From assembly GCF_011839805.1 (NCBI RefSeq), contig NZ_VWPY01000018.1:1-64000 (forward strand): a stretch of DNA of 64,000 nt. Direction: 5' to 3'. This stretch comes from Kineococcus rubinsiae (lineage in GTDB: Bacteria; Actinomycetota; Actinomycetes; Actinomycetales; Kineococcaceae). The notes under the pieces are model-generated. The model made no database searches, was not told the origin of the DNA, and saw nothing but the letters and a program-made list of their open reading frames with translations. A program made the translations under genes and the position numbers. This document shows, piece after piece, positions 1 through 64,000 of the stretch (the first letter of the stretch is position 1; each line of letters opens with the position of its first letter).

Positions 1-568
1 TGGCCCCCAGGACCGCCACCAGCAGGACGCCCAGCGCGCAGAAGAGGAACGCGTCGGCCGTGGAGCGCAGGTAGATCCCGTAGCCGACCGCACCCTCGGC
101 GAGGAACACCCCGCCCAGCAGCGCCGCCCCCGACACCGCCCACCGCAGCGACCGCGCGCGGCGCCAGCACCACCCGGCCGCCCCCAGGACCGGGCCGCCG
201 ACCACCCCCGCGACCGCCCACTGCACCACCATCGCGGGGTTGACCCCGAAACCCCGCAGGGCGGAGAGGACGTGGTAGCCCGCGACCTCGCCGGAGCACA
301 CGAGGACCCCGGCCACGACGGCGACCCACCAGCGCCTGCTCCACACCCCGACCAGGAAGGCCGGGGCGACCCACGGACCGACCGCGTTGGCCAGCCCGGC
401 CAGGGGTCCGGGCAGCACGGTCTGCAGACCCGAGGTGGCGGCACCCCACACCAGACCCACCAGGACCGCTGCATCGAGCACCGCGGCGGCGCGGGAAGGG
501 GAGTCCGCCCCGGGGCGCCCACCGACCCGTGCGCCGGAGGGGCTCGTTGTGACGGACGGGTTGGTCAT
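1..568 (-). CDS. Multi-pass membrane protein, DUF6518-like (3' end cut by window edge)
   Basis: An open frame starts at ATG 568 on the minus strand and runs off the left edge, so the C-terminus is missing; 189 codons are visible. About 25 polar residues are followed by some five to six hydrophobic stretches. The first contains VGLVWGAATSGLQ, and it is followed by a PGPLAGLANAVGPW segment and several Gly/Ala/Val-rich helices. This layout and the LANAVGPW-type motif resemble the actinobacterial DUF6518 family, whose function is unknown. It lies 161 bp downstream of the epimerase gene on the same strand, with no clear operon link. The family call is from memory of the pattern; the membrane-protein call is firm. 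Confidence 0.7.
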   Translation of the reverse strand, partial: MTNPSVTTSPSGARVGGRPGADSPSRAAAVLDAAVLVGLVWGAATSGLQTVLPGPLAGLANAVGPWVAPAFLVGVWSRRWWVAVVAGVLVCSGEVAGYHVLSALRGFGVNPAMVVQWAVAGVVGGPVLGAAGWCWRRARSLRWAVSGAALLGGVFLAEGAVGYGIYLRSTADAFLFCALGVLLVAVLGA

Positions 569-729
569 GGTCCGACAGTGACGCACCGCGGACGCCCTGC
601 CGTCCCCGCACGGTCTGATCCTCGGCACCGAGATCGTCATCCCCGCGGTTGACCACCGGGACCCCCGCTCCCCCGGGTCGTCCCGCCGCCACCGTCCTGG
701 CGCTGGGGAACGCGCGGCCGGCGGGTCGC

Positions 730-1647
730 TCAGGCCTCGCGGCGGGGGTCCTCCAGCACGTCACGCCACGAGTGCTGGGGGTCGAACCCGAGGAGGCGAC
801 GGGCCTTGTCGATGCTGTAGAAGGTCTCGTCGCGGCCCATCTCGCGGCGCACCTCGACGCCGGCGTAGAAGGTGTCGATGACCTCCTGCGTCGTCGCGGC
901 GACCGACATGTCGGCGTTGGCGACGTTGAACACCTCGAAACCGAGCCCGTCGGTCTCGAGCGCGCGCAGGGTCATCTGGCCCAGGTCGCGGGTGTCGATG
1001 TAGGCGAACACGTTGCGGCGCCGCAGGGACGGGTCCGCCAGGAACGCCGGGAACTTCTCGGCGTACTCGTGGGGCTCGATGACGTTGTTGATGCGGAAGC
1101 CGTAGACGTCCGCGCCGCTGCGGGCGTGGAAGGAGCGCGCGACGACCTCCCCCGCCACCTTCGAGATCGCGTAGGAGTCCTCCGGCACGACGGGGTGCTC
1201 CTCGTCGACGGGCACGTAGAGCGGCTTGCGCTCGCCCTGCGCGAAGCAGATGCCGTAGGTCGTCTCCGAGGAGGCGAAGACGACCTTGCGGATGCCGAGC
1301 CGGGTCGCCGCCTCGAGGACGTTGTAGTGCGCCACGATGTTGGTCTCGAACGTCAGGGCGTCGGGGGCGAGGAAGGCCGAGGGGATCGCCGCGAAGTGGA
1401 CGACGGCGTCGTACGCCGACGCCGTACCCGCCGGACGGGGCGGCTGGTCGAGGTCGGCCGTCGTGGGGATGCCCGCCATGGCCGAGTACACCTGGCCGGC
1501 GTCGGTCAGGTCGACCCGGAGGTCGGTGACGTCGGGGTGCCTGAGCGGGGTGAGGTCGACGTTGGTGACCTGGTGACCCTGGGAGGCCAGGTAGGGAGCG
1601 ACGTGGTGACCGGCCTTGCCGCTGCCGCCGGTGAAGAAGATGCGCAT
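730..1647 (-). CDS. NAD-dependent epimerase/dehydratase family protein (extended SDR)
   Basis: This 305-residue extended short-chain dehydrogenase starts at MRIFFTGGSGKAG, which carries the N-terminal GGxGxxG NAD-binding turn. An in-frame start exists further upstream, but ATG 1647 places the Rossmann fold at residue 1 as the family requires. The catalytic SSETTYG serine and the Y-x3-K of the YAISK motif are both present. Such proteins act on nucleotide sugars or related sugar substrates in the cytoplasm, but the substrate cannot be read from the sequence. It is transcribed divergently from the small DUF4287 gene. An inverted repeat at 1668-1694 lies just upstream and may control it. Confidence 0.85.
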   Translation of the reverse strand: MRIFFTGGSGKAGHHVAPYLASQGHQVTNVDLTPLRHPDVTDLRVDLTDAGQVYSAMAGIPTTADLDQPPRPAGTASAYDAVVHFAAIPSAFLAPDALTFETNIVAHYNVLEAATRLGIRKVVFASSETTYGICFAQGERKPLYVPVDEEHPVVPEDSYAISKVAGEVVARSFHARSGADVYGFRINNVIEPHEYAEKFPAFLADPSLRRRNVFAYIDTRDLGQMTLRALETDGLGFEVFNVANADMSVAATTQEVIDTFYAGVEVRREMGRDETFYSIDKARRLLGFDPQHSWRDVLEDPRREA

Positions 1648-1667
1648 GCGTGCAGCCAACCACCCTG

Positions 1668-1694
1668 CGGCGGACCCGGCGCGACGGTCCGCCG
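1668..1694. promoter_or_regulatory. Perfect 9-bp inverted repeat between divergent genes
   Basis: CGGCGGACC (1668-1676) and GGTCCGCCG (1686-1694) are perfect reverse complements separated by 9 nt. The repeat sits 21 bp upstream of the epimerase start and 75 bp upstream of the DUF4287 start. It could be an operator for either promoter or a leader hairpin. In such GC-rich DNA chance is also possible. Confidence 0.4.
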
Positions 1695-1768
1695 GGCCAC
1701 GATGAGTTCCGCGCCTCCCGGCGGTCCACACCGTCGACGATCCTCACGACCAGCGACAGGAGCACCCC

Positions 1769-1993
1769 GTGCCCGAGACCCCCCGGGGACCCGCGTCCTA
1801 CTTCCCCTCCATCGAGGCCAGGTACGGACAGCCGATCGCCCACTGGCAGCAGCTGCTGCGCGAGCACCGCACCGAGAACCCCGGGGTGCGTCACGGCGAG
1901 CAGGTCACCTGGCTCAAGACCGAGCACGGCCTCGGCCACGGCCACGCCAACGCCCTGGTGGCCGCCACGCGGGCGGAGGACGACGGCGCCTGA
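1769..1993 (+). CDS. DUF4287 domain protein
   Basis: A 74-residue cytoplasmic protein starts at GTG 1769, supported by AGGAG at 1759-1763. The motif WLKTEHGLGHGHANALV near the C-terminus is the hallmark of DUF4287, in which a Trp-Leu-Lys segment is followed by a Gly-His-Gly-His loop. The N-terminal half (SYFPSIEARYGQP) also fits. The family is small and widespread in Actinobacteria, and its role is unknown. It stands alone, divergent from the epimerase and convergent with the SQR-like flavoprotein. Confidence 0.85.
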   Translation: MPETPRGPASYFPSIEARYGQPIAHWQQLLREHRTENPGVRHGEQVTWLKTEHGLGHGHANALVAATRAEDDGA

Positions 1994-2026
1994 GGACGCA
2001 CCGCCCTCCCCCGGACGACGCGGCGC

Positions 2027-3244
2027 CTAGACCTTGCCGCGCAGCAGACGGCGGAAGTAGACCTGCGGCAGGACGTGGCGGTCGAACCAGAACGCCGAGG
2101 GGCGGGGCGCGAACGGGTTCAGCAGCGGCAGCGGGCGGGGGCCCTTGCGGTCGGCCTGCACCAGCATCAGCCGTCGGCGGCTGGTCGTCACCGGCATGAC
2201 GGTGTAGCCGTCGTAGGAGTGCAGCCGGCGACCCCTGGACGCCGCGGCGATGTTGTGGGCCAGCACCTTCACCTGCTTGCGCAGGGCCCCGCCGGAGGAC
2301 CGCGTGGCGATCCCGGCCGCGTCACCGATCGCCCAGACGTCGTCGTGGCGGCGGGACCGCAGCGTCTCGGGGTCGATGTCGACGAGGCCCGCGGGTGAGG
2401 GGCCGCCCAGCCCGCTCTCGGTGATCCACTCCGGGGCGCGGTAGTGCGGCACGGCGTGCGCGTAGGCGACGTCGTCCAGGCGTCGCGTCCCGGTCGGGGT
2501 GGCGATCTCCACCGTGCGGAGCACCGGGTCCACGCTCGCCAGCCGGGACCGGCGCAGCACCGTCACGCCGTAGCGGGCGAAGGCCGCCTCGAGGTGCTCG
2601 TCGGCACCCGCCACCCCCAGCGGCTCGGCGTCGGGCAGGACCACGGTGACGTCGAGGTTCCCCAGCACCCCGGCGCGGCGCCAGTAGTCGCACGCCATGA
2701 GGGCGGGCTTCAGCGCGGTCGGCCCGCACGGCGCCGGCTCGGGCGGCACGGTGAACACCACGGACCCCTCGCGGAGCCCCTTCAGCGCCGGCCACACCAG
2801 GGGCGCGGAGCTCGGGACGTACGTCGAGCCGGCCCACCCCGCGGTGTAGGCGTCCTGCAGCCCGGGGGTGGCCGCCCAGTCCTCGCGCATGCCCGGGCAG
2901 ACCACCAGGGTCGTGTAGCCGATGGTCGCGCCCCGGCGGGTCAGCACGGTGCGGGCCGCGGGCTGGACCGAGGCCACGGCGTCCTGGACCCAGCGGCACC
3001 CCGGGGGGACCACCGTGCTCGTCGGCCGCTCCACGTCGGCGGGCGTGGCCTGGCCGCTGCCGACGTAGTTCAGCAGGGGGCGGTAGCGGTGCACCGGGGA
3101 CGGTTCGAGCAGCACGACGTCGCGGGCCCCGTCCCTCAGGAGCTTGGCGGCCAGGGAGATGCCGGCGTTGCCGCCACCGACGACGAGGACCTCGGCGTGG
3201 GGGACGGGCTCGCCGGTACGGGGGCCGCGGAGAGGGGTGGGCAC
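2027..3244 (-). CDS. FAD-dependent oxidoreductase, sulfide:quinone oxidoreductase-like
   Basis: This 405-residue flavoprotein starts at GTG 3244, preceded by an AGGTGAG ribosome-binding site. An N-terminal VVGGGNAG dinucleotide-binding loop is followed by a Leu-Glu-Pro strand end. A PAPCGP segment near the middle matches the conserved active-site cysteine region of sulfide:quinone oxidoreductases. An AIGDAA motif near residue 300 binds the FAD pyrophosphate. Enzymes of this family oxidise sulfide or related donors and pass electrons to membrane quinone. Substrate assignment here is inference, since NADH dehydrogenase-like and persulfide-handling relatives look similar. The aldo/keto reductase gene ends 67 bp upstream on the same strand. 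Confidence 0.8.
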   Translation of the reverse strand: MPTPLRGPRTGEPVPHAEVLVVGGGNAGISLAAKLLRDGARDVVLLEPSPVHRYRPLLNYVGSGQATPADVERPTSTVVPPGCRWVQDAVASVQPAARTVLTRRGATIGYTTLVVCPGMREDWAATPGLQDAYTAGWAGSTYVPSSAPLVWPALKGLREGSVVFTVPPEPAPCGPTALKPALMACDYWRRAGVLGNLDVTVVLPDAEPLGVAGADEHLEAAFARYGVTVLRRSRLASVDPVLRTVEIATPTGTRRLDDVAYAHAVPHYRAPEWITESGLGGPSPAGLVDIDPETLRSRRHDDVWAIGDAAGIATRSSGGALRKQVKVLAHNIAAASRGRRLHSYDGYTVMPVTTSRRRLMLVQADRKGPRPLPLLNPFAPRPSAFWFDRHVLPQVYFRRLLRGKV

Positions 3245-3311
3245 GAGCTCACCTTGATCGCCGCGACCGCTGCCCGCCAGTCGGTGGCCCGGCCCCGGCC
3301 ACCGGCGGGGT

Positions 3312-5380
<2,069 letters not shown>

Positions 5381-5558
5381 GTTCGTCTCCTCTGGGGCTG
5401 GAACGGGTTCGGGCGGTGCGGCACTGCGCACCGGGCGACCGGGGCCGGGCGCCGGGCGCCGGAGCACCGCAGCGCGCGTGCTCGCCCCGTCCCCCGAGGC
5501 TAGGTCGCCGCACCCCCGCCCTCCAGCCGTGAAGGGCGCCCTGTCGGGGCACCCCCGG

Positions 5559-6122
5559 TCAGGGCACCGCTGCGCCGGAGCTGCCCGCTCCCCCGGAGGT
5601 GCCCGCTCCCCCGCCCGGTGGCCGCCACGCCCCGGCCGGACCGGTGGTCGTCAGGATCCGCTGGACGATCCCCTGGAGCTGACGGCGCTGCGCCCCGGTC
5701 AGGGGTTCCAGGACCAGCCGCCGGACCGTGGCGACGTGCCCGGGCGTCGCCCGCTCGACCTCGGTCCGGCCGAGGTCGGTGAGGATCGCCAGGGTGTAGC
5801 GCCCGTCACCCGGATCGGGCGCGCGGCGGACCCACCCCCGCTGCTCCAGACGCGTCACCGCCCGGGAGAGCCGGGTCAGCGAGCTGTTCGCGTGACCCGC
5901 CAGGACGCTCATCCGCAGGGAGCCCTCGTCCGCGGCGCCGAGGGCGAACAGGACGCCGAACTCGAAGTGGGTGACGCCGGCGGCCGCCCCGAGCTGGGCG
6001 TCGAGCGCGGCGGGCAGCCACTCCAGCAGCGTCGCCAGCCCGGACCAGGTCAGCAGCTCGTCCGCGGTGAAGCCCGGGACGTCGCCGGGCGCGGCCGCGT
6101 CGGGCGGCGGGGTGGGAGGCAC
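5559..6122 (-). CDS. MarR family transcriptional regulator
   Basis: This winged-helix regulator has about 187 residues. The DNA-binding core reads MSVLAGHANSSLTRLSRAVTRLE and is followed by a wing (RGWVRRAPDPGDGRY), as in MarR proteins. The last 30 residues are a low-complexity Gly/Ala/Pro tail. Two in-frame GTG codons lie at 6128 and 6122. GTG 6122 is chosen because a TAGGCT -10 box (6134-6129 on the minus strand) lies 6 nt before it, giving a leaderless mRNA. It is divergent from an SDR gene, and both promoters cover a duplicated operator, so it very likely represses that SDR and itself. Confidence 0.85.
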   Translation of the reverse strand: MPPTPPPDAAAPGDVPGFTADELLTWSGLATLLEWLPAALDAQLGAAAGVTHFEFGVLFALGAADEGSLRMSVLAGHANSSLTRLSRAVTRLEQRGWVRRAPDPGDGRYTLAILTDLGRTEVERATPGHVATVRRLVLEPLTGAQRRQLQGIVQRILTTTGPAGAWRPPGGGAGTSGGAGSSGAAVP

Positions 6123-6140
6123 CCGCACAGCCTAGATGAG

Positions 6141-6188
6141 TTGCTCAGGCAAGTCGTCACGACCTACAGTCACGTGCTCAGGCAAGTC
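6141..6188. promoter_or_regulatory. Duplicated MarR-type operator in marR/SDR intergenic region
   Basis: The 14-mer TGCTCAGGCAAGTC occurs at 6142-6155 and again at 6175-6188, exactly 33 bp apart (about three helical turns). The first copy extends to TTGCTCAGGCAA, a partial palindrome of TTGC and GCAA arms. A possible -35 TTGCTC (6141) and -10 TACAGT (6165-6170), 18 bp apart, would drive the rightward SDR gene, with the second copy near its start site. This is typical of an autoregulated MarR system. Confidence 0.7.
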
Positions 6189-6210
6189 ATCGAGACGGGA
6201 CGGGCGAGAC

Positions 6211-7002
6211 GTGGACCTTGAGCTGGCGGGCCGGAAGGCCTTCATCAGCGGTTCGACGCGGGGCATCGGCTACGCCGTGGCGCAGGCCCTGGCCGCCGAG
6301 GGCGCCGACGTCGTCCTGCACGGCCGGAGCGGGGCGGGGGTCCGGGCGGCCGTGACGCGCCTGGAGGCCGAGGGGCACGGGGTCGCGGTCTCCGGCGTCG
6401 CGGCGGACTTCGCCGACCCCGGGCAGGCCCGGGACGCGGTCGCCTCCCTCGGGCCCGTCGACGTCCTGGTCAACAACCTGGGGGTGTTCGAGGTCCGGCC
6501 GTTCGCGGAGATCGCGGACGAGGACTGGCACCGGTTCTTCGACGTCAACGTCATGAGCGCCGTGCGCCTCTCGCGGCAGCTCCTGCCCGCCATGCTCGCG
6601 GACGGCTGGGGGCGGATCGTGTTCGTCAGCAGCGAGGCCGGGGTCGACGTCCCGGCCGACATGCTCCACTACGGGGTCAGCAAGGCGGCGCTGCTCGCGC
6701 TGAGCAACGGCCTCGCCAAGCTGACCCGGGGCACCGCGGTGACCGTCAACGCCATCGTGGGCGGCCCCACGTACTCCGACGGTGTGGCGCAGGCGGTCCG
6801 GGGCATCGCGGACGCCCGGGGCCTCGCCGAGGCCGACGTGAAGGCGGCCGTCGTGGCCGGGAACACCACGTCCCTGGTGCAGCGGTTCCTGGAACCGGCG
6901 GAGCTGGCCGGCCTGGTGGCCTACCTGGCCAGTCCCCGGTCCGCGGCCGTGAACGGCAGCGCGCTGCGCGCCGACGGCGGGACGCTGACGCAGGTGCACT
7001 GA
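6211..7002 (+). CDS. SDR family oxidoreductase
   Basis: This 263-residue classical short-chain dehydrogenase begins GTG 6211 (MDLELAGRKAF). An upstream in-frame ATG at 6136 would translate through the operator repeats and is rejected. GSTRGIG binds NAD(P), NNLG marks the central strand, and Ser in VSSEAG with YGVSK gives the catalytic triad. The C-terminus (SALRADGGTLTQ) is of FabG type. The substrate is unknown. Regulation by the divergent MarR repressor suggests a role in metabolising a small lipophilic inducer. Confidence 0.88.
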   Translation: MDLELAGRKAFISGSTRGIGYAVAQALAAEGADVVLHGRSGAGVRAAVTRLEAEGHGVAVSGVAADFADPGQARDAVASLGPVDVLVNNLGVFEVRPFAEIADEDWHRFFDVNVMSAVRLSRQLLPAMLADGWGRIVFVSSEAGVDVPADMLHYGVSKAALLALSNGLAKLTRGTAVTVNAIVGGPTYSDGVAQAVRGIADARGLAEADVKAAVVAGNTTSLVQRFLEPAELAGLVAYLASPRSAAVNGSALRADGGTLTQVH

Positions 7003-7013
7003 CGGCCCGGACC

Positions 7014-7044
7014 GGCCGGCGGGGCGGGAACGGGCCCGCCGGCC
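7014..7044. terminator. Bidirectional hairpin between convergent SDR genes
   Basis: GGCCGGCGGG (7014-7023) pairs perfectly with CCCGCCGGCC (7035-7044) across an 11-nt loop. It lies between the stops of two convergent SDR genes, with no U-tract, as is usual for actinobacterial terminators. Confidence 0.65.
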
Positions 7045-7054
7045 CGCACCGGCC

Positions 7055-7837
7055 CTAGGCGCCGGCCCCGCCGTCGACCGGGACGATCGCGCCGGTGACC
7101 ATCGAGGCGCGCTCGCTCAGCAGCCACGCGGCGACCTCGGCGACCTCCCGCGGCTGGGCCATCCGCCCCAGCGGGGTCGAGGCGCTGATCTGGTCGACGA
7201 TGCCCGGCGTCGCGGCTTCCCACGCGTCGATCATCTCCGTCGCGGTGCCGCCGGGGGTGATGCCGTTCACCCGGATGCCCTCGGGGCCCCACGTCACGGC
7301 GGCCGTCTCGGTGATGCTGTTCAGCGCCCGCTTCATGGCCCCGTAGACGGGCAGGTGGGGGTTCGCGCGGCGGCTGCCGATGCTCGAGGTGTTGACGATC
7401 GCGCCACCGCCGCCGCGGCGCATGAGGGCCGCCTCGGCGGTCATCGCCGTGTAGTGCGCGCGGAAGTTGACCGCGAACTGCTCGTCGAGGTCCTCCTCGC
7501 TCGTGGTGTCCAGCGGGCCCGGCTGCTGGATGGCCGCACCGTTGTTGAACGCCCCGTCGAGGCGTCCGTGCAGGTCGTCGACCCGCTGCACCGCAGCGCG
7601 GACGCTCGCGGGGTCCGCCAGGTCGAGGGCGACGGCGTCGGCCACGCCGCCCGCGCCGCGGACGTCGGCGACGACGCGCTCGAGGGCGTCGGTGCCGCGG
7701 GCGGCGAGCACGACGGCGGCGCCCTCCGCGGCGAAGAGGCGGGCGGCGGCCGCGCCGATGCCGCGGCTCGCGCCGGTGATCAGGACGACCTTGCCGGTGA
7801 GCAGGCCGATCGGGGTGCCGGGGTTCTCGTTCGTCAT
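7055..7837 (-). CDS. SDR family oxidoreductase
   Basis: This 260-residue classical short-chain dehydrogenase carries GASRGIG near residue 22, the FNNGAAI strand, NTSSIG for the catalytic Ser and YGAMK for Tyr/Lys. The C-terminal PVDGGAGA ending is typical. The gene starts 86 bp from a divergent XRE/MmyB-type regulator, a frequent arrangement in Actinobacteria in which the regulator controls the neighbouring oxidoreductase. The substrate is unknown. Confidence 0.9.
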   Translation of the reverse strand: MTNENPGTPIGLLTGKVVLITGASRGIGAAAARLFAAEGAAVVLAARGTDALERVVADVRGAGGVADAVALDLADPASVRAAVQRVDDLHGRLDGAFNNGAAIQQPGPLDTTSEEDLDEQFAVNFRAHYTAMTAEAALMRRGGGGAIVNTSSIGSRRANPHLPVYGAMKRALNSITETAAVTWGPEGIRVNGITPGGTATEMIDAWEAATPGIVDQISASTPLGRMAQPREVAEVAAWLLSERASMVTGAIVPVDGGAGA

Positions 7838-7923
7838 GCCGGGATCGTTCCCCCGGGAGGCGGGGCGGAGGCAGGCACAGGCGGTACCAGGATCGCCGGC
7901 CGCGCAGCGGGCACACTCGGGGC

Positions 7924-8784
7924 ATGGACAGGCGAGAGCTCGGAGCGTTCCTGCGCAGCCGGCGCGAGCGGCTGGCGCCGCAGGACGCCGGCCTCGTCGC
8001 CGGGTCCCAGCGCCGCACCCCCGGGCTGCGGCGCGAGGAGGTGGCCGTGCTCGCGCACATCTCCACCGAGTACTACGTGCGGCTCGAGCAGGGCCGGGCG
8101 CCGCGCCCCTCGGCCGAGGTGCTGGCCGGCATCGCGGCGGCGCTGCGGCTCACCGACGTCGAGTCCGCGCACCTGCACCTGCTGGCGGGCACGGCCCCGC
8201 TGCGCACCGGCCGCCACCGCCGCGACGTGCGCCCGAGCATCCTGGCGCTGCTCGAGCGGGTGCCCCTGACCGCGGGGTTCGTCGTCTCCGCGACGTTCGA
8301 GGTGCTGGCGTGGAACGACCTGGCGGCGGCCCTCATGGAGGACTTCGCGGCCCTCACCCCGGCGGAGCGCAACCTCGCCCGCGCCGCGTTCCTGCGCCCC
8401 GCGCGGGCCGGGGACCGACCGCTGTACGGCGTCTCGGACGCGAGCGAGTTCGGGCTGCACGTCGTCCTGGAGCTCCGCGCGACCCTCGCCCGCTACCCCG
8501 GCGACCCGGCGGTGGTGGGGCTCGTCGAGGAGCTCCGCGCGGGCAGCGAGCAGTTCGCGCGGCTGTGGGAGCGCCACGACGTCCAGGCGGCGCCCACGCT
8601 GCGCAAGACGTTCCACCACCCGGTCGTGGGCGAGGTCACCGTCGACTGCGACTCGCTCGCCCTGACCGAGCGCGACCAGCACCTCGTCCTCTACACCGCT
8701 TCGCGAGGTTCCCGGGACGCCGAGGCGCTGGCCCTGCTGGCCGTCCTGGGCACCGAGCGCATCGGTGTGGATTCGGCGACCTGA
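7924..8784 (+). CDS. XRE-type HTH regulator with MmyB-like ligand domain
   Basis: This 286-residue regulator opens with a Cro/C1-type helix-turn-helix: RTPGLRREEVAVLAHIS followed by YYVRLEQGR. Downstream, residues of about 110-270 form the MmyB-like domain, with motifs such as VLAWNDLAAAL and RNLARAAFL. A PAS-like fold in this family has been shown to bind fatty-acyl ligands. It is divergent from the SDR at 7055-7837, its likely target. The family is large and usually acts as a local repressor or activator. Confidence 0.9.
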   Translation: MDRRELGAFLRSRRERLAPQDAGLVAGSQRRTPGLRREEVAVLAHISTEYYVRLEQGRAPRPSAEVLAGIAAALRLTDVESAHLHLLAGTAPLRTGRHRRDVRPSILALLERVPLTAGFVVSATFEVLAWNDLAAALMEDFAALTPAERNLARAAFLRPARAGDRPLYGVSDASEFGLHVVLELRATLARYPGDPAVVGLVEELRAGSEQFARLWERHDVQAAPTLRKTFHHPVVGEVTVDCDSLALTERDQHLVLYTASRGSRDAEALALLAVLGTERIGVDSAT

Positions 8785-8835
8785 CGGCGCGCGAACCCTC
8801 GCGACCCGGTCCGGAGAACCCGAGCCGCGCGGGCC

Positions 8836-9387
8836 TCAGAGGACGAGGCGCTCGAGCAGCGGGAACTCCTCGCACGGGTCGTCGACGTCGCCGAAGTGCC
8901 CGCGGGGCCGGACGACCTGGGTCCCGCCCAGGTGCTCGAGCAGGACCCGCCCCTGCGCGGCGTCGCAGCCGTAGGGGTCGACGACGGAGTTCACGAACAC
9001 GAACTCCCCGGCCCGCTCGCGGATGCGCGCCCAGTCGTAGCTCTCCTGCAGCACGGGTTCCTCGTTGTCGTTGGGGCGCGTGGAGTACCCCGCGACCAGG
9101 ACCGCCTGCGCCACCGGCGTCTTGAGGTGCTCCAGCAGCGCCAGGAGGAACGCCGCGCCGCCGGAGTGGCCGATCAGCACGGTGTCGGCGCCGAACTCGT
9201 GGGCCGCGAGCACGGTCGGCAGGAAGGTCGCGACCGGGTCCACGTTCAGCCGCGGCAGGTGCGGCACCTCGACGGTGTACCCGCGCGCCCGCAGGCGCCC
9301 CGCCAGCCACGGGTACCAGGCGACGTCGGGGTTCCCGCCCGTGCCGTGGACGATGACCGCCCGCCGGGCCTGCGCTCGTTCCTCCAC
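8836..9387 (-). CDS. RBBP9/YdeN-type alpha/beta hydrolase
   Basis: This 183-residue small serine hydrolase starts at GTG 9387, one nucleotide after the stop of manA, with a GGGAGGGGA site inside the manA end. The VIVHGTGGNP oxyanion strand, the GHSGGA nucleophile elbow and a C-terminal RPRGHFGD histidine form the triad expected for the RBBP9/YdeN family. Physiological substrates of this family are largely unknown. Coupling to manA looks positional only. Confidence 0.88.
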   Translation of the reverse strand: MEERAQARRAVIVHGTGGNPDVAWYPWLAGRLRARGYTVEVPHLPRLNVDPVATFLPTVLAAHEFGADTVLIGHSGGAAFLLALLEHLKTPVAQAVLVAGYSTRPNDNEEPVLQESYDWARIRERAGEFVFVNSVVDPYGCDAAQGRVLLEHLGGTQVVRPRGHFGDVDDPCEEFPLLERLVL

Positions 9388-9388
9388 G

Positions 9389-10573
9389 TCAGTCCCCTCC
9401 CGGGGCGGCGGCGACGAGCCGGCCCGCACCCTCGATCGTGAGCGGGTGCTCGGCAGCCGTGACGAACGCGCTCTGCCCCCGCTCCAGCCGCAGCTCCCCC
9501 GCCGTCGAGGTCGCCGTCACGGAACCCTCCAGGCACAGCAGCGCCCGCGGGACGGGCCGCTCCCACGTCGTCGCGCGGTGCACGTCGAGGACGGTGAGCG
9601 CGAAGTCGTCGACGCCCGGGTCGAACAGCAGCTCGTCCTCGCCCACGCGGCGGGGTTCCAGCAGCGGCGCCGGCAGCACGCGGAAGTCGACGACCTCCAG
9701 CAGTTCCCCGACGTCGACGTGCTTGGGCGTCAGGCCGCCGCGCAGGACGTTGTCGGAGCTGGCCATCAGCTCCACGCCCGTGCCGGACAGGTAGGCGTGC
9801 ACGTTGCCCGCCGGCAGGTACAGCGCCTGCCCGGCCTCGAGGCGGACCTGGTTGAGCAGCAGCGACACCAGCACGCCCGGGTCCCCGGGGTGGTGCCCGG
9901 CGAGCTCGACGACGCACCGGGCGGAGGGGTCGTCGAGCTCCGCGCACGCCGTGGCGACGGCCTCCACGAGCGGGGCGACGGCCTCCGCCGGCGCGGTCAG
10001 CGCGTGCGCGGTCGCGGCCCGCAGCGCCTCCGTCTGGTCGGGGTCGGCGAGGTCCAGCAGCAGCTGGTCCAGCAGGTCGGTCGCGTCCGGCGGCAGGGCC
10101 GGCAGTTCCAGGCCCGCGAGCAGCTCGTGGGCCAGGGCGGGACGGCGGAAGCCCGCCATGGCCGCGAACGGCTCCAGCGCGAACAGCAGCTCCGGCTTGT
10201 GCTCGGTGTCGCGGTAGAGGCGCTCCGGGGCGTCCGCGGCGAGGCCCGCCGCCTCCTCCTCGGCGTACCGGCGCGCCGCGCGCTCCCGGTCCGGGTGCAC
10301 CTGCAGCGACAGCGGCGCCGCCGCGCTGAGCACCTTCAGCAGGAACGGCAGGCGGTCGCCCGTGCGCCCGCGCCCCAGGACGCCGTCCGGGTCGGCGGCC
10401 ACGACCTCGTCGAGCCCCCGCCCGGAGCCCTCGACGGTCGAGGGCGCCGACGGGTGCGCGCCGATCCACAGCTCGGCCTGCGGGGACCCGTCGGCCTCGA
10501 CCCCGAGGAGGTCGGCGATCGCGGAGGTGGACCCCCACGCGTAGGGCTGGACGCGGTTGGTGAGGCGCTGCAC
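9389..10573 (-). CDS. manA: Mannose-6-phosphate isomerase, class I
   Basis: This 394-residue type I phosphomannose isomerase interconverts fructose-6-P and mannose-6-P to feed GDP-mannose and polyprenol-phosphate mannose. The N-terminus VQPYAWGS is the family signature. Zinc-site and active-site segments follow: LKVLSA with QVHPD (His), then EHKPELL (Glu/His) and the later YLPAGNVHAYL motif. The chosen GTG 10573 has a TAGGCT -10 box 7 nt upstream, so the mRNA is probably leaderless. It is divergent from galE and heads a two-gene unit with the small hydrolase. Confidence 0.95.
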   Translation of the reverse strand: MQRLTNRVQPYAWGSTSAIADLLGVEADGSPQAELWIGAHPSAPSTVEGSGRGLDEVVAADPDGVLGRGRTGDRLPFLLKVLSAAAPLSLQVHPDRERAARRYAEEEAAGLAADAPERLYRDTEHKPELLFALEPFAAMAGFRRPALAHELLAGLELPALPPDATDLLDQLLLDLADPDQTEALRAATAHALTAPAEAVAPLVEAVATACAELDDPSARCVVELAGHHPGDPGVLVSLLLNQVRLEAGQALYLPAGNVHAYLSGTGVELMASSDNVLRGGLTPKHVDVGELLEVVDFRVLPAPLLEPRRVGEDELLFDPGVDDFALTVLDVHRATTWERPVPRALLCLEGSVTATSTAGELRLERGQSAFVTAAEHPLTIEGAGRLVAAAPGGD

Positions 10574-10579
10574 GGCGGC

Positions 10580-10709
10580 GAGCCTAGCCAGCCGGGCCCC
10601 ACCGCGGGGCGCTCTCGCGGCCTCTCCCGGGTCCCGCCACCGGGCCCCGCCGACGGCCTCGCGGGCCCGGGCCTCGTCATGACGGCCGGGAGGCCCGGGC
10701 AACTAGGCT
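10580..10709. promoter_or_regulatory. Divergent leaderless promoters of manA and galE
   Basis: On the minus strand TAGGCT ends 7 nt before the manA GTG at 10573. On the plus strand TAGGCT (10704-10709) ends 7 nt before the galE ATG at 10717. Both genes carry the same -10 sequence, lack a Shine-Dalgarno box, and so look leaderless. Confidence 0.6.
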
Positions 10710-10716
10710 CGCGGGC

Positions 10717-11685
10717 ATGAGCGTTCTGGTGACGGGTGGCGCGGGCTACATCGGCTCGCACGTGGTGCGACTGCTGCAGGAGCGGGGGGAGTCCGTCGTC
10801 GTCGTGGACGACATGAGCAACGGCGTCGAGGAGCGCGTCGGCGGCGCGACCGTCGTGGAGGTCGACCTCGCGAGCGACGCGTCCACGGCGCTGCTGGGTG
10901 CGGCGATCGCCGCGCACGACGTCAGCGCGGTCGTGCACTTCGCGGCCCGCAAGCAGGTCGGGGAGTCGGTCGCCAAGCCCGCGCGCTACTGGCACCAGAA
11001 CGTCGGCGGGACGGCGAACCTGCTGCAGGCCATGGAGGACGGCGGCGTCGGCAAGCTCGTCTTCTCCTCCTCCGCGGCGACCTACGGGGCGCCCAGCACC
11101 GACGTCGTGCGCGAGGACGGCCCCGCGGAACCCATCAACCCCTACGGCCAGACGAAGCTCGTCGGCGAGTGGATGACGCGGGCGGCGGGCCGCGCGTGGG
11201 GCCTGCGCGCCGCGAACCTGCGCTACTTCAACGTCGCCGGCGCCGGCTGGCCCGACCTGGGCGACACGGCCGTCATGAACCTCATCCCCATCGTCTTCCA
11301 GGCGCTGGCCGAGGGCCGCGCGCCCGTCGTGTTCGGCGGCGACTACCCGACGCCGGACGGCAGCGCGGTCCGCGACTACGTGCACGTGCACGACCTGGCC
11401 GCCGCGCACCTCGCCGCCCTGGACCACCTCGACAGCGACGACCGCCCGCACGACGTGTTCAACGTCGGCACGGGCGTCGGCGCCTCCGTGTTCCAGGTCC
11501 TCGCCGAGATCCGCGCCGTGACCGGCATCGACGTCCAGCCCGAGGTCCGCGAGCGCCGGGCGGGCGACCCGCCGCAGCTGGTGGCCGACGTCAGCCGCAT
11601 CCGGGAGACCCTCGGCTGGTCCGCGAGCAAGGACCTGCACGACATCGTCGCCTCGGCCTGGGAGGCCCGCCCCGGCGCACGCTGA
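10717..11685 (+). CDS. galE: UDP-glucose 4-epimerase
   Basis: This 322-residue enzyme interconverts UDP-glucose and UDP-galactose using tightly bound NAD+. VTGGAGYIGSH is the canonical N-terminus. FAARKQVGES matches the GalE sugar-binding strand, SSSAATYG gives the catalytic Ser and YGQTK the Tyr/Lys. LRYFNVAGA and the DGSAVRDYVHVHDLA segment are diagnostic of GalE rather than of other epimerases. Its product UDP-galactopyranose is the substrate of Glf, encoded at 36-37 kb. It probably has a leaderless mRNA and is followed by a strong hairpin. Confidence 0.95.
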   Translation: MSVLVTGGAGYIGSHVVRLLQERGESVVVVDDMSNGVEERVGGATVVEVDLASDASTALLGAAIAAHDVSAVVHFAARKQVGESVAKPARYWHQNVGGTANLLQAMEDGGVGKLVFSSSAATYGAPSTDVVREDGPAEPINPYGQTKLVGEWMTRAAGRAWGLRAANLRYFNVAGAGWPDLGDTAVMNLIPIVFQALAEGRAPVVFGGDYPTPDGSAVRDYVHVHDLAAAHLAALDHLDSDDRPHDVFNVGTGVGASVFQVLAEIRAVTGIDVQPEVRERRAGDPPQLVADVSRIRETLGWSASKDLHDIVASAWEARPGAR

Positions 11686-11694
11686 CCCGCCCCT

Positions 11695-11726
11695 CCTCCG
11701 TGGCCGAGCCCGCCCGGTCACGGAGG
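11695..11726 (+). terminator. Hairpin terminator after galE
   Basis: CCTCCGTGGCCG (11695-11706) pairs with CGGTCACGGAGG (11715-11726) through an 8-nt loop, with a single G-U pair. It starts 10 bp after the galE stop and has no U-tract. Confidence 0.7.
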
Positions 11727-11806
11727 GGTCACGGGCGATGCACGCATCTGCACACGATCCGCGCACCACGGGGCCGCGGCGGGAGGTCGTGCGTCCGGGG
11801 CGTTGC

Positions 11807-11846
11807 TAGGGTCGATCAGCGGTCGGGGCGGGTCCAGGACCCGCCC
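11807..11846 (+). promoter_or_regulatory. dprE2 promoter -10 and adjacent perfect palindrome
   Basis: A TAGGGT -10 box (11807-11812) would start transcription near 11819, giving a leader of about 130 nt before dprE2. GGGCGGGTCC (11826-11835) and GGACCCGCCC (11837-11846) are perfect reverse complements around one base. The tight centre fits a protein-binding operator better than an RNA hairpin. The remaining 11727-11949 leader shows no other clear feature. Confidence 0.45.
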
Positions 11847-11949
11847 GGTCGGCACGTGAGCGCCACCGTGCGAGCCGAGCAGCGGCACGCGGTGCGCGCC
11901 GCCGCCGTCCCGGGGCCGCCCGACGTCCGACCGCCAGGAGAGTCCCGCT

Positions 11950-12705
11950 GTGATCGATGCCCTCGGCAACCCCCGCTCCGTGCTGCTGCTCGGCGGCACG
12001 TCCGACATCGGGCTGGCCGTCGTCGAGCGCCTCAGCCCGGAGCGGTCGCTGCAGGTGACGCTGGCGGCGCGCCCCGGCCCCCGCCGCGACGCCGCGGTGA
12101 CCCGGCTGCACGCGCGCGGGCACGAGGTGCGGACGGTGGACTTCGAGGCCACCGACCTGGACTCCCACGACCGGGTGCTCGAGGAGTCCTTCGCCGCGGG
12201 CGACGTGGACGTCACCGTCCTCGCCTTCGGCCTGCTGGGCGACGCCGAGCAGCTGTGGCAGGACCCGGCCGCCGCGATCGAGCTGGCGACCGTGAACTAC
12301 ACCGCCCCCGTGAGCCTCGGGGTGCGCCTCGCGCATCGTCTCGGCGGGCAGGGGCACGGCGTCCTGGTCGCGCTGTCCTCCGTCGCCGGGGAGCGCCCGC
12401 GCCGCTCGAACTTCGTCTACGGCTCCACCAAGGCCGGCTTCGACGCCTTCTTCACGGGCCTGCGCGAGGCCCTGCGCCCGGCCGGGGTGCGCGTCGTCGT
12501 CGTGCGGCCCGGCTTCGTGACCACCAAGATGACGCAGGGGCTGAAGGCCGCGCCCCTGTCCGTGTCCGCCGAGCGAGTGGCCGAGGTGACCGTGGACGCC
12601 GTGCGCTCCGGCAAGGAGACGGTGTGGGCCCCCGAGCCCATGCGCTACGTCATGTCGGCCCTGCGCCACGTCCCGGCGCCGGTGTTCCGCCGCCTGCCCA
12701 TCTGA
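11950..12705 (+). CDS. dprE2: Decaprenylphosphoryl-2-keto-ribose reductase (DprE2-like SDR)
   Basis: This 251-residue SDR fits DprE2, which reduces decaprenylphosphoryl-2-keto-erythro-pentose to decaprenyl-phospho-arabinose, the arabinose donor for cell-wall arabinan. The glycine loop is LLLGGTSDIG, the central strand ends VLAFGLLGD rather than the usual NNAG, and the catalytic residues lie in LSSVAG and YGSTK. RPGFVTTKMT and the C-terminal half match the DprE2 subgroup. The GTG start at 11950 follows CAGGAGAG. Its redox partner DprE1 is not in this window. A GT-C glycosyltransferase follows after 15 nt in the same frame. Confidence 0.85.
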   Translation: MIDALGNPRSVLLLGGTSDIGLAVVERLSPERSLQVTLAARPGPRRDAAVTRLHARGHEVRTVDFEATDLDSHDRVLEESFAAGDVDVTVLAFGLLGDAEQLWQDPAAAIELATVNYTAPVSLGVRLAHRLGGQGHGVLVALSSVAGERPRRSNFVYGSTKAGFDAFFTGLREALRPAGVRVVVVRPGFVTTKMTQGLKAAPLSVSAERVAEVTVDAVRSGKETVWAPEPMRYVMSALRHVPAPVFRRLPI

Positions 12706-12720
12706 TCGCCGGAGCCGGTC

Positions 12721-14337
12721 CTGTCGAGCACACGGTCCGCCCCCGGGTCCGGGGGGCAGCCCTTCGTCGAGCGCCGCTCGAGCGAGAGGGTCCCGCCGGC
12801 CCGCCGCGGCTCCGCCCGCACGCCGCGTCCCGCGGCGGCTGAGCGCGGCGCCCGCGCCGACCGCCTCGCGGGGCTCGCGGCGCTCGCCCTGGGTCTGCTG
12901 GTCTTCACCTGGCGCCTGGCCACGCCGAGCCCCTGGCGCGACGAGGCCGTCACGGTCGCCGTCGCCTCGCGCAGCGCCCGAGAGATCTGGGACCTCGTCC
13001 AGACCGTCGACCTGGTCCACGCGCCCTTCTACTTCCTGGCCCACGCCCTGTTCGGCGCCGGCGTCGACGTCACCGAGGTGCGCAGCATCTCCGTGGTCGC
13101 GGCCGCGCTCACCGGCCCGCTGCTGTACGGCACCGCGCGGCGCGCGGCCGGGGGCGGGCGGACGGGGCGCCTCGCGGGGGCGATCGCGGCGCTGCTGTGG
13201 GTGTCGATGCCCTTCGCCAGCCGCTACGCGCAGGAGGCCCGGCCCTACGCCGTGGTCGCGCTGCTCGTGACGGCCTCGACGTACCTGCTGCTGCGGGCGA
13301 GCACCGGGCGCTCCGGTGACCGCGCCCCGCACGGCTGGTGGGTGGCGTACGCGCTGTCCCTGCCGGCCATCGTGGCGACCAACACCGTGGCGCTGCTCGT
13401 CGTGCTCGGCCACGCCGGCTGGATCCTCTCCGGACCGGCGCGCCACCGCTGGCCGGGGCTCCTCGCCGCGGGCGCGGGCGCGCTGCTGTGCCTGCCCCTG
13501 CTGTGGGCGCAGAGCACCCAGCAGGCGCAGGTCGCGTTCCTGCAGCGTCCCGAGGCGCACGAGCTGGTGGCGCACGCGACCTTCGCGCTCGGCTCCCCCG
13601 CCGGCGCGGTCGTCGCCGCAGTCGCGGCCGTCGTCGCGGTCGTCCTCGCCCGCGCCCGCCGCCTGGTGCTGCTGGGGGCGCTGTGGGGGGTCGTCCCCGT
13701 CCCGCTGCTGTGGCTGGTCTCGCAGGTCCACCCGTTCTGGACGACCCGCTACCTCGTCTTCGTGGCCCCCGGGACGTGCCTGCTGCTGGCCGCGGTCGCG
13801 ACCGTCGCCCTGCCCGCCGCCGTCCCCCTGGGCCGGCGGGTGCGCGGCGCCCTGCCCGTCGCCGCGGCCGCCGTCCTCGTCGCGGCGATGACCGCCACCG
13901 GGCTGCCCATGCAGGTCGTCTTCCGCAGCCCCGTGATCGGCCACGGCGAGAACATGCGCGCCACAGCCGCCTACGTCGAGCGCGAGAAGCAGGCCGGCGA
14001 CGCCGTCCTCTTCCTGCCCGACGGCGACTACCGCTACCGCGTGATCAACCAGCTCTACCCCGCGGCCTTCGCGGGCGTGCGCGACGTCGCGCTGGCCCGC
14101 ACGGCCGAGGAGTCCTCGACGCTGGTCGGCGTCGAGCGCACGCCCGACGACCTCACGGCCGCGATGGCCGGGGTGCAGCGCGTCTGGGTCATCGGCGGGC
14201 CCGGGCCCGTGGTCACCGCGAGCGCGGGCGACAAGCGCAAGGCCGAGCTGCTCGCGCAGGGCTACCGGCTCGTGTCCGAGCACGACGAGCGCGCCTTCAG
14301 CGTCCGGCTCTACGTGGCGGTCCCCGCCGCCGGCTGA
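12721..14337 (+). CDS. GT-C membrane glycosyltransferase (family 39/PMT-like), CTG start
   Basis: This protein has about 538 residues and many membrane helices. No ATG, GTG or TTG lies in frame between the dprE2 stop and 13078, yet the frame encodes a clear first helix and the PWRDEA loop (residues about 71-76), the acidic catalytic motif of GT-C enzymes. CTG 12721 has GGAG at 12711-12714 with ideal 6-nt spacing and is the best start. YAQEARPYA (about 169-177) is typical of ArnT/PMT-like transferases using polyprenyl-phosphate sugars. The C-terminal third is a soluble extracytoplasmic domain. Following dprE2 it may use decaprenyl-phospho-arabinose, which is inference. Confidence 0.75.
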   Translation: MSSTRSAPGSGGQPFVERRSSERVPPARRGSARTPRPAAAERGARADRLAGLAALALGLLVFTWRLATPSPWRDEAVTVAVASRSAREIWDLVQTVDLVHAPFYFLAHALFGAGVDVTEVRSISVVAAALTGPLLYGTARRAAGGGRTGRLAGAIAALLWVSMPFASRYAQEARPYAVVALLVTASTYLLLRASTGRSGDRAPHGWWVAYALSLPAIVATNTVALLVVLGHAGWILSGPARHRWPGLLAAGAGALLCLPLLWAQSTQQAQVAFLQRPEAHELVAHATFALGSPAGAVVAAVAAVVAVVLARARRLVLLGALWGVVPVPLLWLVSQVHPFWTTRYLVFVAPGTCLLLAAVATVALPAAVPLGRRVRGALPVAAAAVLVAAMTATGLPMQVVFRSPVIGHGENMRATAAYVEREKQAGDAVLFLPDGDYRYRVINQLYPAAFAGVRDVALARTAEESSTLVGVERTPDDLTAAMAGVQRVWVIGGPGPVVTASAGDKRKAELLAQGYRLVSEHDERAFSVRLYVAVPAAG

Positions 14338-14413
14338 GCACGGCCCCGCGGGCCCCTGAGGCCCGCTCACCCGGTCGGCTCAAGCTCCCTTGATCGTCCG
14401 CCGACAGAGGTTC

Positions 14414-15901
14414 GTGCCTTCGCCCCGCCTGTCCGACGCACCCGTCGTGAGCCGTGCCCGTCGCTCCCCGGCGCCCTCCTCGCGCCTCATGGCCGGCGAC
14501 GAGGCCGCTCAGCTGCACCTGCTGCGCCGCGCGACCCACGGCCCCACCCCCGAGTCCCGCGCCGAGATCGCGCGCCTGGGCACCCGCGGCTGGCTGGAGG
14601 CGCAGCTCAACCCCGCCTCGATCGACGACAGCGCCCTCGAGGCGTTCGTGCGCCGCTTCCCGAACTACCAGCGCTCCGCCGAGGACGTCGTCCGCGGCGG
14701 CTACCAGGCGGTGGAGTGGAACCTCATGTTCGACGTGGGCCGGATCACCCTGGCCCGCCAGATCTGGTCGCGCCGGCAGCTGCTGGAGGTCGTGGTCGAC
14801 GTCTGGAACAACCTCCTGCACGTCGCCTGCCCCAGCTCCGACGTGTGGTCGAGCCGGCAGGACTACGACCGCACCGTGATCCGGCGGCACGCGTTCGGCT
14901 CCTTCGCGGACATGCTGGTCGACTCGGCCCGCAACCCCGCGATGCTGCAGTTCCTCGACAACTCCAGCTCCCGCGCCGGCGCCCCGAACGAGAACTACGC
15001 CCGCGAGCTCCTCGAGCTGCACACCGTCGGCGTCGACGCCGGCTACACGGAGGCCGACGTCAAGACCGGTGCCCGGCTGCTGACGGGCCTGCGCGCCAAC
15101 GACGCCGGCGTGTCCGTCTTCGACGCCTCGCGCCACGACGCCGGCGGCGGCACGGTCTTCGGGTTCAGCTACCCGGCCCACGCGCCGGGCGACGGCTTCC
15201 GCTGGATCGAGGCCTACCTGCGCTACCTGGCCGTCCACCCGGCGACCGCCGCCCGCGTCTGCCGCCGCCTCGCCGTGCGCTTCGTCAGCGACGAGCCGCC
15301 CGCCTCGCTCGTCGACCGGATGGCCCAGGTGTGGCGCGCCGGGGGCGCCCAGATCGTCCCCGTGCTGCGGACGCTGTTCACCTCGCCGGAGTTCGCCGCC
15401 TCGGCCGGGGCGAAGGTCCGCACGCCGCAGGAGGACTTCGTCGCCGCGCTGCGCACCCTGGGCACCGGCATGGAGGCCTCGGGCACCGCCGGCATCGTCA
15501 AGCTCTACTGGCACACCCTGGACTCGGGACACGCGCCGATGGCCTGGGGCGCGCCGAACGGCTACCCCGACGTCGCCGCCGCGTGGGCCTCCCCCAGCGG
15601 CACCCTGCTGCGCTGGAACCGGCACATGGACTTCGCGGGCGGCTGGTACCCGAAGGAGCTGCAGTTCAAGCCCGCCAACCAGCTGCTGGACGCGCTGCCC
15701 TCCACGTGGGGCGGCCTCGTCGACGCGCTCGCGCTGCGGCTGATCGGCTCGCCGCTCGGCGCCGAGGAGCGCGCGGCCCTGCTGCAGTACACCGGCCGCG
15801 GCGCCGGCACGCCGCTCGGCTCCGGGGACCGCTGGGTGCAGAACAACGTGCAGTACCTCGTGGCCCTCGTCCTGGACTCCCCGACCTTCTGCAAGAGGTG
15901 A
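14414..15901 (+). CDS. DUF1800 family protein
   Basis: This protein of about 495 residues contains the DUF1800 hallmark HLLRRATHGPTP near the N-terminus, NLLHVACPS in the middle, and NENYARELLELHTVG, which is diagnostic. The start is uncertain: TTG 14390, GTG 14414 and GTG 14447 are all in frame and none has a good ribosome-binding site. No export signal is obvious. The function is unknown. DUF1800 genes are almost always paired with DUF1501 genes, as here, where the two are separated by only 8 nt. Confidence 0.9.
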   Translation: MPSPRLSDAPVVSRARRSPAPSSRLMAGDEAAQLHLLRRATHGPTPESRAEIARLGTRGWLEAQLNPASIDDSALEAFVRRFPNYQRSAEDVVRGGYQAVEWNLMFDVGRITLARQIWSRRQLLEVVVDVWNNLLHVACPSSDVWSSRQDYDRTVIRRHAFGSFADMLVDSARNPAMLQFLDNSSSRAGAPNENYARELLELHTVGVDAGYTEADVKTGARLLTGLRANDAGVSVFDASRHDAGGGTVFGFSYPAHAPGDGFRWIEAYLRYLAVHPATAARVCRRLAVRFVSDEPPASLVDRMAQVWRAGGAQIVPVLRTLFTSPEFAASAGAKVRTPQEDFVAALRTLGTGMEASGTAGIVKLYWHTLDSGHAPMAWGAPNGYPDVAAAWASPSGTLLRWNRHMDFAGGWYPKELQFKPANQLLDALPSTWGGLVDALALRLIGSPLGAEERAALLQYTGRGAGTPLGSGDRWVQNNVQYLVALVLDSPTFCKR

Positions 15902-15909
15902 CCTCCCCC

Positions 15910-17235
15910 ATGGCGCTCCCGACCGCCCGTCCCACCGCCACCGGCCTCCCCGTGAAGAGCAGGGCCGCCGACCGCTGCGCCTGCGACGAGGGCGCGGCCG
16001 CCGCGTCGCAGCTCTCGCGCCGCACCGTGCTCAAGGCCGCCCTGGGTGCCGGCACGGCCGGGGCGACGGCCTTCGCCGTGGGCGACGTCTCCACGCAGGT
16101 CTCCTGGGCCGGCTCCGGCTGGACCGGGGAGACCCTGGTGGTGCTCAGCCTGCACGGCGGCTTCGACGGCCTGTCCGCCGTGGTCCCCGGCGGCGACCCC
16201 GGCTACTACGCGGCCCGCCCGAACATCGCCGTGCCGCGCGCGACGCTGCTCGGCCTGGACCAGACGTTCGGCCTGCACCCGGCCATGGCGCCGCTCATGC
16301 CGTTCTGGCGCAACGGCACCTTCGGCGTCGTGCACGCCGTCGGGCAGGACAACCCCTCGCGCTCGCACTTCGCGGCCATGCAAGAGATGGAGCGGGCCGC
16401 CCCGGGCACCTCGGTGCGCACGGGCTGGATCGACCGCACACTGGGCAGCACGGGCACCGGCTCGGTGCTCAACGGCGTGCAGATCGGGGTGCAGTCGCCG
16501 CCCTCCTTCGCCGGCCCGGTGCAGGAGACGACGATGAACTCGATCGACGCCTTCTCCCTCATCGGCCCCGGCGACGACCGCGCCACCTGGCACTCGGTGC
16601 TGCGCAGGATGCACACCGGCGCCACGGCGACCGTGGCGCAGCCCGCCACGACGCTGCTGACGGCCATGGAGGACGTGGCGCGGATCCGCACCGCGGCCAC
16701 CGGCCCCGCCAACGGCGCGGCCTACCCGGCGGGCGACCTCGGGGCGGCGCTGGCGCAGTCGGCGACCCTGATCCGCTCGGGCGCCCCCGTGCAGGTCCTC
16801 ACCATCGACTACGGCGACTGGGACATGCACGCAGGTCTCGGGCGCGTGGACGCCGGCTGGATGCGCGACAAGCTCGTGGAGCTGTCCTCGGCCCTGGCGG
16901 CCTTCGCCACGGACCTCGGCGGCAAGCTCGCCACGACCACCCTGGTCACGCTGTCGGAGTTCGGCCGCCGCGTCGGGGAGAACCTCTCCGGCGGGCTGGA
17001 CCACGGCCACGGCAACGCCGTCCTGCTGCTCGGCGGGCCCGTCGTGGGCGGCCGCGTGCACGGCCGGTGGCCCGGCCTGGGCGCCGGTCAGCTCCTCGAC
17101 GGCGACCTGGCGGGCACCACCGACTACCGCGCCGTCATCGGCGAGGTGCTCACCAAGCGGCTCGGCGCCGGCACCCTCAGCGACGTCTTCCCGGGCTTCC
17201 GCGGCGACGCGCTGGGCGTCGTCCGCAGCCGCTGA
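15910..17235 (+). CDS. DUF1501 family protein, Tat-exported
   Basis: This 441-residue protein starts at ATG 15910, with AGAGGTGA from the end of the previous gene as ribosome-binding site; GTG 15898 overlaps the preceding stop and is an alternative. The SRRTVLKAALGAG stretch is a twin-arginine signal about 35 residues in. LVVLSLHGGFDGL, DNPSRSHFAAMQEME and the late TLSEFGRRVGEN and DHGHGNAVLLLGG motifs define DUF1501, a distant relative of the alkaline phosphatase/sulfatase superfamily with probable metal ligands (Asp/His). It is probably exported in folded form with its metal. The role is unknown. Confidence 0.92.
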   Translation: MALPTARPTATGLPVKSRAADRCACDEGAAAASQLSRRTVLKAALGAGTAGATAFAVGDVSTQVSWAGSGWTGETLVVLSLHGGFDGLSAVVPGGDPGYYAARPNIAVPRATLLGLDQTFGLHPAMAPLMPFWRNGTFGVVHAVGQDNPSRSHFAAMQEMERAAPGTSVRTGWIDRTLGSTGTGSVLNGVQIGVQSPPSFAGPVQETTMNSIDAFSLIGPGDDRATWHSVLRRMHTGATATVAQPATTLLTAMEDVARIRTAATGPANGAAYPAGDLGAALAQSATLIRSGAPVQVLTIDYGDWDMHAGLGRVDAGWMRDKLVELSSALAAFATDLGGKLATTTLVTLSEFGRRVGENLSGGLDHGHGNAVLLLGGPVVGGRVHGRWPGLGAGQLLDGDLAGTTDYRAVIGEVLTKRLGAGTLSDVFPGFRGDALGVVRSR

Positions 17236-17288
17236 CCGGACCGCCGCGACTCTCCCCACCCTGTGAGGGGCCTGGGAGATCGCTCTCC

Positions 17289-17329
17289 GTCCCGCGCGTC
17301 GCCCCCGCCACGGGGGCGACACGTGGGAC
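17289..17329 (+). terminator. Long hairpin terminator after DUF1501 gene
   Basis: GTCGCCCCC (17298-17306) pairs perfectly with GGGGGCGAC (17312-17320) over a 5-nt loop. The stem continues outward to GTCCC (17289-17293) and GGGAC (17325-17329) with one mismatch and one G-U pair. It lies 54 bp after the DUF1501 stop. Confidence 0.75.
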
Positions 17330-17344
17330 GCTTGTGACGTAGAG

Positions 17345-17373
17345 TGACCTTGTGATCACAGGTGTGTTACAGA
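17345..17373 (+). promoter_or_regulatory. Probable promoter of the LGFP wall-protein operon with internal palindrome
   Basis: The 301-bp gap 17236-17536 holds the terminator and then a locally AT-richer stretch. TGACCT (17345-17350) and TACAGA (17368-17373), 17 bp apart, form a plausible promoter. The spacer contains the perfect palindrome TGTGATCACA (17351-17360), well placed for a repressor. The remaining leader of about 155 nt to the amidase start shows no riboswitch I can recognise. Confidence 0.45.
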
Positions 17374-17536
17374 GTTGTTCACTCCTGCACCTTGTCTCAC
17401 ACGGCTACCGCCTCGTACGTTGCGTAACGATCCGGTCGCACGCTCAAGCTCCCCCCCGACCAGGCCGATGCCTGACACGAGCGTTCACCCATGTGGGTGC
17501 GACCTCCCGTTGATGTCGATCCAGAGCGAGGCCTCC

Positions 17537-19585
17537 ATGCGCGCCACCGGCAACCCCCCGCACAGCCCTGCCCGCGTCTCCCGGCGGGCCCTGCTCGGAA
17601 CCGGCGGAGGCCTCGGAGTGCTGTCCGCCCTCGCGTGCTTCGGCGCCCCGAGCGCCTCCGCGCTCTCGGCGGCACCGCTGCAGCTCGGCGGCGGGACGCA
17701 GGCCTTCAGCCTCGCCGCCCACGCCCCCACCGGCGGCGCCCGCGTCCTGCGCGCCGGGGGCGGGCTCACCACCGTCGCGGTCGAGGTCAGCGGGGGTCAC
17801 ATGCTCGGCGTGACGTTCCCCGCGGGCGCCTCGACCGACACGATCTCCGTGCGCACCCGCGTCGGCGGCACGTGGAGCGCGTGGGCGGACCTGCCCCTGA
17901 ACGACTCCGAGCCCGACCCGGACTCCCTCGACGCCCGCACGGCCGTCGCCGGTTCCGACCCCCTGTGGGTCGGCGCCCTCGGGAGCTCCGCCACCGTCGA
18001 GGTCCGCCTCCCCGCGGCCGACGTCGCCACCGCCGAGCTGCACGTCGTGGACGCCGGCAGCAGCCGCACGCTGCTGAGCGCGGACGCGACGGACACCGAC
18101 GTCGAGACCGACACGGACACCGAGATCGCCGCCGGCGACACCGACCTGCCCCCCGTGAGCACGCTCTCCGTGGCCCGGCCCACGATCAACTCCCGCGCCG
18201 CCTGGGGCGCCGACGAGTCGCTGCGCAAGGGCGTCGCGAGCTACAGCGACACCATCAAGGCGTGTGTCGTGCACCACACCGCCGACGGGGGTTCCTACGG
18301 CCGCGCCGACGTCGCCGCCGTCATGCGGGGCATGTACCGCTACCACACGGTGAGCCTCGGCTGGAGCGACCTCGGCTACAACTTCGTCGTCGACCGCTTC
18401 GGCGGGATCTGGGAGGGGCGCGCGGGCGGCACGAACCTGCCCGTCGTCGGCGCGCACGCCGGCGGTTTCAACACCGACACCTTCGGCGTCTCGATGATGG
18501 GCGACTTCACCTCCGTCGCCCCCTCGGCCGAGACGCTCGAGTCCGTGGCGCGCGTCATCGCCTGGAAGCTCTCGATGTACGACCTCAGCGCCAAGGGTTC
18601 CGCGGTCCTCACCTCCGCGGGCGGCGGGACCGCGCGCTACAAGGCGGGCACCACCGTCACCCTGCGCACGATCAACGGCCACCGCGACGTCGGGTTCACC
18701 GCGTGCCCCGGCAACGTGGGCTACACGAAGATGGACTCGATCCGCACCCGCGTCGCCGCGCTGCTGAGCTCCGCCCCCGCCTCGCTGAGCGCCATCGCGA
18801 CGAAGTACGCCGCCCTCGGCGGCGCCGGTGGGTTCCTCGGCCGTCCGGCCACCGCCGAGGGCAAGGTGCCCAGCGGCAAGGGGTCGTTCCAGTACTTCTC
18901 GGGCGGCGCCATCTACGCCACGCCGGCCCTGGGCGCCCACGTGGTGCGCGGCGCGATCCTCGCGGAGTTCGCCCGCCTCGGGTGGGAGAACGCTCTCGGC
19001 TTCCCCACGAGCGACGACGGCCCGGCCGCCGCGGGCGGCGCCTACACGCACTTCCAGAACGGCTCGATCTACTGGTCGCCGAAGACCGGCGCCCACGACG
19101 TCCGCGGCGCGATCCGCAGCAAGTGGGCGGCGTCGGGCTGGGAGCGCGGTTCCCTCGGGTTCCCCGTGACCGGCGACAGCCCCGCCCGGGGCGGGTTCTA
19201 CACGCACTTCCAGGGCGGCTCGATCTACTGGTCGGCCAAGACCGGCGCCCACCTCACGCGCGGCGCGATCCGCGACAGGTGGGCCGCCCTCGGCTGGGAG
19301 GGCGGCCTCGGCTTCCCCCTCACCGACGACACCGCGACCCCCAACGGCAAGGGCTGGTTCACGCACTTCCAGGGCGGGTCGATCTACTGGTCGCCCGCCA
19401 GCGGCGCGCACGCGGTGCGCGGCGGGATCCGCGACAAGTGGGCGTCGCTGGGCTGGGAGAACGGCTGGCTGGGCTTCCCCACGCGCGACGAGTACGCCGT
19501 CGCCGAGGGGCTGCGCACCGACTTCCAGGGCGGCACCATCACCTGGAACGCCCGCACCGGTGAACTGACCGCGAAGCGCTCGTGA
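17537..19585 (+). CDS. N-acetylmuramoyl-L-alanine amidase (PGRP type) with LGFP repeats
   Basis: This 682-residue secreted wall enzyme starts at ATG 17537, preceded by GAGG at proper distance. A Tat-like signal (SRRALLGTGGG) opens the protein. After a domain of about 150 residues, the amidase/PGRP fold covers roughly 215-410. VVHHTADGG (about 243-251), the GYNFVVDRFGGIWEGRAGG core and GHRDVG (about 380-385) with ACPGN supply the zinc ligands. It would cleave the lactyl-Ala bond of peptidoglycan. The last 255 residues carry five LGFP-type repeats (LGFPTSDD, LGFPVTGD, LGFPLTDD and relatives), thought to bind wall polysaccharide. Its stop overlaps the next start (GTGA). Confidence 0.93.
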   Translation: MRATGNPPHSPARVSRRALLGTGGGLGVLSALACFGAPSASALSAAPLQLGGGTQAFSLAAHAPTGGARVLRAGGGLTTVAVEVSGGHMLGVTFPAGASTDTISVRTRVGGTWSAWADLPLNDSEPDPDSLDARTAVAGSDPLWVGALGSSATVEVRLPAADVATAELHVVDAGSSRTLLSADATDTDVETDTDTEIAAGDTDLPPVSTLSVARPTINSRAAWGADESLRKGVASYSDTIKACVVHHTADGGSYGRADVAAVMRGMYRYHTVSLGWSDLGYNFVVDRFGGIWEGRAGGTNLPVVGAHAGGFNTDTFGVSMMGDFTSVAPSAETLESVARVIAWKLSMYDLSAKGSAVLTSAGGGTARYKAGTTVTLRTINGHRDVGFTACPGNVGYTKMDSIRTRVAALLSSAPASLSAIATKYAALGGAGGFLGRPATAEGKVPSGKGSFQYFSGGAIYATPALGAHVVRGAILAEFARLGWENALGFPTSDDGPAAAGGAYTHFQNGSIYWSPKTGAHDVRGAIRSKWAASGWERGSLGFPVTGDSPARGGFYTHFQGGSIYWSAKTGAHLTRGAIRDRWAALGWEGGLGFPLTDDTATPNGKGWFTHFQGGSIYWSPASGAHAVRGGIRDKWASLGWENGWLGFPTRDEYAVAEGLRTDFQGGTITWNARTGELTAKRS

Positions 19586-22500
19586 GGCGGACGCCCTCGC
19601 GGCGCGCCCGGCTGACGGCCCTCGTGGCCGGCCTCGCCGCGACGGTCGCCGCCCCCCTCCTGACCGCCCCCGCCGCGCAGGCCGAGGTCCTCCCCCGGCC
19701 GCCGGTGAACCTGCCCGCCGACGTCGACGCCTTCGCCGCCTACCAGGGCCCCGCGTCCTGCCAGGCGCCCCAGCCGGGGACCCTGGCCCTGCGCCAGCTC
19801 CTGCTGGACACCTACGGCCGCCAGACCATCGGCAGCGCCCGGGCCTGCCCCGCCGGCGGCGTCCCGGTCAGCGAGCACTCCGAGGGCCGCGCCCTGGACT
19901 GGATGCTCAGCGCGGCCGACCCGGCGCAGAAGGCCACCGCGGACGCGTTCCTGGCGTGGCTGCTGGCACCCGACGCGGCCGGCAACGCCGCCGCGAACGC
20001 GCGCCGGCTCGGCGTCATGTACGTGATCTTCAACGCCCAGGTGTGGAAGGCGTACCGCCCCGGCGCGGGCTGGCAGCCGTACACGGGCGCCGAGGACCAC
20101 ACCGACCACATCCACCTCAGCCTCACGCCGGCCGGGGCGGCACGCGAGACGTCCTGGTGGACGGGCACCGCGGACCCGCTCGAGGGGCACTGGATCCGCC
20201 TCGGCGGGGAGCGCTCCGTCCTGGGCGGGCCCGTCAGCGGCCCCCGCACGCTCGCGGGAGGCAGCCGCTGCCGCAGCTACCGCAACGGCAGCGTGTGCGG
20301 CTCGCCGACCGTGCCGGCCCGCGAGGTGCACGGCGCCATCAGCGGGGCGTTCAACGTCGCCGGCGGTCCCGGCGGTCTCGGCCTGCCGCTGACCGACGAG
20401 CTGGCCACCCCGGGCCGCACCGGCGCCTACAACCACTTCCAGGGCGGGTCGGTCTACTGGTCGCCCGCGACCGGCGCGCACGTCGTGCGCGGCGGGATCC
20501 GCGAGCGCTGGGCCTCCCTCGGCTGGGAGCGCGGCCTCGGCTTCCCCACCACGGACGACGCCCCCACCCCGGCCCGCACCGGCTACTACACGCACTTCCA
20601 GGGCGGCTCCGTCTACTTCTCCCCCGCCACGGGTTCGCACGCGGTGCGCGGTGCGATCCGCGACCGCTGGGCCGCGCTCGGCTGGGAGAAGGGCTGGCTC
20701 GGCTACCCCGCGGGCGAGGAGCACGCCGTCCCCGGCGGGCTCCAGCTGGACTTCCAGGGCGGCTGGATCACGTACGACACCGCCCGGCGCACCGCCACCG
20801 CCACCCGCCGCTGACCTCTTCCGCCGCTGACCGTCACCCGTCGCCGACCGCCCCCCCGAGGAGCCCCCGTGCACCGCCGCCGAACCCCCCGCCGGTCCGC
20901 CCTGGTGACCGTCACCGCGACCGCGTCGCTGCTCGCCACCCTCGGGGGCGGCCTGCTGACCGCCACCTCCGCCCAGGCCGACGAGGTGCGCCCCGTCCCC
21001 GCCGGCGGGCAGTGGACGTTCAGCGGCCACGGCTTCGGCCACGGGATCGGCATGTCGCAGTGGGGTGCGCAGTCGCGCGCCGTCGCGGGCCAGAGCCACC
21101 AGCAGATCCTCGACGCCTACTACCCCGGGACGTCCGCCGGCTCCCACGAGGACCGCCTGCTGCGCGTGGGCCTGACGGCCTTCACGGGGCCGAGCGTCAC
21201 GGTCGCCGCTCCGGGCGCCAACCCGCTGACGCTGTCGACCTCGGGCCGCGTCCTGGCGCCCGGGCAGCGCCTCACGCTGGCCTCCAGCGCAGGTTCCGTC
21301 ATCGCCACGGCCACCCCCGGGTCCGGCGGCGTCGCGGGCTGGACCGAGACCTGGACCTCCAGCCCCACCCTCAGCAGCCCCGACGGCGTGCTCCTCGTGC
21401 GCGGCGACGGCAGCTCCACCCGCTACGCGGGGACCGTGCGCGTCGTGCTGGGCGCGAGCCTGACCGTGGTCAACGACGTCCGCCTCGAGACCTACCTGCG
21501 CGGCGTCGTGCCCGCGGAGTCGCCCTCGTCCTGGTCGGCGCAGGCGCTGCAGGCGCAGGCCGTCGCCGCGCGCAGCTACGCGCTGTCGGTCCTGCGCCCC
21601 GGCGCCGAGACGGACATCTGCGACACGACCTCGTGCCAGGTCTACCGCGGCGCCGAGAGCCGCAGCGCGAGCGGCGCCGTGACGTGGAGCCAGCCCGCCT
21701 CGACGAACGCGGCCATCGCGGCGACCGCCGGCGAGGTGCGCACCTACGGCGGGAACGTCGCGTTCACGCAGTTCTCCTCCTCCAACGGCGGCTGGACCGT
21801 CGCGGGGTCCAAGCCCTACCTCACGGCGGCGGCCGACCCGTTCTCCTCCCCCACCGGCAAGGCCGCGGGCGACCCGGTCGCGAGCTGGAGCACCACCGTG
21901 CCGGCCGCGGCGTTCGACGCGGGCTGCGCCCCCGGCGGCCGCGTCACCAGCCTCGTGATCACCGCCCGCGACGGCCGCGGGGCCGACGGCGGCCGGGTCA
22001 CGAAGGCGAACCTCGTCTGCACCAACGGGGCGGTCGCCGTCACCGGGACGAAGCTGCGCCAGCTCGGCGGGCTGCGCTCGGACTGGTTCACGCTGCCCAG
22101 CCCGATCGCCCTCGCCCACGTGGCCCTGGGCGGGAACTCCGGCCCCCTCGGCGCCGCCCGCACCGGCGAGCAGGCCACGCCCGCCGCGGCCGGCGCGTTC
22201 CAGCACTTCGCGGGCGGCTCGATCTACTTCTCCGCCGCCACCGGCGCCCACGACGTCCGCGGGGCGATCCGCGACCGCTGGGCCGCCCTCGGCTGGGAGA
22301 ACGGCCTGGGTTTCCCGACCTCCGGTGACTCGCGCACCCCCGCCGGGACCGGCTGGTACACCCACTTCCAGGGCGGTTCCGTCTACTCCACGGCCGCCAC
22401 GGGAACCCACGAGGTGCGCGGGGCGATCCGCCAGCGCTGGGCCGCGCTCGGCTGGGAGAACGGGCTCGGCTACCCCGTCACGGGTGACGTCCGCACGCCG

Positions 22501-22850
22501 AACGGCGCCGGGTACTACACGCACTTCCAGGGCGGTTCGATCTACTTCTCGGCGGCCACCGGCGCCCACGAGGTCCGCGGCGCGATCCGCGACGCGTGGG
22601 CCCGGCAGGGCTGGGAGACCGGACCTCTGGGGTTCCCGACCAGCGGTGACCAGCGCACGCCCGCCGGGACCGCCTGGTACACGCACTTCCAGGGCGGTTC
22701 CGTGTACGCCTCCTCGGTCGGCGGCGTGCACGCCGTGCGCGGGCCGATCCGCGACGCGTGGGCCGCGCAGGGCTGGGAGACAGGGACCCTCGGCTACCCC
22801 GTCGGCGACCAGCAGGGTTCCGGAACCTTGTCGCAGCGCTTCCAGGGCGG
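18820..22850 (+). repeat. LGFP-coding repeat family shared by three consecutive genes
   Basis: Copies of a unit of about 150-160 bp encode y-T-H-F-Q-G-G-S-x-Y followed by G-x-H-x-V-R-G-x-I-R and L-G-F-P. Near-identical DNA such as CACTTCCAGGGCGG recurs across all three genes (for example near 19209, 19368, 20433, 20592, 22362, 22521 and 22682). Copies in different genes are as alike as copies within one gene, so slippage, unequal crossing-over or gene conversion is possible. Confidence 0.85.
19582..20814 (+). CDS. Secreted LAS/M15-like putative zinc peptidase with LGFP repeats
   Basis: This 410-residue protein has a Sec signal of about 34 residues (ending in TAPAAQA) and GTG 19582 overlapping the amidase stop. 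The N-terminal domain carries HSEGRALD (His99 and Asp106, an H-x6-D pattern) and DHTDHIHL (His176 and His178). This is the zinc-ligand layout of LAS-type peptidases such as D-Ala-D-Ala carboxypeptidases. The spacing and the LGVMYVIFNAQVW strand resemble the actinobacterial ARB_07466-like domain. It may cut peptidoglycan stem peptides, which is inference. Four LGFP-type repeats (LGGPVSG, LGLPLTDE, LGFPTTDD, LGYPAGEE) follow. Confidence 0.8.
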   Translation: MRRTPSRRARLTALVAGLAATVAAPLLTAPAAQAEVLPRPPVNLPADVDAFAAYQGPASCQAPQPGTLALRQLLLDTYGRQTIGSARACPAGGVPVSEHSEGRALDWMLSAADPAQKATADAFLAWLLAPDAAGNAAANARRLGVMYVIFNAQVWKAYRPGAGWQPYTGAEDHTDHIHLSLTPAGAARETSWWTGTADPLEGHWIRLGGERSVLGGPVSGPRTLAGGSRCRSYRNGSVCGSPTVPAREVHGAISGAFNVAGGPGGLGLPLTDELATPGRTGAYNHFQGGSVYWSPATGAHVVRGGIRERWASLGWERGLGFPTTDDAPTPARTGYYTHFQGGSVYFSPATGSHAVRGAIRDRWAALGWEKGWLGYPAGEEHAVPGGLQLDFQGGWITYDTARRTATATRR

Positions 22851-22896
22851 AACCCTGACCTTCGACCCGGCGACGGGCCGCACCACGCGCTCCTGA
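20869..22896 (+). CDS. SpoIID/LytB domain protein with LGFP repeats
   Basis: This 675-residue exported protein has a signal of about 37 residues. GHGFGHGIGMSQWGA near residues 49-63, then YLRGVVPAES and AVAARSYAL, are the SpoIID/LytB core. SpoIID is a lytic transglycosylase that cleaves denuded glycan strands in sporulating bacteria; non-sporulating actinobacteria carry it as a wall hydrolase or cofactor. Five LGFP-type repeats form the C-terminal 250 residues. GTG 20869 lies 54 bp after the preceding gene behind GAGGAG, so it is probably part of the same operon, with an amidase and a peptidase acting on the same wall. Confidence 0.92.
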   Translation: MHRRRTPRRSALVTVTATASLLATLGGGLLTATSAQADEVRPVPAGGQWTFSGHGFGHGIGMSQWGAQSRAVAGQSHQQILDAYYPGTSAGSHEDRLLRVGLTAFTGPSVTVAAPGANPLTLSTSGRVLAPGQRLTLASSAGSVIATATPGSGGVAGWTETWTSSPTLSSPDGVLLVRGDGSSTRYAGTVRVVLGASLTVVNDVRLETYLRGVVPAESPSSWSAQALQAQAVAARSYALSVLRPGAETDICDTTSCQVYRGAESRSASGAVTWSQPASTNAAIAATAGEVRTYGGNVAFTQFSSSNGGWTVAGSKPYLTAAADPFSSPTGKAAGDPVASWSTTVPAAAFDAGCAPGGRVTSLVITARDGRGADGGRVTKANLVCTNGAVAVTGTKLRQLGGLRSDWFTLPSPIALAHVALGGNSGPLGAARTGEQATPAAAGAFQHFAGGSIYFSAATGAHDVRGAIRDRWAALGWENGLGFPTSGDSRTPAGTGWYTHFQGGSVYSTAATGTHEVRGAIRQRWAALGWENGLGYPVTGDVRTPNGAGYYTHFQGGSIYFSAATGAHEVRGAIRDAWARQGWETGPLGFPTSGDQRTPAGTAWYTHFQGGSVYASSVGGVHAVRGPIRDAWAAQGWETGTLGYPVGDQQGSGTLSQRFQGGTLTFDPATGRTTRS

Positions 22897-22936
22897 CCGG
22901 CCGGGGCCACCCATCGGGTGTCTGACCCGCCTCGCG

Positions 22937-22965
22937 TTGACAACCCGTGCAGGGAGTTCCATCCT
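22937..22965 (+). promoter_or_regulatory. Consensus-like sigma-70 promoter for the MFS gene
   Basis: TTGACA (22937-22942), a perfect -35, is followed after 17 bp by CATCCT (22960-22965). It lies about 95 bp upstream of the GTG start of the MFS transporter. Confidence 0.6.
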
Positions 22966-23060
22966 CTGACCGGGGCTCCGGGCCTGCGGTCGACGGGGCC
23001 CAGCGCCCCCACGGCCACCGGCCCGGCTCTCCGCACTCACTTCAGCGACGAGGGAGAGCC

Positions 23061-24413
23061 GTGAGCGGCAGCAGTTCCGAGAAGCCCGGACGTCCGGGCA
23101 CCGGGGTCGTGGAGAACGCCCTGGAGGTCGCCGTCAACCCCGGCACCAGCAAGCCGTGGCTCCCGAAGGGCCACGCCATGTCGTGGTGGACGCTCGTGGT
23201 GACCACGGGCGCCATCCTCATGACCTCCATCGACGGCGGGATCCTGCCCGCGGTCCTGCCGGCCATCACCGACGAGTTCGGCCTGAACAGCGTCCAGGCC
23301 GGGCTCATCAACTCCGTGTTCTTCGCCTCCCTCATCGTGGGCGCGATCGCCTTCGGGTGGGCCTCGGACCGCGTCGGCACGGGCTACCGGCGGACGTGGA
23401 CGTGGAACGTGGCGATGCTCTTCGCCATCGTCGGCGGCGCCCTGACGTTCGGGTTCGCGGGCAGCTTCGTGGCCTTCCTGCTGCTGCGCATCCCAATGGG
23501 CATCAGCCGCGGCGGGTCCGAACCCGTCAACGTGGCCCTCGTGGGCGAGTGGTGGCCGAAGGAGCACCGCGGCTTCGCGCTCGGCGTGCACCACACGGGC
23601 TTCCCGATCGGGCAGTTCCTCACCGGCGCGATGATCGCCGTCATCCTCGGCGTCGCCGGCTGGCGCGAGGCGTTCCTGCTGATCCCCCTGCTGGGGATCG
23701 TCATCGTCGTCCTGCAGGCGTTCATCGGGACCCGGCGCAACCAGCAGAAGGTCTACGACTGGATCGACGAGAACCACCTGACCCGGCCGCTGCCGGAGCT
23801 GTCGACGCGCCTGTCCGGCAGCGTCCTCGCCCCCGTCAAGGCCGCGCTGGCGAACCGGAACGTGCGCTGGGCCGTCGCCCTCGTGTTCCTGTTCCTGTGG
23901 GGCGAGGCCGGCGCGGTCACGTTCCTCACCACCCAGTTCGTCGGCCAGGGCATGAGCCAGGGCCAGGCCGCGCTGATCGCCGGGGCCTCCGGCATCACGG
24001 GCTGGATCGGGCAGATCGTGTGGGGCACGCTGTCGGACCGCACGGGCCGCAAGTCGGCCATCACGTTCCTCGTGATCGGCTGGTCGGTGTCGCTGCTCGG
24101 GATGATCTTTATCACCGGCCCCGCCAGCGCGTGGCTCGTCCTGCTGTTCTGGGGCCTGTTCCGCAACGCGCCCTTCCCCGTCGTCTACGCCCTCCTGCTC
24201 GACTCGGTGCCGAAGGCGGCCGGGACGGCGATGGGCCTGATGATCGGGGTGGCGCTGGGGCTCTCGGGCGTCTTCGCCTCGGTGGTCGCCGGCGGGGTGA
24301 TCGACCGGTTCGGGTTCACCACCCACTACGTCGTGCTCGCGGCCGTCGTCCTGCTGGCGCTCGTCCCGCTCTCCCGCATCAAGGAGACGGTGGCGGTCGG
24401 CACGCACGCCTGA
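23061..24413 (+). CDS. MFS transporter
   Basis: This 450-residue, 12-helix major facilitator starts at GTG 23061 behind GAGGGAGAG. GWASDRVGTGYRR in loop 2-3 is the MFS A-like motif, and a matching WGTLSDRTGRK follows helix 8. Helix 1 carries the SIDGGILP segment seen in carboxylate/sugar-acid carriers. The long hydrophilic loop (residues about 220-275) splits the two halves. It is convergent with an FMN alpha-hydroxy-acid oxidase, so lactate, glycolate or a related acid is a reasonable but unproven substrate. Confidence 0.88.
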   Translation: MSGSSSEKPGRPGTGVVENALEVAVNPGTSKPWLPKGHAMSWWTLVVTTGAILMTSIDGGILPAVLPAITDEFGLNSVQAGLINSVFFASLIVGAIAFGWASDRVGTGYRRTWTWNVAMLFAIVGGALTFGFAGSFVAFLLLRIPMGISRGGSEPVNVALVGEWWPKEHRGFALGVHHTGFPIGQFLTGAMIAVILGVAGWREAFLLIPLLGIVIVVLQAFIGTRRNQQKVYDWIDENHLTRPLPELSTRLSGSVLAPVKAALANRNVRWAVALVFLFLWGEAGAVTFLTTQFVGQGMSQGQAALIAGASGITGWIGQIVWGTLSDRTGRKSAITFLVIGWSVSLLGMIFITGPASAWLVLLFWGLFRNAPFPVVYALLLDSVPKAAGTAMGLMIGVALGLSGVFASVVAGGVIDRFGFTTHYVVLAAVVLLALVPLSRIKETVAVGTHA

Positions 24414-24423
24414 AGCGGACCGT

Positions 24424-24455
24424 GCGCGGCCGCCCCCGGTCGGGGGCGGCCGCGC
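24424..24455. terminator. Bidirectional terminator between convergent genes
   Basis: GCGCGGCCGCCCCC (24424-24437) and GGGGGCGGCCGCGC (24442-24455) pair perfectly over a GGTC loop, giving a 14-bp stem. It lies between the MFS and oxidase stops and can serve both. Confidence 0.85.
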
Positions 24456-24461
24456 TCGCGC

Positions 24462-25823
24462 TCAGGCCTGCAGCACGTCCTCGCGGGTGTCCGGCGTCGC
24501 GGTGAGCGGCGGGCCCGGCACGACGAGGTCGGCGGGTTCCGGCTCGTCCCACTCCGCGGGGTAGCGCACGGCGCTGCGGTCCAGCTCGTCCAGCGAGCGC
24601 CGGCCCAGGAGGATCAGCGTCTCGCACAGCTCGGTCGTCAGCAGCTCCGCGACGCGGGCGGCGCCGCGCTCCCCCGCCGCGCTGAGGCCGTAGACCCAGG
24701 GGCGGCCGATGCCCACGGCGTCCGCGCCCATGGCCATCGCCTTGGCGATGTCGCTGCCGTGCCGGATGCCCGAGTCGAAGATGATCTCCGCCCGCCCGCC
24801 GACGGCCTCGGCGATGCGCGGCAGGACGCTGATGGTGCTGGGCTGGGAGTCGAGCTGCCGGCCGCCGTGGTTGCTGACCCACACGGCGTCGGCACCGACG
24901 CGGACGGCGTCGAGCGCGTCCGCGACCGACGTCACGCCCTTGACGACGAGCGGCCCCGACCAGCGCGAGCGCAGCCAGGCGACGTCCTCCCAGCTGGCCT
25001 TGAGGTTCGACAGCTCGGTGTTCACGTACTCCTGGTGGCTCATGGCGCTGGAGCCCTCGGCGATGCCGAGCAGGTTGCGGAAGCCGATCGGCGGCCCGTC
25101 CAGGAGGCCCAGGAACCACGACGGGTGCCGCGCCACCCCGGCCGCGTTGGCCGCGGTCACCTTGGGCGGGATCGACATGCCGTTGCGGTGGTCGCGCGAG
25201 CGCTTGCCGTTCACCGCGACGTCGATGGTGACGACCAGCGCCTTGCAGCCCACCGCCTCCGCGCGGTCGACGAGCTGGGTGATGACGTCCTTGGAGCGCC
25301 ACATGTACAGCTGGAACCACAGCGGCCCGGTGGCGTGCGCGGCGATCTCCTCGATCGACCAGCTCGCCGCCGTGCTGATGGTGAACGGCAGCCCGGCCCG
25401 CCCGGCCGCCCGCACGGCGCTGAGCTCGCCGTCGCCGCCCGCGATCCGCAGCAGACCCGTCGGCGCGCAGACCATCGGCGACGTCAGCCGCTCGCCCAGC
25501 AGCGTCGTGCCCAGGTCCTGCGTCGACACGTCGCGCATCGAGCGGGCCCGGAACGTCACCGCGGCCAGGTCGCGCACGTTGGCGCGCAGCGTGTTCTCCG
25601 CGTCCGCGCCCCCGTCGACGTAGTCGAAGGCCATCTTCGGCAGCCGCTTGCGGGCCAGGGTGCGGATGTCCTCGATCGACGGTGCGGAGGCCAGGCGATC
25701 GGTGGAGAAGCCGCCCGCGACGAGCATCTTCGAGACCTCGCCCACCGCGTCGAGGCGCCGCCGGATCGGCGCAGGCAGCCGGCCGGTCAGCCGGGACGTC
25801 GAGGAGGAGCGGGGCGTGCTCAT
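24462..25823 (-). CDS. FMN-dependent alpha-hydroxy-acid oxidase (L-lactate dehydrogenase-like)
   Basis: This 453-residue enzyme of the glycolate oxidase/LldD family oxidises an L-2-hydroxy acid to the keto acid with FMN. An N-terminal ARKRLPKMAFDYVDGGA motif is typical. SNHGGRQLD contains the catalytic His (about residue 319), and DSGIRHGSDIAKAMAMGAD binds the FMN phosphate. Substrate choice among lactate, glycolate and mandelate is open. ATG 25823 overlaps the stop of the GT87 gene (ATGA) and AGGAG precedes it, so it is co-transcribed at the tail of the cell-wall operon. Confidence 0.9.
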   Translation of the reverse strand: MSTPRSSSTSRLTGRLPAPIRRRLDAVGEVSKMLVAGGFSTDRLASAPSIEDIRTLARKRLPKMAFDYVDGGADAENTLRANVRDLAAVTFRARSMRDVSTQDLGTTLLGERLTSPMVCAPTGLLRIAGGDGELSAVRAAGRAGLPFTISTAASWSIEEIAAHATGPLWFQLYMWRSKDVITQLVDRAEAVGCKALVVTIDVAVNGKRSRDHRNGMSIPPKVTAANAAGVARHPSWFLGLLDGPPIGFRNLLGIAEGSSAMSHQEYVNTELSNLKASWEDVAWLRSRWSGPLVVKGVTSVADALDAVRVGADAVWVSNHGGRQLDSQPSTISVLPRIAEAVGGRAEIIFDSGIRHGSDIAKAMAMGADAVGIGRPWVYGLSAAGERGAARVAELLTTELCETLILLGRRSLDELDRSAVRYPAEWDEPEPADLVVPGPPLTATPDTREDVLQA

Positions 25824-27343
25824 GGCTGGGTTCTCCTCGGCTGGTGCGCGGGCACGCCGCCGTGCGCGCCCGTCCTGGGCTCACCCTCGGCGCGGGCCTG
25901 CGGGGTGTCAAGGCGGGACGGCCGGTGGGCGCGCAGCAGCGGCACGGCCAGCAGGACCACGAGCAGCAGCAGCGACAGGGGCCGCGTCTCGGCCAGCAGG
26001 GTGCCCGCGACGTCGGCCGCACCGCGCCCGGCGTGCAGCCGGTCCGCCCACTGCAGGACGGGCAGCAGCCAGGGCACGAGGGCGGCCGCCGCGAGCCCGC
26101 GGGCGCGGCGGGTCGGGGCGAGCCGGACCAGCAGCAGCACGCCCGCCAGCGGCGCCGCCAGGGCGTGGTGGTTCCAGGTGACCGGCGAGACCAGGCACGT
26201 GACGAGGCTGACGACGAGGCCGAGGCCGAGGCGCTCGGCGGCCCGCTCCCACCGCACCCGCCGCGCCACCAGGAGGGTGACCAGCACCAGGGGCACGGCC
26301 AGGAGCGCACCCACCAGGGAGCTGCCCCACGTGCCCAGCCCGGCGTGGGCGAAGGCGCCCGCGAGGGAGTTGTTGGACGGGGTCCCCGGCTCGGCGACGC
26401 GCGCGGAGTCCCACAGCAGCTCGGTGAAGTAGCTGCGCCACGAGGCGGGGGCGGTCAGCGCCCCCAGGAGCGTGACGCTCGCCCCGACCGCGACCGTGGG
26501 GACCACGAAGCGCCGCCGGGCGGCGGGGTTGGCGACCGCCACCAGGACGAGCGCGGGCGTCACCTTGACCGCGGCGGCCAGCGCCGCGAGCACCGCCCCG
26601 CGTCCGCCCGCGAGGGTGCAGCCCGCGACGAGGCCGAGCACCACCAGCGGGCTGACCTGCCCCAGCACGAACGCCTCGCGGAACGGGTCGCTCACGAGGA
26701 CGGCCGCGAGGCCGAGGCCGGTCGCGAGCGGCCCGGCCCCCACCAGCCGCAGCAGGCGGGCGCCGGCGAGGACGGTGACGACGACGAGGACGGCGTCCCA
26801 CACCCACAGCGCCAGGGCGGCGGGCAGCAGCAGCACGGGGCTGAACAGGACGGCCGCGAAGGGCGGGTAGACGAAGTAGTGACCGCGGTCGGTGACCCGC
26901 AGGTACACGTCGCGGCCGGAGAGCAGGTCCCGCACGCCGTCGCGGTACACCGCGAGGTCGTAGCCGCGCTCCCACGACTGCGCGCCCCAGCCCGTCGCCA
27001 CCAGCAGCAGCAGCCAGGCCACGGCCAGCCCGACCGGCACCAGCACCGCGGGCACGAGCACCGCGCTCCCCCACCGCGCACCGCGTCGCGGGGCGCTCGT
27101 CCGCACCGCGGACTGCTCCGGCGCGGGGTCGGGCACCACGGCCCGCGGCTGCTCGGCCGGCTGGACCGGAGTCACCGGCACCGCGGGCACCGGCACGGCG
27201 GGCTGCTGGACGAGCTCCGGCTCCGCGCTCACCCTCGTGCCGCCCTGCCCCGTTCCGCCCTGCCCCGTTCCGCCCTGCCCCGTCCCGCCCTGCCCCGCGG
27301 TCGCCTGCAGCGGCCGCCCGGGCGCGACCCGGTCGGCCGTCAC
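25820..27343 (-). CDS. GT87-family polyprenol-phosphate glycosyltransferase
   Basis: This 507-residue membrane glycosyltransferase overlaps the gtrA stop by GTGA at 27343. An N-terminal low-complexity tail has four GQGGT units from a 15-bp tandem repeat, then about 60 Pro/Ala residues. The membrane part follows: the first helix, then YDLAVYRDGVRDLLSG with the acidic loop residues, and YFVYPPFAAVLFSP, a GT87 signature. AFVLGQVSPLVVLGL and the NNSLAGAF loop also fit. GT87 members (PimE type) move mannose or arabinose from polyprenyl phosphate on the outer membrane face. An internal GTG near 27237 could give a shorter form. Confidence 0.85.
   Translation of the reverse strand: MTADRVAPGRPLQATAGQGGTGQGGTGQGGTGQGGTRVSAEPELVQQPAVPVPAVPVTPVQPAEQPRAVVPDPAPEQSAVRTSAPRRGARWGSAVLVPAVLVPVGLAVAWLLLLVATGWGAQSWERGYDLAVYRDGVRDLLSGRDVYLRVTDRGHYFVYPPFAAVLFSPVLLLPAALALWVWDAVLVVVTVLAGARLLRLVGAGPLATGLGLAAVLVSDPFREAFVLGQVSPLVVLGLVAGCTLAGGRGAVLAALAAAVKVTPALVLVAVANPAARRRFVVPTVAVGASVTLLGALTAPASWRSYFTELLWDSARVAEPGTPSNNSLAGAFAHAGLGTWGSSLVGALLAVPLVLVTLLVARRVRWERAAERLGLGLVVSLVTCLVSPVTWNHHALAAPLAGVLLLVRLAPTRRARGLAAAALVPWLLPVLQWADRLHAGRGAADVAGTLLAETRPLSLLLLVVLLAVPLLRAHRPSRLDTPQARAEGEPRTGAHGGVPAHQPRRTQP
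27238..27300. repeat. 15-bp tandem repeat, four copies
   Basis: Four adjacent copies of CCGCCCTGCCCCGTT-type units lie inside the GT87 coding region and encode GQGGT repeats at its N-terminus. In-frame 15-bp units can change copy number without breaking the gene. Confidence 0.85.
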
Positions 27344-27804
27344 GAGCCGGTGGCCGCGCTGCGGTCGGGGAAGACCAGCGACCGGAACGTCAGGAAGCGG
27401 AAGACCGTGGCGATGGCCATGCCGACCACGTTGCTGGACAGGTTGTCCACCAGCGGGCTCGTCCAGCCGAGCCCGTAGTGCGTGATGACCAGGCACAGGA
27501 GCTGGAGCCCGGCCGCGACGACGCTGAGCAGGAGGAACATCGCGTACTCGCGCACGGGGTGCTCGCTGCGGCGGTCGCGCCACGTGTAGTAGCGGCTGCC
27601 GACGAAGGCCACGGCGATGGCGATGACGCTCGAGACGACCTTGGCGGGCGCCGAGCCGGTCCCCGTGAAGAGCAGGACGTTGAAGACGAGCAGGTCGGCC
27701 AGGTACGCCGCGCCGCCCGTGACCAGGAAGCGCAGGGCCTCCCCCACCCGCTCGGGCGTCGCGACCGAGCGCACCCGCCGGCGCAGCAGGACGGTGCGGC
27801 TCAC
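27340..27804 (-). CDS. GtrA family membrane protein
   Basis: This 154-residue protein with four helices starts at GTG 27804, overlapping the ubiA stop. RFLVTGGAAYLADLLVFNVLL is the GtrA N-terminus, FVGSRYYTWRDRR follows helix 2, and FRFLTFRSLVFPD ends the protein. GtrA proteins move or position polyprenyl-linked sugars. In mycobacteria the GtrA member Rv3789 lies beside the dprE genes and has been linked to arabinan biosynthesis. Position between UbiA and a GT87 enzyme supports a similar job. Confidence 0.9.
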   Translation of the reverse strand: MSRTVLLRRRVRSVATPERVGEALRFLVTGGAAYLADLLVFNVLLFTGTGSAPAKVVSSVIAIAVAFVGSRYYTWRDRRSEHPVREYAMFLLLSVVAAGLQLLCLVITHYGLGWTSPLVDNLSSNVVGMAIATVFRFLTFRSLVFPDRSAATGS

Positions 27805-28697
27805 GCCCACACCGCCAGCAGCAGCGTGACGACCCAGGCCCCGGCGAGCCCCACGAGCACCCGGTCGTGCAGGGCGATCTCCTCGGGCTCCTCGGCGGCC
27901 CCGCGGTCGACGTCGACGGCGTAGCGCAGCACGGCCAGCACGAACGGCACGATGGAGACGACGCCCCACGTGGAGTCCGGCAGCACCTCCAGGCACCACA
28001 GCGCGTAGGTGGTGACGACGACCGTCGCGGCCAGCGTCCACACGAAGCGCAGGTAGCTCGTGGAGTACTTCTCGACGACGCGGCGCACGGACTCGCCCGT
28101 GAGCTCACCGCGGCGCGCCTCGCCGTAGCGCTTGCCGGCCGCCATGAACAGGGAGCCGAACGCGGCGGTCAGCAGGAACCAGCGCGAGAGCGGGATGCCC
28201 GCCGCGGTGCCGCCCGCGAGCATGCGCAGCAGGAAGCCGGAGGCGACGCTCGCGAGCTCGATGACCGGCTCGTGCTTCATGCCGAAGCAGTAGGCCAGCT
28301 GGATCGCGAGGTAGACGGCCAGGACGACCGCCAGCGCGGGCTCCCACAGCGCCCCGGCGACGAGGGCGACCACGGCGAGGACGACCGCCAGCGCGACCGC
28401 CCGGCCGACGCCCAGCTCCCCCGCCGCGATGGGCCGGAACCGCTTGCGCGGGTGCGCCCGGTCGGACTCGACGTCGCGCGCGTCGTTGACCAGGTAGACC
28501 GCGCTGGAGATCAGGCAGAACAGGACGAACGCGACCCCGGCGCCGACGAACGTCGAGCCGCGGACCTGCTCGCCCGCGGGCAGCACGGGGGCCAGGACGA
28601 GGACGTTCTTGACCCACTGCCGCGGGCGCATGGCGCGCAGCCACGCGGGGCCCGTGGTCGCCGGGCGGGCGTCGGAGGGGCGGACGAGGGCGGGCAT
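27801..28697 (-). CDS. ubiA: Decaprenyl-phosphate phosphoribosyltransferase (UbiA family)
   Basis: This 298-residue integral membrane prenyltransferase is like mycobacterial Rv3806c, which joins PRPP to decaprenyl phosphate, the first step toward decaprenyl-phospho-arabinose. MRPRQWVKNVLVLAPVLPAG is the typical opening. YLVNDARDVESDRAHPRKRFRPIAAG carries the first aspartate-rich motif (N-D-x2-D-x3-D), and KRYGEA with RFVWTLAATVV completes the pattern. ATG 28697 shares one base with the PAP2 stop (TGATG). The neighbours (PAP2, GtrA, GT87) match a DPA pathway set. Confidence 0.92.
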   Translation of the reverse strand: MPALVRPSDARPATTGPAWLRAMRPRQWVKNVLVLAPVLPAGEQVRGSTFVGAGVAFVLFCLISSAVYLVNDARDVESDRAHPRKRFRPIAAGELGVGRAVALAVVLAVVALVAGALWEPALAVVLAVYLAIQLAYCFGMKHEPVIELASVASGFLLRMLAGGTAAGIPLSRWFLLTAAFGSLFMAAGKRYGEARRGELTGESVRRVVEKYSTSYLRFVWTLAATVVVTTYALWCLEVLPDSTWGVVSIVPFVLAVLRYAVDVDRGAAEEPEEIALHDRVLVGLAGAWVVTLLLAVWA

Positions 28698-29221
28698 CAG
28701 CGCACCCCGAGGCGGGTCGCGGTGCGCCGGGCCACGACGGCCGTGGCGGCGCCGAGCAGCGCCCCCGCGGTCACGTCGCTCGGGTAGTGCACCCCGAGGA
28801 CGAGCCGGGAGGCGGCCATGGCGGGCACCAGCGGCCAGGTCGGCACGCCCAGCAGGGGCGCGAAGACGACGGCCGCGGCGGTCGTGGACGTGGCGTGCGA
28901 GCTCGGCATGCTCCAGCGGCTCGGGACGGCGACCCGCACCTGGACGCGCTCGTCGAGCGGGCGGTGGCGGCGCGCGACCCGCTTGAGGACGACGCTCGCC
29001 CCGTGGGCGGCGACGACGGCGCCCGTGGCGACGAGCCACGCCCCGCGACGGCGGCGGTCCACGGCGGCCCCGAGCAGACCCGTGCCGATCCAGGCGGCGG
29101 CGTGCTCGCCCGCGTGGCTGAGCAGCCGGGCGCCGGAGACCACGGCGTCGCCGCGGGCGTGGTCCTGGACCCACCGCAGCACCGCGAGGTCCGCGGCGGC
29201 GATGGTCGGGGGGGCTGTCAC
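28697..29221 (-). CDS. PAP2-family phosphatase (decaprenyl-phosphoribose phosphatase-like)
   Basis: This 174-residue membrane phosphatase starts at GTG 29221 behind AGGAG. The three PAP2 signature blocks are K-x6-RP (LKRVARRHRPLDE), PSSHAT and SRLVLGVHYPSDV. In mycobacteria the adjacent gene Rv3807c is proposed to remove the 5-phosphate from decaprenyl-phosphoryl-5-phosphoribose. Immediate coupling to ubiA here supports that role. A 12-bp tandem repeat lies directly upstream. Confidence 0.9.
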   Translation of the reverse strand: MTAPPTIAAADLAVLRWVQDHARGDAVVSGARLLSHAGEHAAAWIGTGLLGAAVDRRRRGAWLVATGAVVAAHGASVVLKRVARRHRPLDERVQVRVAVPSRWSMPSSHATSTTAAAVVFAPLLGVPTWPLVPAMAASRLVLGVHYPSDVTAGALLGAATAVVARRTATRLGVR

Positions 29222-29225
29222 GTGC

Positions 29226-29285
29226 TCTCCTGGCTGCTTCGTCGGCTGCTTCGTCGGGTGGGTCGTCGGCTGGGTCGTCGGCTGA
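29226..29285. repeat. 12-bp tandem repeat upstream of PAP2 gene
   Basis: On the minus strand the unit CAGCCGACGACC or CAGCCGACGAAG occurs about 4.5 times and ends in the PAP2 ribosome-binding site. In frame it would read QPTT/QPTK, but no start codon precedes it, so it is probably untranslated or linked to the GT-C gene end. Confidence 0.75.
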
Positions 29286-29327
29286 GCTGCTGACGGCGCG
29301 GTGCCCTCGCGCGGGTCCGATGGTGCC

Positions 29328-30869
29328 TCACCCGTCGGAGAAGAGCACGACGCGACCCGGGGGCAGGATGTGCCCGGTCGCGGCGGGCCACGACTCCAGG
29401 TCCGGGGGCAGCGCCCGCACGTCGGCGTCGGTGAGCCACTGCAGCCGGCCGACGGTCGCGACGGGCTCCGTGCCGCGCGGGAAGCGCTCGTAGTTGGCGT
29501 CGATGACGTCCTGCAGCCAGCCGGGGCTGAGCTCGCGCCGCTCCTGCACGAGCGGCCACATCCGGGCGCGGTCGGCGAAGAGGTCGACGACGCAGTCGCA
29601 CGTGTAGGCGAGGTGGCCGATCTCCCCCGGCGAGGCGACACGCGCGCCGTCCAGCCGGGTCGCCAGCGCGGCCCCCATGACGGCGTACTGGGCCGACGTC
29701 GCGTAGTTCGTCTGGATGGCCGAGAGCCGCCACGGCGTGCCCTGGCGGACGTCCGCCGCCGCGGCCCCCGCCACGAGCGCCGCGGCGCACAGCACGCCGA
29801 GCCCCGCGGCCGCGCGGGGCAGCAAGAGGCGGGCCCCCGAGGGGCGGGAGGTGTCGGGCCGGGACGCGTCGGGGCGAAGCAGGGCCGCCTGCCGGGCGCG
29901 GGCCACGAGCGCCCCCGCGGCCGCGACGGCGACCACGCTGCCCGTGCCGACGAGGACGCCGTAGTACCAGTGGAACGGCGGCACGACGATGAGCGAGAGG
30001 GCCTCCCAGTGGGCGAGCCCGCCCGCGCCCAGCGCGATCCAGGGCCCCGTGCGCGCGCTGCCCCGGCGCAGCCGCAGGACGACCAGGACGAGGACGCCCA
30101 GCACCCCGGCCGCGGCGGGCAGGAACGACGCGACCGCGCTCGGGCCGTAGAGGTCGACGTACCAGCGCCACCCGTTGGAGACGTCCCAGCCGGACCAGCG
30201 CTGCGCGGCGGTCTTGATGATCAGCGTGTCCGGGACGGCGGAGCCGAGGAACCACCAGCTCCACGCCAGCCACGGCACGACGACGAGCAGCGCGGCGAGG
30301 ACCGCGAGGTGCAGGCGGCGGGTCACGGCGGGCACGCCGAGCGCGACGACCGCCACGACGACGCCGGCGTCCATGCGGGTCAGCACGACGGCCCCCGCGA
30401 CCAGGCCGAACAGCACCGGGCGCCCCGCGCGGGCGGTGAGCAGCAGCAGCGAGAGCAGGAGCAGCAGGAAGGACGTCTCCAGGCCCACCGACGACAGCAG
30501 CAGCGGGTTCAGCCCGACGAGCAGGGCGCCGCCGGGACCCACCCAGCGGGGCAGGCCGCTGCGGCGCGCGCTCGCGCTGAGGCTGCGCTCCAGGGCCACC
30601 GCGATGAGGACGTGGAGCCCGCCGAGCGCGAGCACGGGGTGGCGCACCACGGCGACGGCCGCGGCCAGGACGAGGACCCACCCGGGGGCGGTCGCGGTGT
30701 TCGAGGGCACGTCGGAGAGCAGGCCCCAGTGCCCGTCGAAGGCGAGGTTCCGCGCGTAGGTCAGCGTGATGTAGGCGTCGTCGACCAGCGCACCGCGCAC
30801 GAGCAGGAACGTGGCGACGGCCACCACCGCCACGACCGCGGGCCCCCACAGCGCTCGGGCGCGCCTCAC
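29328..30869 (-). CDS. GT-C membrane glycosyltransferase (AftB-like candidate), paralogue 2
   Basis: This 513-residue polytopic protein overlaps the stop of its upstream paralogue (GTGA at 30869). After the first helix RGALVDDAYITL carries the acidic GT-C catalytic pair, followed by the GHWGLLSDVPSNTATAP loop. LTRMDAGVVV, FLGSAVPDT and a soluble C-terminal segment with SPGEIGHLAYTCDCVVD complete the shared pattern. The DDAYITL-type loop and location next to PAP2-ubiA resemble the AftB neighbourhood of mycobacteria. An arabinosyl- or mannosyltransferase using a polyprenyl-phosphate donor is likely. It is clearly a tandem duplicate of the 30866-32416 gene. Confidence 0.8.
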   Translation of the reverse strand: MRRARALWGPAVVAVVAVATFLLVRGALVDDAYITLTYARNLAFDGHWGLLSDVPSNTATAPGWVLVLAAAVAVVRHPVLALGGLHVLIAVALERSLSASARRSGLPRWVGPGGALLVGLNPLLLSSVGLETSFLLLLLSLLLLTARAGRPVLFGLVAGAVVLTRMDAGVVVAVVALGVPAVTRRLHLAVLAALLVVVPWLAWSWWFLGSAVPDTLIIKTAAQRWSGWDVSNGWRWYVDLYGPSAVASFLPAAAGVLGVLVLVVLRLRRGSARTGPWIALGAGGLAHWEALSLIVVPPFHWYYGVLVGTGSVVAVAAAGALVARARQAALLRPDASRPDTSRPSGARLLLPRAAAGLGVLCAAALVAGAAAADVRQGTPWRLSAIQTNYATSAQYAVMGAALATRLDGARVASPGEIGHLAYTCDCVVDLFADRARMWPLVQERRELSPGWLQDVIDANYERFPRGTEPVATVGRLQWLTDADVRALPPDLESWPAATGHILPPGRVVLFSDG

Positions 30870-32416
30870 GTCCCCTCGAGCGGCAGGAGCACGAACACGC
30901 TCCGCCCCTGCACCCAGGTCGTGCTGACCGGCCAGCTGCGCAGCGCGGGCGGCTCGTCGCCCGCGTTGAAGCGCAGCATCCGCCCGGCCAGCGGGACGGG
31001 CGCGGCGGAGGCGTCGCGGTGGCGGTAGTTCAGGTCCAGCAGGCGCTGCAGCAGCGGCGACCCGCCGGCCCGGACCTCCTGGATCTGCGGCTGGATCAGC
31101 GCCGGGTCCGCGAAGTAGTCCACGACGCAGTCGCACGCGTAGGCCAGGTGGCCGATCTCGCCGGGCGAGGCGACGTGGCGGGGCCCGCCCTGCGCGGCCA
31201 GGTAGCCCTGGAGGTCCTCGGCGACCGCCTGGTACTGCGCGGGGGTGGCGAAGTTCGTCTGGATGGGCGCGATGGTCCACGGGAGGCCCGTCCGCAGGTC
31301 CGCCGCACCGGTCGCGGCGAGCACCACGGCCGCGGCGACGAGCCCGCCGAGGCCCGCGGGCCGCGCACCCAGGCGCTCGCGCGTGCCCCAGCAGGCGCCG
31401 ACCGCGGCGACGGCCACCAGCGACGTCGTCGCGATGAGCACCGCGTAGTACCAGTGGTACGGCGGCACGCCCAGAACGCTCAGCGCGCCGTAGTGGGCGA
31501 AGCCCGCGACCCCGAGCGCCACCCACGGCCAGACGCGCAGGCCCGGCGTCGTGGAGCGCCGCAGCCAGTAGCCCAGCAGCACGCACCAGCCCAGGCCGCC
31601 GAGCAGCGCGGGCAGGAAGGCGAGCACGGCGTGCCCGGCGTACTGGTCGAGGTAGAGCAGCGGCCCGTTGCGGACGTCGTACTCGCCCCAGGACTTCTGC
31701 AGCGTCTTGATGATGACCGTGTCCGGCAGCGCCGAGCCGAGGAAGAACCAGCTCCACACGAGCCACGGCACGACGACGACGAGGGCCGCCCCGACCGCGA
31801 GGTGCAGGCGGCGCAGCACCGCGGGCGTCAGCAGCGAGAGCACGACCACGACGACGGCGGCGTCCATGCGGGTCAGCACGACCGCCCCGGCCACGAACCC
31901 GAAGGCCACGGGCCGCGCCGCGGCGGCGCACAGCAGGAGCAGCGCGACGAGAAGGACGAGGAAGCCCGACTCCAGGCCCACCGACGACAGCAGCAGCGGG
32001 TTGACCCCGACGGCGACCGCGCCGGCGACCCCGACCCACGGCGGCAGCCCGGTGCGGCGGGCGGTGGAGCGCAGGGTCGCGGTGAGGGCGACGGCGATCG
32101 CGACGTGCAGCAGCCCGAGCGCGAGCACCGGCCGGCGCACCACGAACGTCACCGCGGACAGCAGCAGGACCCACAGCGGCGAGGTCGCGGTGTTGGACGT
32201 GACGTCCGACAGCAGGCCCCACGTGCCGTGGAAGGCGACGTTGCGGGCGTAGGCGAGGGTGATGTACGCGTCGTCGACCAGCGCGCCGCGCAGCAGCAGG
32301 AACGTCAGCGCCGCGAGGACGCCGACCGCGAGCGGCGGGACCCAGGTGGCGCGGGCCGGCCCGCGGCGGCGCGTGACGCGGGTCGCGGCCGCGGGCTCCA
32401 CGTCGGTCACGCCCAC
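30866..32416 (-). CDS. GT-C membrane glycosyltransferase (AftB-like candidate), paralogue 1
   Basis: This 516-residue polytopic protein starts at GTG 32416 with GGGAG 7 nt upstream. It shares with the next gene the RGALVDDAYITL catalytic loop, GLLSDVTSNTATSP, VLTRMDAAVVV, WFFLGSALPDTVIIKT-like segments and SPGEIGHLAYACDCVVDYFAD near the C-terminus, where two cysteines are conserved. A GT-C fold with an extracytoplasmic domain is firm; the sugar and acceptor are not known. Its presence between the galactan exporter and the DPA enzymes suggests cell-wall arabinan or galactan modification. Confidence 0.8.
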   Translation of the reverse strand: MGVTDVEPAAATRVTRRRGPARATWVPPLAVGVLAALTFLLLRGALVDDAYITLAYARNVAFHGTWGLLSDVTSNTATSPLWVLLLSAVTFVVRRPVLALGLLHVAIAVALTATLRSTARRTGLPPWVGVAGAVAVGVNPLLLSSVGLESGFLVLLVALLLLCAAAARPVAFGFVAGAVVLTRMDAAVVVVVLSLLTPAVLRRLHLAVGAALVVVVPWLVWSWFFLGSALPDTVIIKTLQKSWGEYDVRNGPLLYLDQYAGHAVLAFLPALLGGLGWCVLLGYWLRRSTTPGLRVWPWVALGVAGFAHYGALSVLGVPPYHWYYAVLIATTSLVAVAAVGACWGTRERLGARPAGLGGLVAAAVVLAATGAADLRTGLPWTIAPIQTNFATPAQYQAVAEDLQGYLAAQGGPRHVASPGEIGHLAYACDCVVDYFADPALIQPQIQEVRAGGSPLLQRLLDLNYRHRDASAAPVPLAGRMLRFNAGDEPPALRSWPVSTTWVQGRSVFVLLPLEGT

Positions 32417-32461
32417 GTCCGCGCTCCCGGGCCCGGCGTCCGCGCTGCGGTCGTCGTCACG

Positions 32462-33310
32462 TCAGCGCGCCCCGTCCGCGGCGGCCTCGGCGGCGCGGCG
32501 GGCGTCGGCCTCGGCGTGCTCGCGCTCGACGACGTCCGGGTCCTGCCCACGCATGCGCGCGACGACCCGCACGGCGCTCTCGTCGGCGACGATCCGCCCG
32601 CCCTCGAGCAGCACCCCGCGCGTGCAGAGGTTCGCGACCATGTCGAGGTCGTGGCTGACGATGACGAGGGTGCGGCCCTCGGCGCGCAGCTCCTCGATCC
32701 GGGCGAGGCACTTCTTCTGGAAGGGCTCGTCGCCGACGGAGAGGATCTCGTCGATGAGGAAGACCTCGGGGTCGGTGTGCACCGCCACCGCGAAGGCCAG
32801 GCGCAGGAACATGCCCGAGGAGTAGAACTTCACCTCGGTGTCGATGAACTTCTCGATCTCGGAGAACGCGACGATGTCGTCGAAGCGGGCCGTGATCGTG
32901 GCCTCGTCCATGCCGAGGATCGCGCCGTTGAGGAAGACGTTCTCGCGGCCCGTGAGGTCGGGGTGGAAGCCCGCGCCGACCTCGATGAGCCCGGCGATGC
33001 GGCCGCGGACGCCGACGGTGCCGGCGTCGGGCTGCATGACCCCGGAGATGAGCTTGAGCAGCGTGGACTTGCCCGAGCCGTTGAAGCCCAGCAGCGCCAC
33101 CGACTCCCCCTGCCGCACGTGCAGGTCGACGCCGTCGAGGGCGCGGAAGGTGTCGGAGATCGGCTTGCGCCGCACCTTCGCCATCGCCAGCTCCTTCAGC
33201 GAGCGGTTGTGCCGCAGCGTGAAGTCCTTGACGAGGCCGTCGACCTCGATGGCCGTGGGCACCTCGGCCGCGAGGCCGGCGGACGCGTTCTCAGGGGTCG
33301 TCACGGTCAT
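32462..33310 (-). CDS. Polysaccharide ABC exporter, ATP-binding subunit (Wzt/Rv3781-like)
   Basis: This 282-residue ATPase starts at ATG 33310, sharing a base with the permease stop. Walker A is GFNGSGKST, the signature is the divergent YSSGM, Walker B is VFLIDE and the switch is VSHD. The insertion GLIEVGAGFHPDLTGRENVFLNGAILGM is diagnostic of the teichoic acid/O-antigen (TagH/Wzt) subfamily. It lacks the long C-terminal carbohydrate-binding domain of some Wzt proteins. With glf and glfT2 adjacent it most likely exports lipid-linked galactan, as Rv3781/Rv3783 do in mycobacteria. Confidence 0.93.
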   Translation of the reverse strand: MTVTTPENASAGLAAEVPTAIEVDGLVKDFTLRHNRSLKELAMAKVRRKPISDTFRALDGVDLHVRQGESVALLGFNGSGKSTLLKLISGVMQPDAGTVGVRGRIAGLIEVGAGFHPDLTGRENVFLNGAILGMDEATITARFDDIVAFSEIEKFIDTEVKFYSSGMFLRLAFAVAVHTDPEVFLIDEILSVGDEPFQKKCLARIEELRAEGRTLVIVSHDLDMVANLCTRGVLLEGGRIVADESAVRVVARMRGQDPDVVEREHAEADARRAAEAAADGAR

Positions 33311-34209
33311 CACAGCTCCTGCGCGAAACGGCCCTCGATGCGCCGGAAGACGGCCTGACCGACCCCCAGCAGCACGAGGGCGATGAGCAGACCCGACAGC
33401 CCCGACCACAGCAGGTGCGGCGGCAGCGGCGGGACGACCTCGGCCGTGCGCACGGCGGAGGTCGGGTACCAGAACGCCCAGTGGAACAGCTCGACCGCGG
33501 ACGTGATCGGGTTCAGCTGGTACAGCGTCATGATCCAGGAGTCGCGGCCGCCGACGGCGTCGGCCACGCGCTGCCAGTCGTAGAGGACCGGCGAGGTCCA
33601 CGTCACGATCATCAGCAGCAGGTCGACGATGTTCTCGAAGTCCCGGTACAGCACGTTGACCGCGCCGAACAGCAGCCCCAGCCCGACGGCGAGCACGCCC
33701 ACGATGACGAAGGCGAGCACGGCGCCGCCGAGCTGCTGGACCGAGGGCCGCCAGCCCGAGACGAGGGACGCCAGCAGCAGGATGATCAGCTGCGGCAGGA
33801 AGTGGATCGCCGCCACCCACGCGGAGCTCACGGCGAACAGCTCGCGCGGCAGGAAGATCTTCTTGATGAGCGGCGCGTTGCCGACCACCGAGCGCGTCGC
33901 GTTGCCGAACGCCTCGGAGTAGAAGTTGATGACGACGATGCCCGAGAACAGGTAGACCGCGAAGTTCGGGACGGAGTCGTTGAGCTTGAGGAAGTAGCCC
34001 ATCGCGAAGTAGAAGACGGCGAACTGCACGCCCGGCTTCACGTAGGACCACAGCAGGCCCATGACGGAGCCGCGGTAGCGGACCCGCATCTCCTTGCGGA
34101 CCAGCAGCTTCAGCAGGTAGCGGTCGCGCACCACGTCCAGCAGGCCCCGCCCGTGCCCGGGGGCGACGAGCGGAGCCTGCTGGGTGCTCACGGCGGCGGG
34201 GGCCGACAC
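33310..34209 (-). CDS. Polysaccharide ABC exporter, permease (Wzm/Rv3783-like)
   Basis: This 299-residue ABC-2 type permease begins at GTG 34209, six bases after the glfT2 stop; GTG 34191 is an alternative. An amphipathic start (LLKLLVRKEMRVRYRGSVMG) precedes six helices. YRDFENIVDLLLMIVTWTSPVLY and the NPITSAVELFHWAFW loop are typical of TagG/Wzm. It forms the membrane channel with the ATPase encoded next and probably exports undecaprenyl- or decaprenyl-linked galactan. Confidence 0.93.
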   Translation of the reverse strand: MSAPAAVSTQQAPLVAPGHGRGLLDVVRDRYLLKLLVRKEMRVRYRGSVMGLLWSYVKPGVQFAVFYFAMGYFLKLNDSVPNFAVYLFSGIVVINFYSEAFGNATRSVVGNAPLIKKIFLPRELFAVSSAWVAAIHFLPQLIILLLASLVSGWRPSVQQLGGAVLAFVIVGVLAVGLGLLFGAVNVLYRDFENIVDLLLMIVTWTSPVLYDWQRVADAVGGRDSWIMTLYQLNPITSAVELFHWAFWYPTSAVRTAEVVPPLPPHLLWSGLSGLLIALVLLGVGQAVFRRIEGRFAQEL

Positions 34210-34214
34210 GGTCG

Positions 34215-38731
<4,517 letters not shown>

Positions 38732-38735
<4 letters not shown>

Positions 38736-40729
38736 GCGGGGCCTCTCGTTCCTCGGGGGGTGCTCCGGTCCTGCTCCCCGGACGGGTCCGGGGCGGGGGC
38801 GTCCTCGCGGGCGCGACCCGTCAGGAGGGCACGGTAGGCGAGGCGCCGCACGCGGGTCGGCACGAAGCGGTACCCGCCGCGCACGACCACGTTGCGGGCG
38901 GCCTGGGCGGGCGTCGTGAAGCCCTCGCGGCGCAGGTGAGCCTGCAGGCGCAGCTCGGAGGCGAACAGCCGGGCGCCCCCGCGGCGCGCGTAGGCCCCGC
39001 CGTCGGCGCTGTCGCCGACGCGGTAGAGCACGAGCGGCTCGGCGAGGTTCGCGACGCGGGCGCCGTCGGCGATCATCCGGGCGAACAGCCAGTAGTCCTC
39101 CATCAGCGGGAGGTGGCGGTAGCCGCCGGCCGCGGCGACCGCCGAGCGGCGGTAGACGACCGTGGGGTGGTTGAAGGGGTCGGAGAAGCGCGCCGAGCGG
39201 GCGATGCGCCGCGGGTCCGTCGGCGGCGTGCGGCGCCCGACGAGGTGGTGCTCGTCGGCGCCCATCTCCAGCAGCCCCGAGCCGACGAGGTCGGCCCCCG
39301 CCGCGACGACGGGCAGCTGGCGCGCGAAGCGCTGCGGCAGGCTGATGTCGTCGGCGTCCATGCGGGCGACGACGTCGTGCGCGCACGCCGCGAGCCCGGC
39401 CTCCAGGGCGCGCGCGAGCCCGACGTTGGCGGGCAGCGCGAGCACCCGCACGGGCACGCCCCCGGCCCCCTGCGCCGCCGCCTCGTCCAGGACCCGCTGC
39501 AGCGCGGGCGGCACCGGCCCGTCGCGGACGACGAGGACCTCCGCGGGCCGCAGCTCCTGCTCGGTCGTGACGCTGGCCAGGGCGCGGTGCAGCTGGGCGG
39601 GCTCGTCGGCCTCCCACACGGGCAGCAGCACCGAGAACGGCGGCAGCGGGGCGTCCGGGTCCGTGCGGCCCGTCGGTGCGTGCGCCGTCCCGGTGTCGCG
39701 GCCTGCGCCCACCTCTACCGCGAGGACGTCGAGGGCGACCTCCCCGAGGTCGGCGAGCACCTCGGCCGTCGGCCGGGGCCCGGCCCGCAGCCCCTGCGCG
39801 AGCCCCGAGGCGAGACCGCGCAGCAGTACGTCGCGGCGCGACGAGCGCGCCAGCGTCCGGCCCCAGCGCAAGACCGTCGCGCCGCCGTAGCGGACGGTGT
39901 CGGCGGCGCCGAGGGTCCGGCAGCGCGTGAACAGCCACACCTTGTTGCGGACCTCGAGGACGAAGCGCTCGCCCGGGTCGGCGTCGGTGCCCCCGAAGAC
40001 CCGGGTGCGGTGCTCGACCTCGGCGTCGTGGCCCGCCTCACCCAGCGCCAGGCCGCGGCGGTGGCGCAGCAGCCGCGTCGTGAACTCGAAGTCGTCGTTC
40101 CACAGGAAGAAGGCCGCCAGCGGCAGGCCGTCGGTGCGCACGGCGCCGGCGTCGACCAGGACGGCCACGAAGGACGCCGAGCGCACGGGCGTGCTGCCCG
40201 CGGCGAGCGCGTCGCGCAGCTCCGCGACCGAGGCCCCGGGCCGCACGCGCGGGGTGTTCATGGGGTGCAGCCGCCCGTCGGTCCACACGACGCGGCTCGC
40301 CACGACGGCCGGGGCGGGGCCCGGGTGGCCGGCGCGGGCCGCGAGCGCCGCCGCCAGCGCCGCCCGGCGCGGGACGGTGTCGTCGTCCATGAGCCAGACG
40401 AGGTCGGCCCCGTGGCGGTGCACGGCGCGGGCGAGGCCGGCCGCGAAGCCGCCCGCACCCCCCGTGTTGCGGGGCAGCACCACGAGGTCGACGGGCAGGT
40501 CGTGCGCGTCGGCCCAGGCGCGGACGGCGTCGGCGGTCCCGTCGGTGGAGGCGTTGTCGACGACGACCACGAGCTCGGGGCGGCGGGTCTGCGCGGCCAG
40601 CGCGTCGAGGCCCGCGAGCAGCAGCTCGCGGCGCTGGTAGGCGACGACGACGGCCACCACGACGGGTGCGACGTCCAGGGCGCGGCCGCCGGCGGACGTC
40701 GCGGCGGGGTCCTCGGGCGGGCGGGGCAC
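38732..40729 (-). CDS. Fused double GT2 glycosyltransferase (GlfT1-like N-domain)
   Basis: This 665-residue protein has two complete GT2 domains in tandem. Domain A (about 22-335) has VVVAYQRRE, NTGGAGGFAAGL, DDD at 115-117 and WNDDFEF at 210-216, closely resembling GlfT1, which starts galactan on the rhamnosyl linker. Domain B (about 362-640) has FSVLLPVW, ANVGLARALEAGL, the DADD motif near 458-461 and PLMEDYWLFARM, like O-antigen transferases. It is the first gene of the glycan cluster. One chain could add two successive sugars. A hairpin at 40828-40853 separates it from tetR. Confidence 0.88.
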
Positions 40730-40827
40730 GGGAGCACCCTGCCAGGCCGTGGCGCCGCGGGACGAACCCCGCGCTGCGCGCGCCGTCGAGGTCGCCTGCC
40801 GTCCGCCCGGGCCCGAAGGCCTGCGTC

Positions 40828-40853
40828 CGGGACGGGTCGGCAGGCCCGTCCCG
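40828..40853. terminator. Hairpin downstream of tetR
   Basis: CGGGACGGG (40828-40836) pairs perfectly with CCCGTCCCG (40845-40853) over 8 nt. It lies 75 bp after the tetR stop on its transcription path, and may instead be part of the promoter region of the glycan operon starting at 40729. Confidence 0.55.
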
Positions 40854-40927
40854 CCCCTGACCTGGATCGTGCCCGGAGTCCCAGGTCGCGACGGTGGCAG
40901 TCCTGGGCCGGTGGCGCAGCGTGGCGG

Positions 40928-41494
40928 TCAGGCGGAGGCGGGCGTGCTCGAGGGCCAGGCGCGCAACGCCCGCGTGACGGCGGTCTGCAGTTCCCGGGTG
41001 TCCGCGCCGTCGCGGGCCCGCGCTTCGAGACCGGCCAGGACCGTGTCGAGGTAGGCGCCCAGCTCGTCGGCCTCCTCGTGCGAGGTCAGCTCACCGGCCT
41101 CGACGGCGCGGTGCAGTCGCCGGGCGACGGCCTCCCGCGTCGCCGCGCGTCGGCTCGCGAGCATGGGCTCGCCCATGACCAGGCAGCCGGCCGGCGTGCC
41201 GGTGGCGGTGAACGCGTCGGCTGCGGTGCGCAGGACCGCCTCGACGGCCACGCGGGCCGTGGGAGCCGCCAGGTCCTCGTCCAGCCGCTCCTCGAGCCTG
41301 CCCACGTAGAGCTCGGTGACCTCGTCGAAGAGCGCCTGCTTGTCACCGAAGGCGGCGTACAGGCTGGGAGCCGCGATGCCGATGCGCCGGGTCAGGTGAG
41401 ACACCGTCGTGGCGGCGTACCCCTGCTCCCAGAAGGCGTGCATGGCCTGTTCCAGGGCCACGTCTCGGTCGAAGGTGCGCGGTCGGCCAGCCAT
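40928..41494 (-). CDS. TetR family transcriptional regulator
   Basis: This 188-residue repressor starts at ATG 41494 (MAGRPRTFDRD). The helix-turn-helix is ALEQAMHAFWEQGYAATTVSHLTRRIGIAAPSLYAAFGDKQALFDEV, a classic TetR_N. The C-terminal domain (GTPAGCLVMGEPM) is of the TetR_C_16-like type. It is divergent from an enoyl-CoA hydratase-like gene, with two palindromes between them, so it should repress both genes. An acyl-CoA or aromatic inducer is plausible but unproven. Confidence 0.93.
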   Translation of the reverse strand: MAGRPRTFDRDVALEQAMHAFWEQGYAATTVSHLTRRIGIAAPSLYAAFGDKQALFDEVTELYVGRLEERLDEDLAAPTARVAVEAVLRTAADAFTATGTPAGCLVMGEPMLASRRAATREAVARRLHRAVEAGELTSHEEADELGAYLDTVLAGLEARARDGADTRELQTAVTRALRAWPSSTPASA

Positions 41495-41504
41495 CCCACG
41501 AGTG

Positions 41505-41516
41505 TAACGGTCGTTA
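41505..41516. promoter_or_regulatory. Small palindrome upstream of tetR
   Basis: TAACG (41505-41509) and CGTTA (41512-41516) are perfect arms around GT, 11 bp upstream of the tetR start. It may overlap the tetR promoter. Confidence 0.45.
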
Positions 41517-41535
41517 AAGAAGCGTGCTACGGTCA

Positions 41536-41557
41536 TTCTGTAGTGACCACTACAGAA
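41536..41557. promoter_or_regulatory. Strong 22-bp palindromic operator (TetR site)
   Basis: TTCTGTAGTG (41536-41545) and CACTACAGAA (41548-41557) are perfect 10-bp arms around AC, AT-rich against the local background. The site lies between tetR and the enoyl-CoA hydratase gene, 27 bp before the latter's ATG, which is the expected geometry for an autoregulated TetR operator. Confidence 0.8.
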
Positions 41558-41583
41558 ACCTGCGAGACGACGGGCTGACCACC

Positions 41584-42444
41584 ATGACCTACGACGACTT
41601 CTCCACGCTGCGCGTCCACCAGGCCGACGGCGTGGCCTGGGTGACGCTGGACCACGCACCGGTCAACGTCCTGGGCGCCGCCCTGGGAGGCGACCTCAAG
41701 CGGTTCGCCGAGACCGTCGCCACCGACGAGACGGTCCGCGTGATCGTGCTGCAGAGCGCGAACGAGGACTACTTCGTCGCGCACGCCGACATGGAGTGGA
41801 TGCTCGACGGCACCACGCTGATGGCTCTGGCCGACGAGGACGGCGATGCCCGGCTGAACCCGCTGCAGCAGCTCAACGAGCGCTTCCGCGCGCTGCCCCA
41901 GATCACGATCGCCAAGCTGCGCGGACGCCTGCGCGCCGGCGGTGCCGAACTGGCCATGGCCGCGGACATGCGCTTCGCCGCGGCCGGGCGGACCTGGCTG
42001 GCCCAGCCCGAGACCCGGATGGGGATCTTCCCCGGCGGCGGGGGCACCCAGTACCTGAACCGGCTGGTCGGGCGCCCGCGCGCCCTGGAGATCGTCCTCG
42101 GTGCCGAGCTCTTCCCCGCCGAGCTGGCCGAGCGCTACGGGTGGGTCAACCGCACCCTCGCCGACGACGAGCTCGACGCCTTCGTCGACGCGCTCGCCCG
42201 CCGCATCGCGGCGCTGCCCGCCGGCGTGGCCGCCGCCGCGGTGCAGGCGCTCGACGCCGCCGAGGCCAGCGGAGCGGTTCCGCACCTGCACGAGGAGGCG
42301 CAGGCGCACGTCCGCGTCTACCCCTCGCCCGAGCACGTCGTGGAACGCATCCGCACGGCGCTGCAGGCCGGGGCGCAGACGCCTGCCGGTGAGCACGACC
42401 TCGAGGGACTGCTGGACGCCGTCCCCTACTCCACGACGGCCTGA
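41584..42444 (+). CDS. Enoyl-CoA hydratase/isomerase family protein
   Basis: This 286-residue crotonase-fold protein starts at ATG 41584 (MTYDDFSTLRV); an upstream GTG at 41524 would translate the operator and is rejected. The crotonase oxyanion-hole segment is RGRLRAGGAELAMAADMRFAA, followed by PETRMGIFPGGGGTQYLNRLVG. The first oxyanion motif is atypical (NEDYFVAHADMEWM). Acidic catalytic residues are not obvious, so hydratase activity is unsure. It acts on an acyl-CoA in the cytoplasm and is controlled by the divergent TetR. Confidence 0.88.
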   Translation: MTYDDFSTLRVHQADGVAWVTLDHAPVNVLGAALGGDLKRFAETVATDETVRVIVLQSANEDYFVAHADMEWMLDGTTLMALADEDGDARLNPLQQLNERFRALPQITIAKLRGRLRAGGAELAMAADMRFAAAGRTWLAQPETRMGIFPGGGGTQYLNRLVGRPRALEIVLGAELFPAELAERYGWVNRTLADDELDAFVDALARRIAALPAGVAAAAVQALDAAEASGAVPHLHEEAQAHVRVYPSPEHVVERIRTALQAGAQTPAGEHDLEGLLDAVPYSTTA

Positions 42445-42482
42445 TCCGGAGTCCCGGGCCCCGCTCCGCCCGGGGCAGGCCG

Positions 42483-43373
42483 TCAGGGGGTGGCCAGGCC
42501 TCGCAGCAGGGCGAGGACCTCGGCGACCCCGCGGCGGGCGAGCGCCTCGGGGCGGGCCAGGACGTCGATGCTGCGGCGCACGTCGAGGTCGGCCAGCGGG
42601 CGCAGCACGAGGCGCGGGTCGGGGCGGGTGGTGCGGGCGGGCAGGAGGGCGACCGCGTCGCCGGTGGCGACGACGTCGGCCGCGACGGCGAACTCGTTGA
42701 GGTGGTGGGCGACGTCGAGGGGGTGGCGGGCGGCGACGGCGACGGCGTCCAGCGCGCCCGTGAGCGGGAAGCCGTCGTGGACGCTGATCCAGCGCCGGCC
42801 GGCGACGTCCGCCACGCGCAGCACCCGCAGGCGGGCGAGGGGGTCCCCGGCCGCGAGGGCGACGTGCATCGGCTCCAGCAGCAGGTGGGTCGTGTGCAGG
42901 GACCGCCGCGGCCAGGGCGGGCCGGTCTCGGGGCGGTGGGCGATCACGAGGTCGTGGTCGGCGACGAGGCGGGGGAAGTCCTCCTGGGCCACGTCGTGGT
43001 CGGCGAGGTGCACGGGCGGGCCGCCGGTCTCCCCCACCGCGCTCAGCAGCGGCCCGAACCAGGCCAGCGCGGCGCTGTGGAACGCGCAGACCCGCACGGG
43101 CACGGTGCGGGACTCGAGGTGCTCGCCGACGGCGCGCTCGGCCCGGTCCAGGGCCGCGGCGACGTCCACGGCGGCCTCGGCCAGCGCGTGCCCGGCCGGG
43201 GTCAGGGCCAGGCGCCGGCCGCGCTTCTCGGTCAGCGGGGTCGCGACCGTGCGCTGCAGCGCGGCCAGCTGCTGCGACACCGCGGACGGGCTGACGTGCA
43301 GGGCGAGGGCCACGGCGGTCAGCGAACCTCGCTCGGCGAGCTCGCGGAGCAGCAGCAGCTGCCGGACGTCCAT
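42483..43373 (-). CDS. LysR family transcriptional regulator
   Basis: This 296-residue regulator starts at ATG 43373 with an N-terminal winged HTH (LLLLRELAERGSLTAVALALHVSPSAVSQQLAALQ). A linker helix (RRLALTPAGHALAEAA) and a periplasmic-binding-like effector domain follow from about residue 90. It is divergent from an EamA/DMT transporter, whose promoter contains a LysR-type inverted repeat that also covers the regulator's own start codon. It likely controls export by that transporter. Confidence 0.93.
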   Translation of the reverse strand: MDVRQLLLLRELAERGSLTAVALALHVSPSAVSQQLAALQRTVATPLTEKRGRRLALTPAGHALAEAAVDVAAALDRAERAVGEHLESRTVPVRVCAFHSAALAWFGPLLSAVGETGGPPVHLADHDVAQEDFPRLVADHDLVIAHRPETGPPWPRRSLHTTHLLLEPMHVALAAGDPLARLRVLRVADVAGRRWISVHDGFPLTGALDAVAVAARHPLDVAHHLNEFAVAADVVATGDAVALLPARTTRPDPRLVLRPLADLDVRRSIDVLARPEALARRGVAEVLALLRGLATP

Positions 43374-43398
43374 GAAGCGATGCTAAAGCGCCGCTTCA
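43373..43398. promoter_or_regulatory. LysR-box inverted repeat
   Basis: TGAAGCG (43373-43379) and CGCTTCA (43392-43398) are perfect 7-bp arms with a 12-bp spacer, placed at the lysR start and 47 bp before the EamA gene. This fits the T-N11-A class of LysR sites. Confidence 0.65.
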
Positions 43399-43445
43399 CG
43401 AACTGGCCCCTGGTCTGAACGGTCCGACCGGCCGATGATCGCCGG

Positions 43446-44441
43446 GTGAGCGCTCTCCGACCCCCCTCCCCCGCCCCGGGCACCCGCGCGGGCCGGTTCT
43501 CCCGCGTCGACGTCGTCCTGCTCCTCGTGGCGGTCGTCTGGGGCAGCAGCTACCTCGCGGCCCAGCGCAGCGTCGGGGACCTGGGCGTGGCCGCGACCCT
43601 GGCCCTGCGCTCGGGCGGGGCGGCGCTGGTGCTCGGGCTCGTGGTCGTGGCCCGGCGGCGGGCGGTGCGGGGCCGCGACGTGCTCCTGGGGCTCGTCTTC
43701 GGGCTGACGCAGACGGCGGTGCTGGCCCTGGAGACGCAGGGGGTGGCCACGACGACGGCGACCTCAGCGGGGCTCCTCATCTCCACGACCGTGCTCCTCA
43801 CGCCGCTGGTGGAGGGCGCGTTCACGCGCCGCCTGCTGCCGCCGGCGTTCTTCGCCGCCGGGGTCGTCGTCCTGGCCGGCGTGGCCCTGCTCGTGGGCCG
43901 CGGCGGGCTGGGGCGGCCCGCCGTCGGGGACCTCCTGGTCCTCGCCGCCGCCGTCGTGCGGGCGGTGCACGTCACGTGCCTGGGGCGGGCCACCCGCGGC
44001 CGGGCCGTCGACCTCGTCGTGCTCTCCACCGCGCAGGCCGCGACGGGCGCGGTCGCGGTCACCCTGCTCGCCCCGGGCGCCGTGCTCGCCGGGGTCCGCG
44101 CGGCCGGGCCGGAGCAGTGGCTGCTCGTGGCGCACCTGGCCGTGGGCTGCACCGCGTTCGCGTTCCTGGCCCAGTCGTGGGCGCTGGCGCGGGCCTCGGC
44201 GGCGCGCACCAGCCTGCTGCTGGGGACGGAACCGCTGTGGGCCGTGCTGTTCGGGCTCGTCGTGGCCGGGGAGCACCTCGGCGCGGTCGGTGCGCTGGGC
44301 GCGGTGCTGGTCGTCGCGGGCGCCGCGTGGGGCCAGCGCGTGGAGCGGCTCGCGCACGACGCGACCGGCCCCGGCGAGAAGGTGCTGGGCGGCGGGCCGC
44401 CCCCTCAGCCGGCGGCGAGCGCCGCGGGGTCCACGGCGTAG
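43446..44441 (+). CDS. EamA/DMT superfamily transporter
   Basis: This 331-residue protein with ten predicted helices in two EamA repeats starts at GTG 43446. VWGSSYLAAQRSV in helix 1 and LLLGTEPLWAVLFGLVVAGE near helix 9 are family motifs. EamA carriers export amino acids, nucleobases or drugs. The divergent LysR suggests inducible efflux. Its last 37 bp overlap the end of the convergent DUF6541 gene. Confidence 0.9.
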   Translation: MSALRPPSPAPGTRAGRFSRVDVVLLLVAVVWGSSYLAAQRSVGDLGVAATLALRSGGAALVLGLVVVARRRAVRGRDVLLGLVFGLTQTAVLALETQGVATTTATSAGLLISTTVLLTPLVEGAFTRRLLPPAFFAAGVVVLAGVALLVGRGGLGRPAVGDLLVLAAAVVRAVHVTCLGRATRGRAVDLVVLSTAQAATGAVAVTLLAPGAVLAGVRAAGPEQWLLVAHLAVGCTAFAFLAQSWALARASAARTSLLLGTEPLWAVLFGLVVAGEHLGAVGALGAVLVVAGAAWGQRVERLAHDATGPGEKVLGGGPPPQPAASAAGSTA

Positions 44442-46492
44442 ACGGTCACCGTGCCGCTGCGGAAGACGGCGCTGACGCCCGGCACGTCGTCCAGGCCCTG
44501 GAGGCCCGGCGGCACCTGGTAGACGTCGGAGGAGAAGAACTGCGCGACCTCGCCGCGGATCGGGAGCCACGGCGCGTCGCCGTCGACGACGACCCAGCGG
44601 ACGTCCTCCTCGCGCGCGATCGCCCGCACGGCGGGGTCGGTGGGGAACTCGCGGAAGTGCGCGAGCAGGGTGCGGACGCCGGGCAGGCCGCCGGTACCGA
44701 CGACCGTGGCGCTGAGGATCGGGACCTCGTAGAGGACGTAGTCGTAGGTCGAGCCGTCGTTGCCGGAGTTGAGCACCCGCTCGCCCGGGGCGACGTTCGC
44801 GGCGAGCCAGCGGCCCGCGGCCAGGTCGTCGTCGTCGACGCGCTGGTACTGCGGGTCGGCGTAGCGCTCGCGCAGCGCGCGGACCTCGGTGGGCCCGCTC
44901 TGCACCGCGGTCCCGGCGGCCACGGCGAGCGCCAAGACCCCGGCCACGACGGGCACGGCGACGGCCGCCCGGGACGTGCGCGCGCCGACGAGCTCCGCGA
45001 GCCGCACGGCGCCGACGCCCGCGAGCAGCCACGCCCAGCCGGAGCCGTGCCCGCTGATGCGGAAGTAGGAGTTGTAGGCCGTGTCCCAGATCGTCGTCAG
45101 CCCGGGCCCGGTCGCGCCCGTGAGGAAGGCGACGGAGACCGCCGTCCACAGCAGCCACGCGACGAGGGCTCCCCCGGCGCGGCGGCCCGCGAGCAGCGCC
45201 CCGACCACCACGGCGACCGCGAGCCACCACTGGTGGTGCGTGAGGTCCGGGTCGATCGCGCCCTGCAGGGGCTGCGACAGCACGCGCCACAGCGCCGAGC
45301 GCAGGTCCGTGGCGGGCACGTCGCGGGCGAAGCGCGTCGAGGACCCGACGCCCGCGGTGGCGGCCGAGCCCAGCATGGGCCGCAGGACGAGGCCGGCGAG
45401 GACGGCGGCCCCGGCGACGACGACGGCCCACCGACACGGCAGGGGCCAGCGCCGGCGCAGCAGCAGCTCACCGAGCAGCCAGCCGCCGACGCCGCCCGCG
45501 GCCGTCACCGCCGCGGTGGGGTGCACGCTCACGGCGCCGATGCAGCCCAGCGCCACCGGCAGGACCCGCGGCAGCAGGGGCCGCAGGCCGAGCACCGCCC
45601 CGGCGACGGCCCGTCCGCGGGCGGCGACGTCGCGCGGGGGCAGCAGCAGCGCGATGAGGCCCGGGCCGAGGGCGATGGCCGTGGCGTTGGGCAGCGCGCC
45701 GGAGTCGTGGTGCATGGCCTGCAGCGGCTGGTAGGCCAGGACCGAGACCAGGGCCGCGGCCGCCCCGGCCACCCGGCCGTGCCGCTCGAGGGCGCGGTCG
45801 CCGAGGGCGAGGAGGCCCAGCGGCTGGACCAGCGCCAGCACGAGGACGCTCGTGGCGTTGAAGCCGCTGACGGCCGTGGCGCCCCAGGACGAGCCGGTCC
45901 CGGCGACGATGGCCGCCCACTCGTGCAGGCCGCTCGGGTAGTACCGCGCGCCGGCCCCGGTCACCGGGTCCAGCGCCAGGGCCCGCCACGGGGCCGCGTC
46001 GCCCGTGAAGAGCAGGCGCGCCGTGACCATCGTGTGCGTGACGACGTCGTACTCCTGCGACGGTGTGCCGAGCGTCCCGAAGCCGCGGCGGGTGAGCTCC
46101 AGGACGTAGGCGGCGGCCGCCACGAGCAGCACCGCGACGACGACCGTCTCGGTGCGGGCGCGCGGCGTCCGGGCCCGCTCCCCGTCCGGGTCCCGGCGCC
46201 CGCGCAGCACGCGGTGCGCAACCGCGGTGAGCAGGACGACGACGACCGCGACGACGGCCGCCGACCACCACGCGAACGGGACGCCCGCGAGGGCGGCCCC
46301 CGCGGCCGCGAGCGTGAGGACGCCCAACGAGACCGGTGCCGCGGCCCCCAGCAGGAGCGCGAGGCGCCGCACCCCCGCGGCGCGCAGCACGAGGACGCCC
46401 GGCACGAGGATCCACGCGGCCGCGGCGAGCAGGGTCGCGGCGTCGGTCAGCGGCGTCCCCGCCTCGACCCAGCGGCTGGCGGTGCCGATCAC
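44405..46492 (-). CDS. DUF6541-like multi-pass membrane protein
   Basis: This 695-residue protein with about 14 membrane helices and a C-terminal soluble region starts at GTG 46492, overlapping the dehydrogenase stop. GTPSQEYDVVTHTMVTARLL and YYPSGLHEWAAIVAG after the first helices, then MHHDSGALPNATAIALGPG, match the DUF6541 family of actinobacterial surface-glycan loci. The C-terminus (WLAANVAPGERVLNSGNDGSTYDYVL) resembles extracytoplasmic domains of GT-C enzymes. A sugar-transfer role is likely but untested. Its 3' end overlaps the convergent EamA gene by 37 bp. Confidence 0.8.
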   Translation of the reverse strand: MIGTASRWVEAGTPLTDAATLLAAAAWILVPGVLVLRAAGVRRLALLLGAAAPVSLGVLTLAAAGAALAGVPFAWWSAAVVAVVVVLLTAVAHRVLRGRRDPDGERARTPRARTETVVVAVLLVAAAAYVLELTRRGFGTLGTPSQEYDVVTHTMVTARLLFTGDAAPWRALALDPVTGAGARYYPSGLHEWAAIVAGTGSSWGATAVSGFNATSVLVLALVQPLGLLALGDRALERHGRVAGAAAALVSVLAYQPLQAMHHDSGALPNATAIALGPGLIALLLPPRDVAARGRAVAGAVLGLRPLLPRVLPVALGCIGAVSVHPTAAVTAAGGVGGWLLGELLLRRRWPLPCRWAVVVAGAAVLAGLVLRPMLGSAATAGVGSSTRFARDVPATDLRSALWRVLSQPLQGAIDPDLTHHQWWLAVAVVVGALLAGRRAGGALVAWLLWTAVSVAFLTGATGPGLTTIWDTAYNSYFRISGHGSGWAWLLAGVGAVRLAELVGARTSRAAVAVPVVAGVLALAVAAGTAVQSGPTEVRALRERYADPQYQRVDDDDLAAGRWLAANVAPGERVLNSGNDGSTYDYVLYEVPILSATVVGTGGLPGVRTLLAHFREFPTDPAVRAIAREEDVRWVVVDGDAPWLPIRGEVAQFFSSDVYQVPPGLQGLDDVPGVSAVFRSGTVTVYAVDPAALAAG

Positions 46493-47838
46493 CGGTGGTC
46501 CGCGGCGGCGGGGACCCCGCGGCCCAGCACCACCCGGCGGACACCGTCCCAGCCCTGCGCGCGCGTGGTGCCGCGCCCGTCGACGAGCGCCAGCAGCCCG
46601 GGCAGGTCCGCCGCCGACAGCTCGGCGTAGCCGCGGTGGTCGGCCTGCACGATCGCGGCGTCGGCGGGCTCGCCCAGGTGGTGCGGGGCGAGGCCGCGCT
46701 CGCGCAGCTCCGCGTCGGTGAACAGCGGGTCGTGCACGACGGGCACCGCACCGCGCGCGGTGAGCGCGGCGACCAGGGGGAAGACCCCGCTGAACGCCGT
46801 CTCCCGCACCCCGCCGCGGTAGGCCGCGCCCAGCACGACGACGCGCAGCCCGGTGAGGTCGCGGCCCAGCGCGGCGAGCTCGGCCGCGAGCAGGTCGACG
46901 GTCGCGGCGGGCATCCGCTCGTTGGCGGCACGGGCCGTGCGCACGACGTCGGCGTCCGGGTCGGAGTGCAGGTAGAGGCGCGGGTAGACGGGGATGCAGT
47001 GGCCGCCGACCGCGACGCCGGGGCGGTGCAGGTGGCTGTAGGGCTGGGAGTTGCAGGCCTCCGCGACGGCCGTGAAGTCGATGCCCCGGCCCTGCGCGAA
47101 GAGCGCGAACTGGTTGGCGAGGGCGATGTTCACGTCGCGGTAGGTGGTCTCGGCGAGCTTGGCGAGCTCCGCGGCCTCGGCGCTGCCCAGGTCCCACACG
47201 CCGTTGGGCCGCGGCAGGTCCGGGCGCTCGTCGAAGCGCAGCACCGCGTCGTAGAAGGCGGTGGCCCGGCGCGCGCTGGCCTCGTCCACCCCGCCGACGA
47301 GCTTGGGGTAGCGGCGCAGGTCGGCGAAGACCCGGCCGGTGAGGACGCGCTCAGGCGAGAAGGCGACGAGCAGCTCGTCGTCCGGGGCCAGGGTGCTGTG
47401 CTCGCGCAGCAGCGGCAGCAGTCGGTCGCGCGTGGTGCCGACGGGCAGGGTCGTCTCGTAGACGACGAGGGTGCCGGGGCGCAGGCCGCGGGCGACGTCG
47501 CGGCTGGCGGCGTCCATGGCCGTGAACTCCGGCCGGGCCTCGTCGTCGACGACCAGCGGGACGACGACCACGACGACGTCGCTGCCGGCGACGGCCGCGG
47601 CCGTGTCGGTCGTGGCGGTCAGGGAGCCGGCCGCGACGACGGCGGCGAGCCGCTCGGCCAGGTGCGCCTCTTCGGCCCACGGCGCGGTGCCCGTGGCGAC
47701 GGTCGCGATGAGGGAGGCGTCGAGGTCCGCCCCGACGACCTCCGCGCCGTTGACGGCGTACTCCACCGCGAGCGGCAGACCGATCTTCCCCAGACCCACG
47801 ACGGTGACGCGCACGACGGGCAGCCTGCCACTGCTCAC
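46489..47838 (-). CDS. Nucleotide-sugar dehydrogenase (UDP-ManNAc/UDP-GlcNAc dehydrogenase family)
   Basis: This 449-residue NAD-dependent 4-electron dehydrogenase oxidises a nucleotide sugar to the uronic acid. GTG 47838 overlaps the GT4 stop; the Rossmann loop VVGLGKIGLPLA follows a short lead. ETTLPVGTT, the FSPERVLTG motif, KLAETTYRDVNIALANQFA and GGHCIPVYP with the catalytic Cys are all visible. It is closest in pattern to WecC-type UDP-ManNAc dehydrogenase. Its product would be used by the neighbouring GT4 or DUF6541 protein. A second, different dehydrogenase is at 55.8 kb. Confidence 0.9.
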   Translation of the reverse strand: MSSGRLPVVRVTVVGLGKIGLPLAVEYAVNGAEVVGADLDASLIATVATGTAPWAEEAHLAERLAAVVAAGSLTATTDTAAAVAGSDVVVVVVPLVVDDEARPEFTAMDAASRDVARGLRPGTLVVYETTLPVGTTRDRLLPLLREHSTLAPDDELLVAFSPERVLTGRVFADLRRYPKLVGGVDEASARRATAFYDAVLRFDERPDLPRPNGVWDLGSAEAAELAKLAETTYRDVNIALANQFALFAQGRGIDFTAVAEACNSQPYSHLHRPGVAVGGHCIPVYPRLYLHSDPDADVVRTARAANERMPAATVDLLAAELAALGRDLTGLRVVVLGAAYRGGVRETAFSGVFPLVAALTARGAVPVVHDPLFTDAELRERGLAPHHLGEPADAAIVQADHRGYAELSAADLPGLLALVDGRGTTRAQGWDGVRRVVLGRGVPAAADHR

Positions 47839-49004
47839 GGCCTGCTCCCGCCGCCGGCCCGCGCCCCGGCCACCCGCAGGACGGCGGCCGCGGCGCGGTC
47901 GGCGACTCCGGTCAGGGACGCGTCGGTGCGCGTCCACGCGGCCAGCCGCCGCCGCTCATCGGGCGCAGGTGGCGCGGCCAGCGCCTCCTCCATCGCCGCC
48001 GCGACGGCGTCGGGCGTGAAGTCGACGGCCCAGCCCAGGCCGTGGCGGCGCACGAGGCCCGCGCACGGGCCGGGGCCCGCGTAGACGACGGGCGCGCCGC
48101 ACGCCGTGGCCGCGAACACCTTGGTGACGATGGCGAACTCGTACCCGCCGCCGGGCCGCAGGGACGCCAGGCCCGCGCGGGCACCGCGGAAGGCGGCCGC
48201 GACCTGCGCGGCCGGGACGGGGCCCGGGAACGTGACGCGGCCGGGGGCGAGCTCCTCGGCGCGCGCCCGCATCGCCTCGCGGTCCACCCCGCCGCCGAAC
48301 ATGACCAGGCGCGCACCGGGGCGGCGCGCCGCGACGAGGCCGAAGGCCTCGACGAACAGCCCCGCGCCGTGGACCTCGGACATCGTCCCCGCGTAGACCA
48401 GCAGCTCCTCCTGCTGCGCCGCAGCGGGTTCGCTGGCGAACGCGTCGACGTCCACACCCGAGCCGACGACCTCCAGCCGCTCGTCGCGCACCCCGAACGT
48501 CCGCACCACGTCGGCCACGGGGTCGGACACCGTGAGCACCCGCGCGGCGCGGCGCAGGACCGCCCCCTCCACCGCGCGCAGCACCCGCACGACGGCCGGC
48601 GACACACCGCTGCCGGCCGCGGCGACCGACAGCAGGTCGGCCGCGTAGTAGACGTACGGGATCCGGCGCGCGGCGCACACCGCGGCGACCACGGCCCCCG
48701 TGGTCGGCGGCGGCTCGACGACCACCACGTCCGGGCGGCGCGCGAGCGCCAGCCGCAGCAGCAGCGGCACGTCGTAGCTGGCGTAGGGCAGGTAGCCGCG
48801 GACCGCGCCGCTCGCGTCGCGCAGGACGGGCCAGCGGCGCACGCGCACCCCGGCGTCCGTGGTCCGCCCCTGCGGGGCGCGGCTCGTGAGGACGTCGACG
48901 GCGGCGCCGCGCCGCGCCAGGGCCCGCCCCAGCGCCCCCAGCCGGTAGGCCGCGGCCGCCGGTTCGGGGGCGTAGATGCGGGAGGCGATCACGACGCGCG
49001 GCAC
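47835..49004 (-). CDS. GT4 family glycosyltransferase
   Basis: This 389-residue GT-B retaining glycosyltransferase opens with SRIYAPEPAAAAYRLG, a donor/acceptor entry loop. VVVVEPPPTTG and YYAADLLSVAA lie in the first domain. YAGTMSEVHG begins the second, with the E-x7-E region altered to YEFAIVTKVFA. It is probably leaderless, with TACGGT (49012-49017, minus strand) 7 nt before GTG 49004. It is divergent from a second GT4 and heads the operon with the nucleotide-sugar dehydrogenase and DUF6541. Confidence 0.88.
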   Translation of the reverse strand: MPRVVIASRIYAPEPAAAAYRLGALGRALARRGAAVDVLTSRAPQGRTTDAGVRVRRWPVLRDASGAVRGYLPYASYDVPLLLRLALARRPDVVVVEPPPTTGAVVAAVCAARRIPYVYYAADLLSVAAAGSGVSPAVVRVLRAVEGAVLRRAARVLTVSDPVADVVRTFGVRDERLEVVGSGVDVDAFASEPAAAQQEELLVYAGTMSEVHGAGLFVEAFGLVAARRPGARLVMFGGGVDREAMRARAEELAPGRVTFPGPVPAAQVAAAFRGARAGLASLRPGGGYEFAIVTKVFAATACGAPVVYAGPGPCAGLVRRHGLGWAVDFTPDAVAAAMEEALAAPPAPDERRRLAAWTRTDASLTGVADRAAAAVLRVAGARAGGGSRP

Positions 49005-49011
49005 GCCGCCG

Positions 49012-49066
49012 ACCGTACCGGCGCCCCCGTCCGCGACCCGGCCCGCGTCGCCCGCGCCCCTATCCT
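49012..49066. promoter_or_regulatory. Divergent leaderless promoters for two GT4 genes
   Basis: TACGGT on the minus strand (49012-49017) lies 7 nt before GTG 49004, and TATCCT on the plus strand (49061-49066) lies 6 nt before GTG 49073. Neither gene has a ribosome-binding site. Confidence 0.6.
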
Positions 49067-49072
49067 CGCCGG

Positions 49073-50203
49073 GTGCCCCGACCGCTGCGGATCCTCGTCA
49101 TCACCGTCGCCCACCCCCCGATGGACGCGCGGATCCACAACCGGCAGGTCCGCAGCCTCCTCGAGCGGGGTCACGAGGTCACCTACCTGGCGCCGTTCAC
49201 GGCCTTCGGCGTCGAGCCGCCCGCGGGGGTCCGCGGGGTCGACGTCCCGCGCTCGGTGGGGCGCCACCGCCTCGGCCCCGTGGTGACGGCCGGGCGGATC
49301 GCGCGGCGCCTCGCGCGCCACCACGACGTCGTCATCGGCCACGACCCGGAACTGCTCCCCGTCCTGCTCGCCCTGGGCCGCCCGCGCCGCGGCCGCCGGG
49401 ACGCCCCGGCCGTCGTGTGGGACGTGCACGAGGACGTCCCCGCGCAGATGGAGATGACGACCTGGATCCCCGGCCCCGTGAAGCGGCCCGCCACGGCGGT
49501 CGCCACCGCGGTCGAGGGGTACACCGAGCGGCGCCTGCACCTGACCCTGGCCGAGCACGCCTACGCGGGCCGGTTCGCGGGGACGCACCCGATCGTCCCG
49601 AACTCCCCGCGCGTGCCCGCGGAGCTCCCCGAGGAGGTGCCGCCCGGCCCCGGCGAACCCCACCGGCTGATCTACGTGGGCGCCCTCACCACGGCCCGCG
49701 GCATCGAGGAGATGCTCGAGCTCGTCCGGCGCCTGCCGGACGACGTGCGGCTGGAGCTCATCGGCAACGCCGCCCCGGCGCTGGACGCGCGCCTGCGGGC
49801 CGTCGACGACCCCCGCCTGGACTACCGCGGCTTCGTCCCCAACGCCGTTGCGCTGCAGCGCCTCCCCGGCGCCCTGGCCGGGCTCGTCCTGCTGCACCGC
49901 CACGACAACTACCTGCAGAGCCAGCCCAGCAAGGCCCTGGAGTACCTCGCCCACGGCGTGCCGTTCATCACCACCCCGAACCCCGCGTGCGCGGCGCTCG
50001 CCGAGAGCTCCGGCGCCGGGGTGGTCGTGGACCACGGCGACGTCGACGGGCTCCTCGCGGCCGTGCTCGCGCTGCGCGACGACCCCGCGCGGCGCCAGGC
50101 CATGCGCGTCGCCGGGCACACCGCGGCGCTCGCGCACCACGACTGGAACACGCAGGGCCGCGAGTTCGCCGAGGCCGTGGAGGCGTGGGCGGCGCAGCGG
50201 TGA
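49073..50203 (+). CDS. GT4 family glycosyltransferase
   Basis: This 376-residue retaining glycosyltransferase has VAHPPMDARIHNRQVRSLLERGH at the N-terminus, VVWDVHEDVP in the first domain, and YVGALTTARGIEEMLEL at the start of the second. QPSKALEYLAHGVPFITT provides the nucleotide-binding Glu. It likely transfers a sugar from a nucleotide donor during surface glycan assembly. Its end overlaps the GNAT gene (GTGA). Confidence 0.88.
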   Translation: MPRPLRILVITVAHPPMDARIHNRQVRSLLERGHEVTYLAPFTAFGVEPPAGVRGVDVPRSVGRHRLGPVVTAGRIARRLARHHDVVIGHDPELLPVLLALGRPRRGRRDAPAVVWDVHEDVPAQMEMTTWIPGPVKRPATAVATAVEGYTERRLHLTLAEHAYAGRFAGTHPIVPNSPRVPAELPEEVPPGPGEPHRLIYVGALTTARGIEEMLELVRRLPDDVRLELIGNAAPALDARLRAVDDPRLDYRGFVPNAVALQRLPGALAGLVLLHRHDNYLQSQPSKALEYLAHGVPFITTPNPACAALAESSGAGVVVDHGDVDGLLAAVLALRDDPARRQAMRVAGHTAALAHHDWNTQGREFAEAVEAWAAQR

Positions 50204-50700
50204 GCGTCGTCGTGCGCCCGGCGCGCCCGGCGGACGCCCCGGCCGTCGCGGAGGTGCACGTCACCGGCTGGCAGGTCGGCTACCGCGGCCTCGTCGAGGA
50301 CGCCTACCTCGACGCGCTGTCCGTCGCGGACCGCGTCGGGACCTGGGCCCAGCGCCTGGCCGACGGGGCCCGCGTCCTGGTCGCCGACGACGGGCGGGTG
50401 CGGGGCTTCGCCACGACCGGCCCGGTGCGCGACGACGACGTCCCGGCCGAGGCGGGTGAGGTGTACGCGCTCTACGTCCACCCCAAGGCGTGGGGGCGCG
50501 GCGTCGGCGGCGCCCTGCTCACCGCCGCCCTGGACGACCTCGCCGCCCGCGGGCACCAGGGGTGCGTGCTGTGGACGCTGGAGGGCAACGCCCGCGCCCG
50601 TGGCTTCTACGAGCACCGCGGCTGGGTCGCCGACGGCGGCGTCAAGACCGAGGACCACCGGGGCGTGCTGCTGCGCGAGGTCCGCTACCGCCACGCCTGA
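50200..50700 (+). CDS. GNAT family N-acetyltransferase
   Basis: This 166-residue acetyl-CoA-dependent acyltransferase starts at GTG 50200, overlapping the GT4 stop. RPARPADAPAVAEVHVTGWQ is typical of the family. YALYVHPKAWGRGVGGALL is motif A, with the Q/R-x2-G-x-G/A acetyl-CoA loop, and ARGFYEHRGW is motif B. The acceptor is unknown. It may be free-standing or may act on an amino sugar or antibiotic. Confidence 0.93.
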   Translation: MSVVVRPARPADAPAVAEVHVTGWQVGYRGLVEDAYLDALSVADRVGTWAQRLADGARVLVADDGRVRGFATTGPVRDDDVPAEAGEVYALYVHPKAWGRGVGGALLTAALDDLAARGHQGCVLWTLEGNARARGFYEHRGWVADGGVKTEDHRGVLLREVRYRHA

Positions 50701-50709
50701 CGCAGCGGC

Positions 50710-51648
50710 TCAGTGCGGCTGGGCGCGGGCCCGGCGCCCACGCATCGCGAAGGTCACGACGACCACGACCAGCGCGCCGACGACGAGCCCGAGGACCGCG
50801 CTGGCCAGCGTGTTCACCAGCCAGCCCACGAGGCCCCCGAGGGACCCGGCCGCGTCGTGGGCGGCCTCCTCGACGTGGTGCACGGCGCCGTAGAGGGCGT
50901 GCAGCCCCAGCTCGTCGGTCCCCACGAGCAGGATGTGCCCGCCGACCCAGAGCATCGCGGCGGTCCCGACCACAGTGAGGACGGTGAGCAGGCGCGGCAT
51001 CGCCGTCACCAGACCGCGGCCGAAGCGGGCCGCGGCCCGGCTCGGCAGGGACGCCAGGCGCAGGCCGGCGTCGTCCATCTTCACGATCAGGGCGACGACG
51101 CCGTAGACGAGGACGGTGATGACGACCCCGACGACCGCGAGGATCACCGCCCGGGACAGGAACGGCTCGTCGGCCACCTCGTTGAGGGAGATCACCATGA
51201 TCTCCGCGGACAGGATGAAGTCGGTGCGCACGGCCCCCGAGACGATGGTCCCCTCGTCCGGCAGCTCCCCCTCAGGGGCGCCGTGCCCGTGCCCGCTCAC
51301 CTTTGCCCAGACCTTCTCCGCGCCCTCGTAGCAGAGGTACGCGCCGCCGACCATGAGGATCGGGGTGAGCAGGAAGGGCAGGAACTGGCTCAGCAGCAGC
51401 ACCGCCGGGAGGATCACCAGCAGCTTGTTGCGCAGCGAGCCCAGGGCGATGCGCCGGATGATCGGCAGCTCGCGCTGAGCGCTCAGGCCGCGCACGTACT
51501 GCGGCGTGACGGCGGTGTCGTCCACGACGACCCCGGCGGCCTTCACGCCGGCCCGCGCGGCGGCGGCACCGACGTCGTCGAGGGAGGCGGCGGCCGCCCG
51601 GGCGAGCACGGCCACGTCGTCCAGCAGGGCCACGAGTCCACCACTCAC
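50710..51648 (-). CDS. DUF808/YedI-like inner-membrane protein
   Basis: This 312-residue membrane protein starts at GTG 51648 behind GAGGAG. Features diagnostic of DUF808 (E. coli YedI) are LVALLDDVAVLAR, VDDTAVTPQYVRGL, LPIIRRIALGSLRNKL, GGAYLCYEGAEKV and the cytoplasmic TDFILSAEIMVISLNEV. Four to seven helices follow. The function is unknown in any organism. It is convergent with the GNAT gene and divergent from ynfA. Confidence 0.92.
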   Translation of the reverse strand: MSGGLVALLDDVAVLARAAAASLDDVGAAAARAGVKAAGVVVDDTAVTPQYVRGLSAQRELPIIRRIALGSLRNKLLVILPAVLLLSQFLPFLLTPILMVGGAYLCYEGAEKVWAKVSGHGHGAPEGELPDEGTIVSGAVRTDFILSAEIMVISLNEVADEPFLSRAVILAVVGVVITVLVYGVVALIVKMDDAGLRLASLPSRAAARFGRGLVTAMPRLLTVLTVVGTAAMLWVGGHILLVGTDELGLHALYGAVHHVEEAAHDAAGSLGGLVGWLVNTLASAVLGLVVGALVVVVVTFAMRGRRARAQPH

Positions 51649-51732
51649 CGGAGCTCCTCGTCCTCGACCGTCACGCGCACCTGCCCGATCGTGCCAGGCC
51701 GGAGCCGGCCGGCCCTCCCCTAACGTGCCGCC

Positions 51733-52071
51733 ATGACCGTCGCGCGCTCCCTCGTCCTCTTCGTGGTGGCCGCGGTGGCCGAGATCGGCGGCGCGTGGCT
51801 GGTGTGGCAGGGCGTCCGCGAGCACCGCGGCTGGGCGTGGATCGGGGCCGGCGTCATCGCCCTCGGCCTCTACGGGTTCGTCGCCACGCTGCAGCCCGAG
51901 GCGCACTTCGGGCGGATCCTCGCCGCGTACGGCGGCGTCTTCGTCGCCGGGTCGCTGGTGTGGGCCGCCGCGGTCGACGGGTACCGCCCCGACCGCTTCG
52001 ACGTCGTCGGCGCCCTGGTCTGCCTCATCGGCGTCGCCGTGATCATGTACGCCCCGCGCGGCGCGGCCTAG
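51733..52071 (+). CDS. YnfA/UPF0060 family membrane protein
   Basis: This 112-residue, four-helix protein begins [24 protein letters not shown], followed by [26 protein letters not shown] and the [19 protein letters not shown] end, a full match to the YnfA family. YnfA belongs near the small multidrug resistance transporters and has been linked to export of cationic dyes in enteric bacteria. A large inverted repeat follows 8 bp after its TAG stop. Confidence 0.95.
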
Positions 52072-52079
52072 GCACCGCC

Positions 52080-52172
52080 GCGTACCGGAACGCTGGCGTC
52101 ATCACGCGACGCGCCGGTCAGGCTCCCCGCTGCGGCGGCGTGTCGCAGCACGAGGCCAGCGTTCCGGTACGC
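52080..52172. repeat. 18-bp perfect inverted repeat, 57-nt interior, between convergent genes
   Basis: GCGTACCGGAACGCTGGC (52080-52097) and GCCAGCGTTCCGGTACGC (52155-52172) are perfect complements. Inside, GCGACGCGCC pairs with GGCGTGTCGC (one G-U), forming a second 10-bp stem. The element fills most of the 134 bp between ynfA and the convergent MFS gene. It could be a compound bidirectional terminator, a structured RNA, a MITE-like insertion or a dispersed REP-type repeat. No clear target duplication flanks it. Confidence 0.85.
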
Positions 52173-52205
52173 CGGGCGAGACAGGCGGGGTCCGAGCGCG
52201 GCTGA

Positions 52206-53669
52206 TCAGACGACCGCGACGCCCACCTCGTCCTGCACCCGCCGGCGCGGGCGGGAGGCGACGCCGAGAGCCAGCAGCGACACGACGGTCGCCGCGAGCA
52301 TGACCGACGCCATCGCGACGGCGTCGCCGCCGAGCGCCCCGGCCATGATGCCCACCCCGCCGCCCACGCCGGACTGCGCCGCGGTGATGAGCGCGGAGGC
52401 CGACCCGGCGGTCCGCCCGTGCTCGGCGAGGGCGAGGGTCACGGCGTTCGGCGGCACCAGGCTGCCCACGCCCAGCAGGAACCACAGCGGGACCAGCAGT
52501 CCGACGAGCCCGCCCGCACCGGTGAGGACCACTGCGAGCAGCACCCCCGCGAGCAGGACCGCGAGCGGCACGGCGACGCGGAGCACCCGCGCCGGGGCGA
52601 CGCGCGTCACCAGCGCCGCGTTGACCTGCGACCCCCCGACGAGCGCGACGCCGTTGACGGCGAACAGCAGCGCGAACTGCGTCGTGCTGAGGCCGTGCGC
52701 CTCCTGCAGCACGAACGGCGAGACCGAGACGTAGCAGACGATCACGGCCATCGAGAGGCCCGGCAGCGCGGCGAAGGCCACGAAGCGGGCGTCGCGCAGG
52801 AGGCGGACGTAGGTCGTGAGCACCTGCAGGACGAAGCCGCGCGAGGCCCTCTCGGGGGCCGGCTCCGGGGAAGCAGCGGGACGGTGCGTCTCCGGCAGCC
52901 GCCGCCACGTCGCGAGCAGGACGCCGACGCCCGCGAGCGCCAGGACCACGAACACGAACCGCCACCCCGCCAGGCCCGCGAGCGCGCCGCCGACGGTCGG
53001 GGCGAACAGCGGCGCCACGCCGATCACGAGGACGAGGCGCGACATCAGCCGCGCCGCCACGGACCCCGTGTAGAGGTCGCGGACCACGGCCACGCCCGTG
53101 ACCGCGCCCGCCGAGACACCGATGCCCTGCAGGAAGCGGAGCCCGACGAGCAGCGGCAGGTTCGGCGCCACCAGGCAGCCGAGCGACGCCAGGACGAACA
53201 CGGCGCACCCCACGACGACCGGGCGGCGGCGGCCGTACCGGTCGCTCAGCGGGCCGACGGCCAGCTGGCCGAGCGCCATCCCCACGAGCACGACGGTGAT
53301 GGTGAGCTGGGCGGCCGCGGCGGAGCCGTGCAGGTCCCTCGCCACCCGGGGCAGGGACGGCAGGTAGAGGTCGGTGTTGATCGCGCCCAGCGCGGCCATC
53401 GACCCGAGCAGGACGACCAGCCCGGTCGTGCGGGGCGGGGCGGGCGCCGGGGCCGTGAGGAGCTCCGGCGACTCCGGGCCGGCGACCGACGGGGCGACCT
53501 CGGCGGTCGCGGCGTCCGCGACGGCGGTGCTCTCGTCGGGGACGACGTCCCGGGCATCCGACGTCCCGGAGTCCGGACGGCGGGGCGGGGCGACGGCGCC
53601 CGCGGGGGCGTGCGGACGACGCGGGCGGGGGGTGCGGGGAGGACCGGCGGGGGCGGTGCGGCGCGGCAT
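52206..53669 (-). CDS. Bcr/CflA-type MFS drug-efflux transporter
   Basis: This 12-helix exporter has about 487 residues from ATG 53669 (GAGGAG lies 12 nt upstream); GTG 53885 would add 72 residues. The first 80 residues are Pro/Ala/Arg-rich and disordered. The MFS part begins LVVLLGSMAALGAINTDLYLPSLP, the Bcr signature, then GPLSDRYGRRRPV (motif A) and the GVSAGAVTGVAVVRD helix. Bcr/CflA carriers export drugs such as bicyclomycin or phenicols. The start choice is uncertain because neither option has ideal signals. Confidence 0.88.
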   Translation of the reverse strand: MPRRTAPAGPPRTPRPRRPHAPAGAVAPPRRPDSGTSDARDVVPDESTAVADAATAEVAPSVAGPESPELLTAPAPAPPRTTGLVVLLGSMAALGAINTDLYLPSLPRVARDLHGSAAAAQLTITVVLVGMALGQLAVGPLSDRYGRRRPVVVGCAVFVLASLGCLVAPNLPLLVGLRFLQGIGVSAGAVTGVAVVRDLYTGSVAARLMSRLVLVIGVAPLFAPTVGGALAGLAGWRFVFVVLALAGVGVLLATWRRLPETHRPAASPEPAPERASRGFVLQVLTTYVRLLRDARFVAFAALPGLSMAVIVCYVSVSPFVLQEAHGLSTTQFALLFAVNGVALVGGSQVNAALVTRVAPARVLRVAVPLAVLLAGVLLAVVLTGAGGLVGLLVPLWFLLGVGSLVPPNAVTLALAEHGRTAGSASALITAAQSGVGGGVGIMAGALGGDAVAMASVMLAATVVSLLALGVASRPRRRVQDEVGVAVV

Positions 53670-53923
53670 GGGCAGCGGGATCTCCTCGCGGGTGGTCTCG
53701 GGCGCGCCCGGGAGGCCGCCCACCGCCCGTTGCCCGGGCGCACCGGTGAGCTTTCCCCGCTGCGCCGCGACGAAACGTCGCAGCAGCGCGCTGCGTCGGT
53801 GCGCCTGCGACCACGCGCGGGTGGCCCTGATCACCCCGACCGGGCCGGACGGGGGAAGCGGAGGCACGATGTCCAGGTGAGCCACGAGGCGTCCGGTGAG
53901 CAGAACCCGGCGGGCACGATCCG

Positions 53924-55105
53924 ATGAGCAGTGTCGTCTCCGGGCTCCCCCCGGCGGGCGCCGGTGCGCGCACCGCCGCCGTCGTCGCGGCGCGGCACGC
54001 TCCGGCCCCGGCCCCCGACCCGGAGGTCGAGGCGGCCCTGCGCACGGGTGACCCGCTGGGCGAGGCCGCGGCCGCGGCGCTCTCGGCCGACCCGGCGCTG
54101 CGTGCGCAGGTCTCCCTCGGGCTGCGCTCGGGCCTGGCCGCCGTGGCCGACCCGCACCCCGCGGTCGCGGCCCTGCTCGCCGAGCTCGAGGCGGCGTGCG
54201 ACGCGGTCGACGACGAGCTCCTCGACCGCGGCAGCCTGCCGTACTTCACCATCCCGTTCCCCGCGCACATCTACGACCTGGGCGCGGGCGCGCTGATCCG
54301 CTCCTACGCCCCGCCGGAGCCCGCGGCCGTGCTCGTCGGCACCGGCGAGCTGGTCGAGCGCGCCTACCAGCGGCTGCTCGACACCGCGCACTGGATCAAC
54401 CTCTGCATGCTGCCGGGCGGCCTGCGGCGCGGAGCCCCGGGCTACGTCGCGACCGCCGAGGTGCGGCTGCTGCACGCCCGCATCCGCAACGGCCTCGCAC
54501 GGGCGCGCCCGCAGGCGCAGGTGCTGCCGCTGCACCAGGTCGACCTGGCCCGCACCTGGCTCGACTTCACCCTCGTGACGATCGAGGCCGCGGCCACGAT
54601 CGGCATGGACCTCACCGACGAGGAGCAGCGGACGCTCTACCGCTTCTGGCAGCACCTGGGCCGGCTGCTGGGCATCGGCCACCGCGCGGACCCCGGGCTG
54701 CTGCGCGGGGTGCTCGACGGGTGCACCGCGTCCCGGCTGGAGCGGCGGGTCGCCGCCGTCACCGGCCCGCCCAGCGAGGACTCGCGCCGGCTCACCGAGG
54801 TGGGGCTGGGCGCGATCGCGCAGGCGCTGCACGACCTGGGGTACGTGCCGCTGTGGGCGGCCGGGCAGCTGGTGCACACGGTGTCGCGGCGCATGCAGGG
54901 CGAGGAGCTGGCCGACGCCCTGGGAGTCCGCCGGCACCGCACGGCCCTCGCCGTGGCTCCCGTGGCCGTCGCCGCGATGCGGTGGCAGCGCCGGGCCCTG
55001 CGCCGGGTCCCGCCGCTGTGGTCGGCCGTGCTGCGGGTGAACGTCCTCGTGGCGCGCTGGCACGCGAAGGGCCGTCGCGACGCGACCGGCTACGAGCACG
55101 GCTGA
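53924..55105 (+). CDS. MpaB/Lcp-like oxygenase (DUF2236)
   Basis: This 393-residue protein matches the DUF2236/MpaB family, which includes rubber oxygenase Lcp, a b-type heme enzyme. PYFTIPFPAHIYDLGAGALI and ERAYQRLLDTAHW lie in the helical core. ATAEVRLLHARIRNGL carries the conserved Arg/His block and PLHQVDLARTWLDFTLVT the next. MDLTDEEQRTLYRFWQHLGRLLGIG completes the pattern. No signal peptide is evident. The substrate is unknown; most bacterial members do not act on rubber. It is divergent from the MFS efflux gene. Confidence 0.85.
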   Translation: MSSVVSGLPPAGAGARTAAVVAARHAPAPAPDPEVEAALRTGDPLGEAAAAALSADPALRAQVSLGLRSGLAAVADPHPAVAALLAELEAACDAVDDELLDRGSLPYFTIPFPAHIYDLGAGALIRSYAPPEPAAVLVGTGELVERAYQRLLDTAHWINLCMLPGGLRRGAPGYVATAEVRLLHARIRNGLARARPQAQVLPLHQVDLARTWLDFTLVTIEAAATIGMDLTDEEQRTLYRFWQHLGRLLGIGHRADPGLLRGVLDGCTASRLERRVAAVTGPPSEDSRRLTEVGLGAIAQALHDLGYVPLWAAGQLVHTVSRRMQGEELADALGVRRHRTALAVAPVAVAAMRWQRRALRRVPPLWSAVLRVNVLVARWHAKGRRDATGYEHG

Positions 55106-55126
55106 CGCCGGCCCTCACCGGCTCAC

Positions 55127-55773
55127 TCACCGGTCGGCGAGCCCCGCGTCCAGCGGGCGGACGGGCTGGCGCAGGACCGTGCGCAGCCGCTCGGGCCGCG
55201 TCCGGCGCGGGTCGTTCAGGTACACCTCGTGGTGGTCGCCCGCGAACGTGAGGCCGTGGGCGGCAGGAACTCCTCGTGCAGCCGCGCCAGCACGGGGCCC
55301 TCCTCGTCGTAGGGGCCGACGTGCAGGACGTGGACGCAGAGCCCCTCCTCGAGGGTGCGGCGGCGCGGCCGGTCGAGGGTCACGAGCGGCTTGCGCGCGG
55401 CCGCCGACGCCCGGGTCCGCTCCAGGGCCTCGTCGGTGGTCCCGGCCGGCAGCGTCAGGAGCGCGGTCCACGCCCACGCGTCCTTCTCGCGCCGGGTGAA
55501 GGCGCGGGGGTCCGCCGCGCGCCACAGCGCCTCCAGCGGACCGACCCGTCCGTCCCGGCCCTCGGCCCGGTCCTGGAACCTCAGCGCGTAGGCGAGGGTG
55601 AACAGCGCCTGGACCGCGCCGGCGTAGGCGGGCGCCGTGTTCGGGTCGCCCTCGCCGTCCACCGCGATGACGTCGAGCGGCGGGACCCGCACGAGCGCGA
55701 GCTCGCGGGGCGGCGCGTAGAGCTCCCGGTGGACCCGCCGGACGTCCCAGGGCTCCGCGGTGGTTCCGGACAC
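55127..55773 (-). pseudogene. GyrI-like small-molecule-binding protein, frameshifted
   Basis: The first frame (55773 to 55216) reads as a GyrI-like protein through DVIAVDGEGDPNTAP, PLEALWRAAD, EEGLCVHVLHVGPYDEEGP and LHEEFLP, then drifts into nonsense and stops. The family's C-terminal end continues in another frame from about 55262: GLTFAGDHHEVYLNDPRRT and RTVLRQPVRPL, ending at 55127. One base is missing near 55255-55265, where CCGGCCC would be expected in place of CCGCCC. The intact product would have about 215 residues. It is either a recent single-base deletion or a sequencing error in a C/G run. Confidence 0.88.
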
Positions 55774-55813
55774 TCCAGCGGTCCTCCCTCGCAGCGGGTC
55801 CCGGGCGGCGCGG

Positions 55814-57076
55814 TCAGAGCAGCTCGACGTCCTCCGCCGGCGAGCGGCGCGTGTGGCCGCGGGCGTCGAACAGCAGCCGGGCGTGCTCGATCAGCAGGTC
55901 CGGGAAGTACTCGGCGTGCGCGGTGAGCAGGACCGACACGTCCGCGCCCGCGAGCGCCTCGGGGAGCGTCGCGGGGGTGGGGGTCACGGCCTCGCCGTCC
56001 ACCGCGAACGCCGCGACGTGCGGGTCGTGGAACTCCACGACGGCGCCCCGCGCACGGAGCGCCCGGACGACGGCGGTCGCGGGCGTCTCCCGCGTGTCGG
56101 CCACGTCGGCCTTGTAGGCGACGCCGAGGACGAGGGTGCGGGCGCCCCGCAGCGCCCGGCCGCGCCCGGCGAGCAGCGCCTCGACGCGGTCGACGACGTG
56201 CGCGGGCATGCCGTCGTTGATCGACTGGGCCAGCTCGACGAACTGGAACTCCCGGCCGGACGTGCGCACGGCGTAGGAGAGGTAGTTCGGGTCGATGGGG
56301 ATGCAGTGCCCGCCGACGCCGGGGCCGGGCCGGAACGCCTCGAACCCGAACGGCTTGGTGGCGGCCGCGTCGATCGCGTCCCAGAGGTCGACGCCGAGGT
56401 CGTGGCAGAACACGGCCATCTCGTTGACCAGGGCGATGTTGACGTGGCGGTAGGTGTTCTCGAGCAGCTTGGCCATCTCGGCCTCGCGGGCGCCCTTGGC
56501 CGGCACGACCTCGTCGACGACCCGGCGGTAGAACTCCGCGGCCGCGGCGGTGCAGGCCGCGGTCACCCCGCCGACGACCTTGGGGGTGTTGCGCAGCGAG
56601 AAGTGCGCGTTGCCCGGGTCGATGCGCTCGGGGGAGAACGCGAGGGAGAAGTCCTGCCCGGCGCGCAGGCCGGAGACCTCCTCCAGCACGGGGCGGACGA
56701 CGTCGTCGGTCGTGCCCGGGTACGTCGTGGACTCCAGGACCACGAGCATCCCGGGGTGCAGCCGCTCGGCGACGGCCTGCGTCGCGGCGCGCACCGAGCG
56801 CAGGTCGGGCTGGCCGTCGAGCAGCGGGGTCGGCACGCAGATGACGACGACGTCGGCCTCGGCCAGGACGGCCGGGTCGGTCGTGGCGGTGAAGCCCTGC
56901 GCGAGCATCGTGGCGACGTCGGCGTCGGACACGTCGCCGACGTGCGAGCGGCCGGCGCTGAGCCCGCCCGTCGCGGCCTCGCTCGTGTCCAGGCCCGTGA
57001 CGTGCAGCCCGGCGCGGCAGGCCTCCAGCGCCAGCGGCAGCCCCACGTACCCCAGGCCGATGACGACCAGTCTCAC
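55814..57076 (-). CDS. wbpA: UDP-N-acetylglucosamine 6-dehydrogenase (WbpA-type)
   Basis: This 420-residue NAD-dependent dehydrogenase starts at GTG 57076 after a GGGGGA box. The Rossmann loop VIGLGYVGLPLAL is followed by ESTTYPGTT, FSPERIDPGN, MAKLLENTYRHVNIALVNE, the PFGFEAFRPGPGVGGHCIPIDP block with catalytic Cys, and a C-terminal DVADTRETPA segment. It makes UDP-GlcNAcA. WbpB-, WbpE- and WbpD-type enzymes lie nearby on the same strand, completing the route to UDP-2,3-diacetamido-2,3-dideoxy-glucuronate. Confidence 0.88.
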   Translation of the reverse strand: MRLVVIGLGYVGLPLALEACRAGLHVTGLDTSEAATGGLSAGRSHVGDVSDADVATMLAQGFTATTDPAVLAEADVVVICVPTPLLDGQPDLRSVRAATQAVAERLHPGMLVVLESTTYPGTTDDVVRPVLEEVSGLRAGQDFSLAFSPERIDPGNAHFSLRNTPKVVGGVTAACTAAAAEFYRRVVDEVVPAKGAREAEMAKLLENTYRHVNIALVNEMAVFCHDLGVDLWDAIDAAATKPFGFEAFRPGPGVGGHCIPIDPNYLSYAVRTSGREFQFVELAQSINDGMPAHVVDRVEALLAGRGRALRGARTLVLGVAYKADVADTRETPATAVVRALRARGAVVEFHDPHVAAFAVDGEAVTPTPATLPEALAGADVSVLLTAHAEYFPDLLIEHARLLFDARGHTRRSPAEDVELL

Positions 57077-57105
57077 GGATCCCCCACCCCTCGCGGTTGC
57101 CCCGG

Positions 57106-58530
57106 TCACTGTAGGCGGCCCCCGAGCAGGGCCCGGACGTCGCGCGCCGAGGCCGCGGCCCACCCGGCGACGAGCACCGCGGCGGGCAGCGCCGTCCCCC
57201 ACCAGGTGCCCGCGGGCAGGGCGGCCTGGACGGCCAGCGCCGCGACGATCGCCGCGAGCCCCAGACCGGTGCGCACGGTGAGCCCCGTCCAGCGCTGCCC
57301 CTGCGCGCGCCACGTCCACGCCCACGGCAGCGCGACCGTGACCAGGGCGCCGAGGAGGTAGGCGACCGCGATGCCCTCGATGCCGAACGGCCCGGTGAGC
57401 ACGGAGAGCCCGACGACGCCCACGGCGAGGCCCGTGGCGCTCATGAGCGCCGAGCGGCGGATGCCCGCGGCCACCCCGCTGGTCATGGCCGCGACGGCCG
57501 CGACCGGCAGCGTGGTGAGCAGGACGGCGACGAGCAGGATCCGCAGGGCCGTGGTCCCGCCGCCGAAGTCGGTGCCGACGAGCCGCAGCAGGGGCCGCGC
57601 CGCGAGCACGAGGACGGCGAAGGCGGGGACGAAGACCGTGACGATGCCGCGCGTGACGACGTCGGTCTGGCGGCGCACGGCGTCGTGGTCGCCCGCCCCG
57701 ACGCTGCGGGCCATCGTCGGGAAGAGCACCTGCACGAGCGAGCGGGCCACGAGCGAGGCCGGGGTCGCGAGCGCCACCGCGGCCGTGAGCAGGCCCACCT
57801 CGGCGTCGGGTCGGGTCGCGCCCGCGACGACGAGGCAGAGCTGCAGCAGCCCGGCGCTCGCGACGTTGCCCAGCACGCCCCACGCGACGAAGGCGTCCAT
57901 CTCGCGCCGCAGCCCGGGCTCCACGGCCCCGCCCGCGGACCGCCGGGGCCAGCCCAGGGCGGCGTAGGCGACGTAGCCCCCGGCGAGCGGCAGCAGCACC
58001 AGCGGCGTGGCGCCCCGCACGAGCACCAGCGCGAGCCCGCCGAGCGAGACGACCAGCGCGACGAGCTCCGCGCGGGTCGAGCGGGCGACCCGGCCCTGCC
58101 CCAGCAGCACACCGCGGGTCAGCAGGTAGGCGGAGTAGCCCAGGACGAGCGGCAGGACGGCGAGCGCCGTCGCGGGCCGTTCACCGAGGACGACGACGGC
58201 GGCGACACCGGCCAGGACGGCGGTCACTGCGCCCGTCGCGAGCGTGCGGCGGCCCAGGTGGGCGGCGACCCCCGCGGCCAGCGGCTCGTCGCCCGCCCCC
58301 TGCGCCCGGGCGACGAACTTCGACGCGGCCGAGCCCGTCGCGGCCGGCCACAGCATGGTCGCGAGGACCGCGAGGGAGATCTGCGCGCCGACGACGCCCG
58401 TCAGCGCGGGGCCCTCGGTGTTGCCCAGGATCAGCGTGTAGCCCGTGCGGGTCAGCCCCGACAGGACGACGCCGACGACGCTCCACGCCGCCGCGACCGC
58501 GAGCACGGGCAGGACGGGCAGGCGCCTCAC
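57106..58530 (-). CDS. Polysaccharide flippase (Wzx/MATE-like)
   Basis: This 474-residue membrane protein with 12-14 helices starts at GTG 58530, overlapping the GT4 stop. LSGLTRTGYTLILGN in helix 1 and AASKFVARAQGAG resemble Wzx/RfbX-type oligosaccharide flippases of the MOP superfamily. LARSLVQVLFPTMARSV-like and IEGIAVAYLLGALVT segments fit the second half. It should move a lipid-linked repeat unit built by the adjacent glycosyltransferase across the membrane. No polymerase (Wzy) is visible in the window. Confidence 0.85.
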   Translation of the reverse strand: MRRLPVLPVLAVAAAWSVVGVVLSGLTRTGYTLILGNTEGPALTGVVGAQISLAVLATMLWPAATGSAASKFVARAQGAGDEPLAAGVAAHLGRRTLATGAVTAVLAGVAAVVVLGERPATALAVLPLVLGYSAYLLTRGVLLGQGRVARSTRAELVALVVSLGGLALVLVRGATPLVLLPLAGGYVAYAALGWPRRSAGGAVEPGLRREMDAFVAWGVLGNVASAGLLQLCLVVAGATRPDAEVGLLTAAVALATPASLVARSLVQVLFPTMARSVGAGDHDAVRRQTDVVTRGIVTVFVPAFAVLVLAARPLLRLVGTDFGGGTTALRILLVAVLLTTLPVAAVAAMTSGVAAGIRRSALMSATGLAVGVVGLSVLTGPFGIEGIAVAYLLGALVTVALPWAWTWRAQGQRWTGLTVRTGLGLAAIVAALAVQAALPAGTWWGTALPAAVLVAGWAAASARDVRALLGGRLQ

Positions 58531-59579
58531 GCCAGGGTCCGGTACTGGCGGCGCAGGCGCTCGGCGGCCGCGACGACGTCGTGGGTCCGGCCGAGCCAGG
58601 CGGGGCCGTCGAGGTCGCGGGCCACGGCGTCCGGGTCGGCGAGGGCGGCGCGGACCGCGTCGACGACGGCGTCGGTGCGCTGCCCCGCGCCCGCGAACCA
58701 GGCGGCCGTGCCGCCGAGCACGGCGGGCTGCGCGTCGGGCGCCGACGGCGGGTACCAGTCGGGGCGCAGCGCCGCGACGACCGGCACGCCCGTGCCGACG
58801 GCCTCGAGCTCGCTGGCCGCGAGCATCCCGCTGCCCTGCCCGACCACGACGTCGGCGCCGGCGAGCAGGTCCAGGAACCCCGCGCGCGGGCGGCGGGGCA
58901 GCAGCCGCACGCCGGCCGCCGCCGCGGCGGGCGCGCCCGGCCCCCAGTCCAGGCCCGTCAGCTCCACGTCGGCCGGCAGCGCGGCGCGCAGCGCGCGGGC
59001 CGTGGCGAGCTGCTCGTCCAGGCCCTTGACGGCCTCCCAGCGGGAGGCGAACAGGACCCCGCCCCCGCCGCGGCGAGCCGGCAGGGCGGTCAGGTCCAGG
59101 GGGACGGGGAAGTACGTCGCGTCGCCGCGGTGCGGCAGGACGTGCTCGGCGAGGTCGGGCGTGGAGTAGTGCACGGCGACGGCGTCGCGCAGCGCGGCCC
59201 GGATCGGCCCCGTCCAGCGGGGTTCGTACTGCTGGCTGCGGACGTCGGTGCCGTGGGCGTGCAGGACGAACGGGCGCCGCGTCCAGCCCGTGTGCCGGGC
59301 GACGCTCGCGTAGTGCACGTGCAGCAGGTCCGCGCGCGCGGCCCGGGCGCCGAGCTCGAGCGCCCAGCGCGCGCCCGCGCCGGCGAACGCGAGCCGGCCG
59401 GCGACGCCCGACCAGTCGCCGCGGCGGCCCCGCCCCTGCCCCTGCCCCGGCCGCTGCCCCGCCAGCGGCAGGTAGTGCCACGGCAGTCCGCGGCGACCGG
59501 CCTCGGCGACGAGCTGGACGGTGGTGGACGCGCAGTCGTTGACGTGCAGGACCCGCGGTTCGGAGGCCGTCCCGCTCAC
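58527..59579 (-). CDS. GT4-like glycosyltransferase
   Basis: This 350-residue GT-B glycosyltransferase overlaps the stop of the Gfo/Idh gene at 59579. VLHVNDCASTTVQLV opens the acceptor domain, a GQRPGQGQGRGRRG-type polar insert follows, then LHVHYASVARHTG and VLHAHGTDVRSQQY. FASRWEAVKGLDEQL begins the donor domain and SELEAVGTGVPVVAA carries the nucleotide-sugar Glu region. It probably transfers the diacetamido-uronic acid or a companion sugar. Confidence 0.85.
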   Translation of the reverse strand: MSGTASEPRVLHVNDCASTTVQLVAEAGRRGLPWHYLPLAGQRPGQGQGRGRRGDWSGVAGRLAFAGAGARWALELGARAARADLLHVHYASVARHTGWTRRPFVLHAHGTDVRSQQYEPRWTGPIRAALRDAVAVHYSTPDLAEHVLPHRGDATYFPVPLDLTALPARRGGGGVLFASRWEAVKGLDEQLATARALRAALPADVELTGLDWGPGAPAAAAAGVRLLPRRPRAGFLDLLAGADVVVGQGSGMLAASELEAVGTGVPVVAALRPDWYPPSAPDAQPAVLGGTAAWFAGAGQRTDAVVDAVRAALADPDAVARDLDGPAWLGRTHDVVAAAERLRRQYRTLA

Positions 59580-60622
59580 GACGGCGGCGCGGGCAGGTCG
59601 ACCGTGCGGCCCTGCGCGGCCGACAGCAGCACCGCCTCGGCGACCTCGACGACGAGCAGGCCCTCCACGGCCGTGACCACCGCGTCGGCGGGGGCGGGCG
59701 CGTCGCCGTCGCGGACGGCCCGCACGGCGTCGCGGAAGCCCTCGAGCTCGGTGCGCACGGGTTCGGGCTTGGGGAACGCGAACCGCGTCACGTCGCCCTC
59801 GCTGACGCCGCGGAAACCCGCGAGCGCCTCCCACGAGACGGGCACGGACCCGTTGGCGTGCAGCGTGAGGTCGGCCGTCAGCGTGTCCGCGACGAGGGTG
59901 CCGCCCTCCCCCGTGACGACCGTGACGCGCTCCTTCACGGGCGAGAGCCAGTTCACGACGTGGTTCGCGATGGTGCCGTCGGCGAGGGTCCCGACGACGA
60001 CGGCGAGGTCCTCGTGGGCGCGGCCGGCGCGGTGGGCGGTGCGCGCCGACACCGCCGTGTACGGCGCGCCCGTGATCCACGCCGTGAGGTCGATGTCGTG
60101 GGTACCGAGGTCCTTCACGACGCCGACGTCGCCGATGCGCGCCGGGAAGGGGCCCTGCCGGCGGGTCTGGACCTGGTGCAGGCGGCCGAGGTCGCCGCGG
60201 GCCGTGCGGCGGCGCAGCTCCCGCAGCGCCGGGTTGCACCGCTCGATGTGCCCGACGGCGGCGACGACGCCCGGGCGCTGCGCGGCCTCGAGGATGCGGC
60301 GGGCGGACTCGGCCGTGTGCGCCAGGGGCTTCTCCACGAGCACGGAGACCCCCGCCTCCAGCAGCGGGACGGCGACCGCCTCGTGCAGGGCCGTCGGCAC
60401 CGCGACGACGACGAGGTCGACGCGGGCCGCGAGCAGCGCCCCGACGTCGGTGGAGACCGGCACGCCGGCCGGGACCAGCTGCGCCACCTGCGGATCGGCG
60501 GCCGCGGCGTCGACGACGCACACCAGCTCGACGCCCGGCAGGGAGTTCAGGACGCGCGCGTGGTGGCGCCCCATGACGCCCAGGCCCACGAGTCCCGCGC
60601 GCAGCGGGGCGGGCGCGCTCAC
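59576..60622 (-). CDS. wbpB: Gfo/Idh/MocA oxidoreductase (WbpB-type)
   Basis: This 348-residue NAD-dependent oxidoreductase starts at GTG 60622 (GTGA overlap). GLVGLGVMGRHHARVL is the dinucleotide loop, EKPLAHT the catalytic Lys motif, and DLGTHDIDL the second conserved block. In the WbpA-B-E-D pathway WbpB oxidises C3 of UDP-GlcNAcA to the 3-keto form. That role is inferred from the gene order wbpD-wbpE-wbpB. Confidence 0.85.
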   Translation of the reverse strand: MSAPAPLRAGLVGLGVMGRHHARVLNSLPGVELVCVVDAAAADPQVAQLVPAGVPVSTDVGALLAARVDLVVVAVPTALHEAVAVPLLEAGVSVLVEKPLAHTAESARRILEAAQRPGVVAAVGHIERCNPALRELRRRTARGDLGRLHQVQTRRQGPFPARIGDVGVVKDLGTHDIDLTAWITGAPYTAVSARTAHRAGRAHEDLAVVVGTLADGTIANHVVNWLSPVKERVTVVTGEGGTLVADTLTADLTLHANGSVPVSWEALAGFRGVSEGDVTRFAFPKPEPVRTELEGFRDAVRAVRDGDAPAPADAVVTAVEGLLVVEVAEAVLLSAAQGRTVDLPAPPS

Positions 60623-61734
60623 GCGAGGAGGCGGGCGGCCGCGTCGACGGCCTCCGCGATGCGCTCGACGTCGCCCTCGCCCAGCCCCGGGTGCACGGGG
60701 ATCGAGCAGACCTCCGCGGCCGCGGCGTCGGTGTGCGGCAGCGGGTTCGGGACGACGCCGTCGGCGTGGGCGGGCAGGCGGTGGACCCCGACGGGGTAGT
60801 AGGCGGCGGCCCCGACCCCGCGCCGGGTGAGCTCCTCGACGAACGCGTCGCGGCCGGCGGCGACCCGCAGCGTGTACTGGTGCCACACGTGCCCGGCCCC
60901 GGAGGCGGTGCGGGGCAGCGTGATCCCGGGCACGCCCAGGTCCGTCAGGGCGGCCGTGAGCGCCGCGGCGTTGCGCCGGCGGGCCGCCGTCCACTCCGCG
61001 AGGCGCCGCAGCTGCACCCGGCCGATGGCCGCGTGCACGTCGGTCATGCGGTAGTTCAGGCCGACGATCTCGTTGCGGTAGCGCTCCTCCATGCCCTGGT
61101 TGCGCAGCAGCCGCGCGGTCCGCTCGACGCCCGCGTCGGCGGTGGTGAGCATCCCGCCCTCCCCCGACGTCATGTTCTTCGTCGGGTAGAACGAGAACGC
61201 CCCCGCGTCCCCGAGCGCGCCGACCGGCGCGCCCTGCCAGGTGGCGCCGTGGGCCTGCGCCGCGTCCTCCAGCACCCGCAGCCCGTGCTCGGCGGCGAGC
61301 GCACCGATCCGCGTCATGTCGGCGGGCTGGCCGAACAGGTGGACCGGGACGACGGCCCGCGTGCGCGGGGTCAGGGCGGCCTCGACCGCGGCCGGGTCCA
61401 GGCAGAACGTGACGGGGTCGACGTCGGCGAACACGGGGACGCCCCCGCACAGCCGGACGGCGTTCGCCGTGGCGGCGAAGGTGAACGACGGCACGACGAC
61501 CTCGTCGCCGGGGCCGATCCCGAGCGCCAGCAGGCCCACGTGCAGCGCGGAGGTCCCGGAGTTCACGGCGATCCCGCGGCGGCCCGCGACGACCTGCGCG
61601 CAGAACTCCTCCTCGAACGCGGCGACCTCGCTGCCCTGGACCAGGCGGCCGCTGGCGAGGACCGCCGCGACGGCGGCCTGCTCCTGCTCGCCGATCTGCG
61701 GGCGGGCGATGGGGATGGGCACGACGCCGCTCAC
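60619..61734 (-). CDS. wbpE: DegT/DnrJ/EryC1 aminotransferase (WbpE-type)
   Basis: This 371-residue PLP-dependent sugar aminotransferase starts at GTG 61734. SGTSALHVGLLALGIGPGDEVVVPSFTF is the phosphate-binding start, VLEDAAQAHGA carries the PLP Asp, and FYPTKNMTSGEGGML contains the catalytic Lys. YRMTDVHAAIG follows. It would aminate the 3-keto sugar made by the Gfo/Idh enzyme encoded next, with glutamate as donor. It overlaps both neighbours by 4 bp, showing tight coupling. Confidence 0.92.
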   Translation of the reverse strand: MSGVVPIPIARPQIGEQEQAAVAAVLASGRLVQGSEVAAFEEEFCAQVVAGRRGIAVNSGTSALHVGLLALGIGPGDEVVVPSFTFAATANAVRLCGGVPVFADVDPVTFCLDPAAVEAALTPRTRAVVPVHLFGQPADMTRIGALAAEHGLRVLEDAAQAHGATWQGAPVGALGDAGAFSFYPTKNMTSGEGGMLTTADAGVERTARLLRNQGMEERYRNEIVGLNYRMTDVHAAIGRVQLRRLAEWTAARRRNAAALTAALTDLGVPGITLPRTASGAGHVWHQYTLRVAAGRDAFVEELTRRGVGAAAYYPVGVHRLPAHADGVVPNPLPHTDAAAAEVCSIPVHPGLGEGDVERIAEAVDAAARLLA

Positions 61735-62366
61735 GCGATCGCCCGCCCCTCGACGCCCGGTCCGGACACGGCCTCGAGGCCCGCCCCGGCCTCGCGGTGC
61801 AGCACCCCGGTGTCGGGGCAGCGCCACAGCTCCCCCTCGGCGACCAGGCGCGCCCCGCTCGCCCCCACCCAACCGACCCGGCGGGCGGGCACGCCCGCGA
61901 CGAGAGCGTGGTCGGGCACGTCGCGGGTCACGACCGCGCCGGCCGCGACCATCGCCCAGCGGCCCACGACGACGGGCGCGACGCACACGGCGCGCGCGCC
62001 GATCGAGGCCCCCGAGCGCACCTCGACGCCGACCGCCGTCCAGTCCGCGGCCGACTTCAGCGCCCCGTCGGGCGTCACGGCGCGCGGGCGCAGGTCGTTG
62101 GTCAGGACCGCCGCCGGGCCGACGAACACGCCGTCGCCCAGCACGGCCGGCTCGTAGACGAGGGCCGCGTTCTGCAGCTTGCAGCGGTCGCCCACGACGA
62201 CCCCGGGCCCGACGTAGGCGCCGCGGCCGACGACGCACTCCGCGCCGAGCTGCGCGCCCTCGCGGACCTGGGCCAGGTGCCACACGCGGGTCCCGGCGCC
62301 CAGCGCGGCGTCGGGCGCCACGTCCGCGCTCGGCTCGACCGTCGCGGGACGGGCGTCGGCAGTCAT
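61731..62366 (-). CDS. wbpD: Hexapeptide-repeat N-acetyltransferase (WbpD-type)
   Basis: This 211-residue left-handed beta-helix acetyltransferase starts at ATG 62366. Repeats such as LGAGTRVWHLAQVREGAQLGAECVVGRGAYVG, a NDLRPRAVTP loop and VVTRDVPDHALVAGVPARRVGWV are typical of WbpD/WlbB. The C-terminal RCPDTG-like segment (WRCPDTGVLHRE) is also seen in this group. It would N-acetylate the 3-amino group of UDP-GlcNAc(3NH2)A with acetyl-CoA. It is the first gene of the operon, divergent from the GT2. Confidence 0.92.
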   Translation of the reverse strand: MTADARPATVEPSADVAPDAALGAGTRVWHLAQVREGAQLGAECVVGRGAYVGPGVVVGDRCKLQNAALVYEPAVLGDGVFVGPAAVLTNDLRPRAVTPDGALKSAADWTAVGVEVRSGASIGARAVCVAPVVVGRWAMVAAGAVVTRDVPDHALVAGVPARRVGWVGASGARLVAEGELWRCPDTGVLHREAGAGLEAVSGPGVEGRAIA

Positions 62367-62513
62367 GCCCGCGAGTCTAGGAGCGGGCCGCGCCGACGGG
62401 GACGCGCCGCCCCGCGCGGCGCACCACCACCCCGCGCGACGGACCATGATGGGGGGCCGCCGCACCGCGCGGGCCGCCGCCGCAGGACGCGCGCAGGGAG
62501 AGGAGAGCGAACG

Positions 62514-63206
62514 ATGACCGCAGCCGCACCCGGCAGCCCCGGGGACGACACCTGGGTCGTCGTGCCGCTCTACCAGGAGGCCACGGCCGTCGGGGACGTC
62601 GTGCGCGAGCTGCGCCGCACCTTCCCCCAGGTCGTCTGCGTCGACGACGGCAGCACGGACGGCTCGGCCGAGCAGGCACGTCGCGCGGGCGCCCGCGTCG
62701 TGCGGCACTGCATCAACCTGGGCCAGGGCGCCGCCCTGCAGACGGGCTTCGACTTCGCGCTGCGCGACGCGTCCGCGCGGTTCGTCGTCACCTTCGACGC
62801 CGACGGCCAGCACCGCGTCGAGGACGCCGTGGCGATGGTGCAGCGGCTGCGCGACGGCGAGGCCGACGTCGTGTTCGGCTCGCGCTTCCTCGACGGGCGC
62901 ACCGAGGTGCCGCGGCTGCGCCGCGTGGTCCTGCGCTCCGCCGTGCACTACACGAACCTGACGACCGGCGTCCGGCTCACCGACGCCCACAACGGCCTGC
63001 GGGCGCTGTCGCGGCGCGCGGTCGGCTCGCTGCGGATCACCCACCACCGGATGGCGCACGCGAGCGAGATCGTCTCCCTCGTCGGCCGCTCGGGGCTGCC
63101 GTGGGTCGAGCAGCCCGTCGAGATCCGCTACACCGACTACTCGCGCGCCAAGGGCCAGTCCCTGCTGAACAGCGTGAACATCCTCGTCGAGACGATCCTC
63201 GGGTGA
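62514..63206 (+). CDS. GT2 family glycosyltransferase (polyprenyl-phosphate sugar synthase-like)
   Basis: This 230-residue inverting transferase starts at ATG 62514 behind GGGAGAGGAG. WVVVPLYQEATAVGDVV, the CVDDGSTDGS and TFDADGQH motifs (DxD) and HCINLGQGAALQTGFDFAL are those of DPM1/GT2 enzymes. The C-terminus (EQPVEIRYTDYSRAKGQSL) fits the group that is regularly followed by a DUF2304 gene. Together they probably load a sugar onto a polyprenyl phosphate. Confidence 0.92.
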   Translation: MTAAAPGSPGDDTWVVVPLYQEATAVGDVVRELRRTFPQVVCVDDGSTDGSAEQARRAGARVVRHCINLGQGAALQTGFDFALRDASARFVVTFDADGQHRVEDAVAMVQRLRDGEADVVFGSRFLDGRTEVPRLRRVVLRSAVHYTNLTTGVRLTDAHNGLRALSRRAVGSLRITHHRMAHASEIVSLVGRSGLPWVEQPVEIRYTDYSRAKGQSLLNSVNILVETILG

Positions 63207-63210
63207 GCGC

Positions 63211-63585
63211 GTGCTGCTGATCCAGGGGGTGCTCGTCGTCGCCCTGCTCGTCGTGGGCGCCGTGCTCGTGCGCAGCACGTCCGACGTCCGGCACCAGGCG
63301 GTGCGGCGCATCCTGCTCGTGCTGCTCGGCGTCCTGGCCGTCACCAGCGTCCTGGTCCCCGGTGCGGTGACCTGGGTCGCGGAGAAGGTCGGCGTCGGGC
63401 GCGGCACGGACCTGGTGCTCTACGGCCTGGTCGTCGCCTTCCTCGGCTTCATCGCCTCCTCCTACCGCCGCACGCGCGTGCTGGAGTCGAAGGTCGCCGA
63501 GCTGACCCGGCGCCTCGCCCTCGACGAGGAGGCGCGCGAGCGCGGCGTGGACGGCCCCGGGAACGCAGGACGGCCGGGCGCCTGA
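63211..63585 (+). CDS. DUF2304 family small membrane protein
   Basis: This 124-residue protein starts at GTG 63211, four bases after the GT2 stop. It has three helices (LLIQGVLVVALLVVGAVLV; ILLVLLGVLAVTSVLVPG; LVLYGLVVAFLGFIASS) and a short coiled tail (LESKVAELTRRLAL). DUF2304 proteins accompany GT2 transferases and may act as membrane partner or flippase component. The stop codon lies in the loop of a terminator hairpin. Confidence 0.92.
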   Translation: MLLIQGVLVVALLVVGAVLVRSTSDVRHQAVRRILLVLLGVLAVTSVLVPGAVTWVAEKVGVGRGTDLVLYGLVVAFLGFIASSYRRTRVLESKVAELTRRLALDEEARERGVDGPGNAGRPGA

Positions 63586-63596
63586 GCGCCCGACCG
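63571..63596 (+). terminator. Terminator hairpin spanning DUF2304 stop
   Basis: CGGCCGGGCGC (63571-63581) pairs with GCGCCCGACCG (63586-63596) with one mismatch over the loop CTGA, which contains the stop codon. Short direct repeats (GCTGAGGGGTCACC, GCTGAAGGGTCACC) follow near 63616. Confidence 0.7.
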
Positions 63597-63652
63597 TCAC
63601 CGTCTTCACCTCACTGCTGAGGGGTCACCGCTGAAGGGTCACCCCCGAGGCA

Positions 63653-64000
63653 TCACTGCAGGGCGGTGGTCACCTGGGCCGCGACGCCGTCGGAGACGAC
63701 GTCGGACCCGCCGAAGATCAGGGCCTGGGTGACCTGGGCGCCGGCGCCGCGGGCGTCGGACTGCAGGCTGCGCAGGGCCTCGGCGGACCCGTCCGGCAGG
63801 GACTGGCCCTTGGTGAGGACGAGCGGGCCGCCGCCGTAGGCGAGCAGCGCGGACCCGGCGAGCGCGTCGGGCCAGTTCTCCCCCGTCGCGATGCCCACGA
63901 GCTGGGTCGCGTCGGTGAAGAACATCTTCGAGGTGAAGAGCCGGGCCACGGCCGCGGCGGTGTCGTAGCGGGAGTTGCCGGCGACGGGGATCATCCCGCC
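63653..64000 (-). CDS. Cell-wall-binding repeat 2 (CWB2) protein, C-terminal part
   Basis: The frame enters from the right edge and stops at 63653, so the N-terminus is outside the window. AGNSRYDTAAAVARL, IATGENWPDALAGSALLAYGGGPLVLT and ALIFGGSDVVSDGVAAQV are hallmark CWB2 (PF04122) repeats, as in LytB/CwlB wall proteins. The protein is exported and binds wall polymers non-covalently. The catalytic or other domain cannot be seen. Confidence 0.9.
   Translation of the reverse strand, partial: GGMIPVAGNSRYDTAAAVARLFTSKMFFTDATQLVGIATGENWPDALAGSALLAYGGGPLVLTKGQSLPDGSAEALRSLQSDARGAGAQVTQALIFGGSDVVSDGVAAQVTTALQ

Follow-up and report, generated by a model that had tools for sequence, protein, structure and literature searches.

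A probable Kineococcus operon of three LGFP-bearing wall hydrolases behind a predicted motility-type promoter

The locus considered here raises the question of what three wall hydrolases of different type, all ending in the same LGFP repeats, do together in Kineococcus rubinsiae. Within the window, by which we mean the whole 64,000-nucleotide stretch of DNA analysed, an earlier note had placed three wall-hydrolase-type genes at 17537-22896, and all three open reading frames were present there, on the forward strand, with Pfam support: gene A, an amidase (17537-19585, its ATG lying inside a longer frame that opens at 17375); gene B, a VldE-like LAS zinc peptidase (19582-20814); and gene C, a SpoIID-domain protein (20869-22896). 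The stop of A overlaps the start of B in the sequence GTGA (19582-19585). When the outermost candidate start of B is used, the window and locus L031 have this 4-nt overlap, and L032, L033, L034, L036 and L037 have a 1-nt gap. The order A-B-C is complete in six other Kineococcus loci and interrupted by a contig end in a seventh; in L038 and L039, both Kineococcus by name, no SpoIID match was found within the 20 kb seen per locus. Gene order across Kineococcus together with the tight spacing makes it almost certain that A, B and C constitute one operon. Neither sigma-70-type promoters nor intrinsic terminators were predicted in 17200-23200, a search that yields almost none in shuffled sequence likewise, and the window gave no Rfam match at gathering thresholds and no riboswitch upstream of A.

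The amidase assignment of A is based on an Amidase_2 domain (PF01510, E 8.8e-16 in a Pfam profile search), whose catalytic region (18152-18751, forward strand) has an H-H, an H and a C at the expected zinc-ligand positions. Residues H41-H42, H177 and C185 are invariant in an alignment of 20 sequences, and we take them to be the zinc ligands H, H and C of Amidase_2. The first 223 residues of B gave no Pfam match even at E 10, for which reason the assignment to Pfam Peptidase M15 was dropped; just one of the 31 members of the B-type family matches M15_3 (E 0.012). The LAS domain of B (19666-20196, forward strand) contains the motifs SEHSEGRALD and DHTDHIHLS, and the LAS zinc motifs H-x6-D and HxH of its family (H71, D78, H150) are invariant in 31 sequences. 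The nearest solved relative of B is the pneumococcal L,D-endopeptidase VldE, retrieved by sequence profile at E 4.5e-7 and by structure comparison at Z 11.4-11.6 for the best three VldE entries (rmsd 2.0-2.2 over 103-105 residues), with the next fold below at only Z 4.7; the Hedgehog, LdcB and MepA rows (VIA-align, Z < 5) were not taken as kin. B has the LAS fold and the H-x6-D and HxDHxH motifs in common with VldE (Spr1875) of Streptococcus pneumoniae, at ~24 percent identity, but differs from it in ~30 extra N-terminal domain residues that lie outside the structure match and in an anchor made of LGFP repeats instead of LysM. The initial description as a putative LAS/M15 zinc peptidase is thus retained in its LAS part, with kinship to VldE, and given up for M15. 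The family of B-type LAS peptidases is unnamed in the Pfam and NCBIfam copies used.

Gene C encodes a SpoIID domain (PF08486, E 2.2e-26 in Pfam) and exceeds the SpoIID/LytB model TIGR02669 with 173 bits against a cut-off of 83.3; with 105.3 bits it stays below the 234.75 cut-off of the spore_II_D equivalog TIGR02870. Its catalytic region (20989-22128, forward strand) contains GVVPAESP with the invariant glutamate, E177 in an alignment of 20 sequences, and the catalytic glutamate of SpoIID is placed by passages of PMC6934232 in a GVVxxEMP/S-like motif. Export signals were recognized by eye on all three proteins, including a twin-arginine-like signal (VSRRALLG) on A and a signal peptide on B. 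The supposition of the earlier note that three different bonds are cut is backed by the domains assigned and their conserved catalytic residues, and the enzyme classes as assigned from sequence are highly probable. B. subtilis LytB is listed in a part of PMC10653849 as non-hydrolysing towards peptidoglycan, and for this reason C could stimulate the amidase rather than be an enzyme itself.

The new point compared to the earlier note is a box pair upstream of the operon. The sequence CTCAAG-N15-GCCGATG (17443-17470, forward strand), 66 nt before the amidase ATG, resembles the published flagellar (FliA/WhiG) promoter and is preceded by a block (17334-17433, same strand) found strongly conserved in the alignment of loci. 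Both boxes are identical in nine Kineococcus loci, eight of them aligned and one (L039) retrieved using the box pattern itself, with a pair identity of 0.41 in the spacer between the boxes and 0.60 in the flanks. Across the genome, CTCA-N17-GCCGATG has 18 matches and the reversed pattern none, compared to 14 matches summed over five control spacings (~2.8 each), an excess at the true spacing with a Poisson p of 1.2e-9. The genes behind ten of the 18 copies were identified with Pfam as FliD, a FliI-like ATPase, three MCPs, one EAL protein, three GGDEF proteins and one NIT sensor; two more copies (L207 and L215) have a pilin and a subtilase downstream by eye, one is that of the A-B-C operon, and about five (L206, L208, L209, L211, L213) look like background. 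The targets of WhiG are described in excerpts of PMC8325347 as type IV pilus and DGC/PDE genes, together with the flagellar consensus. Among the best two FliA/WhiG-family matches, the first gene is flanked by flagellin-family genes and the other has rpsB- and tsf-like genes at a distance of ~5.5 kb (neighbours assigned by eye). Flagellin was found in all ten tested genomes of the family. It is therefore very likely that a FliA/WhiG-type promoter precedes the operon.

In 229 upstream regions outside Kineococcus, a motif class fixed after the matches had been seen (CTCA[AG]G, GCCGA[TAG]) occurs seven times at N15, compared to two copies over 24 other spacings combined and one at N15 on the opposite strand. 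A flagellin match was absent from four of six tested non-Kineococcus genomes with the motif, three of these four being less than 95% complete, and the sigma factor there may accordingly not serve swimming. Three genomes (G027, G036, G052) possess flagellin and these genes with no such motif found upstream. A second box pair of the same type, CTCAAG-N15-GCCGA (14379-14404, forward strand), is located in the window upstream of an adjacent gene pair on that strand, encoding a DUF1800 protein (14390-15901; PF08811, E 1.1e-118), the true start of which may be the ATG near 14489, and a DUF1501 protein (open frame 15904-17235; PF07394, E 5.4e-22). In all five relatives showing the gene (L032, L033, L034, L036, L037), the box pair stands directly before the DUF1800 homologue.

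The common element of the three proteins is the C-terminal LGFP array (PF08310), detected by Pfam in five stretches of A (E 8.2e-96), three of B (E 1.8e-59) and four of C (E 2.4e-85), and located on the forward strand at 18836-19564, 20221-20694 and 22147-22881, respectively. The genome-wide scan called five, three and five repeats over cut-off, single repeats reaching as much as 94 bits (cut-off 22), far above chance; the four to five repeats originally ascribed to all three proteins hence apply to A and C, with only three called in B. By eye, an extra half repeat, uncalled, extends in B up to ~20790. Seven further proteins of the genome have LGFP repeats, including a CAP protein, a GDSL lipase and a subtilase; one of the seven has a weak M12-type match below cut-offs. 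Concerted evolution of the arrays within Kineococcus genomes was considered and rejected: identities within genomes were 57.1 (the A-and-C array comparison), 52.5 and 49.8 percent, and those between genomes 57.4, 51.8 and 50.5 percent, so gene conversion is not what holds the arrays together. Outside Kineococcus, tails may evolve in concert, as in L047, where the tails of amidase and peptidase share 94 percent identity. The A array, modelled with AF2 (pLDDT 93.8), matched 6sx4 in Foldseek (E 3.2e-25) and is predicted to form a stalk similar to that of Corynebacterium glutamicum mycoloyltransferase A (PS1), with 35 percent identity, a TM of 0.85 and an rmsd of 2.0; the PS1 domain is carried by a mycolate transferase, whereas the arrays of A, B and C are carried by peptidoglycan hydrolases. 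The mycoloyltransferase A stalk reportedly binds peptidoglycan-arabinogalactan.

Based on that resemblance of the modelled array, and on a GlfT2-like galactofuranosyltransferase encoded in the window at 34218-37397, the trio might be understood as bound specifically to galactan or arabinan, which we consider possible but rather unlikely. Arabinogalactan in the wall of K. aurantiacus appears in a title in the reference list of PMC2587704. In one set of 60 genomes chosen by us and used for both the LGFP and the GlfT2 census (the flagellin census employed another 60, also of our choice), six genomes had both, five LGFP only, nine GlfT2 only and 40 neither, a weak co-occurrence (Fisher p 0.021, kinship uncorrected) in which three of the six double-positives come from the window's own family. 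The LGFP limit was strict, 1e-15 per repeat, so that genomes with weaker repeats, such as G027, are scored as LGFP-lacking. The five of eleven strong-LGFP genomes without a GlfT2 match include heavy users with 48 (G076) and 15 (G066) repeats, which argues against the galactan-specific reading and weakens galactan as an obligatory LGFP ligand. The earlier proposal of a single polysaccharide, possibly galactan or arabinan, has the GlfT2-like gene and the K. aurantiacus title in its favour and the weak co-occurrence against it, and stays conjectural.

An amidase within 8 kb of SpoIID was found in 22 of 60 SpoIID loci and was missing within that distance in the other 38, some of them contig-cut; nine of 41 pairs are fused in a single ORF. 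The comparison of tails used these 41 pairs minus 15 (fused, or with a tail < 100 aa) plus the window, L065-L067 being excluded as duplicates of L035, L039 and L040. Amidase and SpoIID tails were homologous in 23 of the resulting 27 loci and unlike in four (L043, L044, L077, L171). At the level of families, where we assigned L044 to Dermatophilaceae and L094 to f43, concordance was ~9.7 of 12 compared to 2.1 when permuted (at most 8 in 2000 permutations). The anchor type shared by amidase and SpoIID varies by lineage (LGFP, CWB2, FG-GAP). Outside Kineococcus the peptidase often has PG_binding_1, next to neighbours with CWB2 or FG-GAP, and three-way anchor sharing is therefore not general. In the catalytic-domain tree, nine amidases (seven Dermatophilaceae-type, two f36) form one group with support of 99/97 and with both CWB2 and FG-GAP as anchors, their SpoIID partners falling on either side of a 100/100 split; since inner forks are partly unsupported, the tree is taken as a hint only. 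The idea of a coordinated toolkit gains from this recurrent pairing and fusion elsewhere, in addition to conserved order, the tight A/B junction and the FliA/WhiG-type box pair.

A more modest interpretation is ordinary wall turnover, with LGFP as the default anchor of the lineage and its sharing functionally meaningless. It would accommodate the LGFP repeats on the seven other proteins, several with unrelated domains, and the A and C arrays being as similar between genomes as within them, with no gene conversion. We nonetheless judge it unlikely. Five Dermatophilaceae-type loci keep a PG_binding_1 peptidase beside a matched pair (both CWB2 in L090, L091 and L119; both FG-GAP in L118 and L139), a pattern left unexplained by a single default anchor per genome and not followed by L044 and L077; and the conserved box pair puts the operon in a special regulon.

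The reading we favour, with some confidence, is a secreted, wall-anchored, peptidoglycan-cutting operon that is switched on with the motility programme through a FliA/WhiG-family sigma factor and frees motile cells. Kineococcus is known to grow in adhering clusters from which swimming cells later emerge, and K. radiotolerans is described, in a portion of PMC2587704, as non-motile cells in cubes that later give dispersed zoospores. In the proposed sequence of events, the sigma factor would turn the operon on together with motility genes; A, judged by its family, would cleave the MurNAc-L-Ala bond and B, as a VldE-like enzyme, the L-Ala-D-Glu bond in cross-linked stems, both stripping stem peptides and helping to leave bare glycan; and C would cleave the bare glycan as a lytic transglycosylase. 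The LGFP stalks would keep all three on the wall, perhaps on peptidoglycan-arabinogalactan if mycoloyltransferase A is a guide, and the outcome would be cell separation, with motile cells leaving non-motile clusters. That the amidase acts first and SpoIID second is probable; for the role in the release of motile cells, the balance tips slightly in favour.

Precedent for clustering of this kind exists in Bacillus subtilis, where lytB and lytC lie in one operon (lytABC) and their products carry CWB2-type repeats. This is the closest analogue, an amidase and a SpoIID-domain protein both listed under SigD in a part of PMC10653849, which also notes similarity of LytB to its amidase; SigD is the FliA/WhiG orthologue (passages of PMC4255298) and governs motility and vegetative autolysins (abstract of PMC3865298). 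The Kineococcus operon likewise has an amidase clustered with a SpoIID-domain protein, with like anchors. It differs in that A is an Amidase_2 and LytC an Amidase_3 (PMC10653849, in part), LGFP replaces the CWB2-type repeats, an LAS endopeptidase is added and the phylum is another. Lacking the Amidase_3 domain of LytC, it is understood to work like lytABC and is not classed as a member; we found no evidence for common descent of the two. The order of action proposed here is that of SpoIIP-SpoIID engulfment, in which an amidase/endopeptidase denudes the glycan, required by SpoIID, before SpoIID acts as lytic transglycosylase (excerpts of PMC6934232). Unlike the endospore engulfment enzymes, A, B and C are predicted to be secreted and wall-anchored, and in this locus no SpoIIP or SpoIIM domain was found in them or in the flanking genes scanned. 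The WhiG/FliA regulons of Rubrobacter and Actinoplanes share the promoter class, with type IV pilus, flagellar and DGC/PDE targets in the excerpts of PMC8325347 considered, which name no wall hydrolase; the word 'hydrolase' is absent from its main text.

Sharing of the box pair with flagellar and pilin genes could also mean that the operon opens the wall locally for flagella or type IV pili, without cell separation. This is improbable given three hydrolases with wall-anchoring stalks, in which no flagellar or pilus domain was found, and given that the flagellar genes found sit on other draft contigs and so are not known to adjoin the operon. If the three proteins were secreted to lyse other bacteria, as weapons or for scavenging, the export signals (seen by eye) and lytic domains on all of them would likewise fit, yet wall-binding-type anchors, the conserved position in the genus and the motility-regulon box pair make this very improbable.

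Lastly, the preferred reading, release of motile cells by an operon behind a motility-type promoter, implies that one switch may both build flagella and cut cells loose. In a wider and tentative form, DUF1800, DUF1501, A, B and C might constitute a five-gene dispersal locus with two FliA/WhiG-type promoters that couples flagella to cluster exit; the amidase-SpoIID pair might be a recurrent actinobacterial machine whose anchors are exchanged together, with sigma-28 control reached separately in Firmicutes and Actinomycetota. The pair, with its matching anchors and repeated fusion, is an actinobacterial candidate for the amidase-then-transglycosylase logic of endospore formers. A review, in the passages of PMC4255298 on Kineococcus, asked without answer what purpose developmental genes have in a simple coccus, and the K. 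radiotolerans genome paper describes regulation of the motility island as not fully worked out (PMC2587704, in part). If true, the five-gene reading would provide a function for the developmental regulators of such a coccus, and the operon and its promoter make both questions directly testable.

The three genes lie on the forward strand at exactly the positions that the earlier note had given. A (17537-19585, 682 aa) combines an Amidase_2 domain with five LGFP repeats. In B (19582-20814, 410 aa), three LGFP repeats are called behind an N-terminal peptidase domain, and C (20869-22896, 675 aa) carries four to five such repeats in addition to its SpoIID domain. The claim of four to five repeats for every protein thus holds for A and C, not for B. 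Judged by eye, A has a Tat-like signal (VSRRALLG) and B a signal peptide. The zinc-ligand candidates of A (H-H, H, C) are invariant among 20 relatives, and the same applies, among 20 relatives, to the GVVxxE glutamate of C; in the C. difficile SpoIID, the glutamate of this motif is demonstrated to be catalytic (PMC6934232, in excerpt). C belongs to the SpoIID/LytB family, at 173 bits compared to a cut-off of 83.3, and was rejected as a sporulation SpoIID equivalog, its 105 bits falling below the cut-off of 234.75. SpoIID enzymes require a peptide-stripped glycan, according to the same excerpt (PMC6934232), and A, and partly B, could be the suppliers of peptide-free glycan for C.

The N-terminal domain of B is without a family name in Pfam or NCBIfam. 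Among 31 sequences collected for its family, the LAS zinc site residues H71, D78 and H150 are invariant, and the searches of these members against NCBIfam and Pfam returned stray matches only (best E 0.051 and 0.012). The family profile finds pneumococcal VldE with E 4.5e-7, and the AlphaFold2 model of the domain (mean pLDDT 92.1) reaches Z 10.7 to 11.6 against the entries for VldE, the other matches listed having Z <5. In cross-linked stems, the bond that VldE cuts is L-Ala-D-Glu of the acceptor strand (excerpt of PMC11667670). Because of the invariant LAS site, the VldE matches of profile and model, and the bond specificity of VldE, B is best read, from sequence and predicted structure, as a VldE-like L,D-endopeptidase. 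Of the previous putative assignment to LAS/M15, the LAS part stands, and a VldE-like L,D-endopeptidase is preferred to an M15 carboxypeptidase.

The trio very probably forms one operon. Counted from its outermost candidate start, B overlaps A by four bases both in the window and in the Kineococcus locus L031, and a single base separates the two genes in five more relatives. At the likeliest starts, 16 to 54 bases lie between B and C; in L037 this junction shows either an overlap of four bases or a gap of 23. Full trio order is found in L031, L032, L033, L034, L036 and L037, and L035 is cut by the contig; in L038 and L039, amidase and peptidase adjoin another LGFP protein, and a SpoIID match is absent from the visible stretch. 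Two genomes of the genus (G004, G010) gave only weak matches to B. L033 has a further amidase-LAS pair, also bearing LGFP repeats (15441-18277), a few kb off the main trio, and L034 and L037 each have an additional amidase standing alone.

Alignment of eight loci revealed two conserved stretches upstream of A, one of which, CTCAAG-N15-GCCGATG at 17443-17470, is a predicted FliA/WhiG-type promoter with the start codon of A 66 nt downstream. Neither box varies among the eight loci of the alignment or in L039, a ninth locus retrieved using the box pattern itself; pair identity is 0.41 in the spacer and 0.60 in the flanks. The flagellar promoter consensus, common to WhiG, is TAAA and GCCGATAA (PMC8325347, as excerpted). 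Genome-wide, CTCA-N17-GCCGATG has 18 matches compared to 0 for the reversed pattern, and five control spacings gave 14 matches summed, their reversed controls 13. Downstream genes, scanned for 10 of the 18 motif loci, encode three chemoreceptors, three GGDEF proteins, one EAL protein, one nitrate sensor, FliD and a flagellar-type ATPase; among the other motif loci are a pilin and a subtilase (by eye) and five background-like matches. A looser box copy ending GCCGAAT begins 26 nt ahead of a flgB-like gene, taken at its longest frame, and this gene heads an apparent flgC, fliE, fliF, fliG cluster (named by eye). The best two FliA/WhiG-family matches in the host genome are C93 and C69. C93 exceeds the equivalog cut-off and has rpsB- and tsf-like genes at a distance of ∼5.5 kb; C69 falls under the cut-off and is flanked by flagellin-family genes. 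Before the boxes lies a ∼100-base block (17334-17433, beginning GTGACGTAGAGTGA) with strong conservation across the genus, which may be a regulator binding site or a second promoter.

A second box pair (14379-14404) precedes a DUF1800-DUF1501 gene pair just upstream of the trio. The window contains two box pairs at N15 and one across 24 other spacings combined. All five relatives showing the DUF1800 homologue have the box pair before it (L032, L033, L034, L036, L037); the L031 stretch begins within DUF1501, and neither gene occurs in the visible stretch of L038 and L039. The two DUF genes may be part of the programme that includes the trio.

Beyond Kineococcus, a tail-less SpoIID profile was run on 256 genomes of the class; 120 matched at E 1e-50, and 60 of these SpoIID loci, mostly one per genus, were fetched. 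An A-type amidase lies within 8 kb in 22 of the 60, the peptidase in four. Across 30 of these genomes the amidase profile matched 20 times, in 16 of them, and from this we calculate a chance expectation of ∼0.2 in 60. Seen from the peptidase, a SpoIID or amidase gene is within 8 kb in 31 of 68 loci of at least 15 kb each. Amidase and SpoIID share a single open frame in 9 of 41 pairs, which are fusions unless sequencing error masks a stop; the fused frames come from several families (L114, L161, L162, L176, L183, L190, L197, L198, L204). Where unfused pairs have both tails, these are homologous in 23 of 27, and with one locus per family they agree in ∼9.7 of 12 families compared to 2.1 expected, a value unreached in 2000 permutations. 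Tail types vary (LGFP, CWB2, FG-GAP, unnamed); the peptidase shares them less often, retaining PG_binding_1 in Dermatophilaceae-type loci. In L047 (7324-10904), the C-terminal tails of amidase and LAS peptidase, which have no Pfam name above cut-off, are 94 percent identical over 252 residues, an apparent sign of recent anchor copying between adjacent genes. The box pair, with its pattern defined after a first look at matches, occurs in 229 non-Kineococcus regions upstream of such genes seven times at the right spacing, twice at 24 wrong spacings combined, and once on the opposite strand at the right spacing. Since flagellin was found in just two of six tested box-pair genomes, the sigma factor may have a different role there.

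Association of LGFP with wall hydrolases is of a known kind. The LGFP array of A gave a confident model (pLDDT 93.8) that matches, at TM 0.85 and rmsd 2.0, the stalk of C. glutamicum mycoloyltransferase A, which is reported to bind peptidoglycan-arabinogalactan. Seven more proteins of the host genome carry LGFP, which is therefore presumably a general wall anchor in this genome. One large LGFP protein of the same genome, in L053 (5513-8698), has fn3 domains and weakly matches an M12-type metallopeptidase. A GlfT2-like galactofuranosyltransferase is encoded at 34218-37397 of the window (GlfT2_domain3, E 9.9e-50), close to additional glycosyltransferase genes, and the region is likely involved in galactan synthesis; the association of LGFP with GlfT2 is loose among 60 genomes. 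An FMN-dependent dehydrogenase (24465-25823) adjoins genes for an MFS transporter and for GT87, an arrangement that resembles a mycofactocin-type neighbourhood. In C. glutamicum, LGFP domains of three proteins contact the peptidoglycan layer (PMC12113857, in excerpt).

Control of autolysins by sigma-28 is already known in kind. B. subtilis SigD governs flagella, motility and vegetative autolysins (excerpt of PMC3865298), and with lytB and lytC (PMC10653849, likewise excerpted) it offers a functional parallel to the trio, common descent not being claimed. In titles and abstract openings, with few subscription journals covered, we found no SpoIID-amidase operon tied to FliA or WhiG in actinobacteria. 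In K. radiotolerans, cultures that consist of clusters of non-motile cells later disperse as zoospores (PMC2587704, in excerpt). On the likeliest reading, a FliA/WhiG-family sigma factor would at this switch activate the trio operon together with flagellar, chemotaxis, pilus and c-di-GMP genes. The three enzymes would be exported and retained in the wall via their LGFP stalks, where peptides would be removed first and the bare glycan between the cells cleaved next.
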